Assembly: GCA_007693325.1 (NCBI GenBank) | Contig: REDW01000089.1 | Span: 1-59,853 of the forward strand | Source of the DNA: Spirochaetaceae bacterium | GTDB lineage: Bacteria > Spirochaetota > Spirochaetia > DSM-27196 > PWMO01 | Length of the DNA: 59,853 nucleotides | Direction: 5' to 3' | In this document: positions 1 to 59,853 of the stretch, piece by piece | Layout: each line of letters starts with the position of its first letter | How positions within the stretch are numbered: position 1 is the stretch's first letter | Notes under the pieces: model-generated | What the model saw: only the letters and a program-made list of their open reading frames with translations | Told to the model about the DNA's origin: nothing | Database searches by the model: none | Position numbers and translations under genes: made by a program

Positions 1-37
1 GAGATTTCCGGTTGTGTAGTGTGCAGGAGGACGCACA

Positions 38-1291
38 GTGCACATCACGACCCAAGTCGCCACCGTTGATAGGTTTACCAAAGAGGGATCGGCGCTGCAA
101 ATCACCAGCGAGCCTGAGTTCTGCCCCAACAGCTCATGCCGCTTCCACGATCGCAGCACTGCCGCCGAGTACCAGTGGTACATCCGCTACGGCAGCTTCC
201 ACACCCGCTGTCGCGGCACTATCCAGCGCTTCCGCTGCACCAGCTGCGCGAAGACCTGCTCGACACAGACCTTCAGCGTGCACTACTGGAGCCATAGCAC
301 CAACAATCTGGTGTGGCTGCTCGAGCACCTCTACGGCTGCAGCGGGCTGCGCCAGATCGCTCGCTACGCAGGGGTTACGCATCGGGTCATACAGAACCGC
401 ATCCGGCGGCTGGCCCGAGGGGCGCTTGCGGTGATGGACCTCGCCCTGGACGAACTGGTACTCACCGAGGACCTCGCCATGGACGGCTTTGAGAGCTACA
501 CCCGCAGCCAGTATCACCCCAACAACATCACCCACATCACCGGCTCACGCAGTCAGTTCATCTATGCCGCGGTTCACACGCTGCTGCGGCGCAAAGGGGC
601 GATGACCGAGGCGCAGAGACGCACCCGTTCACTGATCGACTCGGTGTGGCGGCCTGCCCGATCGGTGCGCAGCGACTGCACCGTGCTGCTGGGTGATCTC
701 TGCTCGGCTATCGACAGCGCCTGTCGGCGGATGGGCTCGCTGCGCCTGGCCACCGATAAGCACCGCGCGTATCCGGCGGCACTCGCCTCGGTGGAGGTGC
801 TGCAGCGGCAGCTTCACTCAGGGCGCCTCGAGCACCACTGCACCAGCTCGCGGGCAGCGCGCACTACCGCCAATGCGCTGTTTGCGGTGAACTACGTTGA
901 TCGCGAGATTCGAAAGAGCATGAGCGAGCACGTGCGCGAGACCGTACGGCAGGGCCGAGAGGTGAACTCGCAGATGGAGCGCATGGCGATCTTCATGGTG
1001 GTGCACAACTTTCTGGTTCCCCACCGGGCCGATGGCCGCGCGTGCCCGGCGCGTTCGCGCAAACACGCACAGGTCGCAGAGGTAATGAGCGACTCGCTGC
1101 GGCGACAGCTCGAGCGGATGGTGACCCACCGCCAGGCGTGGAGCCATTGCCGCGGCGGCTATGAGTGGATCGAGCGCATCTGGAAGCACCGCTACGAGAA
1201 CCCGCCTGCGGTGAGGCTGAAGCAGGGAGAGGTGCAGCAGCACTCGGTGGCGCTTGGCCCCGGTGAGCTGCCTCGCTACCTGGTGGCGTAG
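38..1291 (+). CDS. IS1-like DDE transposase (single ORF)
   Basis: 417-residue protein. GTG start with AGGAGG seven bases upstream (25-30). The N-terminus has a zinc ribbon with Cys29, Cys34, Cys67 and Cys70, followed by a helix-turn-helix-like stretch at about 96-123 (LRQIARYAGVTHRVIQNRI). This is the arrangement of IS1-type InsA domains. The C-terminal half fits an RNase H-like DDE catalytic domain, with candidate acidic residues Asp149 (AMDGFES), Asp240 (ATDKHRAYP) and Glu314. IS1 splits these functions over two frames; here one uninterrupted frame carries both, so no programmed frameshift is needed. The left end of the element may lie outside the window and I could not identify terminal inverted repeats. 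The frame is intact, so the enzyme may be active. Exact IS family is uncertain. Confidence 0.75.
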   Translation: MHITTQVATVDRFTKEGSALQITSEPEFCPNSSCRFHDRSTAAEYQWYIRYGSFHTRCRGTIQRFRCTSCAKTCSTQTFSVHYWSHSTNNLVWLLEHLYGCSGLRQIARYAGVTHRVIQNRIRRLARGALAVMDLALDELVLTEDLAMDGFESYTRSQYHPNNITHITGSRSQFIYAAVHTLLRRKGAMTEAQRRTRSLIDSVWRPARSVRSDCTVLLGDLCSAIDSACRRMGSLRLATDKHRAYPAALASVEVLQRQLHSGRLEHHCTSSRAARTTANALFAVNYVDREIRKSMSEHVRETVRQGREVNSQMERMAIFMVVHNFLVPHRADGRACPARSRKHAQVAEVMSDSLRRQLERMVTHRQAWSHCRGGYEWIERIWKHRYENPPAVRLKQGEVQQHSVALGPGELPRYLVA

Positions 1292-1428
1292 AGGAATCCT
1301 GCGGGCTGACGAGGTGACAGAGGGTCACGCAGAGCAGTCGTGCGGATCGCAGGGATGAAATCCGACGCTGCTGATGCTGAACAACATTTTCGGCACCACT
1401 CTAAACCGTGCACACGCTGCGTGGATTG

Positions 1429-1456
1429 TTGCAAAACGAAATGCGTGCGTGATACA
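1429..1456 (+). promoter_or_regulatory. Putative sigma-70 promoter for the 1478 gene
   Basis: TTGCAA (1429-1434), 16-base spacer, GATACA (1451-1456). It lies 21 bases upstream of the TTG start at 1478. The rest of 1292-1477 shows only a weak GTGAC/GTCAC hairpin and no gene. Confidence 0.35.
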
Positions 1457-1477
1457 CTCTGATTACGGAGTCACAGA

Positions 1478-2116
1478 TTGAATAGCAAGCTTCAACGAAT
1501 TATTGCGGCAACGATAGTATTAATGTTTCTGAGTGTCAGCCTGCTTTGGGCCCAGCAGAACGACGAGGAGGACAGGCCGATTCCACCGGCAACGCCGGAG
1601 GCTTTTCCTGAATACGGCCTCGGTGATCAGATGCTGGCGATTAATCTCGGTATCATGGTGCCGCTGTTCTTTTCCGGCGGCCCCGACGGTATCCAGAACA
1701 CCAATCTGAGTCTGGGCGGGCTCGGCTCGCTGGAGTGGGCCTCGTATCTGAACAACAACGTTGCGCTGGGCATGGAACTCGGCGGGGCGTTTGCATTCAC
1801 GCCAAACGGACGCGCTCTGTTCATGGTACCGATCACCGCCAAGATCTCCTACTTCTTCCGCTCCTACCCGTTCAGTTTTCCGGTCTTCCTGGGAGCCGGG
1901 CTCAACATCAGCCGGCTGGAAGATCAGACCAAATTTGATCCGATCCTGAAACCGGGGGCCTCATTCTACTGGACCTACAATCCCGAGTGGTCTTTCGGCC
2001 TCAACGCCGCCTACTGGTTTGTGCCCCAATTCTACCGCGGGCCGGAACCGCCGTCCGGCGACACGCGCTACGGCAACTTCCTGGAGCTCAGTCTCTCGGC
2101 TCTCTACCACTTCTGA
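1478..2116 (+). CDS. Outer-membrane beta-barrel protein
   Basis: 212 residues. TTG start, chosen because GGAG (1467-1470) sits seven bases upstream and the signal peptide begins at once: a basic N-terminus, a hydrophobic core (about 8-23) and cleavage after LLWA. The mature part opens with an acidic, proline-rich linker (EEDRPIPPATPEAFPE). It then alternates hydrophobic and polar residues with many Gly and aromatic residues, and ends in YHF, the terminal phenylalanine expected of barrels inserted by the BAM machinery. It probably forms a small 8-stranded barrel. No enzyme motif is visible. It is followed ten bases later by a lipoprotein gene, so the two are probably cotranscribed. Substrate or role unknown. 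Confidence 0.7.
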   Translation: MNSKLQRIIAATIVLMFLSVSLLWAQQNDEEDRPIPPATPEAFPEYGLGDQMLAINLGIMVPLFFSGGPDGIQNTNLSLGGLGSLEWASYLNNNVALGMELGGAFAFTPNGRALFMVPITAKISYFFRSYPFSFPVFLGAGLNISRLEDQTKFDPILKPGASFYWTYNPEWSFGLNAAYWFVPQFYRGPEPPSGDTRYGNFLELSLSALYHF

Positions 2117-2126
2117 GGTGCATGTG

Positions 2127-3323
2127 ATGAACGATGTATACAAACAACCGATTCTACTCAAGCTTCTGATAATTCCGCTGGCCTCGCTGCTGGTCCTTGC
2201 AGCCTGCGAGCGCGGTCCGGTGGGTATCTTTGCCAGCATCGAGCGCGAAGTCGCAATCCAGGAAGGCAACCTGCTCAAGAACGCAGCGGTCAACGGCATG
2301 GTGGAGGCGGACAACGGCAACGGCACGGCGTACTACTTTGCGGCGGTTGGCGGCCGCATCCGCTATCGCCGCGCCGACGGCGATGAGAGCGACTGGAGCT
2401 CGATCAGCAATCCGTCGGCATACCGCACCAACCACAGCCGCCCGACATCGATTGTCAAACTGAACGGTACCGTCTACGTCTCATTTGTTGAGGGTGAACG
2501 CAAGCGCTCGGGGCTGTTCACTCTGGAACCGGCCACCCGGTCCTATAATGCGCAGGGCTCCATCAGCTCGGACAACCACGTTGCACGGCTGTTTGCGCTG
2601 GGCAATGAGCTGTTTGCCTCGATCCAGTTCAAGGAAGAGGGCGAGGATGCCGAGTTCGAGTTGTGGCATCTCGGCGAGGCAGGTTCTGCTTCCTTACCTG
2701 GCGCCCCGATCAGCGGCCTGCAGGAACGGCCTTTCATCTCGGCTGCTACGGACGAAACAAACTACTGGTTTATTACCAGCGACGCCATTTTCCATACTGG
2801 AACCGCCGTCGACGAAGTTGCCCCTGTCGACAAACCAGCGGCTATTGGTACTTCACTCGGAGGTGTTTTCTTCCACGGGGGTGATCTTTACCTCTCTTCG
2901 CGCGACGGACGCACGGCCCGCGGCGGCAGTACCGGCTATATTTCGGTCTCCGATGCTCTGCCAACCCCTGGAGGCTCCTGGCTGGCACCTGTCACCGAAT
3001 CGGACCGTGCCTTCACCGACTTCGCGTACGCCGCCGACATCGATGCGTTCGCTGACGGGGTTCTGTTCATCGGGACCTACCGGACGTTGTCCGGGCGCAG
3101 CGTGGTTTCACCCGGCGGGTATATGGAGATTCCCGGTGCAGCTTTTGACAGCCCTCAGCGGCCCGATGGCAACAGTTATCAGGCAAGCGAGCTCTCCAAG
3201 TCCGCGGTGATGCAGATATTTGTGCCCAGCCAGGGCAATACGATCTTTGCGCTGACCGGAGGGCGCGGACTGTGGCGCGGAGATTACGATTCAGACGGAG
3301 TTGCTACCTGGGTCTGGGAGTAG
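2127..3323 (+). CDS. Lipoprotein, probably beta-propeller-like, function unknown
   Basis: 398 residues from the ATG at 2127; GAGGTG (2115-2120) is the ribosome site, and the longer upstream frame only overlaps the preceding gene. A type II signal peptide ends in LLVLAAC, giving a lipidated Cys near residue 24. The body contains repeated short beta-rich blocks with Gly-Gly and aromatic residues (YYFAAVGG, GTVYVSFVEG, NELFASIQF, GDLYLSSRDG, TIFALTGGRGLW), suggestive of propeller blades. I recognise no family. Ten bases from the upstream barrel gene, so the pair may form one outer-membrane unit. Confidence 0.6.
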   Translation: MNDVYKQPILLKLLIIPLASLLVLAACERGPVGIFASIEREVAIQEGNLLKNAAVNGMVEADNGNGTAYYFAAVGGRIRYRRADGDESDWSSISNPSAYRTNHSRPTSIVKLNGTVYVSFVEGERKRSGLFTLEPATRSYNAQGSISSDNHVARLFALGNELFASIQFKEEGEDAEFELWHLGEAGSASLPGAPISGLQERPFISAATDETNYWFITSDAIFHTGTAVDEVAPVDKPAAIGTSLGGVFFHGGDLYLSSRDGRTARGGSTGYISVSDALPTPGGSWLAPVTESDRAFTDFAYAADIDAFADGVLFIGTYRTLSGRSVVSPGGYMEIPGAAFDSPQRPDGNSYQASELSKSAVMQIFVPSQGNTIFALTGGRGLWRGDYDSDGVATWVWE

Positions 3324-3394
3324 CCAACCGCAGCGCGGTGACGCGGGCGCGCGAGCTGGTAGTGTAGCGCAGCCGGGCACCGGGCGCTGTTATT

Positions 3395-3994
3395 TCACAC
3401 AATCTGTTTGAGAATCGATACAATCTCGGGGTCGTCGCCGTATTGGGCTTCGATCTCGCTGTGGGTCAGTCCTACCAGCTCATGGCTCATGTAGTGGATC
3501 CACTGATCGCTCCTGGGGTCTTCGATCACGTGTTTGCGGCAGTAGTAGTCCGGGTGGATCGGCAGGTTCTCCTGGTGAAAGGTGCGGATCTTGTAGTCGT
3601 GTACCGCTACCTTGAGATCCTTGCGCGGAATGCCTTTTTCCAGGATTATCTGTACCAGGTGGTTCACCGTACGGCCCGAGTCAAAGATATCGTCAATCAG
3701 CAGCACCTTGTCACCGGTTCGCAGAAACTCCGGGCTGTAGGTCCAGCCGTCAACCATTACGTTCTCGCGCTTGTGGATATCGCTGTAAGAACGGGCAACA
3801 ACGGCGGCGTAGAACACCGGCCGCTGCTGCTTGCGCACCATCTTGAAGTACTCGCTTATCACATTGCCCAGGTACGCGCCGCCGCGTAGACTGACGTATA
3901 TCACGTCGGGCACAAAACCGTCATTGTGGATTCGATGAGCCAGCTTCAGCGCGTTGTTCCGTACCGCGTCGTACGAAAGGTACTCTTTGCTCAT
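3395..3994 (-). CDS. Purine phosphoribosyltransferase (hypoxanthine/xanthine type)
   Basis: 199 residues. The PRPP-binding loop of type I phosphoribosyltransferases is clear at about 97-110 (VLLIDDIFDSGRTV), with a flexible-loop region before it and the first PPi-binding segment SLRGGAY near 35-41. The enzyme should join a purine base to PRPP in the cytoplasm for salvage; the exact base (hypoxanthine, guanine or xanthine) cannot be read from the sequence. The start codon overlaps the htrA stop by four bases, so translation is probably coupled. It is the last gene of a minus-strand block and faces the 2127 lipoprotein gene convergently; no clear terminator was seen in the 71 bases between them. 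Confidence 0.8.
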   Translation of the reverse strand: MSKEYLSYDAVRNNALKLAHRIHNDGFVPDVIYVSLRGGAYLGNVISEYFKMVRKQQRPVFYAAVVARSYSDIHKRENVMVDGWTYSPEFLRTGDKVLLIDDIFDSGRTVNHLVQIILEKGIPRKDLKVAVHDYKIRTFHQENLPIHPDYYCRKHVIEDPRSDQWIHYMSHELVGLTHSEIEAQYGDDPEIVSILKQIV

Positions 3995-5475
3995 CGACGG
4001 CTGATCCCGATCTTCAGATCCTGGTCTTCGCGGGTGAACTCAAACTCCACCTCGTGCTGATCCTGATCGTTCAGCAGCCGGTAGAAATCGCGCACGCTGC
4101 CTACCGGACTGCCGTTCATGCGCTTGATCACGTCTCCAACGCGCAGCCCGGCAATTGCCGCCGGTGTGCCATTCTGCACACTGGCAATCAGAACGCCGTT
4201 GGTGCTGCGAGCCAGTTCAAGTTCCTGCCGCACCTCATCGGTCAACGGGAAGACCGTCAACCCGGGCCACAGACTGCGGTTCTGCTCGGCAATAGTCTGC
4301 TCATCACCGCGTACGGTAATCCGTACACTAAGCTCCATCTCGCGGCCATCGCGCACCAGCTCGAAGTCCGCATCACGGCCGGCAGGCAGTTCACCCACCG
4401 CCAGAATCAGCGCATCGGAGTCTCTGACTTCCCGCCCGTTTACGCTTGTAATGAAATCTCCGGGCAGGATTCCGCCACGGTCCGCCGGCGAGTCACGGAA
4501 GACGTGGTGCACCAGGGCGCCACGCAGTCCCGCGAGATCGAGGTCTTCTGCAACCTGACGGTTGGGTGTCTGGATGCTAACGCCTAACCAGCCGTACTGC
4601 ACGCTGCCGCTCTCGATGAACTCATCTATGGCGCGTTTGGCGTTGTTGATAGGAATCGAGAACCCCAGCCCGATGCTGCCACCGGTACGCGACGTAATCC
4701 AGGTATTGATGCCTACCACTTCGCCGCTGAGATTTACCAGTGCACCTCCAGAGTTTCCCTGGTTGATGGCTGCGTCGGTCTGAATGAAATCGCTGATGTT
4801 GCCCTGCGGGCCACCGCGGCGTCCGGTGGCGCTGACGATACCGGCGGTAACGGTTGACTGAAACCCAAATGGACTGCCGATGGCCAGGACCCAGTCTCCT
4901 ACCTGCAGCTCAGCGGAGTCTCCCAGAACCGCTACCGGAATGCCACCTTCGGAGGTCTCAAACGAGACCAGCGCCAGATCCTTGCGCGCATCCTTGCCGA
5001 CTACCGTGCCGGAGAACTCGCGTTCATCGTCAAGCGTAATCTGAATCTCGGCGGCATCACCAATTACGTGGTCATTTGTCAGCACGTAGTAACTGGTGCC
5101 GTTCTTGCGCACAATCACGCCCGATCCCAGGCCCTGAGTACGGAACTCGCGCTCGCCATTGTCTTCCGGATCGCCGAAAAAGAAATCGAACCACGGCCGA
5201 TCACTGCCGCGCGGAGTACGCTGACTGCGAATCTCTTCGACCTCTATTTTAACCACCGTAGAACGCAAGCGTTCAGAAATCGCGCGGAACGATGTCTGTA
5301 GACCACTCAAGTCTATTTCGCCGTCGCCGGTCTGCTGTGCGTACGCAACATCTCCGGGCTGGATTCGGGTTGAGCAGGAAAACACCACAACCGAGAGCGA
5401 GAAACCTGCAATCAAGCCAACCAGGACGAGATTCACAAACAGCAGATTACGAGACTGCATTGCTTTCTTTATCAT
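3991..5475 (-). CDS. HtrA/DegP-family periplasmic serine protease
   Basis: 494 residues from the ATG at 5475, preferred because GGAGG lies 12 bases upstream; a longer start at 5508 has no ribosome site and sits directly behind a -10-like TATATT. An N-terminal membrane segment (about 10-33) acts as signal anchor. The trypsin-like domain has the complete triad: His136 (TNDHVIG), Asp166 (RKDLAL) and Ser242 (NQGNSGGAL). Two PDZ domains follow, the first around YGWLGVSIQTP and the second around GVLIASVQNGTPAAIAGL. Expected to degrade or refold damaged envelope proteins. Cotranscribed with the downstream phosphoribosyltransferase (4-base overlap). Confidence 0.9.
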   Translation of the reverse strand: MIKKAMQSRNLLFVNLVLVGLIAGFSLSVVVFSCSTRIQPGDVAYAQQTGDGEIDLSGLQTSFRAISERLRSTVVKIEVEEIRSQRTPRGSDRPWFDFFFGDPEDNGEREFRTQGLGSGVIVRKNGTSYYVLTNDHVIGDAAEIQITLDDEREFSGTVVGKDARKDLALVSFETSEGGIPVAVLGDSAELQVGDWVLAIGSPFGFQSTVTAGIVSATGRRGGPQGNISDFIQTDAAINQGNSGGALVNLSGEVVGINTWITSRTGGSIGLGFSIPINNAKRAIDEFIESGSVQYGWLGVSIQTPNRQVAEDLDLAGLRGALVHHVFRDSPADRGGILPGDFITSVNGREVRDSDALILAVGELPAGRDADFELVRDGREMELSVRITVRGDEQTIAEQNRSLWPGLTVFPLTDEVRQELELARSTNGVLIASVQNGTPAAIAGLRVGDVIKRMNGSPVGSVRDFYRLLNDQDQHEVEFEFTREDQDLKIGISRR

Positions 5476-5533
5476 AAAAGCCGGGTACCTCCGAAGAACC
5501 TTAAACATAATATAGCGGTTTCCTTGCAGATTG

Positions 5534-6286
5534 TCACACGTCGCGTGCGGTCAGGATCTCGGTTCTTTCTTCGAGTATCGCCACGGTATGCTCGAAGTGC
5601 GCTGAGACAGAACCATCGGACGTGACCACCGTCCACTCATCTTGCAGAACCCTTACATCGTCGCCACCCAGATTGATCATCGGCTCGATTGCAAGCACCA
5701 TTCCCGGTTTGAGACGCGGGTTAGGACCTCGGCCAACATAATTGGGTACCTGCGGGTCTTCGTGTATCTCCAGACCCACCCCGTGCCCGCAGTACGGTCG
5801 TACCACGCCGTATCCCTGGTCGTGTGTATGACGATAGACCGCGCGTGAAATATCGTTGATGCGGTTGCCCGCCCTGGCCTGCTCTACCGCCAGAGCCAGA
5901 GCCTCGCGCGTAACCCGCAGCAGCGTGGTAATCTCCTGCGAAACCTCGCCAACCGGCGCGGAAAACGCGCAGTCACTGTAGTAGCCGCGATACTCCACCC
6001 CGCAGTCAATACTCACCAGCTGACCGCTGCGCAATTTCTGTTTGTTCGGTATACCGTGAATGACGGCACTGTCAACCGAGGTGCATAACGAAGCCGGGAA
6101 ATCCATGTAACCGAGAAACGCGGGCCGGGCTCCCAGAGCGGTGATCCGCTTCAGCGCATATTGGTCGAGATCGAGTGTCGAAACACCGGGCTGCACCATC
6201 TGCTCCAGTTCGCCCAGCACGGCAACCAGAATCTGCGAAGCCTCGCGGATTGCGGCTATCTGTTGTGGCGTCTTCAGTCTAATCAT
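5534..6286 (-). CDS. map: Methionine aminopeptidase, type I
   Basis: 250 residues, the normal length for the short bacterial type I enzyme without an N-terminal zinc finger. It removes the initiator Met from nascent proteins. The five metal ligands are visible: Asp94 (SIDCGVEY), Asp105 (YYSDCAFS), His168 (YCGHGVG), Glu201 (AIEPMI) and Glu232 (HFEHTVAI), together with substrate-binding His77 and His175. Flanked by a TPR gene upstream and htrA downstream on the same strand. Confidence 0.95.
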   Translation of the reverse strand: MIRLKTPQQIAAIREASQILVAVLGELEQMVQPGVSTLDLDQYALKRITALGARPAFLGYMDFPASLCTSVDSAVIHGIPNKQKLRSGQLVSIDCGVEYRGYYSDCAFSAPVGEVSQEITTLLRVTREALALAVEQARAGNRINDISRAVYRHTHDQGYGVVRPYCGHGVGLEIHEDPQVPNYVGRGPNPRLKPGMVLAIEPMINLGGDDVRVLQDEWTVVTSDGSVSAHFEHTVAILEERTEILTARDV

Positions 6287-6312
6287 GACGACTCCCGCTC
6301 TCCGCGCTGAAA

Positions 6313-7965
6313 TCAGCGATTCTCGAGGTAGCGCAGCACAGATCGGGCGTGCACGTTTGCGCCATCGAGCTGCAATGCAAGACGGGCACGTTCGGCTGAG
6401 GCGCTGTACTCGCCCTGGTACGCGTACAACGCTGCTTCGAGCGACGCCGTAGCGGCCTGCTGCTGTTCGGTAGCCGCTGCCTCCAGCGCTGCGGTACGCG
6501 CTATCTCAACCATCGCTGCGGCGTCCTCGGGACGTCTCAGATGCAACGATATCCGCGCCGCATTAACCGCGGCGTACCAGTCGTATTCCTGGCGCGCCGC
6601 TGTGCTGAAGTGTTGCCATGCAGCCTCAAGATTGGACTCTGCTAGCGCGGGGACCCCGCGGTAGAACAGCAGCGGATCGCTGTGGCCCTCACGTGCCGGA
6701 TGCAGCGCCAACAGCCGCCTCAGTTCTGCCAGGTGCGGCATCCCGGCCAGAAACCATGCCAGGAAGCGCTTCACTGCCGGGTCTTCGGGGTGTGATTCCA
6801 GAAGCCGCCACAACGAGGCTACGCTTGGCGAAACCTCGCGTCTGTCGGCAAACAGCTGTTGCTGCAGCAGATCAGCGGATGCTCGCCGCTCGGGGCCGGC
6901 GGACGCCAGAAGCGCCCTGGCTCGTTCGCTCTGGTGTGCGGATAACTCGACTACCAGCGCGCGGCGCAACTCCCATTCATCAGGGTGCAAAGCGAGTCCG
7001 TGCTCGAGTATTGCAGCGGCAGCCTGCCGGTCGGACGACTGGTGCACGTGGATCCAGCCCCGGTTGAGAAAGAGCTCAGGCGGCAGCGCTGCAGTATCAT
7101 CTGCGCTCTGTATCAGCTCATCGTAGAGGTGTGCTGCCTGGTCGTAGAGTGTGCGGGCAAGGTAGACATCGGCAGTCATAAGAAGAATCTCTGTATCGGC
7201 AACCTGGTCACCGGAGACGCGCTCCAGGCTACTGAAAAAAGCCTCAAAATCGCCGCGGTCAAACTGGATGTAGGCACTCAGAAGTGGAAAAGCGCGTTGC
7301 AGGCGCAGATCATCGCTCAATGTCGCAGCAGTCTCCCATTGACCGGCCTCGAGCGCACGCATCACCGCATTTGCGTGCAGACGCGGATCACCAGTCATGG
7401 ACGCAGCCTGCAGTAGCTCTTCGGTCGTGCTATCGCGTCCGAGCTGCGTCAGAACGGCGAGCTCACCGTGCTGCTGCGCATCCAGCCGCTCGGCGCGGCC
7501 GGCGCGCAGAAAAGCTTCTGCCGCCAGCGAACGATAACGGCGATCATCGGCCAATCGTGCGGCCGCGCGCTCTCCGGCCGGAACGTAGTTGCCAATCTGC
7601 ATATCGCCATAAACCGCCAACGCCTGCAGATCTCGATTGCCGCTCAATGTGTCTGCCGCGCGTCTGCTGACTGCGGCGAACACACGGTAATCGTTACTTC
7701 CCTCCGCGGCGGTGTGCGCACGCTGGATCAGGCGCAGCCACGATAGACTGCTGCCGGCGTACTCAGCGGCGCGCTCGATCTGGCTCAACGCCTCGCTGAA
7801 GCGCTGCTGCTGCAGCAGCTGATCGATACGCTGCAGTGAACCGGCCATTTCGCGCGTGATACGCCTGTTTCGTACGTAGTCGTGCAGCAGTGCAACCATA
7901 GCGGCAAATACAACAATCGAGAAAAACAGGAACACCCACGAGCCGATTACGCGCCTGCGATTCAC
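6313..7965 (-). CDS. Membrane-anchored TPR-repeat protein
   Basis: 550 residues from the GTG at 7965. AGGAG is seven bases upstream of this codon, while a GTG two codons earlier would leave only one base, and the chosen start gives a four-base GTGA overlap with the nusB stop. One membrane helix near residues 8-28 is followed by a long all-helical domain of degenerate tetratricopeptide repeats rich in Ala, Leu, Arg and Glu, ending in a clearer pair (AALYAYQGEYSASAERARLALQLDGANVHARSVLRYLENR region). Probably a periplasm-facing scaffold; partner unknown. Confidence 0.7.
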   Translation of the reverse strand: MNRRRVIGSWVFLFFSIVVFAAMVALLHDYVRNRRITREMAGSLQRIDQLLQQQRFSEALSQIERAAEYAGSSLSWLRLIQRAHTAAEGSNDYRVFAAVSRRAADTLSGNRDLQALAVYGDMQIGNYVPAGERAAARLADDRRYRSLAAEAFLRAGRAERLDAQQHGELAVLTQLGRDSTTEELLQAASMTGDPRLHANAVMRALEAGQWETAATLSDDLRLQRAFPLLSAYIQFDRGDFEAFFSSLERVSGDQVADTEILLMTADVYLARTLYDQAAHLYDELIQSADDTAALPPELFLNRGWIHVHQSSDRQAAAAILEHGLALHPDEWELRRALVVELSAHQSERARALLASAGPERRASADLLQQQLFADRREVSPSVASLWRLLESHPEDPAVKRFLAWFLAGMPHLAELRRLLALHPAREGHSDPLLFYRGVPALAESNLEAAWQHFSTAARQEYDWYAAVNAARISLHLRRPEDAAAMVEIARTAALEAAATEQQQAATASLEAALYAYQGEYSASAERARLALQLDGANVHARSVLRYLENR

Positions 7966-8381
7966 GCGCACGCTCCTTTGCGCACTCCGTCCAGCACACC
8001 ATTTACGAAGCGATAACTCTCTTCACCGCCAAACTCGCGTGCGATGTCGATTGCTTCGTCGATAGTTACGGATGCCGGGATCTCGCTCTGGAACAGCAGC
8101 GCGTAGACGCTGACGCGCAGGATTGCCAGATCCACGCGAGCCAGACGGGAAAAGTCCCAGTGGTGCAGCTGTTTACGAATATGCTGGTCAATAGTCTCGA
8201 CGTTCTCTACCGTACCGGCGATAAGCAAACGCGCAAAGTCTTTGGCGTGAGACGCAACGCTGTTTTGCGCCTCAGGATCGATCCAGTTGAACAGCAGCAA
8301 CTGATCGACCGCAGGCTGAGTAACCTCCCACCAGTAGAGCGCTTGAAAGGCGAGTATGCGTCCCTGTCGCCGGTTTCCCAT
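7962..8381 (-). CDS. nusB: Transcription antitermination factor NusB
   Basis: 139 residues, full length for NusB, all alpha-helical. The characteristic N-terminus (GRILAFQALYWWEV), the middle helix with HWDFSRLARVDLAILRVSVYALLF, and the C-terminal ASVTIDEAIDIAREFGGEESYRFVNGVLD region match the family. NusB binds BoxA RNA with NusE (S10) in rRNA antitermination complexes. The gene starts six bases after the stop of the SurA-like gene and overlaps the TPR gene by four bases, so it sits inside an operon. Confidence 0.92.
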   Translation of the reverse strand: MGNRRQGRILAFQALYWWEVTQPAVDQLLLFNWIDPEAQNSVASHAKDFARLLIAGTVENVETIDQHIRKQLHHWDFSRLARVDLAILRVSVYALLFQSEIPASVTIDEAIDIAREFGGEESYRFVNGVLDGVRKGACA

Positions 8382-8387
8382 GCACGC

Positions 8388-9425
8388 TTACCAGTTGAGG
8401 TTCTCTTCGTATAGCGTAACCTCTGCCTGCTGCCGTAATTCGTCTACAACTTGATTGATAGCCTGCTGAAAGGCGCGTTGCTGGTTATTGGCAGCCAGAT
8501 GATTGCGGATCTGATCGCGCACCGTTGTGCTCTGGCCGGGGAAGACCGGGTCATCGAGTTGCAGCAGGCGCGCGCTACGGCGATTGGTAACCTGGACAAT
8601 GTGGTAGCCAACGTTGGATTCCAGCACTTCGCGGCCAAGCGCGCCCTCGTCCAGATCAAAGACCTCGTTGACAAAGCTGCGCCCCAGCAGTTGCGACTGC
8701 TGCGATTCCTGGCGGATCAGGTAGCCGAAATCACCGCCGGAGAACCTGGCATCGTCATCTGATTCGTCAATCAGTTGCTCCAGTGTCTTGGCCCCGTTGC
8801 GTACCGATCGCAGCAGCTCCTCGGCAAGGCGGCGGCGGGCGGCCTTGTCATCGCTCGAGAGATTGCGGGTGTCAATGAAGACGTGCTTGAAACGCACCAT
8901 GGTGGGATTGGTGAACTCGGTAGCGTTATCCTCGTAGAAAGAACGAATCTCGCGATCTGTGGGTGCCGCAGCACTCTCCAGCAGGTCACGGCGCTTTTCA
9001 ACCACGTACTTCTCCTGTATCAGGCGTTCGCGGATCTGTTCGCGGTACTCCGACCAACTCATGCCCATCTGCTGCTGAACAATCTGGCGGAACTGTTCTT
9101 CGGTTACCGGCTGCCCCAGGCTCTGCCGCTGCTGCGCAACGGCCCGGTCTATCTCGGCGTCCGTTACCCGGATGTTGTCGCGTGCTGCCGCCTGTTTAAT
9201 CAGGATCTCGGCAATCTGAGCCTCAAGAAGCTCTCTGCGGTTCTCCTGTGTCAGCTCTCGGCCCAGCTGCTGCTCGAGCAGCCGCGCCTGCTGGCGCAGC
9301 TCGCGCTGTCCGATATTGACTGTCTCGGTCAGGCGCACAACCGCAACCGGTTGGTCGAGAATCTGGGCTCCGGCCATCACCGCGGTTGCCGCACACAATA
9401 CTATCATCGTGATCAAACGTTTCAT
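8388..9425 (-). CDS. SurA-like periplasmic peptidyl-prolyl isomerase (parvulin)
   Basis: 345 residues from the ATG at 9425; AAGGA is nine bases upstream, and this start places a signal peptide first (hydrophobic core ILMVLCAATAVMAG-like, cleavage after AGA). Residues about 25-165 form a helical chaperone region as in SurA. A parvulin rotamase domain covers about 170-285, with the family motifs FKHVFID, DDDARFSGGDFGYL, the FDLDEGALG segment and GYHIVQV. Expected to assist folding of outer-membrane proteins, which fits the many barrel genes nearby. A C-terminal helix follows. The longer upstream frame lacks support. Confidence 0.85.
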   Translation of the reverse strand: MKRLITMIVLCAATAVMAGAQILDQPVAVVRLTETVNIGQRELRQQARLLEQQLGRELTQENRRELLEAQIAEILIKQAAARDNIRVTDAEIDRAVAQQRQSLGQPVTEEQFRQIVQQQMGMSWSEYREQIRERLIQEKYVVEKRRDLLESAAAPTDREIRSFYEDNATEFTNPTMVRFKHVFIDTRNLSSDDKAARRRLAEELLRSVRNGAKTLEQLIDESDDDARFSGGDFGYLIRQESQQSQLLGRSFVNEVFDLDEGALGREVLESNVGYHIVQVTNRRSARLLQLDDPVFPGQSTTVRDQIRNHLAANNQQRAFQQAINQVVDELRQQAEVTLYEENLNW

Positions 9426-9499
9426 TCTCATTTTCCTTCGAGCGACTCTACCTTCTTCATGCCTCATGATAGCACTTGTTGCGCTACATTTCACCCCCG

Positions 9500-10288
9500 T
9501 CAGGCCCAACCGGAGATCTTCTGCTGCAGCTTCTTGTGGCCGCTGAGCTTCTGATCGAGCTCCAACCCGCGTCGCAGACATTCTGCAGCATCGGCGGTGT
9601 TGTCGTTCTCCAGATGTAATTCAGCGGCCTTCTTGAGGAAGAACGCCGTATCTTTGCGCGTAAACCGCAGCGATATCAATTCATCCAGGCGGCTGAGCAC
9701 CTCTTTGGATTGCCGCGTAACCGGCATGCGGAAGCAGACGATTGAACGCAGCCGCGCGGTAACCTCTTCAAAAAAGTGGCGAAAATAGGGCCGTTCGCGT
9801 TCCAGTTGAGCGATTCGAACCAGCAGGTCGTACGCACTTTCGAGCTGGTCGCGGCGTTCAAACTCTTCGGCCAGCAGAAAAGCACAGTCCATGAAGTCCT
9901 CGCGATCCAGATAATCCTGCAACCAGAATCCGTGAGCCAGACTGACCCGATTGTAGAGCGCCAGTGCGTCCTCGGAGCTGTTATGCAGCAGATCAAAGAA
10001 GACCAGTTTGGCCTGGCTCGCGAGGTCGTTGCCGCGTTGGCGCAGAAACTCACGGTAATCAAAGCGCACCTTGCCGGCGTGCACAGCGTGGCGGCGATCA
10101 TAATCTTCGCGCAGGATTGGGTCACTGAGCGTGCGGTACGCCTGTATCAACAGGCGCATCTTCTCAACGCTCTCAGCGGCCGAGGTTAGATCCGGGTGCA
10201 GTTCCTTGGCTCTGCGTCGGAAAGCCCGGCGCAGATCCTCGGGAGAACACGAAATCTCTACCTGTAGAAGATCGTAATAGCTCTGCAC
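9500..10288 (-). CDS. J-domain (DnaJ-like) protein
   Basis: 262 residues. A J domain occupies residues 3-68, with the Hsp70-activating tripeptide His31-Pro32-Asp33 (KELHPDLT) and the helix III pattern AYRTLSDPILREDYDRR. There is no Gly/Phe linker, zinc domain or substrate-binding domain of true DnaJ; the rest is a helical, TPR-like region ending in a clear repeat (NTADAAECLRRGLELDQKL). It probably recruits DnaK to a specific partner. It starts five bases downstream of the flavodoxin-like gene. Confidence 0.85.
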   Translation of the reverse strand: MQSYYDLLQVEISCSPEDLRRAFRRRAKELHPDLTSAAESVEKMRLLIQAYRTLSDPILREDYDRRHAVHAGKVRFDYREFLRQRGNDLASQAKLVFFDLLHNSSEDALALYNRVSLAHGFWLQDYLDREDFMDCAFLLAEEFERRDQLESAYDLLVRIAQLERERPYFRHFFEEVTARLRSIVCFRMPVTRQSKEVLSRLDELISLRFTRKDTAFFLKKAAELHLENDNTADAAECLRRGLELDQKLSGHKKLQQKISGWA

Positions 10289-10293
10289 AACCC

Positions 10294-10704
10294 TTAGATC
10301 TGGAGCCGCTTGCCAATTATCTCCGCCTCTGCGGCAGATCGTACGACGTCCGAAAAACGAATAAACATGCCCTCGCCTTCCATGACTTTCATCAGTCGTG
10401 AAAGTGCCTTGCCGGCCCCTACGGGTTTCTTGATGACAAACGCAAACGTCTTTTTCCCACCTACCACGCCGGCATTCTTGAGAAACTCACCGATACGGGA
10501 GGGAATCCGGCCGCCGAAAAATGTAGTCTGTTCTGTTCCCAGCGCTATGTACTGGTAGACACTGAGCTTACTGTTAAAATCACGACCGGCATCGATCAGA
10601 TCTACCTGGTGCCCCTGGGCTTCAATTCCGCGTGCCAGCGATTTAGTAACTTCCAGCAGCCGATCCCGGTTCTTGCCGGGCACAAAGACGGCAGCGACGC
10701 GCAT
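10294..10704 (-). CDS. Flavodoxin-fold family protein
   Basis: 136 residues from the ATG at 10704, which has GGAGGA just upstream; the longer frame overlaps secG and lacks support. The N-terminus VAAVFVPGKNRDRLLEVTKSLARGIE resembles the first strand, phosphate loop and helix of a flavodoxin-like Rossmann fold, followed by YIALGTEQTTFFGGRIP, where flavodoxin-type proteins carry the GTPTY-like loop. The classic FMN phosphate-loop Ser/Thr pattern is weak, so cofactor binding is uncertain. Between secG and the J-domain gene on the same strand. Confidence 0.55.
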   Translation of the reverse strand: MRVAAVFVPGKNRDRLLEVTKSLARGIEAQGHQVDLIDAGRDFNSKLSVYQYIALGTEQTTFFGGRIPSRIGEFLKNAGVVGGKKTFAFVIKKPVGAGKALSRLMKVMEGEGMFIRFSDVVRSAAEAEIIGKRLQI

Positions 10705-10735
10705 GTTTCCTCCAGCAAAAACCCGTGCAGTGTGG

Positions 10736-11137
10736 TTATTCTTCTGTCTGTGACGGTTCCTCGCCCGGCGCAGGATCGAGCAGCTGTCCATCATCCAATT
10801 CCGGCAGATCCAGCTCTTCCTGCGGCAGGTCATCGGTCCGCCACCACTCAACAGCTTCACCATCCTGCAGGCGACGTGCGGCCGCCTCAACGTCGCTTGC
10901 ATCCGGGGTCCGTCCCATCCACGCGAGCCCGAATGAACTTAACAGAAAGATAGCCCCCAGAATCGATGTAGTCTTGGTTAAAATGTTCCCAGATCGGTTG
11001 CCGACCTGGGTTGAAGATCCGCCTCCGAAAATTCCGCCCAGGCCTTCACCGCCCTCGTCCTGGATCATAACAATTGCAATCAACAGAAGCGCCGTTATGA
11101 CAAACAGAACAAGCAGTAATATGCTCAGCAATCCCAT
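10736..11137 (-). CDS. secG: Preprotein translocase subunit SecG
   Basis: 133 residues from the ATG at 11137 (GGGAG upstream). It has two membrane helices: about 2-24 (LLSILLLVLFVITALLLIAI), then the conserved loop with MIQDEGGEGLGGIFGGG and TKTTS, then about 56-74 (LGAIFLLSSFGLAWMG). This is the SecG hairpin that assists the SecYE channel. An unusual acidic, proline-rich cytoplasmic/periplasmic tail of about 55 residues follows (many Glu/Asp, ending PSQTEE). Its place directly after gap-pgk-tpiA is a common bacterial arrangement. Confidence 0.9.
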   Translation of the reverse strand: MGLLSILLLVLFVITALLLIAIVMIQDEGGEGLGGIFGGGSSTQVGNRSGNILTKTTSILGAIFLLSSFGLAWMGRTPDASDVEAAARRLQDGEAVEWWRTDDLPQEELDLPELDDGQLLDPAPGEEPSQTEE

Positions 11138-11147
11138 TCTTTCTCCC

Positions 11148-11903
11148 TCAAGCCCGATCGAACCGCGCGATCGGAACAAATAGCTCTGTTTTTAACGAGG
11201 CTCCACCCACCAGCGCACCGTCAATGTTTGGTTTGGCCATCAGGCCGACAACGTTATCCGGCTTGACCGAGCCACCGTACTGGATAACCATAGCATCTGC
11301 TGCACTTTTCGAATAGAGGTCAGCCAGCTTGTTGCGGATCACGCGATGTACGCTGTCGGCATCGTCGGGGGTCGCGGTCTTCCCGGTTCCGATAGCCCAC
11401 ACCGGTTCGTAGGCGATTACCACCCGCGAAAGTGCGTCCTGGCTTACCCCGGCCAGGCCCTTTTCCAGCTGCCTCTCAACAACTTCGGTCACGCGGTCTG
11501 CTTCACGCTCATCGAGGGTCTCGCCGATGCAAAGAATTGCGCTCAGACCGTGCGCCAGCGCGAGCTTCACTTTGGCGTTGATCAGTGTATCGGTTTCACC
11601 GTAGCTGTGCCGGCGCTCCGAATGGCCCAGAATAACAACTGATACGCCCAGCTCTTTGAGCATCAGCACCGAAACCTCGCCGGTGTGTGCGCCGGACTCT
11701 TCAGCGGCCATGTTCTGGGCGCCGAGCAGGATACTTGAGTCTTTGAGCACATCGGAAACCGCTGCCAGCGCAGTAAACGGTGGCGCCAGCATGACGGTGT
11801 GGGGTGCTCCATCGAGCTGTCCACGCAGCTCTCGGGCAAACGCCGCGGCCTCGCTGGCCGTCTTGTGCATCTTCCAGTTGCCGGCGATGTACGGTATTCT
11901 CAC
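11148..11903 (-). CDS. tpiA: Triosephosphate isomerase
   Basis: 251 residues from a GTG at 11903 with AAGGAG seven bases upstream; the longer frame would add an unrelated extension overlapping pgk. Interconverts dihydroxyacetone phosphate and glyceraldehyde 3-phosphate. Catalytic Lys11 (GNWKMHK), His94 (LGHSERR) and Glu166 (AYEPVWAIGTG) are in place, as is the phosphate-binding YGGSVKPDN segment. Third gene of the glycolytic operon, 28 bases after pgk and ten before secG. Confidence 0.95.
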   Translation of the reverse strand: MRIPYIAGNWKMHKTASEAAAFARELRGQLDGAPHTVMLAPPFTALAAVSDVLKDSSILLGAQNMAAEESGAHTGEVSVLMLKELGVSVVILGHSERRHSYGETDTLINAKVKLALAHGLSAILCIGETLDEREADRVTEVVERQLEKGLAGVSQDALSRVVIAYEPVWAIGTGKTATPDDADSVHRVIRNKLADLYSKSAADAMVIQYGGSVKPDNVVGLMAKPNIDGALVGGASLKTELFVPIARFDRA

Positions 11904-11931
11904 GCTACTCTCCTTGCTTCCTGACCGCGTC

Positions 11932-13113
11932 TCACGCTTCCAGCGCCTTGATTCCCGGCAGGACTTTGCCCTCGAGGAACTCAAGCGATGCACCGCCGCC
12001 GGTAGAGACGTGGTCTATGCGCTCCGCTACGCCAAACTTGTTGGCCGCGGCCACTGAGTCACCGCCACCAACTATCGTTGTTCCGGCGCAGTCGGCTACC
12101 ATCCTGGCAACTTCGTGCGTTCCCTTGGCAAAATTGTCAAACTCGAAGACGCCCATTGGACCGTTCCAGAGCACGGTCCTGGCAGCGGCGATAATTGAGC
12201 GCAGCTTCTCGATACTCCTGGGACCGATATCGAGCCCTATCTTTTCGGCGGGGATATCCACGCTGTCCACCGGCTCTGGCTTGGCGTCTTCGCTGAACTC
12301 TGAAGCAACGCTGTGATCAACCGGGAGCACAACTTCAACCCCTTTTTCGCGTGCGGCCTGCAGCATCCCGCTGGCAGTTGTTATGTAGTCATCTTCTACC
12401 AGGGACTTGCCGATTTGGTGCCCTTGAGCCTTGAGAAACGTATAGGACATTCCGCCACCGATCACCAGCGTGCTGCAGTTCGGCAGCAATGACTCCAGCA
12501 CGGCAATTTTACTCGAAACTTTGGCGCCGCCGATAATCGCCACAAACGGTTTGGCTGGATTCTTCAGAACCGGTTCAAAAAACGCAACTTCCTTTTCAAT
12601 CAACAGCCCGGCGTAGGCCGGCAGCAGATGGGCCACGCCTTCGGTAGAAGCGTGAGCCCGATGCGCCGAGCCAAAGGCGTCATTCACGTAGACCTCACCC
12701 AGCTTTGCCAGCTGTGCGGCAAATTCGGGATCGTTCTTGGTCTCGGACTTGTGGAAGCGTACGTTTTCCAACAACAGGATATCTCCGGCCGAGAGCGCGC
12801 CGGCAGCCGCTTCGGCAACCGGCCCCACGCAGTCATCGGCGGTCTTGACCGGCCTTCCGATCAGCTCTGAGAGCCTGGCGGCCACCGGTTTGAGGCTGAA
12901 CTGAGGATCCGGACCGTCTTTGGGACGGCCGAGATGACTCATCAGAATCAGCCTGGTGCCGGGCTGGTCTAGAATATGCTTCAGCGTCGGCAGTGCCGCG
13001 CGGATGCGGGTATCGTCGGTTACCGTGCCGTCTTTGAGAGGCACATTGAAATCAACACGAACCAGAACGCGCTTGTTCTTCAGGTCCGCGTCTTTTACTT
13101 TGCGAACTGCCAT
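11932..13113 (-). CDS. pgk: Phosphoglycerate kinase
   Basis: 393 residues, full length. Transfers phosphate between 1,3-bisphosphoglycerate and ADP. The N-terminal domain shows the substrate site ([34 protein letters not shown]) and the C-terminal domain shows the nucleotide site ([47 protein letters not shown]). GGAGG upstream supports the start. It lies 12 bases after gap. Confidence 0.97.
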
Positions 13114-13125
13114 AGCGCGCCTCCG

Positions 13126-14166
<1,041 letters not shown>

Positions 14167-14176
14167 TTATGGGCTT

Positions 14177-14214
14177 ACAGTACACATATCGCCGATAAGT
14201 GTCAACACTATCGG
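14177..14214 (-). promoter_or_regulatory. gap operon promoter with palindromic operator
   Basis: On the minus strand TTGACA (14205-14200), 17-base spacer, TACTGT (14182-14177). An almost perfect inverted repeat (14192-14214; half sites CCGATAAGTGT and ACACTATCGG around a two-base centre, with one extra A) covers the -35 box, as expected for a repressor site. Two further CGATA copies flank it. The regulator is unknown. Confidence 0.6.
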
Positions 14215-14221
14215 TAAGAAT

Positions 14222-16207
14222 TTATCGAATGCTTCGAATGCGGCGGTATATCGGCGGAAAGAGATCTCCGGCAGCGGACGGTTGATCGTCGTGCTCACGG
14301 ATCACCTCGTCTCCAACGTTCACGTAGTCAAACACGGTACGGCCGCTGAGTTCACCCTCGGAGACAAGGTCATCAACGCGCGTTACGCGGTAGGTTCCCA
14401 GAATATCGGAACTGGAGTAGGTGAAACCCGGACGGTCGCTGCGAAGCATTACAGCGCCCCTGCGTACTACCTCAAGAGTGTCATCTACAGCCAAACCGTG
14501 CAGGCTGCCGAGATTGACCAGCAAACGTTCGGCTTCGCGTTGCTGAATGGTACCCCGCAGCGGAACAAGTGCGTTGATATCGGACGCTACCGCCTGCAGA
14601 GCACGCTGGACGCGGTCGTTACCGCTGCGATTAACGCGCAACTGAGCAATCTGGGTTCCGGTTCGCCCAACGTAGACCCGCGCGTGGGTCTGGAACGCCC
14701 TATCGGCCTGAGAAAACTCCAGTACCACAAAGTAGTCGGCGTTGCGGCGCCGCGCTTCACGAAACGCCTCCGAGAAGCTCTCGCTGCGCAGTGGTTCTCG
14801 CGCCACCTCGATCATCTCAAACGCAAGCATTTCGTTGCGTAGCTGGCGCGCCAGGAAATAGTCCGACTGTGGATAATCCGAGGTTACCGGGGCTTCATGT
14901 ACAAAAAGATCAAACCGGGTGCGCGTTGCGTTGAGGCTGAACTGGTCAACATCCCAGCGAACGGCAACGCTATCGGCAAGCGCGCTCTCAAAGGCTTCGA
15001 TGCGTTCATCGATATCGCGCCCGCCTAGACCGTATTCGTCCAGTACCCGCAACTCCTGCAGGTAGCGTGCGCGGTACCCGCGCAGGCGCAGCAGGTTTGC
15101 GTATCCAAGCCGCCCGTCACGGTTGTAGGGATCGAGCTGGATCCCGCGACGGTAGGAGGTAAGCGCCCGCGCAAACTGATTCAGCTGTGCCAGCGAGCGC
15201 GCGCGCACGAAGTGGTGCTGCGCGAACTCGTGACGCCGCTGATCCTCAACATCGGTGCGGTCCAGCAGCGCCTGTTCCGCGGCCATGCGCGGAATCTCTT
15301 CGTCGGGACGCACGGTCAACGCCATTCGGTAGCTGCGCAATGCCTCGTCCAGGTCCCCGGTCTCGGCCAGAGAAACTCCGCGCAGGTACCAGGCGCGGTG
15401 ATCATTGCGGTCAACGCCGAGCAACTCGTCAACCTGGTCGAGCACCGTGCGGTAATCGGCGCGGATCAGCGCCAGGTGCGCCAGGATAAACAGCGCATCG
15501 GTGGATGCCGGTTCAATACTAAGCGCGGTAGTAGCGTGGCGCTCGGCTTCGAGCACTCGACTGCGTTGCAGATAGTGCTCAGCAGCCAGCAGATGGGCAA
15601 CCGCACTCTGCGGATGGTAGCGAACTGCCAGGCGGATATACTGCTCGGCACGATCACTCTCGTCCAGATAGTCGTAGAGAATAGCCAGCGCCAGCAGCGC
15701 GCGGCGTTCGTTGGGATCGAGGCGGATGGCATCGTTGTAACGCCGCGCGGCTTCGTCTGCGCGGCCCTGGGCAACCGCCAGTTCGGCGCGCCCGATGAGC
15801 GCGTCGATGTTGTTGCGCTCGCGCGCCAGAATCTGGTCAAACAGCCGTCCGGCCTGTGCCACGTTGCCGAGACCGATCTGGATGCGCCCTTCGAGGTTCT
15901 GCAGGCTCAGATCATCGCGGCGCAGCGCTGAAGCGCGATTCACCGACGACAGTGCCTGATCATACTCGTCGAGGCGATAATACGCCTCAGCCATTCCCTT
16001 ATGCGCCTCGAAGTACGACGGGTTCTCTGCCAGCGCCGAGGAAAATTGTTCGATGGCTCGATACGGATCTCCGGCCTGCAGTGCGCGCAACCCCTGTTGG
16101 TAGTAGTTGACCGCGTCGGCAACCTGCGCCGTTGCCGGGGCAGCCAGCATAGCGAGGATCAGCAGAATTGGCGGCAGCAGAACCATTTTGCGCGATCGTT
16201 CAGTCAC
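14222..16207 (-). CDS. Secreted TPR protein with CsgG/FlgT-like C-terminal part
   Basis: 661 residues. GTG start with GGAGGA upstream, overlapping the tlyC stop by eight bases. A signal peptide (about 1-27, ending TAQ) is followed by about ten tetratricopeptide repeats (roughly 30-380; typical copies AGDPYRAIEQFSSALAENPS and QFARALTSYRRGIQLDPYN). The C-terminal 270 residues are different: a mixed alpha/beta segment (ADYFVVLEFSQADRAFQTHARVYVGRTG) and a beta-rich end resembling the FlgT/CsgG-associated fold (GSLHGLAVDDTLEVVRRG to NVGDEVI). Probably a periplasmic envelope-assembly scaffold. The C-terminal assignment rests on pattern only. Confidence 0.65.
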   Translation of the reverse strand: MTERSRKMVLLPPILLILAMLAAPATAQVADAVNYYQQGLRALQAGDPYRAIEQFSSALAENPSYFEAHKGMAEAYYRLDEYDQALSSVNRASALRRDDLSLQNLEGRIQIGLGNVAQAGRLFDQILARERNNIDALIGRAELAVAQGRADEAARRYNDAIRLDPNERRALLALAILYDYLDESDRAEQYIRLAVRYHPQSAVAHLLAAEHYLQRSRVLEAERHATTALSIEPASTDALFILAHLALIRADYRTVLDQVDELLGVDRNDHRAWYLRGVSLAETGDLDEALRSYRMALTVRPDEEIPRMAAEQALLDRTDVEDQRRHEFAQHHFVRARSLAQLNQFARALTSYRRGIQLDPYNRDGRLGYANLLRLRGYRARYLQELRVLDEYGLGGRDIDERIEAFESALADSVAVRWDVDQFSLNATRTRFDLFVHEAPVTSDYPQSDYFLARQLRNEMLAFEMIEVAREPLRSESFSEAFREARRRNADYFVVLEFSQADRAFQTHARVYVGRTGTQIAQLRVNRSGNDRVQRALQAVASDINALVPLRGTIQQREAERLLVNLGSLHGLAVDDTLEVVRRGAVMLRSDRPGFTYSSSDILGTYRVTRVDDLVSEGELSGRTVFDYVNVGDEVIREHDDQPSAAGDLFPPIYRRIRSIR

Positions 16208-17009
16208 CGTTTCCTCCGTCTGTTACGGTAGCCTGTTCGTCGCCGGTTGCAACGATTTTGACCGTACGGATCTTGTGTCCGTCCATCTCCTGGATGATGA
16301 AGTCAATCCCCTGATAGCTGACCTTCTCATAGCGTGCAGGGATCTTGCCGAAGAGGTCGAACACAAAACCCCCAAGGGTACCAAAGTCCTCATCGGGAAT
16401 TCCGAGGCCAAGCTGATCGTTGAGATCTTCGATGTCGACGCGTGCATCACACAGGTAAACCTTATCACCGATTTCGAGGATATCCTCGCGTTCGTTGTCG
16501 AACTCGTCCTGAATGTCGCCAACAATCTCTTCAATGATGTTTTCAAGGCAGACAATGCCCGAGACTCCGCCGTACTCATCAACGGCTACTGCAATATGTA
16601 CATGGCGGCGTTGCATCTCGCGTAGCAGAGAATCCAGCCGCTTGCTTTCAGGAACAAAGAACGGCCGGCGAATGATCTTCTCGACGTTTATCTCTTCCTT
16701 GGTGAGCAGAAAGCGCAGCATATCCTTGGCGTAGAGAATTCCCACTACGTTATCGATGGTATCCTTGTAGACCGGGAAGCGCGAATGTCCGGCTTCGGAA
16801 ACGCGTTCAATCAGGTCGGAGTGCGCAAACTCGATGCCGATAAAATTGACGTCGATACGCGGTACCATGACCTCCTTGACCGTTACTTCAGACAGACTCA
16901 AGACTCCTTTGATCATCAGCTGCTTTTCCAGCGAAAGCACAGGATCAGCTCCGCCGACCGGCTGACTGTCATTTGGAAAGAGTCTTCGGAATAACCCCGT
17001 CTTCTTCAC
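16200..17009 (-). CDS. tlyC: CBS-domain / CorC-HlyC-like protein (TlyC family)
   Basis: 269 residues. A tandem CBS pair (about 44-165: VMVPRIDVNFIG, SRFPVYKDTIDNVVGILYAKDML, VAVDEYGGVSGIVCLENIIEEIVGDI) is followed by a CorC/HlyC transporter-associated domain (about 180-255: DARVDIEDLNDQLGLGIPDEDFGTLGGFV). No membrane domain, so this is the short, cytoplasmic CorC/TlyC form often annotated as hemolysin; a role in divalent-cation efflux is more likely than haemolysis. Overlaps ybeY by four bases. Confidence 0.85.
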   Translation of the reverse strand: MKKTGLFRRLFPNDSQPVGGADPVLSLEKQLMIKGVLSLSEVTVKEVMVPRIDVNFIGIEFAHSDLIERVSEAGHSRFPVYKDTIDNVVGILYAKDMLRFLLTKEEINVEKIIRRPFFVPESKRLDSLLREMQRRHVHIAVAVDEYGGVSGIVCLENIIEEIVGDIQDEFDNEREDILEIGDKVYLCDARVDIEDLNDQLGLGIPDEDFGTLGGFVFDLFGKIPARYEKVSYQGIDFIIQEMDGHKIRTVKIVATGDEQATVTDGGNGD

Positions 17010-17467
17010 AACAGTTGCTCCCCTTTCAGTTGCAGCAGAATTCGTTCCTGCTCAGTCAGCATAGGCTGGTCGGCCGAGTTATCATTGTGATCAAACCCCG
17101 CCAGATGCAATACGCCGTGCACGATCAGGCGCTTCAGCTCGTCTTCGGCATCGACTTCAAACTGCAACGCGTTACGCCGCGCGTGCGGCAGGCAGATCAC
17201 AACGTCTCCGGCGTACAGCGTAGCGCTGTTGTTGGACGGAGGGTTCACACCCTCGAGCTGCGAAAACGATAGTACGTCGGTGGATTCGTCCTTATCGCGG
17301 AACTCACGATTCAGATTCTGCATCTGCTGATCACCGCACAAGACAACCGAGAGCTCCCAGCCGTCGATCTGCATGGTTTCAAGTACCGAGTGTACAAACC
17401 GCGTAATACGCTCCGCCGGCGGGGCATCCTCAGCACTCTCTTCGATGGCGACGTCAACGCTGTTCAT
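17006..17467 (-). CDS. ybeY: Endoribonuclease YbeY
   Basis: 153 residues. The zinc-binding His triad of the UPF0054/YbeY family is exact: His117, His121 and His127 (VHGVLHLAGFDH). Conserved LNREFRDKDESTDVLSF precedes it. YbeY processes the 3' end of 16S rRNA and takes part in ribosome quality control. Start immediately follows the phoH stop (adjacent), and its stop overlaps tlyC by four bases: the conserved phoH-ybeY-tlyC order. Confidence 0.95.
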   Translation of the reverse strand: MNSVDVAIEESAEDAPPAERITRFVHSVLETMQIDGWELSVVLCGDQQMQNLNREFRDKDESTDVLSFSQLEGVNPPSNNSATLYAGDVVICLPHARRNALQFEVDAEDELKRLIVHGVLHLAGFDHNDNSADQPMLTEQERILLQLKGEQLL

Positions 17468-18421
17468 CTACGCTCCGTGCGCATCGTAGGCGTCGATGAT
17501 CTTGCGTACCAGCGGATTGCGCACCACATCACGACCGGAAAACCACGAGAAGTGTATGTCGCTGATATTCTGAAGGATATCAATTGCGTGCAGCATTCCG
17601 GAATCGCGGCGCGACGGGAGATCGATCTGGGTGATATCGCCGGTAATGACCGCTCGCGATCCCTCACCCATGCGCGTGAGAAACATCTTCATCTGTTCAC
17701 GCGTGGTATTCTGCGCCTCGTCCAGAATAATGTAGCAGTCCGCCAGACTGCGTCCGCGCATGTACGCCAGCGGTGCAACCTCAATAATTCGGTTCTCTTC
17801 CATGCGCTGCACTGTCTCGGGCGAAGTCAGCAGTTCCATTGCGTCGTAGAGTGGTTTGAGATATGGATTGATCTTCTGCGCCAGATCACCGGGCAGGAAA
17901 CCGAGGCGCTCGCCGGCTTCGACCACCGGACGGGTCAGTACCAGCTTGCGTTTCTTGCGCGACAGCACCTCGGCCATGGCGTGGGCAACCGCCAGATAGG
18001 TCTTGCCGGTACCCGCCGGCCCGATGCAGAACGTCATATCATGGCTGCTCATTCCGCTGAGGTAGAGCGCCTGGCCGTGACTGCGCGGAAAAACCGTCTT
18101 GCCGTTGGGAATCGCGGTGTGGATGTCCTTGAGTTCGTCTACCGCTCCACTCTGTCCGCTGGTCAACGAGGTGTGAATAGCGCGGATCAATTCCGGCGAA
18201 GCGGCCTGCCCCAGTTCTATGTGCTGCTGCAGCTCATCGAGCAGGCGCACCAGAATCTCGCGTTTCTCCCCGCCGCTGTCTTCAAGAAATAGCTCATTTC
18301 CTCGTGAACGAATTGGTGTCTGCAATAGTTCTTCGATGATCCTGAGGTTGGCATCGTGTACGCCCAACACCTCGGTCATTACAGCAGCACTTTCAAGTAC
18401 AACTGTTGCGTTATAGCTCAA
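17468..18421 (-). CDS. PhoH-family ATPase (PhoL type)
   Basis: 317 residues, TTG start with GAGGAG upstream. Walker A at 134-141 (GPAGTGKT) and Walker B in CYIILDEAQNTT define a PhoH NTPase/helicase-like core; N-terminal 100 residues form the usual alpha/beta extension. Linked to RNA metabolism through its constant neighbour ybeY. It is the first gene of a four-gene operon (phoH, ybeY, tlyC, TPR protein) with its own promoter just upstream. Confidence 0.92.
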   Translation of the reverse strand: MSYNATVVLESAAVMTEVLGVHDANLRIIEELLQTPIRSRGNELFLEDSGGEKREILVRLLDELQQHIELGQAASPELIRAIHTSLTSGQSGAVDELKDIHTAIPNGKTVFPRSHGQALYLSGMSSHDMTFCIGPAGTGKTYLAVAHAMAEVLSRKKRKLVLTRPVVEAGERLGFLPGDLAQKINPYLKPLYDAMELLTSPETVQRMEENRIIEVAPLAYMRGRSLADCYIILDEAQNTTREQMKMFLTRMGEGSRAVITGDITQIDLPSRRDSGMLHAIDILQNISDIHFSWFSGRDVVRNPLVRKIIDAYDAHGA

Positions 18422-18443
18422 TCGGTCTCCTCTCGATACTAGA

Positions 18444-18473
18444 AGTATAGAACCGGAGCAAAGCTGCGGTCAA
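18444..18473 (-). promoter_or_regulatory. Promoter of the phoH-ybeY operon
   Basis: Minus strand TTGACC (18473-18468), 18-base spacer, TATACT (18449-18444), 22 bases before the phoH TTG. It occupies the short gap after the LptD-like gene. Confidence 0.6.
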
Positions 18474-18478
18474 GGCCA

Positions 18479-21400
18479 TCAGTAGAACAGCTCGTCATCC
18501 TCGTAACGCACCTCGCTGCGGATTTCGGGGAACGGCCGCCACACCAGCGTGATCTCGACAAACGGTATCCAGCGATACTGCTGAAGACCGTCCGCGTCTG
18601 TGACTACTTCGGGGTTACCGCTGTAGCGCAGTGTCAGATCCCAGTCATCGAGATGGTGTACGGCTGCAATGCTGATGCTCTGGATATTGAACGGTGAGTC
18701 TTCACGCGCCGGCTGATTGGCGAAGGCAAAGGAGTTGCCGATATCCTCCAACACGTTGCGCGGCGGCACACCTACCTTGTCCGCCAGTGAAGGCACGTAC
18801 TGGTATACCAGCGCGTTGCGCGAGACCGACGAAAAACTGAGATCGAGGAATTGATGGACACGTACGTTGAATCCCAGACGAATATCCAGAAAGCTTTCGG
18901 TGAAGCGCATGAAGTTCATGCGCAATTGCGAATCAAAGCGCGCACCCCAGCGCACTCGATTGCGCCACAACGGATCGCTTTCATAGCGGAAATCCAGGCG
19001 GATGTCGGCGTCGGTGGGGCGTAGCGTGGCTTCCTCCGGGTCGCGCTGCTGCCACGGGGCAACGCCGGGCTGCTCCACCGGGCTGATGAATCTGAATCCG
19101 GGAGTGTAGCGGAAGTTGAGCGATGCCGTCAGCGGCCACAGCCGCAGCGAGCTCGACAGAGAGTCCACCTGGTCTTCTTCGATGTCGTAGACAAAGCGCT
19201 GCCGCAGTGAAACCTGATCGTGAAAGCGCAGCGTCTCGGTGACGATCAGCGGACTGTAGCGCCACTGGTCTTCAATGCGGCGCGCTTCGGTCTCAACCGT
19301 TGAGGTCAGCGGTCCGGTTATCAGGTCGAGGCGGCCGCTGTAGCGGTCATCCAACGGTGGAAGGTCGGCGCGCACGCGCAGCGACTGTGTTGCTCGCCAG
19401 TAATTGACCAGCAGGTTCATATTGAGCGCGTGAGCCCGAACGAATTCGTCATCCCAGCGAAGGAAGCGATCGGCGTATACCGCAGAGTCATCATCGGGGT
19501 CTCGTTCGACAAATGCGCGGTCGTAGAGCGTGGTGTTCAGATCGTAGCTGAGGTTGGTCTGTTCGAGGTAGCTGTCGCGCACAAACGGAAAGGTAGACAG
19601 ACGCAGGTTGTTTGATACGCGCGCCGACCCGTAGCGGAACGCCTGCGTCTCAAGATTGCGAAACTGCGTCTCGTCCAGCCGATCGGCGTTGTAGATCGAG
19701 CGGTAGCGATAGCTGGAATCCAGCGACCCGCTGAGGACAAAGAGCCGGTCGTAGACATCGCCCTGATAGTTGATGCGTGCGCTGTTGTTGGATGTCAGGC
19801 TGGAATAGGAGTAGGCAAAATCGATGTCGTCGGGCTTCTGCCACTCACTCTGATCGTACTCATTGACTACCGTCAGGCGCGGCGTCAACGTGTAGCTAAC
19901 CCGGTAGTTCAGCGGTTCTTCAAATCGTAACCCGCTGAGGTCGGCCTCGCGCGGCGGCAGCCGCTGGTAGCCGTCGTTAAACGGGCTGTCAACGGCGTGC
20001 TCCCCGGGCGGATCATTCTCCCAGGGTGCGCGAATATCAAACTCCGGCGCTTCAACAGTATCGGCGGCGCGGCGTTGTACAGCACGGCTGTCAACCAGGG
20101 TACCGCTCATGCGGACTCCCATATCCGGCGCCGTCAGACGCGAGGGATAGAAGAAGTAGTCCTGTGGGCTGCGGTCGGCGAGGTACTGCGAAGGAACAGG
20201 CGCACGCTCAGGAGAAGGATTAAACCGGCTGGCGTACCTGGGCAGCGAGGCAGGATCGGTCTGCTTACTGCTCCACGCCAGCGAGGTTACAAAATTCTGC
20301 ACCGACAGCGATTGAATCCAGGGCGCTGCCGCGGCCGTCGGTGCGCTGTAGTTTCCGGACAAGCGCCACAGCAGTCTGGTCTTTTCGCTGACGGTATCCG
20401 GTTCAAAGTCCGGGCCTTCCCCAACCAGTGCCAGCCAATCCATGTCTTCCGAGCGATCTCCGTAGTCAAGATCCACGTAACGGTCGGAGTACAGCTCGAA
20501 ATCACCTCTCAGGTTCAGTCGATTGAGGCGCGTGGCAAACTCGATATCGGCCTTGTAGCGAAACGGGAGTGTGATGCCGGCAAACTGCGTGGCGTCCCAG
20601 TAGCGCACTTCCGGTCTATTTTCCAGGTCCAACGGATACGGTTGGGATTGCTGCTCATCCCAGGCAACATCGATGAAGTAGTTGGTATAACCCAGCGTCC
20701 CCTGTGGGTAGTTACGCAGCGGGCGGCTGACGCCGATACCAACAGCGCCGTCAAAACGGTCAAAGAACCACAACTGCGGTAGCTCGCCCTCCAGCCCGAC
20801 GTAGGCGCCCATGCGCGTGTAGATGTCGGCCAGCAGCCGCAGATTCCAGTCCTCGTTATCGAAGCGCGGTGGTGGATCGTCCTCGGTGGCCGGCCGCATA
20901 AACAGCCCCTCGCGTACACGGCGGGCCTCGCCTTCGCCCTCGTCGGCCAACTGCAGGAACGAAACCGAAGTCTCGCGCGCCTGCTTGCTGCCGATCAGAT
21001 AGCTGGTTGTCTGGATGAACGCGCCCTCGCGGTTGCGGTAGCCTGCCACCGGATTGAAGAACAATCGATCCCCATAGCGGAAAAAGAACGGGAAGTAGAA
21101 AACCGGCACCCGCCCAACGTAGAGCACCGCGTTCTGCAGCCCCCACTCCCCCGGCCCCAACACCCAGATCCGCCGCGCACGAATGTGATAATTGGGGGGA
21201 TCGACCGGCGAGGATGTGATTACCCCGTCCTGCATGACAATGATGTCGTCTGCCGAACGGGTGATGTATCTACCGGCATACGAGAACTCGATTTCCTCAT
21301 CCTCTATGGTCCGCGGCCGGGTAGACCTTCCTTCCAGAAAGACCCCTTCCCAGGTGTTCAGAAAGACGGTCAACATCTCTCCCTCAAAGCGTTCATCGCC

Positions 21401-21907
21401 CTGCCCCGGCCGCACAATGATATACTCAATGGCGCCGAGCGCGGTCAGGCTGTTTTCGCTCTGATTGAAGATGATCTCCTCGGCGCTGATACGATGCGTG
21501 ACACCGCTCTCGAAATCCTCCATGCGGACCTGCACCCCGCCGCGCAGGCGGATGTAACGCTGATCGATCTGTTCCAGCAGGAAATATTCGGATTCAATTG
21601 CAGATTCTATGGTTATTTCGCGGGTGGCATCGGCAGCCCGGTCGCCTGGAGCCTGCACCCCGTAGTGCGCGTAGAGGCGGCGCTGCAGTTCACTGCGCGA
21701 TCCGCGTGTCGAAAGTCCCAGGCGCGTCAGCCACAGCACCAGCTCTTCAAACTCTGCGGTAGCGATATCCTGTGCCAGCGTACGTTGCGTCAGTGAGACC
21801 GGAGGCTCGACGTCGTTATCAGTCGCTACGCTATCCTGTGCCACCACGGATGCGGCAATCAACAACAGAATCACAAAAGCGAATATGGGCCTGGCTGGCA
21901 GCATCAC
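18479..21907 (-). CDS. LptD/OstA-like outer-membrane barrel with N-terminal SAP-like motif
   Basis: 1142 residues. GTG start overlaps the uvrA stop by four bases. A signal peptide (about 1-23, ending VVAQ) is followed by a SAP-like helix-turn-helix motif at about 51-83 (EELVLWLTRLGLSTRGSRSE then LQRRLYAHYG). Next is an LptA/OstA-type beta-jellyroll region (about 100-260: IRLRGGVQVRMEDF, ISAEEIIFNQSENSLTALG, GRYITRSADDIIVMQDGVIT). The remainder is a very long beta-strand region with alternating aromatics, ending in DDELFY with terminal Tyr, as in LptD barrels. LptD inserts LPS into the outer membrane with LptE; in a spirochaete the exported glycolipid may differ. No LptE is recognisable nearby. 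Confidence 0.75.
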   Translation of the reverse strand: MMLPARPIFAFVILLLIAASVVAQDSVATDNDVEPPVSLTQRTLAQDIATAEFEELVLWLTRLGLSTRGSRSELQRRLYAHYGVQAPGDRAADATREITIESAIESEYFLLEQIDQRYIRLRGGVQVRMEDFESGVTHRISAEEIIFNQSENSLTALGAIEYIIVRPGQGDERFEGEMLTVFLNTWEGVFLEGRSTRPRTIEDEEIEFSYAGRYITRSADDIIVMQDGVITSSPVDPPNYHIRARRIWVLGPGEWGLQNAVLYVGRVPVFYFPFFFRYGDRLFFNPVAGYRNREGAFIQTTSYLIGSKQARETSVSFLQLADEGEGEARRVREGLFMRPATEDDPPPRFDNEDWNLRLLADIYTRMGAYVGLEGELPQLWFFDRFDGAVGIGVSRPLRNYPQGTLGYTNYFIDVAWDEQQSQPYPLDLENRPEVRYWDATQFAGITLPFRYKADIEFATRLNRLNLRGDFELYSDRYVDLDYGDRSEDMDWLALVGEGPDFEPDTVSEKTRLLWRLSGNYSAPTAAAAPWIQSLSVQNFVTSLAWSSKQTDPASLPRYASRFNPSPERAPVPSQYLADRSPQDYFFYPSRLTAPDMGVRMSGTLVDSRAVQRRAADTVEAPEFDIRAPWENDPPGEHAVDSPFNDGYQRLPPREADLSGLRFEEPLNYRVSYTLTPRLTVVNEYDQSEWQKPDDIDFAYSYSSLTSNNSARINYQGDVYDRLFVLSGSLDSSYRYRSIYNADRLDETQFRNLETQAFRYGSARVSNNLRLSTFPFVRDSYLEQTNLSYDLNTTLYDRAFVERDPDDDSAVYADRFLRWDDEFVRAHALNMNLLVNYWRATQSLRVRADLPPLDDRYSGRLDLITGPLTSTVETEARRIEDQWRYSPLIVTETLRFHDQVSLRQRFVYDIEEDQVDSLSSSLRLWPLTASLNFRYTPGFRFISPVEQPGVAPWQQRDPEEATLRPTDADIRLDFRYESDPLWRNRVRWGARFDSQLRMNFMRFTESFLDIRLGFNVRVHQFLDLSFSSVSRNALVYQYVPSLADKVGVPPRNVLEDIGNSFAFANQPAREDSPFNIQSISIAAVHHLDDWDLTLRYSGNPEVVTDADGLQQYRWIPFVEITLVWRPFPEIRSEVRYEDDELFY

Positions 21908-24738
21908 GCAGACGTCCTTCCGTACTCCTTGATCCAGTTGCCGGTGTGTGACTGCGGGCAGTCGGCCACCTGCTGCGGTGTGGCGGCAATTATCAGCTCT
22001 CCGCCCGCAGCGCCACCCTCCGGGCCCAGATCGATGACCCAGTCTGCGCCCAGTATTACCTCCATGTTGTGCTCAATCACCGCTACGGTGTTGCCCTTGT
22101 CCACCAGAGCGTTCAACACCTGCATCAGTTTGGCAACGTCTGCAAAGTGCAGCCCGGTGGTCGGCTCATCGAGGATGTAGAACGTATTGCCGCTATTGGT
22201 TCTGGATAGCTCCAGGGCCAGTTTGACGCGCTGCGCTTCACCGCCGGATAGCGTCAACGCCGACTGCCCGAGTTTGATGTAATCGAGTCCTACTTCGCGC
22301 AGCGTGCGCAGCTTGCGTTCAACTGCCGGCACCGCGGAAAAGAAATGCGCCGATTCTTCAACGGTCATCTCGAGTACGTCGTGAATGCTGCGGCCTTTGT
22401 AGAGCACCTCGAGGGTTTCACGGTTGAAACGCTTTCCGCCGCAAACGTCACAGGTCACAAACACGTCGGGCAGAAAGTGCATTTCGATCTTGATGGTACC
22501 CGCTCCCTGACAGTTCTCGCAGCGTCCGCCCTTGACGTTGAACGAGAAGCGGCCCGGTTTGAAGCCTCGCGCGCGCGCCTGCGGCAAGCCGGCAAACAGG
22601 TCGCGTATGGTGCCGAACACGCCAACGTAGGTTGCCGGATTGGAACGCGGCGTGCGGCCAATCGGCCCCTGATCGATATGAATAACTTTGTCGATGTTCT
22701 CTACGCCGCTGACTGAATCGTGCGCGCCAACCGGTTCACTGCGCTTATGAAGCGCATTCAGCAGCAGAGGATAGAGAATATCGGTCAGCAGCGTCGACTT
22801 GCCGGACCCCGAAACGCCGCAGATGACCACAAGCGTGCCCAGCGGAAATTCCACGTCGATCCGCTTCAGGTTATGCTCGCGCGCGCCTCTGAGCTGAATG
22901 GCCTTTCCATTGCCCTCTCGCGGTATACGAAAAACAGCTCTGCGGCGCGAGCCGTTCAGGTACGGTCCGGTGACGCTATGCGGATTTGCCAGAACGTCGG
23001 CCACGCTGCCCTGTGCTACTACGTGCCCTCCGTGCACCCCGGCGCCCGGACCCATGTCCACGATGTAGTCGGCCGCCAGCAGGGTCTGCTCGTCGTGCTC
23101 GACAACAATCAGCGTGTTGCCGATATCGCGCAAATGCAGCAGGGTGTCGAGCAGACGCTGGTTATCACGCTGATGCAGGCCTATGGTCGGTTCGTCAAGA
23201 ATGTAGAGCACACCCACCAGGGAGGAACCGATCTGGGTTGCCAGTCGGATTCGCTGCGCCTCGCCGCCCGACAAGGTTGACGCGGAGCGGTCGAGGGTCA
23301 GGTATTCGAGTCCGACGCTCTCCATGAAATGCAGCCGCGAGCGGATCTCTTTCAGCACATCGCGTGCAATCTCGGCCTCGGAACGGCTGAGCTGCAGCGA
23401 GTCAAAGAACTGCAGCGCAGCGGTTACCGACCTAGCCGACAGCTCGTGAATACCGACCTCGGCGACCGTAACCGCAAGCGCCTCCGGCCGTAGTCGCTTT
23501 CCATCGCACGCCTCGCAGCGCTTGTTGGTCATGAATCCTTCGAGCCACTGTTTGACGCCCTCCGAGGTGCTTTCGCTGTAACGCCGGCGTAAGTCGGCGT
23601 AAACACCGGGAAACTGCGTCTGATACTCAAACCGGCCGGTACCCTTGCGGTTCTCATAGGTTACGTCGATAGTTGCATCGCTGCCGTGCAGCAGCGTCTG
23701 CATAACCTCCTGCGGTAGTTCGCCAAGCGGAGTGTCAAGGCTGAAACCCAGATATTCGGCCAGCGATTCAAAACGGCTGCGATACCACAATGACTTCGGG
23801 TTGTACGGCACTATGCCGCCCTCATTGAACGAGAGCGACATGTCGGGCATGATGCGCCGCACATCAAACTCCATTGTGATTCCGAGTCCCGAGCAGCTCG
23901 GACAGGCTCCGTATGGATTGTTGAACGAGAAGATTCGCGGTTCGAGTTCGGGGAACGACAGGTTGCTGTCCGGATAGGCGTAGCTCTCTGAGAACTGCTC
24001 TTCGATCTCTTCTGCCTGCCCGGGTGCGCTGCGCACCGCAATCACCAGGCCGCCGGAGGCTTCGCTTGCTGCTTCCACCGCTTCGGCAACGCGATCGCGC
24101 ACATCAGAAGCTATGCGCACGCGGTCAACGATCAGCTCTATGGTGTGATAGCGGTTCTTCTCCAGGTCAAACTCATCCTCCAGGCTGCGCGTCTCACCGT
24201 CGATACGCGCGCGCACAAAACCGCTGTGGCGGGCGTCCTGCAGCACCTTCTGATGCGAGCCTTTCTTGCGCCGCACCACCGGCGCCAGGATCATGACTCT
24301 GCTCTGGTCGGGATAGGCCAGGATTCGATCTACAATTTCATCAACCGACTGCTTCTCTACCCGTTGTCCGGTAGCCGGATCGTGCGGAACCCCAATGCGG
24401 GCGTAGAGCAGGCGATAGTAGTCGTAGATTTCGGTAACTGTGCCGACTGTCGAGCGCGGGTTGCGGTTGGTGCTTTTCTGCTCTATCGAGATAGCCGGAG
24501 AAAGCCCTTCGATGTAATCAACGTCGGGCTTGTCCATGCGGCCGAGAAACTGCCGCGCGTACGCCGAAAGCGACTCTACGTAGCGCCGCTGCCCCTCGGC
24601 AAAGATCGTATCGAAGGCCAGCGACGATTTCCCCGAGCCGCTCAAGCCCGAGACTACGATCAGCCTGTCGCGTGGCAGCACAAGGTCAATATTCTTGAGA
24701 TTGTGCTCACGCGCACCCTTGATGACGATCTTATCCAT
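21904..24738 (-). CDS. uvrA: UvrABC excinuclease ATPase subunit UvrA
   Basis: 944 residues, full length. Two ABC ATPase modules: Walker [18 protein letters not shown] near residue 31 and [11 protein letters not shown] in the second half; signature motifs [12 protein letters not shown] and [13 protein letters not shown]; Walker B/D loops [13 protein letters not shown] and [10 protein letters not shown]. Zinc-binding Cys pairs are [22 protein letters not shown] and CDVCGGKRF. Recognises helix-distorting DNA damage for nucleotide excision repair. No Shine-Dalgarno; a promoter ends only about 12 bases upstream. Coupled to the LptD-like gene through a GTGA overlap. Confidence 0.97.
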
Positions 24739-24750
24739 ACGTGTTGCGCC

Positions 24751-24779
24751 AGACTACGATATCGGTGATGGATAATCAA
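24751..24779 (-). promoter_or_regulatory. Putative promoter of uvrA
   Basis: Minus strand TTGATT (24779-24774), 17-base spacer, TAGTCT (24756-24751), 12 bases before the uvrA ATG, which lacks a ribosome site. Predicts a leader of about five bases. The -35 lies over the 3' end of the preceding TPR gene. No LexA-like palindrome was noticed. Confidence 0.4.
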
Positions 24780-25675
24780 CGTCTGCGAATGGCTGGTCCA
24801 CCGACACGTTGCAGAGCGCTTTGATACCACTGTCCGGCCTCGGGCAGTTGCGCCAGCGTGCGCCATATCTGCAGTGCGGACTGAGAAGCGGAATCGTCGC
24901 GTTCGAGCGCCAGCCCCAGATAATAGAGCGTACGGTAAAACTGCTGGCGCTCCAGGTATTGACGCAAGTGGCTGACCTCGCGCGCATCGGCGAGCACTTC
25001 TGTGGCGCTGCTATAGCTGTAGTCGAATTCGATCCGGCGCAGCTCTTCTACCAGACGCGTGAAACCCTGCATAGCCGCAAAGGTAAGGTGCAGCAGAGCG
25101 TCGTAGTCGCGCTGGTTGTAGAGGTGAATGCCGAGTTCACGGTGCGCACGGTGCGCAAAATCGTCATCGATGCGGTAGAGCACCATCAATCGGTCCAGAC
25201 CCCGGCTGCGCAACACGTTCAGGTAGGCCGCGCGTCGTTCAGCGAGCGCCTCATCGGAGAAGGCTTCCTGCTGATTGGCAAGTTGGGTTAACTGGTCCAC
25301 GTACGCGCGGTCATCGCCGCGCAGACGGTGAACGTCGGCTATGCGGTAGCGGACCAGCTGCTCGGTTTCGCGCACTTCAAATGCAAACGCCTGTTCGAGC
25401 GCAGTCTCATACTGCCGCAGCGCAAGTTCGAGCGAACCTTCGGCCTGGAATACGCGTCCTATGCCGATTTCGGCTTCAGGAAACGGTGCGCGTTCTGCCG
25501 CAGCAGCGCGAAAGCGGCGCAGCGCCTCGCCGTAACGTCCCTGCTCGAACAGCTGCATACCCTGCTCGTACAGTACCCACGGCGGCAGATCTCCGCGCGC
25601 CTCTTGAGACCACAGAAGTGTTGTTGAAGCAAGAACCAGCGCCACTACCCACGCGAGACGGGCTGGTCGTGTCAT
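24776..25675 (-). CDS. Secreted TPR-like protein, function unknown
   Basis: 299 residues from the ATG at 25675 (GGGAGG upstream); the longer frame runs back into atpK and is not credible. Signal peptide about 1-24 (LAWVVALVLASTTLLWSQ). Two or three tetratricopeptide repeats follow (VLYEQGMQLFEQGRYGEALRR, then EIGIGRVFQAEGSLELALRQ), then a helical region with RTLYYLGLALERDDSASQSA. Likely periplasmic. Sits between the V-ATPase terminator and uvrA. Confidence 0.65.
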   Translation of the reverse strand: MTRPARLAWVVALVLASTTLLWSQEARGDLPPWVLYEQGMQLFEQGRYGEALRRFRAAAAERAPFPEAEIGIGRVFQAEGSLELALRQYETALEQAFAFEVRETEQLVRYRIADVHRLRGDDRAYVDQLTQLANQQEAFSDEALAERRAAYLNVLRSRGLDRLMVLYRIDDDFAHRAHRELGIHLYNQRDYDALLHLTFAAMQGFTRLVEELRRIEFDYSYSSATEVLADAREVSHLRQYLERQQFYRTLYYLGLALERDDSASQSALQIWRTLAQLPEAGQWYQSALQRVGGPAIRRR

Positions 25676-25725
25676 ACACGCCTCCCTATGTTCACTTATC
25701 GGCCGGGTAGCGCGCGCAAAACAGG

Positions 25726-25761
25726 AAAAACCGCGAGGGCCGGCCAGGCAGGCCGACCCTC
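25726..25761 (-). terminator. Rho-independent terminator of the V-ATPase operon
   Basis: Minus strand 11-bp GC-rich stem (25761-25751 with 25745-25735, one G-U pair), five-base loop, four bases, then T5 (25730-25726). It begins 12 bases after the atpK stop. Confidence 0.8.
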
Positions 25762-25772
25762 TGCAGCGTACG

Positions 25773-26204
25773 TTACACCATGCCCAGCAGGAACACCATG
25801 ACAAAGAGAGCCACCGTTTCAACCAGACCCAGTACCATGATGTAGTTACCAAAGCCTTTTCCGGTTTCAGCCAGCGCATCTGAGGCTACTGCACCGCACT
25901 TGCCCTGAAACCAGGCCGAGAATCCCATAGCAATACCGCCGAGCACACCGGCTCCCAGCAGCATGGCGGCGTTGGTTCCGCCGGCGGCGGATTCGGCGAG
26001 CGCGTTCATCAGAATGAACCCGTAGATAGTCTGGGTCAACGGCGCTCCAACAAAAGCAACCAGCAGGAACGGCGCCGGCTTGTTCTGGGCAAAGCACTTC
26101 TTCCACGCACCTACCGCCGCCATTCCGGCACTACCGGCACCGAGCGCCGATCCCACGGCAGCCAGTGCCAGCGCCGAACCAACTCCTATAAGTCCCCATT
26201 CCAT
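25773..26204 (-). CDS. atpK: V/A-type ATPase subunit K (membrane rotor ring)
   Basis: 143 residues forming two helical hairpins (four membrane helices), the duplicated proteolipid form. The ion-binding carboxylate is Glu129 (GLVETVALF) in the fourth helix. By alignment by eye to Enterococcus hirae NtpK, the Na+ ligands Thr64, Gln65, Gln110 and Glu139 and the supporting Tyr68 correspond to Thr57, Gln58, Gln100, Glu129 and Tyr61 here, while Leu61 (main-chain ligand) is Ala54. This favours a Na+-type site. Last gene of the operon. Confidence 0.95.
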   Translation of the reverse strand: MEWGLIGVGSALALAAVGSALGAGSAGMAAVGAWKKCFAQNKPAPFLLVAFVGAPLTQTIYGFILMNALAESAAGGTNAAMLLGAGVLGGIAMGFSAWFQGKCGAVASDALAETGKGFGNYIMVLGLVETVALFVMVFLLGMV

Positions 26205-26246
26205 TGATGTGTCTCCTTTCCTCTTGGATTAACCGTACATTTCTAT

Positions 26247-28082
26247 CTACGAACTCTTCTGGAACGGTGTATACTCAACGCCACTCCATTCCATTCCCAG
26301 ATGCCCAGAAAATTCCAACATGTTCAATCTTACTCCGTGTACAATAACCGCCAGTGCCGCCATCGCCAGGTTCAGCGTATGTCCCAGGAACAGCACTCCC
26401 ACCGCTGCAACGGTACCAAAAACCCCTTCGGCCATCCCGGCGGCCATTGAATTGAAGCTGGCGGCGATCTCTACGGTTGCCAAGCCAACCGCGAAGAGGC
26501 GGATATACGATATGATATCCGAGAACGCACTCACGCCATCCAGAGCCAGGGTTATGACGTTGGCCACTCCTTTCAGAATGCCCTTGAAAAAATTCCGGCC
26601 TTGCTCTTGCATCGAAAAGACAATCACCGCACCAAATCCGCCCACAATCAGGTACAGCGCATAATCCACAATCGGATAACCGAGAACAACCGTGAGCACC
26701 AGATGGTAGAGACCTACGATTGTCGTAAGCCAGCCCAGCTGTGCCAGGCTGCGGATTCGTGGCACCTGCCGCAGCTGACGCAGGAACGTCCAGCCGTGCG
26801 CAATAGCGAGATGCACCGCGCCGATTACAAAACAGACCCACTGCACCACTTCGGCGCTCTGAGGATTGAAGCTGTAGAGTTCGGGGACTATCATCCACGA
26901 CAGAAACGGCAGTTCGGCAAAACCCTGGTGTCCAAACCAGGTTCCGGTAACCGCGCCCCATACAATGGTGGCGGCGCTGAGCAGTGTCAGCAGGACCACA
27001 CCGAGCGGCACCGGCTTTGATGCAGCCCGCGTCTTGAGCATGACGTACAGTGAGACCGCCAGCAGAATCAAGCCGTAACCGGCGTCACCGATAATCATGG
27101 CAAAGAAACCGGTAAAGAACACCAGGAAGAAAAAACTGATATCCAGCTCGCGGTATCCCGGCACTGTCCCCATCAGTTCAAATACCGGTTGTATGATCCG
27201 GATCGGCTTGGCATTCTTGATACGCGTAGGAACCACATCATCGCGGTCGGGGTCGCGCAGCAGCAGGCCCCAGTTGCCCCTGGAAGCAGCTGCTTTGAGC
27301 GCTGGAACTTCGCTCAGCGGTACAAAACCGGTTACGTAGGCAAGCGCGCCCTCATCGGCCATGCCGCTGTGCACCTGCTCAAACTCTATTGCGGCGTCCA
27401 ACTGCTGCTGCACCGCACGGTAGAGCGCGGTATTTTCAACGCGATCGAGAATCCGCTGTTGAACTTCAGCGATGCGTTCGTTGATGCGCTCTATCTCAGC
27501 GCGAAGGTCCGCCAGCCGTTGTGTTGGTTGCGGTGTCTCATCGAGCTCAATGCGCGGTTCACCCACCAGGCGAATCTGGGCAAAATAGACTAATCCCGGT
27601 GCGCTGTTGATCGGGAACAACCGCGCTCGATCGAGTTTCTGAAACTCTTTGGGGGTAGCGGTGTGCAGGGTTATCTTGACGCCGTGCTGTTGCAGCAGCG
27701 CCAGGTCCTGTGGGTTGAAGTCACCCCACGGCTCCAGCCGCGCGGCATCGCGTTCCAGGCGTTCACGCTCTTCGCGCAGATTACGGATCTCGTCTGACCA
27801 GCCGATCAGCTCTTCGCACTGCTGCGCGACGGTTTCGTGATCTTCAACTGTGGCAACGCTGCGCTGTCCGGGAAGCTCCAGCGAGGCGTTTTCGGCCGCC
27901 AGCGAAACAACAGCCACAGCCCGCTCGATCAACTGGCGTTTGGCCTGCAGTGACTGGACTGTCTGGCTCTCCACGCCCAGCATTTCGATGTGGAGCACCC
28001 CTGCATCGCGCATCTGCTCAACCGCTTCACGGCGGTGCGAATCGAGAACGATGACGGTTGCCTTCTTCATTTTCTCAATCAT
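26247..28082 (-). CDS. atpI: V/A-type ATPase subunit I (stator/a-subunit)
   Basis: 611 residues. The N-terminal half (about 1-315) is soluble with long coiled-coil helices (EIRNLREERERLERDAARLE, LRAEIERINERIAEVQQRI), forming the peripheral-stalk attachment. The C-terminal half has about seven membrane segments (starting ISFFFLVFFTGFFAMIIGDA). The essential ion-channel Arg is in ISYIRLFAVGLA. The membrane half forms the ion path against the K ring. Six bases after the atpD stop. Confidence 0.93.
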   Translation of the reverse strand: MIEKMKKATVIVLDSHRREAVEQMRDAGVLHIEMLGVESQTVQSLQAKRQLIERAVAVVSLAAENASLELPGQRSVATVEDHETVAQQCEELIGWSDEIRNLREERERLERDAARLEPWGDFNPQDLALLQQHGVKITLHTATPKEFQKLDRARLFPINSAPGLVYFAQIRLVGEPRIELDETPQPTQRLADLRAEIERINERIAEVQQRILDRVENTALYRAVQQQLDAAIEFEQVHSGMADEGALAYVTGFVPLSEVPALKAAASRGNWGLLLRDPDRDDVVPTRIKNAKPIRIIQPVFELMGTVPGYRELDISFFFLVFFTGFFAMIIGDAGYGLILLAVSLYVMLKTRAASKPVPLGVVLLTLLSAATIVWGAVTGTWFGHQGFAELPFLSWMIVPELYSFNPQSAEVVQWVCFVIGAVHLAIAHGWTFLRQLRQVPRIRSLAQLGWLTTIVGLYHLVLTVVLGYPIVDYALYLIVGGFGAVIVFSMQEQGRNFFKGILKGVANVITLALDGVSAFSDIISYIRLFAVGLATVEIAASFNSMAAGMAEGVFGTVAAVGVLFLGHTLNLAMAALAVIVHGVRLNMLEFSGHLGMEWSGVEYTPFQKSS

Positions 28083-28088
28083 GGCCCA

Positions 28089-28682
28089 TCACACCTCGAC
28101 TATGTTGCTCTTGGCGATCTTACCGCGAACAACCGCGGCGGTCTGCTGATCGCCGAGATAGATCCGGATCATGCGGATATTCTCTTTGGCTTCGGGGATC
28201 TTGACTTTCTCGAACAGGTTGACCCGCTGCGTGGTTATGCGCAGTTCTTCTTCGATCAACTCTTTCTGCTTCTCGAGTACGCGGATCTCGGCGTCGAGCG
28301 CCAGCAACTCCTTGAGCCGCTGTACCCCGGCGTCCACCCACAGCGGATAGCGGAAAAGGTCCCACTCCTTCTGATCAAACTCTATGCCCTCAAACACCGG
28401 GATATCGATTCCGGCAATATTACCGGTATCGGTACTGATACCGTTGATGCTGACCAGGTCTTCCAGAGACAGGTCCTCACCGAACACCGCCACCCATTGC
28501 ATCAGATCGTCGGTCAGCCGCTTCTGTTCGGCCAGTTTCCTGTTGACCTCGGCCTCGACCTGGCGGATGACCATCTGCAACTGCTGTTTCTTGAGAACCA
28601 GCGTCGGCAGGTAGCGTTGGAAGCGCTTCAGCATGTCCTTCTGGCGCTTCAGTTCGTTCTTGGTGAGCTTGACCTTCGCCAT
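28089..28682 (-). CDS. atpD: V/A-type ATPase subunit D (central stalk)
   Basis: 197 residues from the ATG at 28682, two bases after the atpB stop; the longer frame overlaps atpB and lacks support. Two long antiparallel helices at the ends (VKLTKNELKRQKDMLKRFQR at the N-terminus; a C-terminal helix with RRVN-like ITTQRVNLFEKVKIPEAKEN) are typical of the rotor shaft that turns inside the A3B3 head. Confidence 0.92.
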   Translation of the reverse strand: MAKVKLTKNELKRQKDMLKRFQRYLPTLVLKKQQLQMVIRQVEAEVNRKLAEQKRLTDDLMQWVAVFGEDLSLEDLVSINGISTDTGNIAGIDIPVFEGIEFDQKEWDLFRYPLWVDAGVQRLKELLALDAEIRVLEKQKELIEEELRITTQRVNLFEKVKIPEAKENIRMIRIYLGDQQTAAVVRGKIAKSNIVEV

Positions 28683-28684
28683 GA

Positions 28685-30007
28685 TTATGCCGTTGCCTTT
28701 GCGTCCTCGCCGCCCCGGGTGGGCCAGAACTCTTTGCACAGTTCGGTTCTAAGCCCGGTCTCATCGGGCTCAAAACAGTCGGATAGAATCGACCAGCCGC
28801 GGTCGAGAGCTTGCTCAAGTGGTATGTTGACACTGAGGTCCATCATGTCACGCTCGAACAGGTACCCGTACTTCAGTAGCTTGTTGTCCCACTCCGACAT
28901 GCGAAAACCCATCGATTTCTTTTCCAGCGACTCCCTGTACTCGGCGTAGAGCCGAATCATTCCGTCCATGACCGCGCGGTGATCCTTGCGCGTCTTGTCA
29001 TTGACCTGCTGCTTGAGACGCGACAGCGAACCAAACGGTTCGATACGTCCGTTACGCAGGTAGTACTGGCCTTCGGTGATGTATCCGGTGTTGTCCGGTA
29101 CGGGGTGTGTCACGTCATCGCCTGGCATGGTTGTCACGCCGAGAATCGTGATCGATCCAGCGCCTTCGAAGTCAACCGCTTTTTCGTAGCGCGACGCCAG
29201 CTGGCTGTAGAGATCGCCCGGATAGCCGCGGTTTGACGGTACCTGTTCCTGGGTGATGGCGATCTCCTTCATGCTGTCGGCAAAGTTGGTCATATCGGTC
29301 AGCAGTACCAGCACCTTCTTGCCCTGCAGCGCAAAACGCTCGGCAACCGCCAGTGAGATATCGGGTACCAGCAGGCTCTCGACAATCGGATCACTGGCGG
29401 TGTGCACAAAGAAGATTGTCCGTGACAACGCGCCGCCTTCTTCCAGGGTGTCGCGGAAGAAGAGATAGTCGTCGTACTTGAGACCGATACCGCCGAGAAT
29501 GATCATGTCAACCTCGGCCTGCATGGCAATCCGCGCCAGCAGCTGGTTATAGGGCTCACCGGAGACCGAGAAGATCGGCAGCTTCTGCGATTCAACCAGT
29601 GAGTTGAAAACGTCGATCATCGGAATACCGGTGCGCACCATGTTGCGCGGAATGATCCGCTTGGACGGATTGACCGAAGGGCCGCCGATCTCTATGAGAT
29701 TCTCTTCCAACGTCGGTCCGTTGTCGCGCGGACGCCCGCCGCCATCGAATATGCGTCCCAGCAGGTTCTCAGAGAACGACACCTGCATCGGATGGCCAAG
29801 GAAGCGGACTTCATCGCCGGTAGAGACTCCGCGTCCGCCGGAGAAAACCTGCAGCGATACTTTGTCGTACGACAGCTGAATAACCTCGGCCAGCGAGTCA
29901 CCGTGGCTGGAGTGCACAACAGCGAGTTCGCCGTAGCGAACGCCCTCAGCGGTCACCGCGATCACGTTGCCCGAGATTTCTTCGATTTTGCTATAGACCT
30001 TTCGCAT
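28685..30007 (-). CDS. atpB: V/A-type ATPase subunit B (non-catalytic head subunit)
   Basis: 440 residues. Family motifs include [13 protein letters not shown] in place of a Walker A loop, confirming the non-catalytic subunit, and [37 protein letters not shown] and [22 protein letters not shown]. Alternates with subunit A in the A3B3 head. 15 bases after atpA. Confidence 0.95.
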
Positions 30008-30022
30008 CGTCCTGGCTCCCTG

Positions 30023-31795
30023 CTAAGCGTTGATTTCTTCAAGCAGCTCTTGTGCCGCGGTTTCGTACTCACCGCGCTTCTCATCGATCATGCCGCGGAT
30101 TTCGTTCTCGAGTTTCTTGAACTCCTCGGAGTCCCATTCGGCACTGTTGTAATCCAGAAAGCGCTGCCGCAACGCGTTGAAGTAGTGACGGACCTCTTCT
30201 TTGGTCTCGAGCTTCAGCTTACACGCCATCAGGTCGAACAGGATGTCAAACACGTGCACCTGGCGCTCGGTTGAAACAGCGGCGTCAACCGGGTCAAACG
30301 CATTTTGCTGCAAATATACCGCATCCAGAAATTCCGACTTCATGTGCTCAACAAAATCTTCGGTGCTGGTCCCCTCTTCTCCCACAACCTTCATCATCTG
30401 GCCGACTTCGTTACCGCGAAACAGAAGCTCGCGCGCGTACTCCGCCTTACGTGGGTGCACGATGGTTGGATACTTGCTCCAGCTTTCGAGCGGATGGATC
30501 GAGGGGTATTTTCGCGCGTCCGAACGCTCGCGCGAAAGCCCGTGAAAAGCTCCTACAACTTTGAGAGTAGCCTGGGTTACCGGCTCCTCAAAGTTGCCGC
30601 CGGCAGGGCTGACCGTCCCGCCGATAGTGATCGAACCGATTGTCCCGTCCTTGAGCCGCACCTTGCCGGCGCGTTCGTAGAAGCCGGCGATCACCGACTC
30701 GAGATACGCGGGGAACGCCTCCTCACCGGGAATCTCTTCCAGACGCCCCGACATCTCGCGCATCGCCTGCGCCCAGCGCGAGGTGGAGTCCGCCAGCAGC
30801 AGCACGTTGAGGCCCATCTGGCGGTAGTATTCGGCGATTGTTACCGCGGTGTAGACCGACGCTTCACGCGAGGCCACCGGCATCGAGCTGGTGTTACAGA
30901 TGATGACCGTGCGCTCCATCAGCGTACGGCCGGTCTTGGGATCGATGAGTTCCGGGAACTCTTTCAGCGTCTCTACAACCTCGCCGGCGCGCTCGCCGCA
31001 GGCTGCCACGATCACAATATCAACCTCGGCGTTGCGGCTGGTAATCTGCTGCAGAACGGTCTTGCCGGCACCAAAGGGTCCGGGTATGCAGTAGGTGCCA
31101 CCGAGTGATACCGGGATGAAGGTATCGATTATCCGCACCTTGGTAACCATCGGATCGGCCGGTTTCAGGCGTTCGGCGTAGATATCTATAGCGCGCTTGA
31201 CCGGCCATTCAAACACCATCGTCAATTCGTGCTGATTGCCCTTCTCGTCCTTGAGTGTTGCCACCGTATCGGTCACGCTGAACTCCCCGGCCTCGACAAC
31301 ACTATCTACGGTATAGCTGCCGCCGAAGTGAAACGGCACCATGATGCGGTGCTCAAAGATTCCCTCGGGGACCGAGCCGATAGAATCGCCCCGGGTGACC
31401 GTATCGCCGGCTTTGACCGAGGGAGTGAAGCTCCAGACGGTCTCGCGCGACAGCGCATTGAGATATACTCCGCGCTCGAGAAAGAAACCGGCCTGTTCGG
31501 CCAGCTCGGGCAGCGGATTCTGAAGGCCGTCGTAGACCTTGCCGAGCAACCCGGGGCCCAGTTCAACCGCCAGCAATTCGCTGGAGAACTCCACCGTATC
31601 TCCGATTCCGATACCACGCGTCAACTCGAAGACCTGCATCTCGGCGCGCGCGCCTCGCACACGGATAATCTCCGACTTCAGGCGCTTGTCGCCCAGCAGT
31701 ACGTAGCCGACCTCATTGAGGGAAACCTGGCCTTCGAATTCTACCGCTACCAGGTTGCCGTTTACGCCAACAACCTTTCCAGTTGCATGTGTCAT
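30023..31795 (-). CDS. atpA: V/A-type ATPase catalytic subunit A
   Basis: 590 residues. Walker A GPFGAGKTVLQQ near residue 235, catalytic-site GERAGEV segment and Walker B VLLLADSTSRWAQAMREMSGRLEEIPGEE are present, plus the V/A-specific insertion (about 110-180, IFEHRIMVPFHFGGSYTVD). Hydrolyses ATP to drive, or uses, transmembrane ion flow. Three bases after the DUF2764 gene stop, so tightly coupled. Confidence 0.97.
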   Translation of the reverse strand: MTHATGKVVGVNGNLVAVEFEGQVSLNEVGYVLLGDKRLKSEIIRVRGARAEMQVFELTRGIGIGDTVEFSSELLAVELGPGLLGKVYDGLQNPLPELAEQAGFFLERGVYLNALSRETVWSFTPSVKAGDTVTRGDSIGSVPEGIFEHRIMVPFHFGGSYTVDSVVEAGEFSVTDTVATLKDEKGNQHELTMVFEWPVKRAIDIYAERLKPADPMVTKVRIIDTFIPVSLGGTYCIPGPFGAGKTVLQQITSRNAEVDIVIVAACGERAGEVVETLKEFPELIDPKTGRTLMERTVIICNTSSMPVASREASVYTAVTIAEYYRQMGLNVLLLADSTSRWAQAMREMSGRLEEIPGEEAFPAYLESVIAGFYERAGKVRLKDGTIGSITIGGTVSPAGGNFEEPVTQATLKVVGAFHGLSRERSDARKYPSIHPLESWSKYPTIVHPRKAEYARELLFRGNEVGQMMKVVGEEGTSTEDFVEHMKSEFLDAVYLQQNAFDPVDAAVSTERQVHVFDILFDLMACKLKLETKEEVRHYFNALRQRFLDYNSAEWDSEEFKKLENEIRGMIDEKRGEYETAAQELLEEINA

Positions 31796-31798
31796 GTC

Positions 31799-32377
31799 TT
31801 AAGTCTCCACTTCCTGATCAGAGCGGTAATACCGATCGATGATAGTGTTGTAGGTGTCATCGAACAGCGACTTTCCGCTCTCGGGCTCCATGGCTGTCTT
31901 GCGCAGCAGCATTTGCAGTTTCAAGTAGTAAACGATCAGTTTGTCCACATCAAAGTAATGCCCAACCTCAAGTTCATCCAGAATGTGCCAACGATACTCA
32001 TCGAGCAGCTGTTCGGCTCGCAGCGGGTTAGCCTGGTTGATGGCCTCCGAAGCTTTGGCCTCGATATCACTGCTGCTGATCCAGGTGGGGGGCTCATCGT
32101 CCGAGAGGTACTTCTGCTCATCAATGTGCAGTTTGGGCGCTCGCGCTCGCACCAACTCATTGCGCAGCGCTTTCTCCACCGCGTACCAGCGTCCGAGCAC
32201 CGATGACCGGCCGGAGTGGGTAAACGAAGGGTGCAATGACGCCTGCGACAACGCCTGGAAGTCGGCATCGCTCAACCACGCCGCACAGTGCTCGAGGAAC
32301 TCCTGCTGCGCGGGGAACACATCGCTATCAAGGAAGAGCATCGGTAGTGCCGCCACAGCGTAGTAGTACTGGCTCAC
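31799..32377 (-). CDS. DUF2764-family V-ATPase-associated protein
   Basis: 192 residues, no signal peptide or membrane helix. N-terminus SQYYYAVAALPMLFLDSD is the family hallmark. This protein lies between E and A in V-ATPase operons of spirochaetes and chlamydiae, which lack a recognisable subunit C. A role as the C/d-type socket between shaft and ring is therefore plausible, but this is inference from position. Mostly helical and acidic (IDEQKYLSDDEPPTW). Confidence 0.75.
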   Translation of the reverse strand: MSQYYYAVAALPMLFLDSDVFPAQQEFLEHCAAWLSDADFQALSQASLHPSFTHSGRSSVLGRWYAVEKALRNELVRARAPKLHIDEQKYLSDDEPPTWISSSDIEAKASEAINQANPLRAEQLLDEYRWHILDELEVGHYFDVDKLIVYYLKLQMLLRKTAMEPESGKSLFDDTYNTIIDRYYRSDQEVET

Positions 32378-32408
32378 AACGAATGGTTCTCCTGAGGCTT
32401 GCTCGATT

Positions 32409-33026
32409 TCACGCTTGTTCTTTGACCGCTTCGCGCAGAATTTCTCCCAGGCGGGGGTTCACAAACTGAACAAGAATTTCAGCGATGCCCGCGGCGGTGA
32501 AGTCATAGTACGCGTTGCCGTCTTTTTCGGAAACTCGGAACCCGGCGTCAATGCCGTCAAGCGGGACTATGGTGACCCCCGATTTCAGCCGTTCTCCAAG
32601 GCGGGCGCGTAACGACGTCTCCACCTCTTTGGCCGTCTGACTGCCGATCTGCACGCTGACCTCTCCTGCTCCGCTCTCCTGCCAGGCGGCCACAAGCTTG
32701 ACAATCGCGTCCTGCAGCACGTCGGCGTTGTAGGCTTCCCTGGTAGTCTCATGCACTACGCGGTTGAACAGGCGGCTCAGTCTGGCTTCCACATTGAGTA
32801 CCAGGTCACGACCGGCTTGTGCCAGGTTTTCCTTGCCTGTGCGCTCGGCGCGCTCGGCCTCCTGGCGCGCCGAGCGCACGATTTCTGAGGCGCGCTTCTC
32901 GGCGTCCGCAACAATCGTCTTGGCGCGCTCCTCGGCTTCAGAGACGATTTCGGCCGCCTGCTTCTCGGCGGATTGAACGCCCTCGCTCTTTATCTTGTCG
33001 ATGATCTCTTTCAGTTGCGCATCCAT
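32409..33026 (-). CDS. atpE: V/A-type ATPase subunit E (peripheral stalk)
   Basis: 205 residues. N-terminal half is a charged coiled coil with regular Ala/Glu/Lys heptads (AAEIVSEAEERAKTIVADAE), followed by a globular alpha/beta domain that binds subunit B (SGVTIVPLDGIDAGFRVSEKDG). First gene of the operon, with AAGGA eight bases before ATG and a promoter about 50 bases upstream. No separate G/H subunit, its usual coiled-coil partner, is visible. Confidence 0.9.
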   Translation of the reverse strand: MDAQLKEIIDKIKSEGVQSAEKQAAEIVSEAEERAKTIVADAEKRASEIVRSARQEAERAERTGKENLAQAGRDLVLNVEARLSRLFNRVVHETTREAYNADVLQDAIVKLVAAWQESGAGEVSVQIGSQTAKEVETSLRARLGERLKSGVTIVPLDGIDAGFRVSEKDGNAYYDFTAAGIAEILVQFVNPRLGEILREAVKEQA

Positions 33027-33076
33027 ACCGAATTCCTTGTCTGTTTGGTAAAGTGTGAATCGCCGTGCGTAGAAGC

Positions 33077-33105
33077 AGTCTATATAGAATGCATGAATAC
33101 TTCAA
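33077..33105 (-). promoter_or_regulatory. Promoter of the V-ATPase operon
   Basis: Minus strand TTGAAG (33105-33100), 17-base spacer, TAGACT (33082-33077), in an AT-rich stretch unlike its surroundings, about 50 bases before atpE. Confidence 0.55.
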
Positions 33106-33129
33106 GCTTTTTGTGGCCAACTTTAGCTA

Positions 33130-33753
33130 TCATTCCCACATAAGCTCCAATATCAACGGCGCTTCGAGCCGTAGCAATTCAGAGGCGCTGTAGCGCAGCT
33201 GCAGCGTGCGCCCATCAACAGCGCCCAGATTAGACGAGCTGATAGTGGAGGGAGCGTGTACCGTCACTGCTATAGAGGCGTCGGAGAGAAACTCGTCAAC
33301 AAAGCGCTGCGAGCGTTGTGGCTCGCGCTCACCGTTGCTGCGGTCCAGCCCGCTGAACAGCTGCTGGCGCATGAGCGTACCGTTAGCATCGGTCTCGACA
33401 ACCGGTCTGTTCTGCTGACCAAAGGCGATTTGCAGCGCCTCCAGAGAATCAAAACGGTACTCGGCGTCTATGCGGGTCACGCCGTTGTGGCGCCGAAGGC
33501 GATAGGAATGCAACTGCAGGTCGGGATGAGTGGCGGCGGTCTGCTCGAAATCGCTCTGGTGCAGCGGGAGCGGCAATATGGAGGCGTCCTGGTCAAACAT
33601 GCCGATTTCAAGCGCGCGAGAGTCGATGGCGTACGATACCGCCAGCGTTCCGCTGCGCGCGCTCTGGAAGCTCAGTACGGTCTCGAGTTCCATGCAGGAG
33701 CTCAGCACCCCTATGACAATGACAATTACTGCACAGCGGATTCTACACTTCAA
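33130..33753 (-). CDS. Lipoprotein of unknown function
   Basis: 207 residues. TTG start with no ribosome site. The type II signal peptide (KCRIRCAVIVIVIGVLSSC) gives a lipidated Cys near residue 20. The mature part is mixed alpha/beta with repeated mention of strand-like FDSLEALQIAFG and LRLEAPLILELMWE; no known motif. Its promoter lies in the gap after mutS2 and reaches the last codons of mutS2, so it can be expressed apart from the mutS2 operon. Confidence 0.6.
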   Translation of the reverse strand: MKCRIRCAVIVIVIGVLSSCMELETVLSFQSARSGTLAVSYAIDSRALEIGMFDQDASILPLPLHQSDFEQTAATHPDLQLHSYRLRRHNGVTRIDAEYRFDSLEALQIAFGQQNRPVVETDANGTLMRQQLFSGLDRSNGEREPQRSQRFVDEFLSDASIAVTVHAPSTISSSNLGAVDGRTLQLRYSASELLRLEAPLILELMWE

Positions 33754-33762
33754 AGTGTCCGA

Positions 33763-33792
33763 ATAGTAACGCCAAAACCGTCACAGGTTCAA
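33763..33792 (-). promoter_or_regulatory. Promoter of the 33130 lipoprotein gene
   Basis: Minus strand TTGAAC (33792-33787), 18-base spacer, TACTAT (33768-33763). Only nine bases separate the -10 box from the TTG start, so the mRNA should be leaderless or nearly so. Confidence 0.5.
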
Positions 33793-36171
33793 GTGCACCA
33801 CCGTCTTGCCGTAGCCACCCTCTTCGGGACGAGCGTAGTAGTATTCAGCCTGCGGCTGTTCAGCCAAAAATGAGCGGACCCCCTGTTGCAGTACCCCGCC
33901 TCCTATTCCGTGAATAACGCTGAAATCGCGCAGTCCGCTGCGGCTGGCTCGATCGATTTGATCGCGCAGCGCTGCTAGCGCTTCCTCGAGACGCATACCG
34001 CGCAGATCGAGTTCGATGCGAGGTGCCGGACCGCTGCCCGAGGTATCGATGTCGACATCAACGCCCACGCGCGCCGAGTCTCGTTCGGCTGCAGCCGGCG
34101 CTACCACTTCCAGTTGATCCGCCTCAACGCTCATGCGCATCGAGCCGACTTCGATCTGCCACTTCCCGTCTCGCAGTTGGCGCAGCGCGTAGCCTTCGCG
34201 CTTGCTGCCCAGCACTCGCACGCGTGCGCCCGGTTCCAGCTGAGCCGTTTCTGTTGCGCGCGCTCTGACGGTGGCTGCGGTTTGCGCCACCTCCTGCCGG
34301 CGCGTAGCGCTCTCTGCTTCGAGCTCGTCCACAAACTCTCTTACCGCAGCAGTACGTTCGCGAGTCAGTTCGGATTCACGCAGTTCTCTGACCAGGTTCT
34401 CCAGACGCCTGCGAGTCTGGGCTACAAAGCGATCAAAGTCGGCTTGCTGCTGGCGCTTGAGCGCCAACTCGCGTTGTGCCAGTTGCTGTTCACGCTGGTT
34501 CAGCGCCTGGCGGCTTGTCTCGAGGCTTTGCTGCCGCTGCTCGAGATCGTGCTCGCTGACGCGCAGCTCGCTACCGCGCTGCGATAGCTCCTCTATGATA
34601 GCTGCCGCGTCACTGCGCTGTTCACCAAGGTAGCGCTCGGCTGCCGCCACGGTGGCCGGCGGCAAACCGTGGCGCCTGGCAATATGCAGCGCGTGACTGG
34701 CACCGGGAACACCGATAACCAGACGAAAGGTCGGACGGAGACGCTCGCGGTCAAACTCCACCGCCGCGTTCTCCACAATCTGGTGCGTGTAGCCGTAGTG
34801 CTTGAGCGCGCTGTGGTGGGTGGTGATCACGGCGGTGGCGCGCACCTCAACCAGACGGTCTACCACCGCCATTGCCAGCGCTCCGCCCTCTTCGGGATCG
34901 GTGCCGGCGCCAAGCTCATCGAGCAGCACTAGTGAACGCTCATCGGCTTGCTCGAGTATCTCCCCCACGTTTTGCATGTGGCCCGAAAAGGTAGAAAGCG
35001 ATTGCTGCAGCGACTGCTCGTCTCCGATATCAGCCCAGACCATAGCGAATAGCGGTAGACGGCTCGGTTCTGCCAGCGGCAACTGCATTCCCAGCCGGTA
35101 GAGCAGTGAGAGTACCCCCATAGTTTTCAGCGCAACGGTCTTACCCCCGGTATTGGGCCCGGTCACAATCAGAATCCGTTTACCCTCGGGGATTGCGATA
35201 TCCATTGGAACACAGCTGCGTCCCAGCAGGGGATGGCGCGCCTGCCGCAGGTCTACCGCCTGTTCATCGAACAGCGGTCTGCTGCAGTCGTAGGCGCGCG
35301 CAAAGCGCGCCTTGGCGTAGAGTGCATCAACCACCGCAACGCTGTCGGTTGCCTGCTGCAGCGCGATGCTCTGCTCGCGCAGCGCAGTGGTCAACTCACG
35401 GTATATTCGGGTAACCTCGGCCCGGTAGGCGGCGTGAAGCTCTCGCAGCTGGTTGTTGCGCTCGAGAATCTCCGGTGGTTCAACGTAGACCGTTGATCCG
35501 CTCTGCGAGACGTCGTAGACCACACCACCGAGACGGTGGCGCTGATTGGCGCGCACCGGCAGCACAATGCGACCATCTTTCTGGGTTGGTACATCGGCCG
35601 CAAACGCGCTGCGCAGGCGCTCATCGCCGAGATATGCCTGAGCCTGTTTCTGCAGGTTGCGCTGGATAGCTCGAAGCTGTTCACCAAGGCGGCGCAGTTC
35701 GGGCACCGCCTTCTCGATTACGTTGCCCTCCGAGTCCAGCGCTGTGAGCACCCGTTGTGCCACTCTGCCAAGCTCATCGGCTATCAGCAGCAGGGCTGCG
35801 AGCGGTTCCCCGTCAGCGTGGTCCGTGAGCCGCCCACGCAGTTTCAGCCCCGAGACCACAAAGCGCGCGATTGCCACCAGCTGGTCTCCCTCCAGCACGG
35901 TTCCTTCAACCTCGAGCGTTGCCAGATAGCCGCGAAATGCCGGGAAGCTGAGTCCCGAAGTCGGATCGGAGGTGTCGAGCAGCCGTCTCCACTGTCCAAC
36001 ACGGTCGAGAGTCTCTTCGATCTGCTGCCGTTGCTGCAGAAAACGCGGGGCCAGGATCGTTTGCGCGCCTGCCTCGCTGAAGCACCACTGGGACAATTCC
36101 TGCATGATACGGTCAAACTCCAGCAGCTTCAGCGTATGAGCGCCGGCGCTGTTGTCGAGGTGCACACTCAT
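33781..36171 (-). CDS. mutS2: MutS2-type ATPase/endonuclease (ribosome-collision/anti-recombination)
   Basis: 796 residues. Walker A GPNTGGKTVALKTMG and Walker B LVLLDELGAGTDPEEGGAL with VITTHHSALK are typical MutS ABC motifs, but the mismatch-recognition domain is absent, defining MutS2. A long coiled coil (about 520-640, rich in Gln/Arg/Glu) leads to a C-terminal Smr nuclease domain with LDLRGMRLEEAL and the HGIGGGVL loop. MutS2 proteins suppress recombination and/or split collided ribosomes. Overlaps rsgA by four bases. Confidence 0.95.
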   Translation of the reverse strand: MSVHLDNSAGAHTLKLLEFDRIMQELSQWCFSEAGAQTILAPRFLQQRQQIEETLDRVGQWRRLLDTSDPTSGLSFPAFRGYLATLEVEGTVLEGDQLVAIARFVVSGLKLRGRLTDHADGEPLAALLLIADELGRVAQRVLTALDSEGNVIEKAVPELRRLGEQLRAIQRNLQKQAQAYLGDERLRSAFAADVPTQKDGRIVLPVRANQRHRLGGVVYDVSQSGSTVYVEPPEILERNNQLRELHAAYRAEVTRIYRELTTALREQSIALQQATDSVAVVDALYAKARFARAYDCSRPLFDEQAVDLRQARHPLLGRSCVPMDIAIPEGKRILIVTGPNTGGKTVALKTMGVLSLLYRLGMQLPLAEPSRLPLFAMVWADIGDEQSLQQSLSTFSGHMQNVGEILEQADERSLVLLDELGAGTDPEEGGALAMAVVDRLVEVRATAVITTHHSALKHYGYTHQIVENAAVEFDRERLRPTFRLVIGVPGASHALHIARRHGLPPATVAAAERYLGEQRSDAAAIIEELSQRGSELRVSEHDLEQRQQSLETSRQALNQREQQLAQRELALKRQQQADFDRFVAQTRRRLENLVRELRESELTRERTAAVREFVDELEAESATRRQEVAQTAATVRARATETAQLEPGARVRVLGSKREGYALRQLRDGKWQIEVGSMRMSVEADQLEVVAPAAAERDSARVGVDVDIDTSGSGPAPRIELDLRGMRLEEALAALRDQIDRASRSGLRDFSVIHGIGGGVLQQGVRSFLAEQPQAEYYYARPEEGGYGKTVVHLNL

Positions 36172-37094
36172 GCCGACCCCTGTGCACGAGCCGAAATCTC
36201 GCGATCGGCGACGATGTTCTGATAGCTGGTGTAACGGTCGGAGTCGATCTCTCCTGCCTCACGCAAGCGACGCACTCCGCAGCCCGGTTCGTGCAGGTGG
36301 CTGCAGCGCGAGAAGGCGCACTCGACATCGCGGAACTCGCGGAATGCCCAGCCGATATCGGATACCTCGTGCGGGTAGAGGTCAATTTCGCGAATACCCG
36401 GTGTGTCGATCAGAACGTATTCCGCCGCGGAAATTGTACTTCCGACGCTGGTGACGTGCCGTCCTCGTTGATACTTCACGCTGATCTCTCCGGTTCGCTG
36501 CTGCGCTTCGGGAATCAGAGCATTGATCAACGAAGACTTGCCAACCCCCGATTGGCCGACCAGCGCTACGCGCTTGTGTCGCAACCAAGCCGAAAGTTCA
36601 TCGAGCCCGCGCCGGTCGAGCGCGCTGACCTCGAATACCCGGTAGCCCAGATCACGATAGACACCCAGCCGCTGGATGTGTGCGTGCCGGAGGTCTTGAT
36701 CGATCTTGTTGACAATTATCGCGGCATCTACACCACCGAGTTCACACGCAGCCAAAACACGGTCCAGAAACCGCGGGCGGAACGGCGGCAACTGTGGCGA
36801 GGTAACCGCAGCTGCGCAGTCAAGGTTAGCAGCCAGGGTCTGCAGCGCCCGCCGCTTGCGGTTCCAGCGCGATATCCAGTTCCTGCGCTCGAGGCGCGCC
36901 ACGATCATCGGTTCACCAGCAGCAGCGGTAATATCGGAGATTTGTACCCGGTCCCCGGGGGCCAGCGCGTTGTACTCGGCCTGGTCGGACTTCAGTACCT
37001 TGCCCTTGATCCTGCATAGCAGCGTCTGGTCCGAAACCGCAACTTGAAAAATATTGTTGGCTCCCGAGAGTACCATACCGTGGTTTGCGTTCAC
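36168..37094 (-). CDS. rsgA: Ribosome small-subunit GTPase RsgA
   Basis: 308 residues. N-terminal OB fold, then a circularly permuted GTPase: NKID at 129-132 (G4) comes before the P-loop at 180-187 (GQSGVGKS) and DTPG at 230-233. A C-terminal zinc site uses Cys259, Cys264, His266 and Cys272. Acts late in 30S subunit maturation. Start overlaps murI stop by four bases and stop overlaps mutS2 start by four. Confidence 0.96.
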   Translation of the reverse strand: MNANHGMVLSGANNIFQVAVSDQTLLCRIKGKVLKSDQAEYNALAPGDRVQISDITAAAGEPMIVARLERRNWISRWNRKRRALQTLAANLDCAAAVTSPQLPPFRPRFLDRVLAACELGGVDAAIIVNKIDQDLRHAHIQRLGVYRDLGYRVFEVSALDRRGLDELSAWLRHKRVALVGQSGVGKSSLINALIPEAQQRTGEISVKYQRGRHVTSVGSTISAAEYVLIDTPGIREIDLYPHEVSDIGWAFREFRDVECAFSRCSHLHEPGCGVRRLREAGEIDSDRYTSYQNIVADREISARAQGSA

Positions 37095-37885
37095 AGCTCC
37101 AACACCTTGTCAAAACCAAACCGGGCCGCCAGGCTCTCTAACCCCGCGCTGCACCTCCCGGTTGTGTAGAGACTATCTGCGTCTTCGGCCAACCCACCCC
37201 GGCCTGCGCTATAGTGATTCCCGGCCACTCGCTGAACCTGGCGTGCAACGCCCTCGCGCGAGTCGATCACCGTCACCCCCGGGCCAAAGAGCCGTTGCAG
37301 TTCTTCCAGCAGGTAGATGAAGTGCGTACAGCCGAGGACAACGCTATCAACGCCGGCCTCAACCAGGCGCCCCACCGCTTCACCCACGCATCGGCGCACC
37401 GCCTGCGGCGCGGGTGCCCCGTAACTCTCCTCAACCAGTCGCACAATTTCACCTGCAGCCTGGGTGACAACCACACACTCTCCGGCAAACTGCTGCACCA
37501 GGTCGTGCAAATAGCGCTCTTCTACGGTACGCGCGGTAGCGAGCACGCCGATACGTCGAGTACGGCTATGGTGCGCCGCTGGCTTCACCGCAGGAACAAC
37601 GCCGACAAACGGCAGAGCAAAGCGTTCACGCAGGGCCTCCAGCGCAACAACGCTTGCAGTATTGCACGCAAGCAGGATCAGCGCGGGGCGCTCACGTTCA
37701 ATCAGCAGCGCAAACAGCTGCAGTAGTCGGTGGCGCAGATCTGCAGGATCGCGTTCACCGTAGGGAAAGCCGGCGTGATCGGCTACATAGCTGAATGAAG
37801 CAGCCGGCATCAGTGATCGAACCGCGCTAACGTACGGCAGTCCGCCGATACCGGAGTCCAGCACCAGGATCGGGTGCTCAGCCAT
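37091..37885 (-). CDS. murI: Glutamate racemase
   Basis: 264 residues from the ATG at 37885, which overlaps the Zn-ribbon gene stop by eight bases; the longer frame would add a non-family extension. The two catalytic cysteines are Cys74 (LACNTAS) and Cys186 (LGCTHF), with DSGIGGL at the N-terminus. Supplies D-glutamate for peptidoglycan. A weak ribosome site suggests translation is coupled to the preceding gene. Confidence 0.93.
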   Translation of the reverse strand: MAEHPILVLDSGIGGLPYVSAVRSLMPAASFSYVADHAGFPYGERDPADLRHRLLQLFALLIERERPALILLACNTASVVALEALRERFALPFVGVVPAVKPAAHHSRTRRIGVLATARTVEERYLHDLVQQFAGECVVVTQAAGEIVRLVEESYGAPAPQAVRRCVGEAVGRLVEAGVDSVVLGCTHFIYLLEELQRLFGPGVTVIDSREGVARQVQRVAGNHYSAGRGGLAEDADSLYTTGRCSAGLESLAARFGFDKVLEL

Positions 37886-38171
37886 CACCAAAAAGCTTGC
37901 GCAAGGAATCGCGTGCCTGATCCGCCTTTGCGTCAGCCGGCGCTGCCGCGGGACTGCCGGCGCGCAGGGCAAAGAAATCGCAGAAGTTTGCGCGGTCCTT
38001 TTCTCGCACCGCCTCGGGAATACTCTCGCGGCATTCCCAATGGGCCGACGGATCGTAGAAGCGGCAGTTGAGGCATACCTTCAGCTCCTTGCCGCAGCTG
38101 GGGCACAGTGTGTTGCGGTAGACGCGGGTTCGGTCATCGAACTCGTGCTTGCAGGAAAAACAGTACGCCAT
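37878..38171 (-). CDS. Small zinc-ribbon protein
   Basis: 97 residues from the ATG at 38171. Three CxxC-type pairs fall in the first 40 residues: CFSC, CPSCG and CLNC, followed by CRESI and C in ANFCDFF, enough for two zinc sites. A disordered Ala/Asp-rich tail follows. No Shine-Dalgarno; a promoter lies six bases upstream, predicting a leaderless mRNA. First gene of the Zn-ribbon-murI-rsgA-mutS2 run. Role unknown. Confidence 0.7.
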   Translation of the reverse strand: MAYCFSCKHEFDDRTRVYRNTLCPSCGKELKVCLNCRFYDPSAHWECRESIPEAVREKDRANFCDFFALRAGSPAAAPADAKADQARDSLRKLFGDG

Positions 38172-38177
38172 GCCATA

Positions 38178-38206
38178 ATCGTATATCGAATTGGGATCGC
38201 GGGCAA
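38178..38206 (-). promoter_or_regulatory. Promoter for the Zn-ribbon gene (leaderless)
   Basis: Minus strand TTGCCC (38206-38201), 17-base spacer, TACGAT (38183-38178), six bases before ATG 38171. Confidence 0.45.
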
Positions 38207-38221
38207 GAGCCGGCAGCACGT

Positions 38222-38249
38222 TTGCACCAGCTTCGTTATCCTCTATACT
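38222..38249 (+). promoter_or_regulatory. Promoter for the pentapeptide-repeat gene (leaderless)
   Basis: TTGCAC (38222-38227), 16-base spacer, TATACT (38244-38249), eight bases before ATG 38258; no Shine-Dalgarno. It is back to back with the minus-strand promoter at 38178-38206. Confidence 0.55.
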
Positions 38250-38257
38250 GTGCAGCT

Positions 38258-38854
38258 ATGAACCAGCAGCGCTGTGAGCGTGACGGCTGCTCCAGAATAG
38301 TGTTCTTTCGCTCGCACACATGTCTTGAGCACAGCCAGGACTCTACCGCCGCTGCAGCTGCCGCGATTGACTTTCTGCTGCAGCAATCAGAGTTACGTGA
38401 CCTCTGTTTTGACGGCTTGCGCATGAGCGGATTGCAGCTGAGCGGCAGGACATTCGAGCGCTGCTCTTTTCGCCACTGCGCAATCGAGCGCTGTGAACTA
38501 TCGCGGGTCAAGTTCAATCTCTGCTTTCTTGAGTTTGCGCACATCAGCTGCTGCAGTTTTGCTCACTCCGATATTCGCCGTAGCGTGTTCGGTGTCAGCC
38601 GGTTGAGTGACAACGATTTTAACGACTGTGAATTGATCGAGTGCAACTTCAACGGCGTCAGCTGTACGGACACCCGCTTTGACGACAGCGATCTGCTGTC
38701 CAGCCGATTCATTGGCGCAGATCTTAGCCGCGTCGGCTTTCGTAACTGCAATGTTCGCGAGGTTCACTTCGGCAACACGTCACTCGCAAGCTGCGACTTC
38801 CGCTACTCAAACATTGAAGATGCCTACCGGCAGATTCCTGGACGGCGGCTGTGA
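38258..38854 (+). CDS. Pentapeptide-repeat protein with N-terminal Zn-knuckle
   Basis: 198 residues from ATG 38258. The first 26 residues hold a probable metal knuckle, Cys6-x4-Cys11-x10-Cys22-x2-His25. From about residue 50 to 190 the chain is built of five-residue repeats centred on Leu or Phe and rich in Cys (e.g. FERCSFRHCAIERCELS, TDTRFDDSDLLSSRFIGADL), which fold as a square right-handed beta helix. Such proteins include DNA-gyrase mimics, but nothing here proves that role. GTGA overlap couples it to the next gene. Confidence 0.75.
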   Translation: MNQQRCERDGCSRIVFFRSHTCLEHSQDSTAAAAAAIDFLLQQSELRDLCFDGLRMSGLQLSGRTFERCSFRHCAIERCELSRVKFNLCFLEFAHISCCSFAHSDIRRSVFGVSRLSDNDFNDCELIECNFNGVSCTDTRFDDSDLLSSRFIGADLSRVGFRNCNVREVHFGNTSLASCDFRYSNIEDAYRQIPGRRL

Positions 38855-39432
38855 CGGTCTATGTTCATTCCAACCCGGTGTCCGGCACCAACTCCTATCT
38901 GCTTGGCCCTACAGCCTCCGGAAGTGCATTCATCATTGATCCGGGTAGTTTTGACGGAACTATCCTGCACCGGATAGAAGACAATCAAATGCATTTGTCG
39001 GCTATTCTGGTAACCAAGCCGAGCTCGTTTCATATTTCGGGCATCAAAACAATACGCCGAATCTATGACGCGCAGATCATTGCCCCGTGCCATTCGCTTT
39101 TCTCCTATCCATGCACCTTCATCGGCGATAACAGCGCACTCGAACTCGACGGTGTCCACATCGAAACAATTGCGATGCCCGATCACTCGCGTGACTCGGT
39201 GCTCTACCTGATCAACGGCGTGCTGTTTTCCGGCGAAGCGCTCAGCGCCGGCATGATCGACGTTTCGGCTTCGGCGTACGCCCGAGCGCTCCTGATCGAG
39301 ACCATCCGTGCCTCACTGGTTGCGCTGCCGCCCGACACCGTCATATTTTCCAGTTTCGGTCCGCCGACTACCGTCGCTGTCGAGCTTGCGTCCAGCCCTG
39401 ATTGCCGGCTGCAGCCTGATGCAGAGCCTTGA
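38851..39432 (+). CDS. Metallo-beta-lactamase-fold protein lacking metal ligands
   Basis: 193 residues, GTG start overlapping the preceding stop by four bases. The fold signature is kept: NSYLLG, AFIIDPGSFD, AILVT near 51-55, SVLYLINGVLFSGEAL. But the metal motif HxHxDH is replaced by Lys56-Pro-Ser58-Ser-Phe60-His61, the later Asp is Glu129 and the terminal His position is Phe169 (FSSFGPPTT). Only His61 and His112 (MPDHS) remain. It is therefore probably a non-hydrolytic pseudoenzyme or a ligand-binding protein. The last 65 bases overlap the convergent rluA-family gene. Confidence 0.65.
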   Translation: MTVYVHSNPVSGTNSYLLGPTASGSAFIIDPGSFDGTILHRIEDNQMHLSAILVTKPSSFHISGIKTIRRIYDAQIIAPCHSLFSYPCTFIGDNSALELDGVHIETIAMPDHSRDSVLYLINGVLFSGEALSAGMIDVSASAYARALLIETIRASLVALPPDTVIFSSFGPPTTVAVELASSPDCRLQPDAEP

Positions 39433-40342
39433 TGATCGCCAGCATATCCGCGGGAATTGGTGCGCAGAAGGTTCGAGCTTCGCTTTCCGCCGGGAGACGT
39501 ATCGAGAGCGCCAGTGCGTGCAGGCAGAGCGGAGCCTCACTGAAGCGGCTGTCAGCGCGGCTGTAGAGAGAATCACCTAAAATCGGTGTACCGAGGTGAG
39601 CCATATGTACCCGCAACTGGTGTGTACGCCCGCTGCGCGGAGCCAGATGTGTCAGCGCATAGTCACCGTACACGCGTGCAACGTGATAGTCGGTACGGCT
39701 GGGTTTTCCACCTGCGGGCTGGACGCGGAAACGTTTACGATTTGCCGGGTCGCGGCTGATGGTGCCGCCTACGCTACCACGAAGCGGCCGCGGTGTACCT
39801 CTGGTAATGGCCACGTAGCGTTTGCGCGTCCGCCGCGCGGCAAACTGCGCGCTGAGAAACTCCTTTGCGGCGCTGTGCTTGGCGCAGATCATGACTCCCG
39901 AGGTGTCCTTGTCCAGCCGGTGAACAATTCCGGGGCGCAGCGTATCGGGATCATCGCTGAGGGAAGAGACGTGGAACAGCAGCCCGTGCACAAGGGTGCC
40001 GCTCCAGTTACCCGCACCGGGGTGAACCACCATACCGCGTGGTTTGTTGATCACAACCACATCCTGGTCTTCGAAGATCACCGATAATTCTATGTCCTCA
40101 GCGCTAACGCCAACCGGTGGCTCGGGGTCAAGTTCTAGCTCGATCTGGTCACCGTGCTTGATCTTGCGCGACGCTTTGACCTCCACCCCGTTAACTCGCA
40201 GTGACCGGCAGCGCTTTTGCAACTGGCTGCGGCCGAGCAGTCCCACACCCTCGGTGAGGTACTTGTCCACGCGCGCGCTCCACTGCGGCAGGTCCGGTTG
40301 CTCAACCCGGATGACAAAACGTTGGCCGTCAGCGGTTGTCAC
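39368..40342 (-). CDS. RluA/RluD-family 23S rRNA pseudouridine synthase
   Basis: 324 residues, GTG start with AGGGA six bases upstream. An S4 RNA-binding domain (about 25-75, RVDKYLTEG to KIKHGDQIELEL) precedes the catalytic domain, whose Asp lies in GIVHRLDKDTSG. RSGRTHQLRVHMAHLG is also conserved. The length and S4 domain fit RluD better than RluA or RluC. Its start overlaps the small membrane-protein gene by 14 bases. Confidence 0.92.
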   Translation of the reverse strand: MTTADGQRFVIRVEQPDLPQWSARVDKYLTEGVGLLGRSQLQKRCRSLRVNGVEVKASRKIKHGDQIELELDPEPPVGVSAEDIELSVIFEDQDVVVINKPRGMVVHPGAGNWSGTLVHGLLFHVSSLSDDPDTLRPGIVHRLDKDTSGVMICAKHSAAKEFLSAQFAARRTRKRYVAITRGTPRPLRGSVGGTISRDPANRKRFRVQPAGGKPSRTDYHVARVYGDYALTHLAPRSGRTHQLRVHMAHLGTPILGDSLYSRADSRFSEAPLCLHALALSIRLPAESEARTFCAPIPADMLAIIKALHQAAAGNQGWTQARQRR

Positions 40343-40727
40343 GGCGTTCCCTGCGGCCGAGTAGATTATCCACCAAAGCCACCGTCACCGATATGGCTGC
40401 GGCACCCACCAGGATCCCGACGCGTTCGCGGTCAGTGAGTCCCGGAGCCCCGGGAGGAGCAAAGAACCACGGTGCGTAATCGGCATCAAACTGGCCGGCT
40501 CGGGCGCTCTGATAGCCGAAGCGGATCACATCATAGAAAACCGAAGAGGCCAGAAGGGCGATCGGGAAGACGCCGATAGCGATGATCTCGCCGCGGCGCA
40601 GATCCAGCGCCCAGCCGGGGAACTCATCGGGGCTGTACGGTGCGGGCACCGCTTCATCGCTATACAGCAGCGTGCCGCTGCAGAACAGCAGCAGCAGTGT
40701 CAGCGTTAGGACGCGCCGAGCCGGCAT
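40329..40727 (-). CDS. Small exported membrane protein, unknown function
   Basis: 132 residues, AAGGAG upstream. Signal peptide (about 1-23, LTLTLLLLFCSGTLLYS), one or two further hydrophobic segments (GVFPIALLASSVFYDVI and VGILVGAAAISVTVALVDNLL), and a positively charged C-terminus (RRERRDNR). No known motif. Second gene of a yggS-membrane protein-rluA operon. Confidence 0.6.
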   Translation of the reverse strand: MPARRVLTLTLLLLFCSGTLLYSDEAVPAPYSPDEFPGWALDLRRGEIIAIGVFPIALLASSVFYDVIRFGYQSARAGQFDADYAPWFFAPPGAPGLTDRERVGILVGAAAISVTVALVDNLLGRRERRDNR

Positions 40728-40730
40728 CGC

Positions 40731-41435
40731 TCAACTCCTTGGCCCGAACAGGACCGTGCCGAGCCGCAGCATGGTGGAACCCTCTTCAATGGCTATCTGG
40801 TAGTCGTTGCTCATGCCCATGGACAGCACATCAAACACCGGCGGTGCAAAGCGCTGACGCACTTCCTCAAAGCGTTGCGCCAGCAGGCGAAACGCTGCAC
40901 GAATCTGTTGCTGGTCCTCGGTGAACGGCCCGATTGTCATTGCACCGCGCAGCTGCAACCGATCCATGTGCAGCACCTCTTCAACGCACGTCAACAGCGC
41001 GTGACTGGTGGTGATACCGTGCTTGGAATCCTCAGCGGTGGTGTTGTATTCAATCAGCACATCCATGGTCCTGTTGCTCTTGCCGCACCATTGCTGAAGC
41101 GCCGCTGCGGTCTGCGGCTTATCGATGCTCTGAACCGTGGAAAAGAGGCTGACTGCGTCGCGCGCCTTGTTACGTTGCAGGTGACCGACCATGTGCAGAT
41201 CGAGTCCTTCAAGCCGGCACAACTCGGGCTGGTACTTCTGCAGCGCCTCCTGCACCCGGTTCTCGCCAAAGCAACGGATCCCAGCCTGGTAGGCCTGGCG
41301 AACGGCATCGGCGTCCTGCGTCTTGGTCACCGCCATGATGGTTACACCTTCCGCGCTGCGCCCTGAGCGACGGCACGCCTCGTCAACACGCTCGCGCACA
41401 GCCGCAAGGCGATCTGCGATTGTCTGCTGTTCCAC
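40731..41435 (-). CDS. yggS: YggS-family pyridoxal-phosphate homeostasis protein
   Basis: 234 residues from the GTG at 41435, which sits six bases after a -10 box; the longer frame starts inside the promoter. PLP-binding Lys is in [54 protein letters not shown] and [28 protein letters not shown] complete the family. Keeps free PLP low and delivers it. Divergent from pdxS, an apt functional pairing. Confidence 0.9.
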
Positions 41436-41441
41436 TCTGCC

Positions 41442-41471
41442 ATAATACCAGATGCCGCGGCGGCACTGCAA
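41442..41471 (-). promoter_or_regulatory. Promoter of yggS (leaderless)
   Basis: Minus strand TTGCAG (41471-41466), 18-base spacer, TATTAT (41447-41442). The predicted first base of the mRNA is the GTG start codon or within one base of it. Confidence 0.55.
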
Positions 41472-41493
41472 TCTGCGCTTTGCGCTACGGCTA

Positions 41494-41522
41494 TTGACCA
41501 GCGCTCAGCGCTACGCTACTTT
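41494..41522 (+). promoter_or_regulatory. Promoter of pdxST (leaderless)
   Basis: TTGACC (41494-41499), 17-base spacer, TACTTT (41517-41522), six bases before the pdxS ATG; no Shine-Dalgarno. The -35 boxes of pdxS and yggS are 22 bases apart, so a bound regulator could affect both. Confidence 0.5.
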
Positions 41523-41528
41523 ATCATC

Positions 41529-42434
41529 ATGAGTGAAACACTGTGGTCCGAACGCCAGAAATCAACCTGGCGGACCAAAGTTGGTCTGGCGGAAATGCTC
41601 AAGGGTGGCGTGATTATGGATGTCACCAACGCTGAGCAGGCAAAGATTGCAGCTGACGCCGGCGCGCAGGCTGTAATGGCGCTGGAACGCGTTCCGGCAG
41701 ACATCAGGGCCGCCGGAGGCGTAGCGCGAATGTCCGATCCCAGGATAATCGAGGACATTCAGAAAACGGTCACCGTTCCGGTGATGGCCAAGTGTCGAAT
41801 CGGACATTTCGTTGAAGCGCAGATCCTTGAGGCTTTGGGCGTTGATTTCATAGATGAAAGCGAAGTTCTCACCCCGGCCGACGACCGCTTCCATGTTGAC
41901 AAGCAGAACTTCCGCGTACCCTTTGTCTGCGGCTGCCGCGATCTCGGTGAGGCGCTGCGCCGCATCGGCGAGGGCGCCGCGATGATCAGAACCAAGGGCG
42001 AAGCCGGTACCGGCGATGTTGTAGAAGCCGTACGTCATCTGCGCACTCTCTGCGACGGTATCCGCCGCTTGCAGCTGCTGCCGCGTGAAGAGCTGATGGC
42101 CGAGGCTAAAGAGCTTGGGGCACCCTATGATCTGGTGGTAGAAGTCGCGCAGACCGGAAAGCTGCCGGTGCCAAACTTCTCGGCCGGTGGTGTGGCAACC
42201 CCGGCGGACGCGGCGCTGATGATGCAGCTTGGTGCCGAAGCGGTCTTTGTAGGTTCGGGAATCTTCAAGTCCGAGGACCCCGCGCGCCGTGCGCGCGCAA
42301 TTGTGGATTCGGTTGCCCATTACAATGACCCGGAAATGCTGGCCAGGCTGTCGTATGACCTCGGTCCGCCGATGTCCGGTATAAGCGTTGCCGGCATGCT
42401 CGCCGAAGACCGCATCGCCGTGCGCGGCTGGTAA
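41529..42434 (+). CDS. pdxS: Pyridoxal 5'-phosphate synthase subunit PdxS
   Basis: 301 residues, full length. TIM-barrel subunit that makes PLP from ribose 5-phosphate, glyceraldehyde 3-phosphate and glutamine-derived ammonia. Active-site regions are intact: [54 protein letters not shown] and [19 protein letters not shown]. Start codon directly behind the promoter. Followed 11 bases later by pdxT. Confidence 0.97.
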
Positions 42435-42445
42435 TTCTCACCGCG

Positions 42446-43027
42446 TTGGCGATTATCGGCGTACTGGCTTTACAGGGCGATTTCTCCAGGCATATTGGCG
42501 TTATTGAAGCGCTCGGCAGTAGTGCGCGCGCGGTACGCACGCCCAAAGAGATCGCTGAACTCGACGGACTGATTATACCCGGCGGTGAGAGCACAACCAT
42601 CGGCATGCTGATGCAGCGCTTTGCGCTGCTTGACGCGGTACGCAGCGCGGTGCAACGCGGCATGGCCCTGTTTGGAACCTGTGCCGGTGCAATTCTGATG
42701 GCCACCGAGATCAGCGGCAGTGATCAGCCTCGTCTCGGCTTGATCGATATGTCGGTTGAACGCAACGCCTACGGGCGCCAGATAGAGAGTTTTGAAGCTG
42801 ACATCGGGGACGAACAGCTACTGCCGGGATCAGAATCGTTGACGGCGGTCTTTATCAGGGCGCCGCGAATCACGCGCATCGGCACTACCGTACGCGTCCT
42901 GGCGCGGTTTGAATCCGATCCGGTCCTGGTACAACAGGGGCATCTACTGGCGGCTACCTTCCATCCGGAGTTGACCGAGAATCGTTCGATCCATGCCCAT
43001 TTCCTGAAGCTCAGCGGTCACGTATGA
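42446..43027 (+). CDS. pdxT: Pyridoxal 5'-phosphate synthase glutaminase PdxT
   Basis: 193 residues, TTG start with no visible ribosome site, so it probably relies on reinitiation after pdxS. Class I glutaminase triad: Cys in FGTCAGAI, and His/Glu in ATFHPELTE; GLIIPGGESTTI is the oxyanion strand motif. Releases ammonia for PdxS. The last 17 bases overlap the convergent prenyl-synthase gene. Confidence 0.95.
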   Translation: MAIIGVLALQGDFSRHIGVIEALGSSARAVRTPKEIAELDGLIIPGGESTTIGMLMQRFALLDAVRSAVQRGMALFGTCAGAILMATEISGSDQPRLGLIDMSVERNAYGRQIESFEADIGDEQLLPGSESLTAVFIRAPRITRIGTTVRVLARFESDPVLVQQGHLLAATFHPELTENRSIHAHFLKLSGHV

Positions 43028-44108
43028 GGTTGTAGTCCACCAGCTGCCGCAGTACCGCTACCGCTTCATCTGACCCGGCCCCCGCCGGCGCCGCTTGAGT
43101 CGCGCCGGCGCCGAACAGTCGGTCTATGCGCAGATGCACCGCTTCAGCCAGTGAAGCAAGTTCCTGATGCAGCTGTGCGCGCACCCCCAGAGAGTCGATC
43201 AGAGCACAGATGTAGTCTATGTCGTGGCGCGTCACACTCTCTGCGCCGAAGAGTCGCTCGAGAGTAGCACGTTCAGCCGCGGGAGCAGCGGCAAAAAGAC
43301 GTGCGCGCACAATAGTCTTCTTGTCTTCAATGATGTCCGAACCAACCGGCTTGCCGATCTGATCGTCGGAACCGAAAATGCCGATTTCGTCGTCCCTGAT
43401 CTGGAATATGATTCCAATCTCCTCACCAATCGCTCCCAGCTGGTCATTCAGTTGTGCATCACCACCGGCGGCGGTTGCCCCCAGTATCAGCGGCAGCGAG
43501 AACGTATAACGCCCGGTCTTGTAGCGGTAAAGTTGAAGAATCTCGGCTTCGTCTACCTCATCCAGCCGCACCCCGTTGCTGACATCGTGCATCTGTGCTA
43601 CCCCAACCAGCGCCACCTCTTCGGCAAAGCAGTTCATCAGCACGCGATACGTCTGCGCATCCACCGGTGCGGTAGCAATGAGCCGGCACGCCAGAAAGAA
43701 GGCAATGTCTCCGCTGCAGATTCCCATCGCTTCGCCGAAATGCTCGCTGTTACCGCGGTAGCCACGCTTCCAGGCAATCTCGGTGTACTGTCTGTGAATC
43801 GATAGCTTGCCGCGCCGCGTATGATCATGGTCCATGATGTCGTCGTGTATCAACAGGAACGACTGCGTCAACTCCATCGCAGCAGCAAGCGGTGCCGCAC
43901 GACTGCTCTCTGTTCCTCCTGCGAGTTCATAGCCGAGGTAGACCAGCGCGCCACGAATCATCTTGCCACCGGCGCTGTAATCCAGCAGACGTTTGACTAC
44001 ATCGGGGCCCCACGAACCAGCAACTTTGATCAGCGCAGCGCGCTCGGTCAGGAAGTCCTGCAGGCAGCTGAGCGTTCTATCCTTCTGTGCGCTGAGGTAA
44101 TCAAGCAT
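43011..44108 (-). CDS. Polyprenyl (geranylgeranyl-type) diphosphate synthase
   Basis: 365 residues, somewhat long. First Asp-rich motif DDIMDHD; conserved GGKMIRGALVYL before it. The second Asp-rich region reads IRDDEIGIFG, i.e. DDxxG rather than DDxxD. An Ala/Gly-rich stretch near the C-terminus (GAGATQAAPAGAGS) is unusual. Makes the C20 (or longer) precursor for the adjacent phytoene synthase. Start overlaps crtB stop by eight bases. Chain length cannot be fixed from sequence. Confidence 0.8.
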   Translation of the reverse strand: MLDYLSAQKDRTLSCLQDFLTERAALIKVAGSWGPDVVKRLLDYSAGGKMIRGALVYLGYELAGGTESSRAAPLAAAMELTQSFLLIHDDIMDHDHTRRGKLSIHRQYTEIAWKRGYRGNSEHFGEAMGICSGDIAFFLACRLIATAPVDAQTYRVLMNCFAEEVALVGVAQMHDVSNGVRLDEVDEAEILQLYRYKTGRYTFSLPLILGATAAGGDAQLNDQLGAIGEEIGIIFQIRDDEIGIFGSDDQIGKPVGSDIIEDKKTIVRARLFAAAPAAERATLERLFGAESVTRHDIDYICALIDSLGVRAQLHQELASLAEAVHLRIDRLFGAGATQAAPAGAGSDEAVAVLRQLVDYNLIRDR

Positions 44109-44934
44109 ATACGGGTGCTTCCTTGCGATCGATCAGGGCGTTGCGGGCAGCCTGGGTGAAAATTCTGATCCTCCCCGGTTTGACTTTGGAACGATAGACA
44201 ATCATCGGATCATTGCGGATCACCCGGCCGGTCCAGTGGTACATATCGGCCGCGGTCTTGACCGCTATCCGATAGCGCCACGGTATCAGCGAAAAACCGC
44301 GCGCCGCCTCCTGTTGCCACTGTTCGTAGCGATCGAGCTGGGCGGATATGAAGCGCACAAACTCTGTGTGGTTGGCGGCTGCTTCCGCCGATTGCAGCGA
44401 CTGCAGCGTTGTCTCGTCGAGAGGCAGATAGGTACGGCCAAATCCGTTATCTTCCTCGATATCACGAATGAAATTGATGTACTGCATTGCCCGCCCGAGC
44501 ATACGCGCCGCGTAGTGCGCCTCGGGTGGAAGGCGCATAATCTGCGCCATGAACAGTCCGATCACCTCGGCTGAGCCGTAGATGTACTCGAGGGTCTGCT
44601 CCAGCGTTCGGTAGGTCTTTCTGCTGAGATCCATCTCCATGGCGTGCAGAAACGCCTCAACCCATTCCGGGGCCAGCTGCCGCTGCCCGATGAGCGCCAC
44701 GAAATCGTCTATCACCGGATCGCCGCTGGGTGTACCGGCAAGCGCATTGCGGTAGGCGTGGCAGTACGCCGCAAAGGCGCCTGCCTGCTGCGGAACGCTA
44801 TCGACAAAGTTATCTGCCTTGCGCACAAATCCGTAGAGCACAAACACCTCGCGGCGCACGTACGGCGGGAAAAGGAGCGTTGAGTTGAAGTATGTCCTGC
44901 TGCCGCTGCGGAACAGTTGATACTGCGGCTTCAT
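44101..44934 (-). CDS. crtB: Phytoene synthase
   Basis: 277 residues. Squalene/phytoene synthase fold with two Asp-rich motifs: [12 protein letters not shown] (first) and [24 protein letters not shown], whose DxxxD is DIEED (second). Condenses two geranylgeranyl diphosphates head to head into phytoene. Start overlaps crtI by four bases. Confidence 0.93.
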
Positions 44935-46415
44935 AGCTGCTCCTGAGTGATCGCGCTGCAGATAACCTTGGATGCAATGAAGGTCATCGGCACACCAACA
45001 CCCGGATGGGTATACTGCCCCGAGTAGAACAGATTGGCTACCTTTCTACTGCGCTGCGAAGGCCGAAACACCGCCGTCTGACCCAGGGTATGCGAGATAC
45101 CGAGCGCGGTTCCCTGGAAGGCGTTGTAGTCGGCGCTGAAGTCCCGGTGAGAATAGATACGCTCAACCACTATGCTGTCTCGTACCCGTTCGCCGATCAA
45201 CTGCTCAAAATGCGTCAGCACCTTCTCGTACCAGTGGCGCCGTATCTGGTCGCTGTCATCGAGGCCGGCGGCTACCGGGATCAGGAAGAACAGGTTCTCG
45301 TGCTCTCGCGGCGCTACGCCGGGATCGTCAAACGATGCGCAGCTTATGTAGTACGAGAATGTATCGGGCCAGCGCGGTTTGTCAAAGATGGCCGCAAAGT
45401 GATCATCCCACGGATCGGTGAAATAGAGGTTATGATGCACAAGTTGCGGCAATTTTCGATTGAGTCCCAGATAGACAATGAACATGGTCGGCGCCATGAC
45501 ACGGCTGTTCCAGTAACGCTGTGAGTAACTGCGCTGTCCGGCGTCCAGCAGGTTGGTCTCGGCCCACGCGTAATCGGCGTTGACCAGTACGGCATCTGCA
45601 GGGAAACGTTCACCGCGCACTTCCACAGCGGCCGCGCGGCCGTTCTCTACCACAATACGCTCCACCGGCGCCGCTGTCCGTACCTCGACCCCCTGTTGCT
45701 GCAGCAGCCGGGCGAGGCCGGCCACCAGCGAAGTCATGCCGCCGTGGGGAAAGAAAACTCCCAGATTGAGGTCAACGTGTGACATGATCGAGTAAAGCGC
45801 CGGAGCGTTGCGCGGGCTGCTGCCAAGAAAGACCATTGCGTATTCCAGAATCTGCTTGGCGCGGCGGTCCTTGAAATAGCGCTCGACGAAACCATCGAGT
45901 CTGGAGAACACGTTGAGTTTGAGACCTTCGGTCATGAGGCGCCAGTTGAGAAACTGGAAGATGCTGCGATACTCCTTATAGAGGAACTGTTGCATCGCAA
46001 CGTTGTACTTGTATTCAGCCTGCGCAAGATAGCGCCGCAGCTTAGCGGCACCGTCCGGCTCCAGTTGTTCGAATACCGCTTCTACCGCCGCACGGTCGGC
46101 GCTGATATCAACGTACTCACCGGGCCTGAAGAAAACGCGATAGTACGGGTCAAGACGGTAGAGAGTGTAATAGTCACGCCGATCCACTCCAAAGTCTGCA
46201 AAGAACTGATCGAACACTTCGGGCATCAGGTACCACGACGGTCCCATATCAAAGCTGAAATCACCGCTTTTCCAGACGCGCGAGCGTCCGCCCAGCTGAT
46301 CATTCTTTTCAAACAGTGTCACCTTCCAGCCCTGCCGGGCAAGGTAGGCTGCCGCGGTCAAACCGCCAAATCCGCCGCCAACCACGGCAATACGTTTTTG
46401 CATCTGCGTTCTCAC
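44931..46415 (-). CDS. crtI: Phytoene desaturase (CrtI type)
   Basis: 494 residues, full length. N-terminal FAD-binding [20 protein letters not shown] then [15 protein letters not shown]-terminal FAD segment [24 protein letters not shown]. Desaturates phytoene in several steps towards neurosporene or lycopene; step number is not readable. The start may be the GTG at 46415 or the ATG at 46403; neither has a strong ribosome site. First gene of crtI-crtB-prenyl synthase. No cyclase or hydroxylase follows within the window. Confidence 0.93.
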
Positions 46416-46439
46416 ATTTGTTTCAAGTTTTGTCGCTAT

Positions 46440-46468
46440 AGCATACTATCCACAAGCGCTGAGTTCAA
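46440..46468 (-). promoter_or_regulatory. Promoter of the carotenoid operon
   Basis: Minus strand TTGAAC (46468-46463), 17-base spacer, TATGCT (46445-46440), about 25-37 bases before the crtI start. Divergent from the FKBP promoter. Confidence 0.5.
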
Positions 46469-46530
46469 CAAAAAACTCAAGGCAGGCGCACGGTCACGGC
46501 CTGCCAACCGCTGGCTTTTTCCTGCTGTGG

Positions 46531-46559
46531 TTGTCATTGTTTCAACGGGGTCGTATACT
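46531..46559 (+). promoter_or_regulatory. Promoter of the FKBP gene
   Basis: TTGTCA (46531-46536), 17-base spacer, TATACT (46554-46559), with AAAGGGG ribosome site before ATG 46591. Confidence 0.6.
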
Positions 46560-46590
46560 TTAATAGTAAACCGAAAACAAAGGGGATTGT

Positions 46591-47181
46591 ATGAAGCGTT
46601 TATATGGCGTTGTCTTGATTGTGTTGCTGGTGGCAGCCTCAGCTGCGGCTGGTGGAGGCAGAGAGCGAGACGAAGCAGTTGAAGAACAGCCTGAAGCCAC
46701 TGAGGTTGTCAGTGACAACAAAGTTGTCCAGATGCACTATGAAGGGACTCTGGATGACGGTACGGTGTTTGATAGCTCTGAGGGGCGTGAACCGCTTGAG
46801 TTCATCTACGGTGTTGGCATGCTGATTCCGGGGCTGGAAGACCAGATGGAGGGGCTGGGCGTTGGTGATCGCAAGACCGTGCGGGTTGCCGCCGATGACG
46901 CCTACGGGCCGTATATGGATGAGGCGCTGCAGGAGATTCCTCTCAACCAGATGCCGGCGGATATCGATCTTCAGGAAGGCATGCAGCTGGTAGCTCAGAG
47001 TCCTCAAGGACCTATTCCGGTGACCGTGCTGGAAATCCGCGAGGAAACCGTGATCATTGATTTCAACCACCCGCTTGCCGGTGAGGCTCTGACCTTTGAT
47101 ATTGAGGTAGTAGCGATACGAGACGCCACCGAAGAGGAACTGGAACCGTTCGCGGCCCAGATGCCGGTTGTGCCGCAGTGA
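46591..47181 (+). CDS. Exported SlyD-like FKBP peptidyl-prolyl isomerase
   Basis: 196 residues. Signal peptide about 1-20 (LYGVVLIVLLVAASAAA) and an acidic linker (DEAVEEQPEATEVVSD). The FKBP domain begins at VVQMHYEGTLDDGTVFDSS, with an inserted-in-flap (IF) domain between MLIPGLEDQMEGLGVGDR and the last strand, as in SlyD (DEALQEIPLNQMPADIDLQEG; FNHPLAGEALTFDIEV). SlyD is normally cytoplasmic; export implies a periplasmic folding role. No His-rich metal tail. Confidence 0.88.
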   Translation: MKRLYGVVLIVLLVAASAAAGGGRERDEAVEEQPEATEVVSDNKVVQMHYEGTLDDGTVFDSSEGREPLEFIYGVGMLIPGLEDQMEGLGVGDRKTVRVAADDAYGPYMDEALQEIPLNQMPADIDLQEGMQLVAQSPQGPIPVTVLEIREETVIIDFNHPLAGEALTFDIEVVAIRDATEEELEPFAAQMPVVPQ

Positions 47182-47203
47182 ATCACGATCAAACCTTCTT
47201 GAC

Positions 47204-47232
47204 AGAGCCGGGTTTCCCGGCTCTATTTTTTT
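47204..47232 (+). terminator. Rho-independent terminator after the FKBP gene
   Basis: Nine-bp stem (47204-47212 with 47216-47224), loop TTT, then A and seven T (47226-47232). Confidence 0.9.
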
Positions 47233-47467
47233 GTTTTCACAAGCTGGGTTTCTTCCAAGAGGCAACTTTCGCATAACTACCGTTTGTCTTGTTGCTGAGT
47301 TCTGCTCCAGTCACAGGCAGGCGCCGAAATATTGCTGCTATACCTGTACTTGCCCCAGAATCAGGCTTCTTGCACACAAATGTGCGGTGTAATTCGATTA
47401 ATTCGCCTGCTGATTGGAAATCAAAGAGTAAAATTGAACATTTGTGGGTAAAAGTTCCGGTATCCGC
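47233..47467. other. AT-richer intergenic stretch, possible gene remnant
   Basis: 235 bases between the FKBP terminator and the ilv promoter, visibly less GC-rich than its surroundings. No complete gene is supported. A minus-strand frame reads open from near 47470 to a TGA at 47237 with a normal-looking protein composition (about 78 residues, ending SYAKVASWKKPSL), but has no start of its own. It also holds a nine-base inverted repeat (47375-47383 and 47438-47446). Most likely decayed or transferred DNA. Confidence 0.3.
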
Positions 47468-47496
47468 TTGACCATGTCCCTCTAAAACCTTAGGAT
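47468..47496 (+). promoter_or_regulatory. Promoter of the ilv-leu operon
   Basis: TTGACC (47468-47473), 17-base spacer, TAGGAT (47491-47496), start expected near 47503, ribosome site GGAGGA (47517-47522) eight bases before ATG 47531. The leader is too short for a T-box or attenuator. A 5-bp inverted repeat CTTAG/CTAAG overlaps the -10 box. Confidence 0.55.
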
Positions 47497-47530
47497 TGGC
47501 GTCTAAGACTACTGCTGGAGGAATTGTGGT

Positions 47531-49261
47531 ATGACCAAGAAAACCGCTGCAGAGGTGATTGTAGATATTGTTCAACAACAGGGCGTGGAGTATATCTTTG
47601 GTTTGCCCGGAGGCGCAGCCATCCCAATTTTTGATGCGCTGGTTGATTCGCCGGTTGAACTGATTCTCACGCGCCACGAGCAGGGCGCGGTACACATGGC
47701 CGACGGCTTTGCCCGCGCAAGCGGTAAGCCCGGCGTTGCGCTTGTCACCTCGGGCCCCGGAGCCACTAATACGGTTACCGGCCTGCTCACGGCGTTGATG
47801 GACTCGATACCGATGGTTGTCATCTGCGGACAACAGACAACATGGAATCTGGGGCTGGATGCGTTTCAGGAAGCTGACGTCTCGGGGATTTCGTTCCCGG
47901 TGGTCAAGCATTCTTACCTTATCAAAGATCCCCAGGACGTGCCTCGAATCGTTAGAGAGGCGTTCTATCTGTGCCAGTCCGGACGCCCCGGTCCGGTGTT
48001 GATCGATGTTCCCAAAGACGTATCGAGTGCCTTGATCGAACCAGAGTTTGACGAGGATTATCATCTTCCCGGGTACAGCGTTCCCACCGATGGCGATCCA
48101 AAGGATATCGAGCAGGCAGCTCGTTTGCTGGAGAGGGCACGGCGGCCACTACTGCTGGTGGGACACGGGGCGGTTATCTCCGGTGCCGAAAAGGCCGTGA
48201 CCCATCTGGCAGAAAAAATGCAGATTCCAGTGACAAACACTCTGCTCGGCAAGGGCTGCTTTCCCGAGACGCACCCTCTCAGTCTGGGCATGCTCGGCAT
48301 GCACGGAACCGCCTACGCAAACAAGGCGGTTGCTGCCTGTGACTTGATCATGTCAATCGGGTCACGCTGGGATGATCGCATAACCGGCAAGACCGACGTG
48401 TTCTGCAAAGACGCAACCAAGATCCACATCGACATCGACCCCTCCGAGTTCAACAAGACCGTCCAGATGGATTGTACGGTGCTGGGTGATGCGCGCCGCG
48501 TTGTTGAATCTCTGAACGCGCTGGTCAAACGCGGTGATACCGCTGACTGGCTGAAACAGGTCGCCAAATGGCGCAGGCAGTATCCGCTGAAGTACAAGAA
48601 GGGCGGCAAGCTGCGCGCCGAACATGTCATGGAGGAAATCCATCAGCAGACCGGCGGCAAGGCCTTTGTCACCACCGATGTGGGGCAGCATCAGATGTGG
48701 GCGGCACAATATATGCGTACCGACCAACGCTTTCACTGGATCTCTTCGGGAGGAGCCGGCACCATGGGCTTCGGGTTTCCCGCAGCAATTGGCGCGCAAT
48801 TTGCCAATCCGGATGCCACCGTGATAACCGTTGTCGGTGACGGCGGATTCCAGATGACGCTGGCAGAACTCTCTACCGCGGTGATTCACAAGCTGCCTAT
48901 CAAGATTCTGGTTATCAATAACAGCTATCTGGGGATGGTGCGCCAGTGGCAGTCGCTGTTCTACGACAACCGGCTCTCGGGAGTAGATATGGTTGGAAAC
49001 CCGAACTTCGTCAAGCTGGCGGAGAGTTACGGCGCAAAAGGGTTTCGCATCAAACGTAGCGCCGATGTAAAGCGGATCATCCGTTCGGCAGTTGAGTACA
49101 ACGACGGTCCGTGTCTGATCGACGTGGAAGTCGAAAAGGAAGACAATGTCTACCCGATGATCCCGTCGGGGGCAACCTACGATCAGATGATCATCGAAGC
49201 ACCAAAATTGAAACTGGGGCAAGAGGCGCCCAGGCTGGAAAAACCGGTAGGGAGTACCTGA
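47531..49261 (+). CDS. ilvB: Acetolactate synthase, large (catalytic) subunit
   Basis: 576 residues, full length. Thiamine-diphosphate enzyme that makes acetolactate or acetohydroxybutyrate for valine, leucine and isoleucine. N-terminal domain carries the catalytic Glu ([19 protein letters not shown]); central FAD-type domain; C-terminal ThDP site [16 protein letters not shown] with [12 protein letters not shown]. First gene of ilvB-ilvN-leuC-leuD-ilvD. Confidence 0.97.
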
Positions 49262-49264
49262 ACT

Positions 49265-49828
49265 ATGGCAACAGCAGTATCAAACAATGGCACGGCAAAG
49301 CAGGCGGCAACAAACGGCAGCGGCGTGAACACGGCGTTTCGCAAGCACACCCTCAGCTTGCTGGTCAATAACAAGCCGGGAGTGCTGATTCGGATTGCGC
49401 TGGTGTTCGCGCGGCGCGCCTACAATATCGACAGCCTGGTAGTCTCTCCATCCAAGGATCCGAGCTTCTCAGTGATGAATATCGTTGCCTCCGGGGACGA
49501 GAAGGTTCTCGATCAGATCCTCAAACAACTCAACAAGCTGGTTGATGTTCTTCACGCGTCCGACCGTACCGGGCAGGACATCATCCAGCGCGAACTGGCG
49601 CTTTTCAAACTGCACTGCGAAGAAGACGCACGCTCGGACGTGCTGCAGCTGGCTCACGCGATGAATTGCGAAATTGTCGAGGTCAGTGAGCACGTGACTA
49701 TACTGCAGATGACCGGCGATACCGAGCGCCTTGACAGCGCACACCGTGTCTTTGAAAAATACGGTGTGGAAGAAATGATCCGCACCGGTAAAGTACTGAT
49801 GGCCCGGGGTCAGGAAATCACCTCCTAA
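49265..49828 (+). CDS. ilvN: Acetolactate synthase, small (regulatory) subunit
   Basis: 187 residues. ACT domain at about 27-100 (TLSLLVNNKPGVLIRIALVFARRAYNIDSLVV) binds valine for feedback inhibition and activates IlvB. A C-terminal regulatory domain follows, and there is a short unusual Ala/Asn/Gly N-terminal extension of about 25 residues. Starts three bases after the ilvB stop. Confidence 0.95.
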   Translation: MATAVSNNGTAKQAATNGSGVNTAFRKHTLSLLVNNKPGVLIRIALVFARRAYNIDSLVVSPSKDPSFSVMNIVASGDEKVLDQILKQLNKLVDVLHASDRTGQDIIQRELALFKLHCEEDARSDVLQLAHAMNCEIVEVSEHVTILQMTGDTERLDSAHRVFEKYGVEEMIRTGKVLMARGQEITS

Positions 49829-49840
49829 GGAGTACTCTCG

Positions 49841-51259
49841 ATGTCCAAGAACCTGTTCAACAAAGTGTGGGACCTGCACAAAGTGACAACGCTTGACTCC
49901 GGCCAGGATCAACTGTTTATTGGATTGCACATGATCCACGAAGTAACCTCCCCGCAGGCGTTTCAGATGATCCGCGAGCGAGGACTGACCGTGCTCTACC
50001 CCAACCGAACCTTCGCTACCGTAGACCACATCGTCCCAACAGCAGACCAGCAGCGCCCGTTTGCGGATGCACTGGCCGAAGAGATGATGCGCGCCATCGA
50101 GCAGAACACCGCGCAATACGGGATAGAGTTCTTTGGACTGCACACCGACTACCAGGGAATTGTGCATATCATCGGTCCGGAGTTAGGCATTACGCAACCG
50201 GGAATGACCATTGCCTGCGGTGACTCGCACACATCAACTCACGGCGCATTTGGAGCCATTGCATTTGGTATCGGCACCTCGCAGATCCGTGACGTGCTGG
50301 CAACCCAGTGCATGGCTATCAGCCGCCCCAAGGTGCGCAGGATTGAAGTCAGCGGGCAGTTGGCGCGAGGGGTCTACGCCAAGGACATCATCCTCAAAAT
50401 CATCGCCGACCTCGGGGTGAACGGCGGGCTCGGTCACGCCTACGAGTACGGCGGCGAAACCATCCATGACCTTTCAATGGAAGGCCGCATGACCATCTGC
50501 AATATGAGCATCGAGGGCGGCGCGCGCGTGGGTTACGTCAACCCGGACCAGAAGACGTTCGATTACCTTCAGGGGCGCCGCTACGCGCCACAGGGAGACG
50601 CCTTCGACGAGGCGGTTGATTTCTGGAACAGCATCGCTTCGGGGCCCGACGCCCAGTACGATGACGTCTTTCACCTGGACGCCAACACGCTTGAACCGAT
50701 GGTCACCTGGGGTATCAACCCTGGCCAGGCAATCCGGGTCACTGAGCAAACCCCGTCAATCTCGTCACTCAAACCGGAACATCGCGAAGTAGCAGAAAAG
50801 GCGTACACCCATATGGATTTTGCTGAAGGCGATACCGTCAAGGGCAAAAAGATCAACGTGGCGTTCCTGGGTTCGTGCACAAACGCCCGTATCAGTGACC
50901 TGCGTGAGGCAGCCGCGCTGGTCAAGGGCAAGCGCGTCCACGCGGATGTCAAGGCGTTTGTGGTGCCCGGCTCCAAGCAGGTAGCCAGGCAAGCCGAAAA
51001 GGAAGGGTTGGCCAGAGTTTTTGCCGACGCCGGTTTCCAGTGGCGCGGCGCAGGTTGTTCGATGTGCCTGGCAATGAATCCTGACAAGCTACAGGGGCGC
51101 GAGATCTGTGCAAGCTCTTCCAACCGGAACTTTGTGGGCCGCCAGGGGTCACCCACCGGACGTACGCTGTTAATGAGCCCCGCCATGGTGGCCGCGGCAG
51201 CCATCTCCGGTGAAGTAGTAGATGTTCGCGAGTTTATGCGCGAACCGGTCGCGGTGTGA
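49841..51259 (+). CDS. leuC: 3-isopropylmalate dehydratase, large subunit
   Basis: 472 residues, full length. Aconitase-type enzyme of leucine synthesis. [4Fe-4S] cysteines are in [10 protein letters not shown] and [38 protein letters not shown] is the conserved active-site loop. AAGGAG upstream. Requires LeuD. Confidence 0.97.
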
Positions 51260-51282
51260 GAGAATCCCAGGGAGCAAGCACA

Positions 51283-51915
51283 ATGATGGTATCAGAGAAG
51301 ACAAACCCGGCGGTAGACAGCATCACAGGGCGCGGCATTCCGGTTCGCGGCAATGATATCGATACCGATCAGATCATTCCGGCGCGCTACATGAAGGTTG
51401 TTACCTTTGAAGGACTGGGTCAGTACGCGTTCTACGATGTCCGCTTCAAGGAAGACGGCAGCCAGAAGCCACATCCGTTCAACGAATCCCGCTACCAGGG
51501 TGCCGGCATCCTGCTGGTCAACCGCAACTTCGGTTGCGGTTCATCGCGCGAGCACGCGCCTCAGGCGCTGCAGAAGGCCGGCATTCAGGCGGTTGTGGGA
51601 GAATCATTTGCCGAGATTTTTGCCGGCAACTGCACCGCCATGGGGGTCCCGGCAGTGACGCTCTCGAGCCAGGATATGCTGCAGCTGATGGAAACCGTGG
51701 AGCAGGAGCCCACAACGGAGATCCACCTGGACCTGAGATCCAACACCCTCACGGCGGCGCGGCAGTCTTTCACATTCAGCCTGCCGCCCGCATACCGTAA
51801 CTCATTGATTGCCGGAACCTGGGATTCAACGTCGGTACTGCTGGACAATCTGGAACAGATACACCAGACCGCCGCTCGCCTGCCCTACGTAGACGGCTTT
51901 GCAGCGGGAGTGTGA
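51283..51915 (+). CDS. leuD: 3-isopropylmalate dehydratase, small subunit
   Basis: 210 residues from ATG 51283, which has GGGAG eight bases upstream; an alternative GTG at 51256 would overlap leuC by four bases. Swivel domain motifs [32 protein letters not shown] and GNCTAMGVP. Forms the active dehydratase with LeuC. Confidence 0.95.
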
Positions 51916-51916
51916 G

Positions 51917-53602
51917 ATGGCACAAACTGATCGCAAGTTGAACCGCAACAGCGCCGCTATGACCGAGGGCGTTTCCAGAACCGCCAATCGCGCCATGCTG
52001 CGTGCGGTTGGCTTCAAAGATGAAGACTTCAGCAAACCGATTATCGGTTTGGCGGTTGCCGACAGCGACGTCTCGCCGTGCAATGTTCACCTGTGGGAAA
52101 TAGCCAAGGTATCGCGGCGCAGGCTCATAGATGCAGGCGCCAAACCGCTGCTGTTTCACACCTTTGTGGTTACCGACGGTGAAGCCATGGGGCACGAGGG
52201 GATGAAGTGCTCGCTGATCAGCCGTGAAACAATTGCCGATATCATAGAACTCGATGCTCGCGGTCACGCCATGGACGCCCTGCTCGGAATCGGCGGCTGT
52301 GATAAGACCATCCCGGGAACCGTCATGGGGCTGGCTCGTTACAATGTACCCGCGGTCTTCATTTACGGCGGAACCATTCGCGCCGGCAATCATAACGGTA
52401 AGCCGGTGGACATCGTCAGCGCCTTTGAAGCCGTTGGCGCCTACAGCGCCGGCAAGATCACAGAAGCAGAACGGCACGCTATAGAATGCGCCGCCTGCCC
52501 TGGCGCCGGCGCTTGTGGCGGCATGTACACCGCCAACACTATGGCGGCCGCCATGGAAGCCATAGGCATGAGTATTCCGGGCAGCGCTTCGGTTCCCGCG
52601 GAGTCCGATCAACGCAACGCCGTGATGAGTGATTCTGCGGATGCACTGATGCACTGCGTATTCAACGGCATCACTCCGCGGCAGATCATGACCCGTGAAG
52701 CGTTTGAGAACGCTATTCGGACCATTATGGCGCTCGGCGGATCAACAAATGCTGTTCTGCACCTTCTGGCGTTGGCACGCGAGGTAAATGTAGAACTGGC
52801 TATTGATGATTTCAACCACTTCTCTGACACCACGCCGATCTTGTGCGACATGAAACCGGCCGGGCGCTACGTCATGGAGGATCTCCACGCGGCGGGCGGC
52901 GTGCAGATGGTGATGAAGATGCTTCTCGAAGAGGGGCTGCTGCACGGTGAGGCGCTCACGGTTACCGGACGGACCGTGGCCGAAAATCTGCACGACGTGC
53001 AGGTGGTGCTGGAAGGCCAGGATGTTGTCCACACGTTTGATGCCCCCGAGAAACCAAGCGGTCCGATCGTCATCCTCAAGGGCAACCTGGCAGCCGAGGG
53101 CGCGGTACTCAAGACCTGTGGACTGCAGGAATTCGTACACAGCGGACCGGCGCGCGTGTTTGACCACGAGGAAGAAGCGCTCAACGCTATTCTCAATGAC
53201 CGCATCAAGAAGGGCGATGTTGTGGTTATCCGCTACGAGGGGCCCAAGGGCGGACCCGGCATGCGCGAGATGCTCTCGCCAACCTCTGCAATAGCCGGCG
53301 TTGGGTTGATCAAGGACGTTGCGCTGATCACAGACGGCCGGTTCTCCGGCGGCAGTCACGGCATGGTTGTTGGCCATGTGGCCCCGGAAGCACAGGTAGG
53401 CGGAACTATCGCGCTATTGCAGGATGGAGACATGGTAACCATTGACAGCAAAGCCAAGCTGATCGAGGTCGACCTCGATGACGCGGAACTCGAGCGCCGC
53501 CGCTCCGGCTGGAACGCCCCTGCGCCGCGCTACACCTGGGGCGCCCTGGCAAAGTACGCGCGCCTGGTATCATCTGCCAGCCAGGGAGCGGTGACCGGCT
53601 GA
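51917..53602 (+). CDS. ilvD: Dihydroxy-acid dehydratase
   Basis: 561 residues from ATG 51917, one base after the leuD stop; a longer start at 51899 would overlap leuD. Iron-sulfur cysteines in [12 protein letters not shown] and [20 protein letters not shown]-terminal [12 protein letters not shown]. Dehydrates dihydroxyisovalerate and its homologue, the third common step of branched-chain amino-acid synthesis. Last gene of the operon; ilvC, leuA and leuB are not in the window. Confidence 0.96.
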
Positions 53603-53655
53603 CCAGCGCCGGTTCAGGCGTGCCGGGTGCAATCCGGTTGCGCGCGGCGCAATCC

Positions 53656-55128
53656 CTACGGGATCACGCTCATATCGAGGACCACGATACCCTCGGATCC
53701 TGACACGGCCAGATGCGTGCCATCCAGCCACGCAAGGTCTGTGGGACTGCCGGGATAGGCTGCAACAAACGGCAGCGAGCGGGTGCCGCTGGAGTCCGTA
53801 ATCATAATCAACAGTTCAAACGGCGTGATGGCGGCCATCCTCTGCAAGCCTTCGTCTGCGTGCACAGCGATTCTGTGTATCGGCCGGCCGCGCGTTGCGC
53901 GTATCTGAGACGGCCGGTCTGCACCGGGGTTCCAGTCGGAGCTCAGGGCGCCGGAGAACACGTAGATCCCGTTGGCCGTACCGACAAACAGAGCGCCATC
54001 CGAATCTCCGGGCTGAGATGCAGCCAGAGAATTGATTGCGGACGGTACATAACCGTCAAAAAAGACACCGTTTGAAGCCAGTTCCTTCCACGACGTCCAC
54101 TCGGCATTCAGGTCTGCTGCAGCAATCCGCAACGCCCCCGCGGGGGTGGCCACAAATGCGTAGTCCTCGCCGTCGGTGGCCATAGCCGTCACCGGCACGC
54201 CATTGACCACCGCGCGCATATCGATTGAGAACCAATCGCCAGCCTGATCGCGCCCGCCGATGCGGTGCGCGCTATAGTACAGAATCACCGGGTTGCCGTC
54301 GGCAACCTCGAACTCGATGGCCCCCAGGGTGTCGCCGCGGGGGCTTCCTCTTTCTTCGATACGTTCGTATTGCTCTGACGGCTCAGACCCCTGGTACAGG
54401 CCGTTTGAAGTTGCCAGCAGCAACGGCTCACTTCTGCCGGGTTGGATGGAATGAATCACAAGTCTCTCACCGATAACTTCGTCAACAAGACCAGACCCAG
54501 AACCTGTCAGCTCATTTTCCTGCCAGGTACGCCCGTACACTGTGCCCTGGCCCCCTGCGGCAAACAGCCTCGTGGTTTCTGTATCGACGTAGGCAACGAT
54601 ACCACCTATCGCGGTGCCTGGAAGCGCCCATGACACCTGTGGCCGGCTGTCACGCAGCAGGATGTCTGTTCCAATCTCACGTCCCGCAGCGATGTTGAAG
54701 AGGTCTGATGCGCCCCAGCGCAGTACCTTGAACCCGCCACCGCGCACCGGTTCCCCGGTTGCAACAAAGACGCGATACGGAGCCACATCCGGAATGTCTT
54801 CGATTACCACCTCCGCCCCGGGGCGCGACGGAAAACGCGCGCTCAATGAAAACGCCGTTTGCAGGTACGGCGTAGCGGCCTTTGGATTCAACGGGTAGAA
54901 CCGCTGGTTGTAGCCGGTACCTGCCACAAGGAATACCCGTGCCGCCTCCTCCTCGGCTTGCAGCGTGCCCACTTCAGTGTCAGGTGGCGCCTCAAAGCTC
55001 AAGCGTAATGAACCGGTTGCCACGCCGGGCTGCCAGTAACAGCCGGCCAGCACTACGGTAGTTACCAGCGTCACCACAACGCGCGCCGCATGGCGCGCTG
55101 CTCTCCCCGGACGGTCTTTTGAAATCAT
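53656..55128 (-). CDS. Large lipoprotein, probably beta-propeller-like
   Basis: 490 residues from ATG 55128 (GGAGGA seven bases upstream, overlapping the FecR-gene stop region). Type II signal peptide ending VVLAGC lipidates a Cys near residue 30. Then a beta-rich body with propeller-like blades (VDTETTRLFAAGGQGTVYGR, PLLLATSNGLYQ, GEDYAFVATPAGALRIA, GALFVGTANGIYVFSG, HLAVSGSEGIVVLDM). No enzyme motif. Cotranscribed with the FecR-like gene. Confidence 0.65.
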   Translation of the reverse strand: MISKDRPGRAARHAARVVVTLVTTVVLAGCYWQPGVATGSLRLSFEAPPDTEVGTLQAEEEAARVFLVAGTGYNQRFYPLNPKAATPYLQTAFSLSARFPSRPGAEVVIEDIPDVAPYRVFVATGEPVRGGGFKVLRWGASDLFNIAAGREIGTDILLRDSRPQVSWALPGTAIGGIVAYVDTETTRLFAAGGQGTVYGRTWQENELTGSGSGLVDEVIGERLVIHSIQPGRSEPLLLATSNGLYQGSEPSEQYERIEERGSPRGDTLGAIEFEVADGNPVILYYSAHRIGGRDQAGDWFSIDMRAVVNGVPVTAMATDGEDYAFVATPAGALRIAAADLNAEWTSWKELASNGVFFDGYVPSAINSLAASQPGDSDGALFVGTANGIYVFSGALSSDWNPGADRPSQIRATRGRPIHRIAVHADEGLQRMAAITPFELLIMITDSSGTRSLPFVAAYPGSPTDLAWLDGTHLAVSGSEGIVVLDMSVIP

Positions 55129-55132
55129 ATTC

Positions 55133-55807
55133 TCATCCTCCCCTGGGGGCAAACACCCTCACTCGAACGCTGCCGCTGGCGGTCCGTAGCCGGATCGGCC
55201 GCGTGCGCGTGGTGTTACCGCCGGCGTCCAACGGGAGGGCCGTAATGGTTGTACGACTGAGCAGAACTGTGTCGCCGCGCAGCGGTGGAGTGTACTCCGT
55301 TGTGCGTGACTGGTGGCCGGCGAGCACCGTACGGCGCTGTTCAAGCCGGTTGCTCAGCTCCACACGCCCCTCGTCTACAATCAGCGTTACACCGTCGTAG
55401 CTAAACCGTGTCCCGCGCACCGACGCGGTTGACTGCGTGCTGCGCAGCCGGAAATCCTGACTCAATCCCTCTGGCGTACGGACCTCCGCCGAGACTCTGC
55501 CGACGCGCAGATTCAGCTCAGTGGTTGTGTGGGCATCCGTACGAACAAGAGACTCCAGCGCCACACGCGTCAACGCTGCCACGTGTACCTGGTTGCCGGC
55601 AACATCGAGGGTTGCACGCGAGCCAAAACCGGTGGAGATGTCGGCGCCCACAGGCACTTCGTCCCCAACCGCGAGCGCGTGCCACGGTTGTCCCGGCAGG
55701 CGTGTTTCCACACGTCCGGCGGCAGCCACAACAGTCACCGGTTCGGCAACTACGGGCGTGGCTGTCAGCAAGGCGATGAGTGCACACAAAACGAGCATTC
55801 TTCGCAT
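55133..55807 (-). CDS. FecR-domain periplasmic protein
   Basis: 224 residues, signal peptide about 1-21 (LVLCALIALLTATPVVA). FecR domain about 35-150: WHALAVGDEVPVGADISTGFGSRATLDV, LRVGRVSAEVRTP, FRLRSTQSTASVRGTRFSYDG. In classical FecR this domain relays signals to an anti-sigma system; stand-alone FecR proteins occur in envelope loci. No anti-sigma region or sigma factor is visible here, so signalling is unproven. C-terminal Arg/Thr-rich tail. Confidence 0.8.
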   Translation of the reverse strand: MRRMLVLCALIALLTATPVVAEPVTVVAAAGRVETRLPGQPWHALAVGDEVPVGADISTGFGSRATLDVAGNQVHVAALTRVALESLVRTDAHTTTELNLRVGRVSAEVRTPEGLSQDFRLRSTQSTASVRGTRFSYDGVTLIVDEGRVELSNRLEQRRTVLAGHQSRTTEYTPPLRGDTVLLSRTTITALPLDAGGNTTRTRPIRLRTASGSVRVRVFAPRGG

Positions 55808-55818
55808 ACTGTGTCCTC

Positions 55819-56277
55819 CTAGAAGCTCAGACTCAATTCAGCCTGTAGCGCAAATCGTGGATCCTGCCATTGATTGTCAAGTGGCCCCCCAGAGCTGCTG
55901 TTGGGCAGTAGTACGCCTGCCTGCAGCGCCATGCCCAGATCGTGGAACGGACGATAGACAACCGAGGCGCCCACTTCGGTTCCCAGGTACCTGCCGCCAC
56001 GGTCTACGTTTACTCCCGCCATATCCACCGGCCCACTGTTCAGCGCGCGTAGCAGCAGTGTTGCAGAAATCCCGGTCTGCAATTCACTGAGGCTGGATGG
56101 AGCTGTTACGCTGAACGGCCGCAGGCTGTAGTCAACACCAACGGTTACCAGGTTACCCGGCTGAGCTGCCGCCACAAGTCCTGTCGGTTGGGTCGCTATC
56201 GGCTGGAACTGGGTTACCTTGTCGCTGCGTCCTCCCTCCCTGACCGAACGGGAATCAGGATCGCCACTGGAATACAA
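55819..56277 (-). pseudogene. 3' part of the frameshifted outer-membrane barrel gene
   Basis: 152 residues in the frame after the C5 tract (56280-56284). It contains beta-strand-like segments (NLVTVGVDYSLRPF, GTEVGASVVYRPFHDLGMALQAGV) and ends SLSF, the terminal Phe of a barrel, but has no signal peptide or proper start. It continues the protein of 56214-57152. Could also be read by ribosomal slippage or after phase switching. Confidence 0.7.
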
Positions 56278-57152
56278 TGCCCCCAGCGCCCGGCGCGCGG
56301 TCCGGGAACGTAGTGCTCTAGCCCGATAGAGCCTGCATAGGAGCGGATATCAGCGTAGGCGTAGCGTGCCCCGGTGGCGGACTCTGCATCGGGTACGTAC
56401 GCAAGCACACGGCCAAATTGTACCCCGCCGCTCAGCGCGTAAAACCAGCGCGTTCCCAGTGCGCCATTTACACCCAGCAGCGCGTAGCGTGTATCCAGCA
56501 GGCCTCCGCTGGTCTCATCGAGCACGGTCTCGCCTTCTTCAATAAGATCCGCGGAATCACGCAGGTCCTGCTGAACAACTACCGCCAGCGTGACATCGGT
56601 GCGCGGTAGTGGCTCGACAAACTGCACCTCCCCAATAGCTACCAGGCGCCGCGGCGCCAGACGCACATCGTCATCGCGGTCATCAATTTCATCGAGTTTA
56701 GACATTACTACGGCACTGTTTGGCTTGAGTAATAGACCGGTGTAGACCGCACCGATGCGCGTAACTGCCGGGCGTGAAGACAGCCAGATCTCGACGCCGT
56801 CGCCGCGATGTTCAAAGACCAGTCCGGAGAACTCATCCAGTAAAAACCGGCCCGCGCGGGTCCCGACCGCCAGCCTTTCGCCCACAGCGGATAGCCCCTC
56901 CAGGTACAGCAGATCCAGGTCAGCGACGTAGAGCGGGTCGGTAGTTGCGCGGAAGCTGCCCTGCGATACCATGGAATAGGATGGTCCAAGCGGAGCGTTG
57001 AGCCACAGGGCCAGTAGCCCTTCGGAAAACCAATCGAGGTCGTCATCAGACTCGACCGTTGCAAAGAACGTCGAACTGCCGCCCCAATCGACCGCTTGTA
57101 TCGGAAAGCATAGCCACAACAGCACACAACAGACGCCCAACCGCTTGACCAC
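56214..57152 (-). CDS. 5' part of outer-membrane barrel protein, frameshifted
   Basis: 312 residues. GTG start with GAGG upstream, signal peptide about 1-20 (LGVCCVLLWLCFPIQA), then barrel-like strands. After residue about 290 (VPGPRAGRWG) the frame becomes low-complexity and basic (SGREDAATR) and stops without a terminal aromatic residue. Adding one base to the five-C run at 56280-56284 joins it to the 55819-56277 frame, giving about 444 residues with a proper barrel end. So the gene is broken or phase-variable here. Confidence 0.7.
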   Translation of the reverse strand: MVKRLGVCCVLLWLCFPIQAVDWGGSSTFFATVESDDDLDWFSEGLLALWLNAPLGPSYSMVSQGSFRATTDPLYVADLDLLYLEGLSAVGERLAVGTRAGRFLLDEFSGLVFEHRGDGVEIWLSSRPAVTRIGAVYTGLLLKPNSAVVMSKLDEIDDRDDDVRLAPRRLVAIGEVQFVEPLPRTDVTLAVVVQQDLRDSADLIEEGETVLDETSGGLLDTRYALLGVNGALGTRWFYALSGGVQFGRVLAYVPDAESATGARYAYADIRSYAGSIGLEHYVPGPRAGRWGHCIPVAILIPVRSGREDAATR

Positions 57153-57222
57153 GCGTTGCCTCGCTTCAGGCAGCAGCTATTCCATCCGCTGCCTTACTGT
57201 TTATGTCATCAAATACGGGATA

Positions 57223-57251
57223 GTTATACCGCATTCGCGTGCTGCGGTAAA
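57223..57251 (-). promoter_or_regulatory. Promoter of the frameshifted barrel gene and FecR locus
   Basis: Minus strand TTTACC (57251-57246), 17-base spacer, TATAAC (57228-57223), about 70 bases before GTG 57152. Confidence 0.5.
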
Positions 57252-57263
57252 CCCCGCTGCAAG

Positions 57264-57788
57264 CTACGGCCTATAAACGATACCGGTTTGGATCCGGGTA
57301 GCCGTGTTGATCCAGTCTGGACCGCCGAACAACAGGTCCTGCTGTATCTCCAGAAACCAGCTCATGACGGCGTGTACCTCGGCCCGGACTCCCGCCTTGG
57401 CGTAGGGGCCCATCAGGAATCGCGAATCGGATTTGTCAGTTCTGAAGAGAAAAGTGGGTGTGACCCCGGCGCCGAAAAGCCCGGTAATTGTCTCGCCGGG
57501 AAACAGGAAGTTCATCCCAAGTGTAGCGGGAAGCAGTATCCTGGGAACGATGTCACCGTCATCATCTCTGGTAGTACGGATGGCAAAGTCGGCGCCGATC
57601 TGTACTTCCATCTGTTCTGCAGTTTCGATCAGCACGGTGGCCCCGGTGGCCAGAAAGAACTCATCATAACGGAAGAAATTGCCACCCAGCGAGAAACCGT
57701 AGGCTGTCTGAGCCTCGGCCTGCGCAGCACCGCTGAGTGACACCAATCCGGCAACCGCAACTACCAGACATAATCTGCGACGCGTCAT
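57264..57788 (-). CDS. Small outer-membrane barrel protein
   Basis: 174 residues. Signal peptide about 1-27 (LCLVVAVAGLVSLSGAAQA). Alternating beta strands (GFSLGGNFFRYDEFFL, MEVQIGADFAIRTT, LPATLGMNFLFPG, MSWFLEIQQDLLFG) suit an eight-stranded barrel. Ends IVYRP, not aromatic, which is slightly atypical. A TATAGT -10 box (57801-57796) lies seven bases before ATG and no Shine-Dalgarno is present. Confidence 0.6.
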   Translation of the reverse strand: MTRRRLCLVVAVAGLVSLSGAAQAEAQTAYGFSLGGNFFRYDEFFLATGATVLIETAEQMEVQIGADFAIRTTRDDDGDIVPRILLPATLGMNFLFPGETITGLFGAGVTPTFLFRTDKSDSRFLMGPYAKAGVRAEVHAVMSWFLEIQQDLLFGGPDWINTATRIQTGIVYRP

Positions 57789-57818
57789 AGTCTGTACTAT
57801 AGCGCATCCGGCGGTATT

Positions 57819-58964
57819 TTACACTTGCAGCGGATAGGCACCGTGCGTTCTGGCCGCTTCAAACATGGTTACGATGTTCTGCGGCGGAATGTCCGCCTGC
57901 ATATGGTTGGCCGACGTGAGAATGAAGCCCCCACCGGCGGCGAACGTACGCACGCATCTTTGTACGTCTGCTACTACGTCGTCCGTGGTGCCCGGTAGAG
58001 CGTTCTTTAAATCCACGCCGCCCATGAAGCACAATCTGTCGCCAAACTCTCTTTTGATCCGGCCCCAGTCCACCGCCTGCAGCGGCTCCAGCGGATTGAG
58101 GATATCAACGCCTATCTCGACGAGGCTTCCTATAATGCTGGTTATGGCACCGTCCGAATGAAAGGCAACCGGTAGATCGGAGCGATAAGACTTGACCGAC
58201 TGAACTATGCGGGCAAGCGCGGGCTTCAGCATGCTATCGAACGCATCCGGAGAAATCATAAGATCGCTGGTGCCACCGTAATCATCGCCAGGAATCTCAA
58301 AGAAATCCAGGTCATCGCCGCACAGCTCAAGATAGATCTCCTGCGTCCGGATAATCACGTCGGCACACTTGTCTACCAGGCGCTGTGCGATCTCCGGCTC
58401 GGCAATCATGTCCATGTAGAAGTCCTCGCGTCCACGCAGAACCGATGCCTGCTCGAACGGGCCGTAGGAGTTAACCGCGCGCGCCGCCAGGGCGTGGTCC
58501 GGATAGTTTCGCTTGAGGAACGCCATGCGATCCTTGATCAACGCTACATCGAGGTATTGCGCGGGATCAGGCCAGGCGTATGCTTCGATCTGCTCAAGGT
58601 CGGCCCCGCTCAGCGGCGGGTTGACCGAAGATATGTGCGGCCCGCTGCGCTGCCACTCTACGCCCCACGCGTCCTTGCAGTCTCCGTCCATCCTGGCACC
58701 GCCCAGGTCGGTAAACCCCGACCAGACGTAGCGCACATCGGTGTCCAGAGCGTCCAGAATCCGTTCGTCGTAGTAATTGGAATTTCGCGGCTTCTGTTTG
58801 CGAAACGGCGCCAGCGGCGCTTCGAGCCCCAGGTGCTTCAAGAGATTGAAATAGGTGTCATCGTTGAGGGTGTAGTAGCTGCCCCACAGGGCGGTGGGAA
58901 CGCGATCCGGCTGCTGCCGCTGAATAGCTGCCTGGACCCGTTCTCTGGACGTCATTGAACTCAC
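57819..58964 (-). CDS. Uroporphyrinogen decarboxylase-family protein (methyltransferase-like)
   Basis: 381 residues. GTG start supported by AGGAGG exactly seven bases upstream. UroD-like TIM barrel: SRERVQAAIQRQQPDRVP at the N-terminus, FFEIPGDDYGGTSDLMISPD, the conserved AFHSDGAI turn, LNPLEPLQAVDWGRIKREFGDRLCFMGGVD, and GGGFILTSANHMQADIPP. This branch, without the heme-pathway Arg motif, resembles corrinoid-linked methyltransferases (MtaA/CmuA group). Substrate unknown; no corrinoid protein nearby. Confidence 0.75.
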   Translation of the reverse strand: MSSMTSRERVQAAIQRQQPDRVPTALWGSYYTLNDDTYFNLLKHLGLEAPLAPFRKQKPRNSNYYDERILDALDTDVRYVWSGFTDLGGARMDGDCKDAWGVEWQRSGPHISSVNPPLSGADLEQIEAYAWPDPAQYLDVALIKDRMAFLKRNYPDHALAARAVNSYGPFEQASVLRGREDFYMDMIAEPEIAQRLVDKCADVIIRTQEIYLELCGDDLDFFEIPGDDYGGTSDLMISPDAFDSMLKPALARIVQSVKSYRSDLPVAFHSDGAITSIIGSLVEIGVDILNPLEPLQAVDWGRIKREFGDRLCFMGGVDLKNALPGTTDDVVADVQRCVRTFAAGGGFILTSANHMQADIPPQNIVTMFEAARTHGAYPLQV

Positions 58965-59004
58965 TTAAGGGCCTCCTGCTGCTGAGGCTCGTGACCGAGC
59001 CCCC

Positions 59005-59027
59005 AAAAAAACCGACCATCGGGTCGG
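59005..59027 (-). terminator. Terminator after the tRNA-like sequence
   Basis: Minus strand six-bp stem CCGACC/GGTCGG (59027-59022 with 59017-59012), four-base loop, T7 (59011-59005). Confidence 0.75.
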
Positions 59028-59031
59028 CTCT

Positions 59032-59108
59032 GGGCGAAATTGGAGTTGAACCAACGACCTCTTGCATGCCGATGCCCAGGGCCATTGCGGAGCCACACTA
59101 TATCGCCG
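59032..59108 (-). pseudogene. Degenerate tRNA-Ala(GGC)-like sequence
   Basis: About 77 bases. The 3' half matches a tRNA-Ala: GGC-type loop followed by GCATGCAAGAGGTC, a T arm GTTGG/TTCAACT/CCAAT and acceptor TTCGCCC. At the 5' end GGCGAT can pair with that acceptor. But the D arm is missing and the 5' strand of the anticodon stem does not pair, so a working tRNA is unlikely. It may be a pseudogene, an integration remnant, or a small RNA built from one. Confidence 0.45.
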
Positions 59109-59126
59109 GTTTGCACGGTTTGTCAA
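59097..59126 (-). promoter_or_regulatory. Strong promoter facing the tRNA-like sequence
   Basis: Minus strand TTGACA (59126-59121), 18-base spacer, TATAGT (59102-59097), close to consensus. The -10 box overlaps the would-be tRNA 5' end, so the transcript would begin near 59090 and end at the terminator: about 85 bases. Confidence 0.55.
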
Positions 59127-59200
59127 CGGACCGCTGTAACATTGCCGCACCTGGTCAGTAGTGATTACCCGTTGATCCGGCAATTCCAACTGAAGTGCAG

Positions 59201-59231
59201 AAAAAACGCCCGGAGTGTTAACCCCGAGCGT
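59201..59231 (-). terminator. Terminator of the 59255 gene
   Basis: Minus strand eight-bp stem (59231-59224 with 59213-59206, one G-U pair), ten-base loop, T6 (59206-59201). Confidence 0.7.
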
Positions 59232-59254
59232 TGCAATTGCCAGAAAACGCTACA

Positions 59255-59740
59255 CTACGGTCTATAGCGCCCACGATTCAATGCATCGCGCACCGCTGAG
59301 CCAATCTTTCCTGACCGAATAGTTGCCGCGGTGAAGCCGTCCACGTCCTGTGTGCTGATAGCATTGAGAGCCGGACCGGAGGGTGAACCTTCCATGTAGG
59401 TCGTTCTCTCCACTATCTCTTGAACACCCCTGGCGCCGATCAGATACTCCAGTGCCTCCACGTGCTGCTGGTAGATCCCTGCTACCGGATCATCGTCCGC
59501 GGCGCGGTAATCTACTCCACGATAGTAGGCCCACCTCAGACTCACAGCAACAATCTCCTGATTCTCCAGGCGGATCTGAACGCTCACGTTGTGCTCTCGG
59601 TCATCGAAGTGACCTCGATAGTCCCCATCGCGCATATCCCATGCGGGCCATTGCGCCGATTGACCTACTACGATCACGGGAACCGCCAAACCAATGAGCA
59701 GAACGACTACGACCAAAACAATACTTCTGCGATTGAACAC
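59255..59740 (-). CDS. Exported FMN-binding-domain-like protein
   Basis: 161 residues from GTG 59740 (GGAGG five bases upstream; promoter ends at 59775, which rules out the longer frame). Signal peptide/anchor about 6-26 (IVLVVVVLLIGLAVPVIVVG). DGDYRGHFDDREHNVSVQIRLENQEIVAVSL resembles the start of FMN_bind domains and VDGFTAATIRSGKIGSAVRDAL the Thr-containing flavin-attachment region (family form SGAT), here with FTAAT. Flavin binding is plausible, not proven. Confidence 0.55.
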   Translation of the reverse strand: MFNRRSIVLVVVVLLIGLAVPVIVVGQSAQWPAWDMRDGDYRGHFDDREHNVSVQIRLENQEIVAVSLRWAYYRGVDYRAADDDPVAGIYQQHVEALEYLIGARGVQEIVERTTYMEGSPSGPALNAISTQDVDGFTAATIRSGKIGSAVRDALNRGRYRP

Positions 59741-59774
59741 TGCTTCCTCCATCCATTTTTCAGTATTGCGTATC

Positions 59775-59803
59775 ATTCTGCCAGTGGTGACCAGGCGTGT
59801 CAA
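59775..59803 (-). promoter_or_regulatory. Promoter of the FMN-binding-like gene
   Basis: Minus strand TTGACA (59803-59798), 17-base spacer, CAGAAT (59780-59775), about 34 bases before GTG 59740. 59804-59853 shows nothing further. Confidence 0.5.
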
Positions 59804-59853
59804 CTACTACGGCGATCTTGCGAACGCAAGCAAGGGCCACAGTGGAGATTTTT

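Follow-up and report, generated by a model that had tools for sequence, protein, structure and literature searches.

The frame of a FecR-paired outer-membrane barrel gene in a draft spirochaete genome has probably been disrupted by a small deletion (net 7 nt) rather than switched at its C5 run

Homopolymer phase-variable surface genes are described from Neisseria meningitidis, where a published survey used a minimum homopolymer length of six bases and noted C5/C6 alternation between strains in the gene NMB1760, so that switching at five bases is not impossible (PMC5084427). The locus we describe here resembles these genes in that a surface-protein gene has its frame broken at a run of Cs, but the run is only five bases long and unconserved, and one base fails to restore the geometry of the family. 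It is also comparable to the recent pseudogenes found amongst frame-disrupted outer-membrane genes, which likewise have intact relatives, one disruption and two halves that are otherwise conserved, and the present case is special only in the net 7-nt size of the change in the assembly. The closest likeness is with a set of barrel–FecR gene pairs found in spirochaete genomes, and in particular with the intact orthologue L062, with which the locus shares the order UroD-like gene (upstream), barrel gene, FecR-domain gene and lipoprotein-like gene, a signal peptide, a C-terminal Phe, and 67% amino acid identity over the upstream half (residues 1–289) and 71% over the downstream half. The other members of this family are single frames with a fixed spacing at the junction where our copy is broken, and we class it as a broken copy of the barrel–FecR family and not as a working member. 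A literature search found no paper describing a barrel–FecR pair of this kind (which is not proof of absence).

The window, by which we mean the whole stretch of DNA analysed, is contig C68 at its full length of 59,853 bases, and belongs to the draft genome of an uncultured spirochaete, which comprises 3.47 Mb in 150 contigs and has an estimated contamination of 3.46%. On the minus strand, the upstream barrel frame (56214–57152; 312 aa with a GTG start) carries a signal-peptide-like N terminus and most of the barrel, with residues 1–289 matching the family, and the downstream frame (55819–56277, also on the minus strand; 152 aa) is without a signal peptide, provides the C-terminal third of the barrel and ends in LSLSF. 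Both marks of an outer-membrane β-barrel, the signal peptide and the C-terminal aromatic residue, are therefore present on different frames. The break itself (56278–56285, minus strand) comprises the 8 nt that separate R289, the last in-frame family residue, from the residue with which the second frame opens, and holds the run CCCCC that can be read on the plus strand at 56280–56284 (G5 on the coding strand). The run and the two minus-strand frames are present as the initial annotation described them, and its count of 444 residues after the addition of one base was reproduced (444 codons joined from 57152 down to 55822, or 1331 nt). That annotation was also right in saying that the upstream frame has no barrel end, but not in giving it a low-complexity tail, as the final 23 residues, WGHCIPVAILIPVRSGREDAATR, are out-of-frame read-through and are not notably low-complexity.

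The two halves were searched separately against 61 genomes, and relatives of the upstream half were found in 44 of these and relatives of the downstream half in 39; none of the matches to either half contains a stop. Since all 38 distinct homologues read as DNA have the two halves in a single open frame and in the correct order, we regard the two frames as halves of one gene. Aligning homologues over the junction, a check which had been proposed for this site, found none that ends naturally at either frame (the short ones, L070–L076, are cut by contig ends), which supports the earlier view of a single barrel gene lying in two frames. The orthologue L062, which is from the same genus, is one frame of 447 aa in the Spirochaetaceae MAG DLM2.Bin48 (RECP01000040.1; our genome G003), the nearest named relative in the collection, and aligns with the downstream half without gaps. 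The gene order at this locus is the same as in the window except for a small gene at 57264–57788, which has the barrel gene on one side and the UroD-like gene on the other and encodes a second small predicted outer-membrane-like protein of 174 aa; none of the fetched loci, of which the syntenic L062 locus is one, gave a match to this protein. The genome to which the window belongs has four further copies of the barrel gene (on contigs C31, C85, C114 and C148), all of them intact, making five copies in total, and when the genome was searched with a family profile only the window copy was recovered in two pieces (profile positions 3–300 and 298–454). From these comparisons, 55819–57152 is a single gene, the broken member of a five-copy spirochaete family of predicted outer-membrane β-barrels.

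No member of this barrel family could be assigned to a Pfam or NCBIfam family above cut-off in the sequences scanned. There is weak similarity to the outer-membrane barrel family Alginate_exp (PF13372) for four of 22 family members (best E-value 1.6e-5; L062 has an E-value of 0.0084, which is below the cut-off), with no family member shown to pass the curated PF13372 cut-off and no Pfam hit for the window halves. A match to maltoporin was also weak (E-value 0.37), and a structure model built for the orthologue together with the two window halves reached a pLDDT of 27, from an alignment of only three sequences. It should be noted that the positions of strands in the barrel were taken from residue patterns only.

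The association with FecR-domain genes is consistent across the family. A FecR-domain gene is found directly downstream and on the same strand in 42 of the 43 testable family loci across spirochaete genomes, including the window, usually within some tens of bases (the only locus without one is L023), and five of the seven FecR-domain genes in the window's genome are paired with barrel copies. The window FecR gene (PF04773; 55133–55807, minus strand) lies directly downstream of the barrel gene and is intact. Its ribosome-binding site, AGGAGG, shares bases with the TAG stop codon of the barrel gene (window positions 55800–55825), as is also seen in L062, L034, L035 and some other loci, and this overlap suggests that translation of the barrel and FecR genes may be coupled. 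The lipoprotein-like gene which follows (53656–55152, minus strand; 498 aa) is intact, is 64% identical to its counterpart at the L062 locus and has the motif GCYWQP near the N terminus; it is conserved at the L062 and L034 loci (L035 has a similar gene of CYW type) and had no family match in a domain scan. Elsewhere, the locus L081 (G000 C45:4706–5005) has a FecR domain in a 787-aa frame that is unpaired with a barrel of this family.

By comparing junction spacing, a larger deletion that coincides with a run by chance can be distinguished from genuine homopolymer switching. We measured this spacing from residue 283 of the upstream frame to residue 1 of the downstream frame, and found it to be 11 residues (33 nt) in 37 of 38 homologues and 10 residues in the remaining one, as well as 11 residues in all four own-genome paralogues. 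As the window has 26 nt over the same interval, the net change is 7 nt, and the same shortfall is seen at closer range, where the final shared Arg is separated from the first shared Leu by 8 nt in the window and by 15 nt in L062. The initial annotation had explained the break by one base missing from the C run, and this does not agree with a site that is 7 nt short against the family spacing: adding one C restores the frame, but leaves a strand that is shorter by two residues than its family counterparts. Such a strand would be expected if two changes had occurred, namely a natural shortening of the strand by two residues in this lineage and, afterwards, the loss or mis-calling of a single base that may belong to the C5 run. 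The loss of two residues preserves the in/out alternation of the strand, and one added base does yield a continuous frame of 444 codons, but a spacing two residues shorter was found in none of the 38 homologues and none of the four own-genome paralogues, and two events are needed where one suffices. We consider this history unlikely, and a single small deletion would be a simpler account than a two-residue shortening plus a one-base loss. The explanation we prefer is that one gene was probably disrupted by one small deletion, real or artefactual, which removed a net 7 nt, and not by a switch in the C run. The deletion would lie in or beside the C5 run, about two thirds along the barrel gene, and would break the frame within a stretch of otherwise constant length in the family.

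The C5 run is ordinary in the window, where 34 homopolymers of G or C are exactly five bases long and three are six bases long, and there is no C5 or G5 run at the matching site in the G003 orthologue. At five bases it also falls under the six-base cut-off of the meningococcal survey (PMC5084427). No tandem repeat of a longer unit was found at the break, and the possibility that this is a hairpin-prone site was rejected because the local folding of the DNA is unexceptional (z = +1.0).

These results bear on the suggestion that the run acts as a phase-variable switch, in which C5/C6 slippage turns the barrel, and perhaps also its coupled FecR partner, on and off. The frame of a surface-protein gene does change at the run, NMB1760 provides a precedent for alternation between five and six Cs, and the overlap between the FecR ribosome-binding site and the barrel stop means that an off state could affect FecR. 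However, the family spacing is not restored by one base, the run is one of many of equal length and is absent from L062, and no homologue was found in an off state, so we regard the homopolymer switch proposed in the initial annotation as very improbable. More improbable still is the combination of a barrel naturally two residues shorter with a real, reversible C5/C6 switch of the barrel, and of FecR through the stop and ribosome-binding site overlap, in a free-living spirochaete. A programmed ribosomal frameshift that joins the two frames could make use of their overlap, with the G5 run perhaps allowing tRNA re-pairing one base back, but no relative needs a shift, there is no in-frame canonical slippery heptamer, RNA folding downstream of the break is no better than in shuffled sequences (z = 0.05), and joining the frames would still give a product lacking two residues. 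With the relatives being single frames and the RNA folding unremarkable, we rejected this explanation and hold it to be the least probable of those considered.

The age of the break can be judged from the condition of the downstream half, which has no internal stop and no gap over 152 codons. It retains the codon signature of a translated gene, with differences to L062 at codon positions 1/2/3 of 0.22/0.13/0.43, compared to 0.28/0.16/0.59 for the N-terminal half, and dN/dS values against the orthologue (NG86) are about 0.24 for the C-terminal half and about 0.10 for the N-terminal half, with dS being high. An excess of window-lineage changes in the C-terminal half was not consistent across five outgroups, as G005 alone of these gave the window lineage more changes in this half than G003 (15 vs 8). 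We saw no relaxation of constraint that would indicate decay of the downstream half, although the orthologue is only about 70% identical and very recent decay would therefore be invisible in this comparison. Because the downstream half shows no decay, the break appears to be recent, or to be present only in the consensus or assembly.

One branch of our preferred explanation is an assembly or consensus artefact, with the organism's gene intact and bases lost at a GC-rich site or two strains mixed in the contig. The draft nature of the genome, with its 150 contigs and estimated contamination, is in keeping with this, as is the undecayed C-terminal half. We compared the frames of roughly 50 window genes with the syntenic parts of G003, restricting the comparison to non-overlapping ORFs and judging the remaining flags by hand, and the barrel gene was the only clear split between two stop-free frames; on inspection the other flags resembled antisense ORFs or stop-to-stop extensions. 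The absence of any other clearly broken gene nearby can be taken to favour an artefact, but the same comparison means that there are otherwise no clear frame errors across about 60 kb, and DNA folding at the site does not single it out. We found no second assembly of the same species in the genome contigs searched, and no exact overlap at either contig end. The homopolymer errors usual for sequencing platforms are of one base, and a loss of 7 nt is unlike them. Because frame errors are not widespread in the contig and the loss is not of this usual kind, we favour a real deletion over an assembly artefact, though not strongly, and consider the artefact possible but doubtful. Of the three readings originally offered for this site (a switch, decay or an error), a deletion, whether fixed or segregating, and an assembly error both remain, and it is the homopolymer mechanism that is unsupported.

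If the deletion is real, the upstream product would be truncated without the last strands and the terminal Phe and should not assemble into the outer membrane, and the downstream frame would represent a C-terminal piece without a signal peptide, so that the function of this copy of the barrel gene is probably lost. As the AGGAGG of the FecR gene overlaps the barrel stop codon, early termination in the barrel gene may also lower FecR translation. We see this as a fairly ordinary case, in which a small deletion or a slip of the assembly has broken one copy of a multi-copy outer-membrane gene, and it matters little as it stands, being one broken copy out of five in a draft genome. The conserved pairing of this barrel family with FecR-domain genes is a more general lead than the break.
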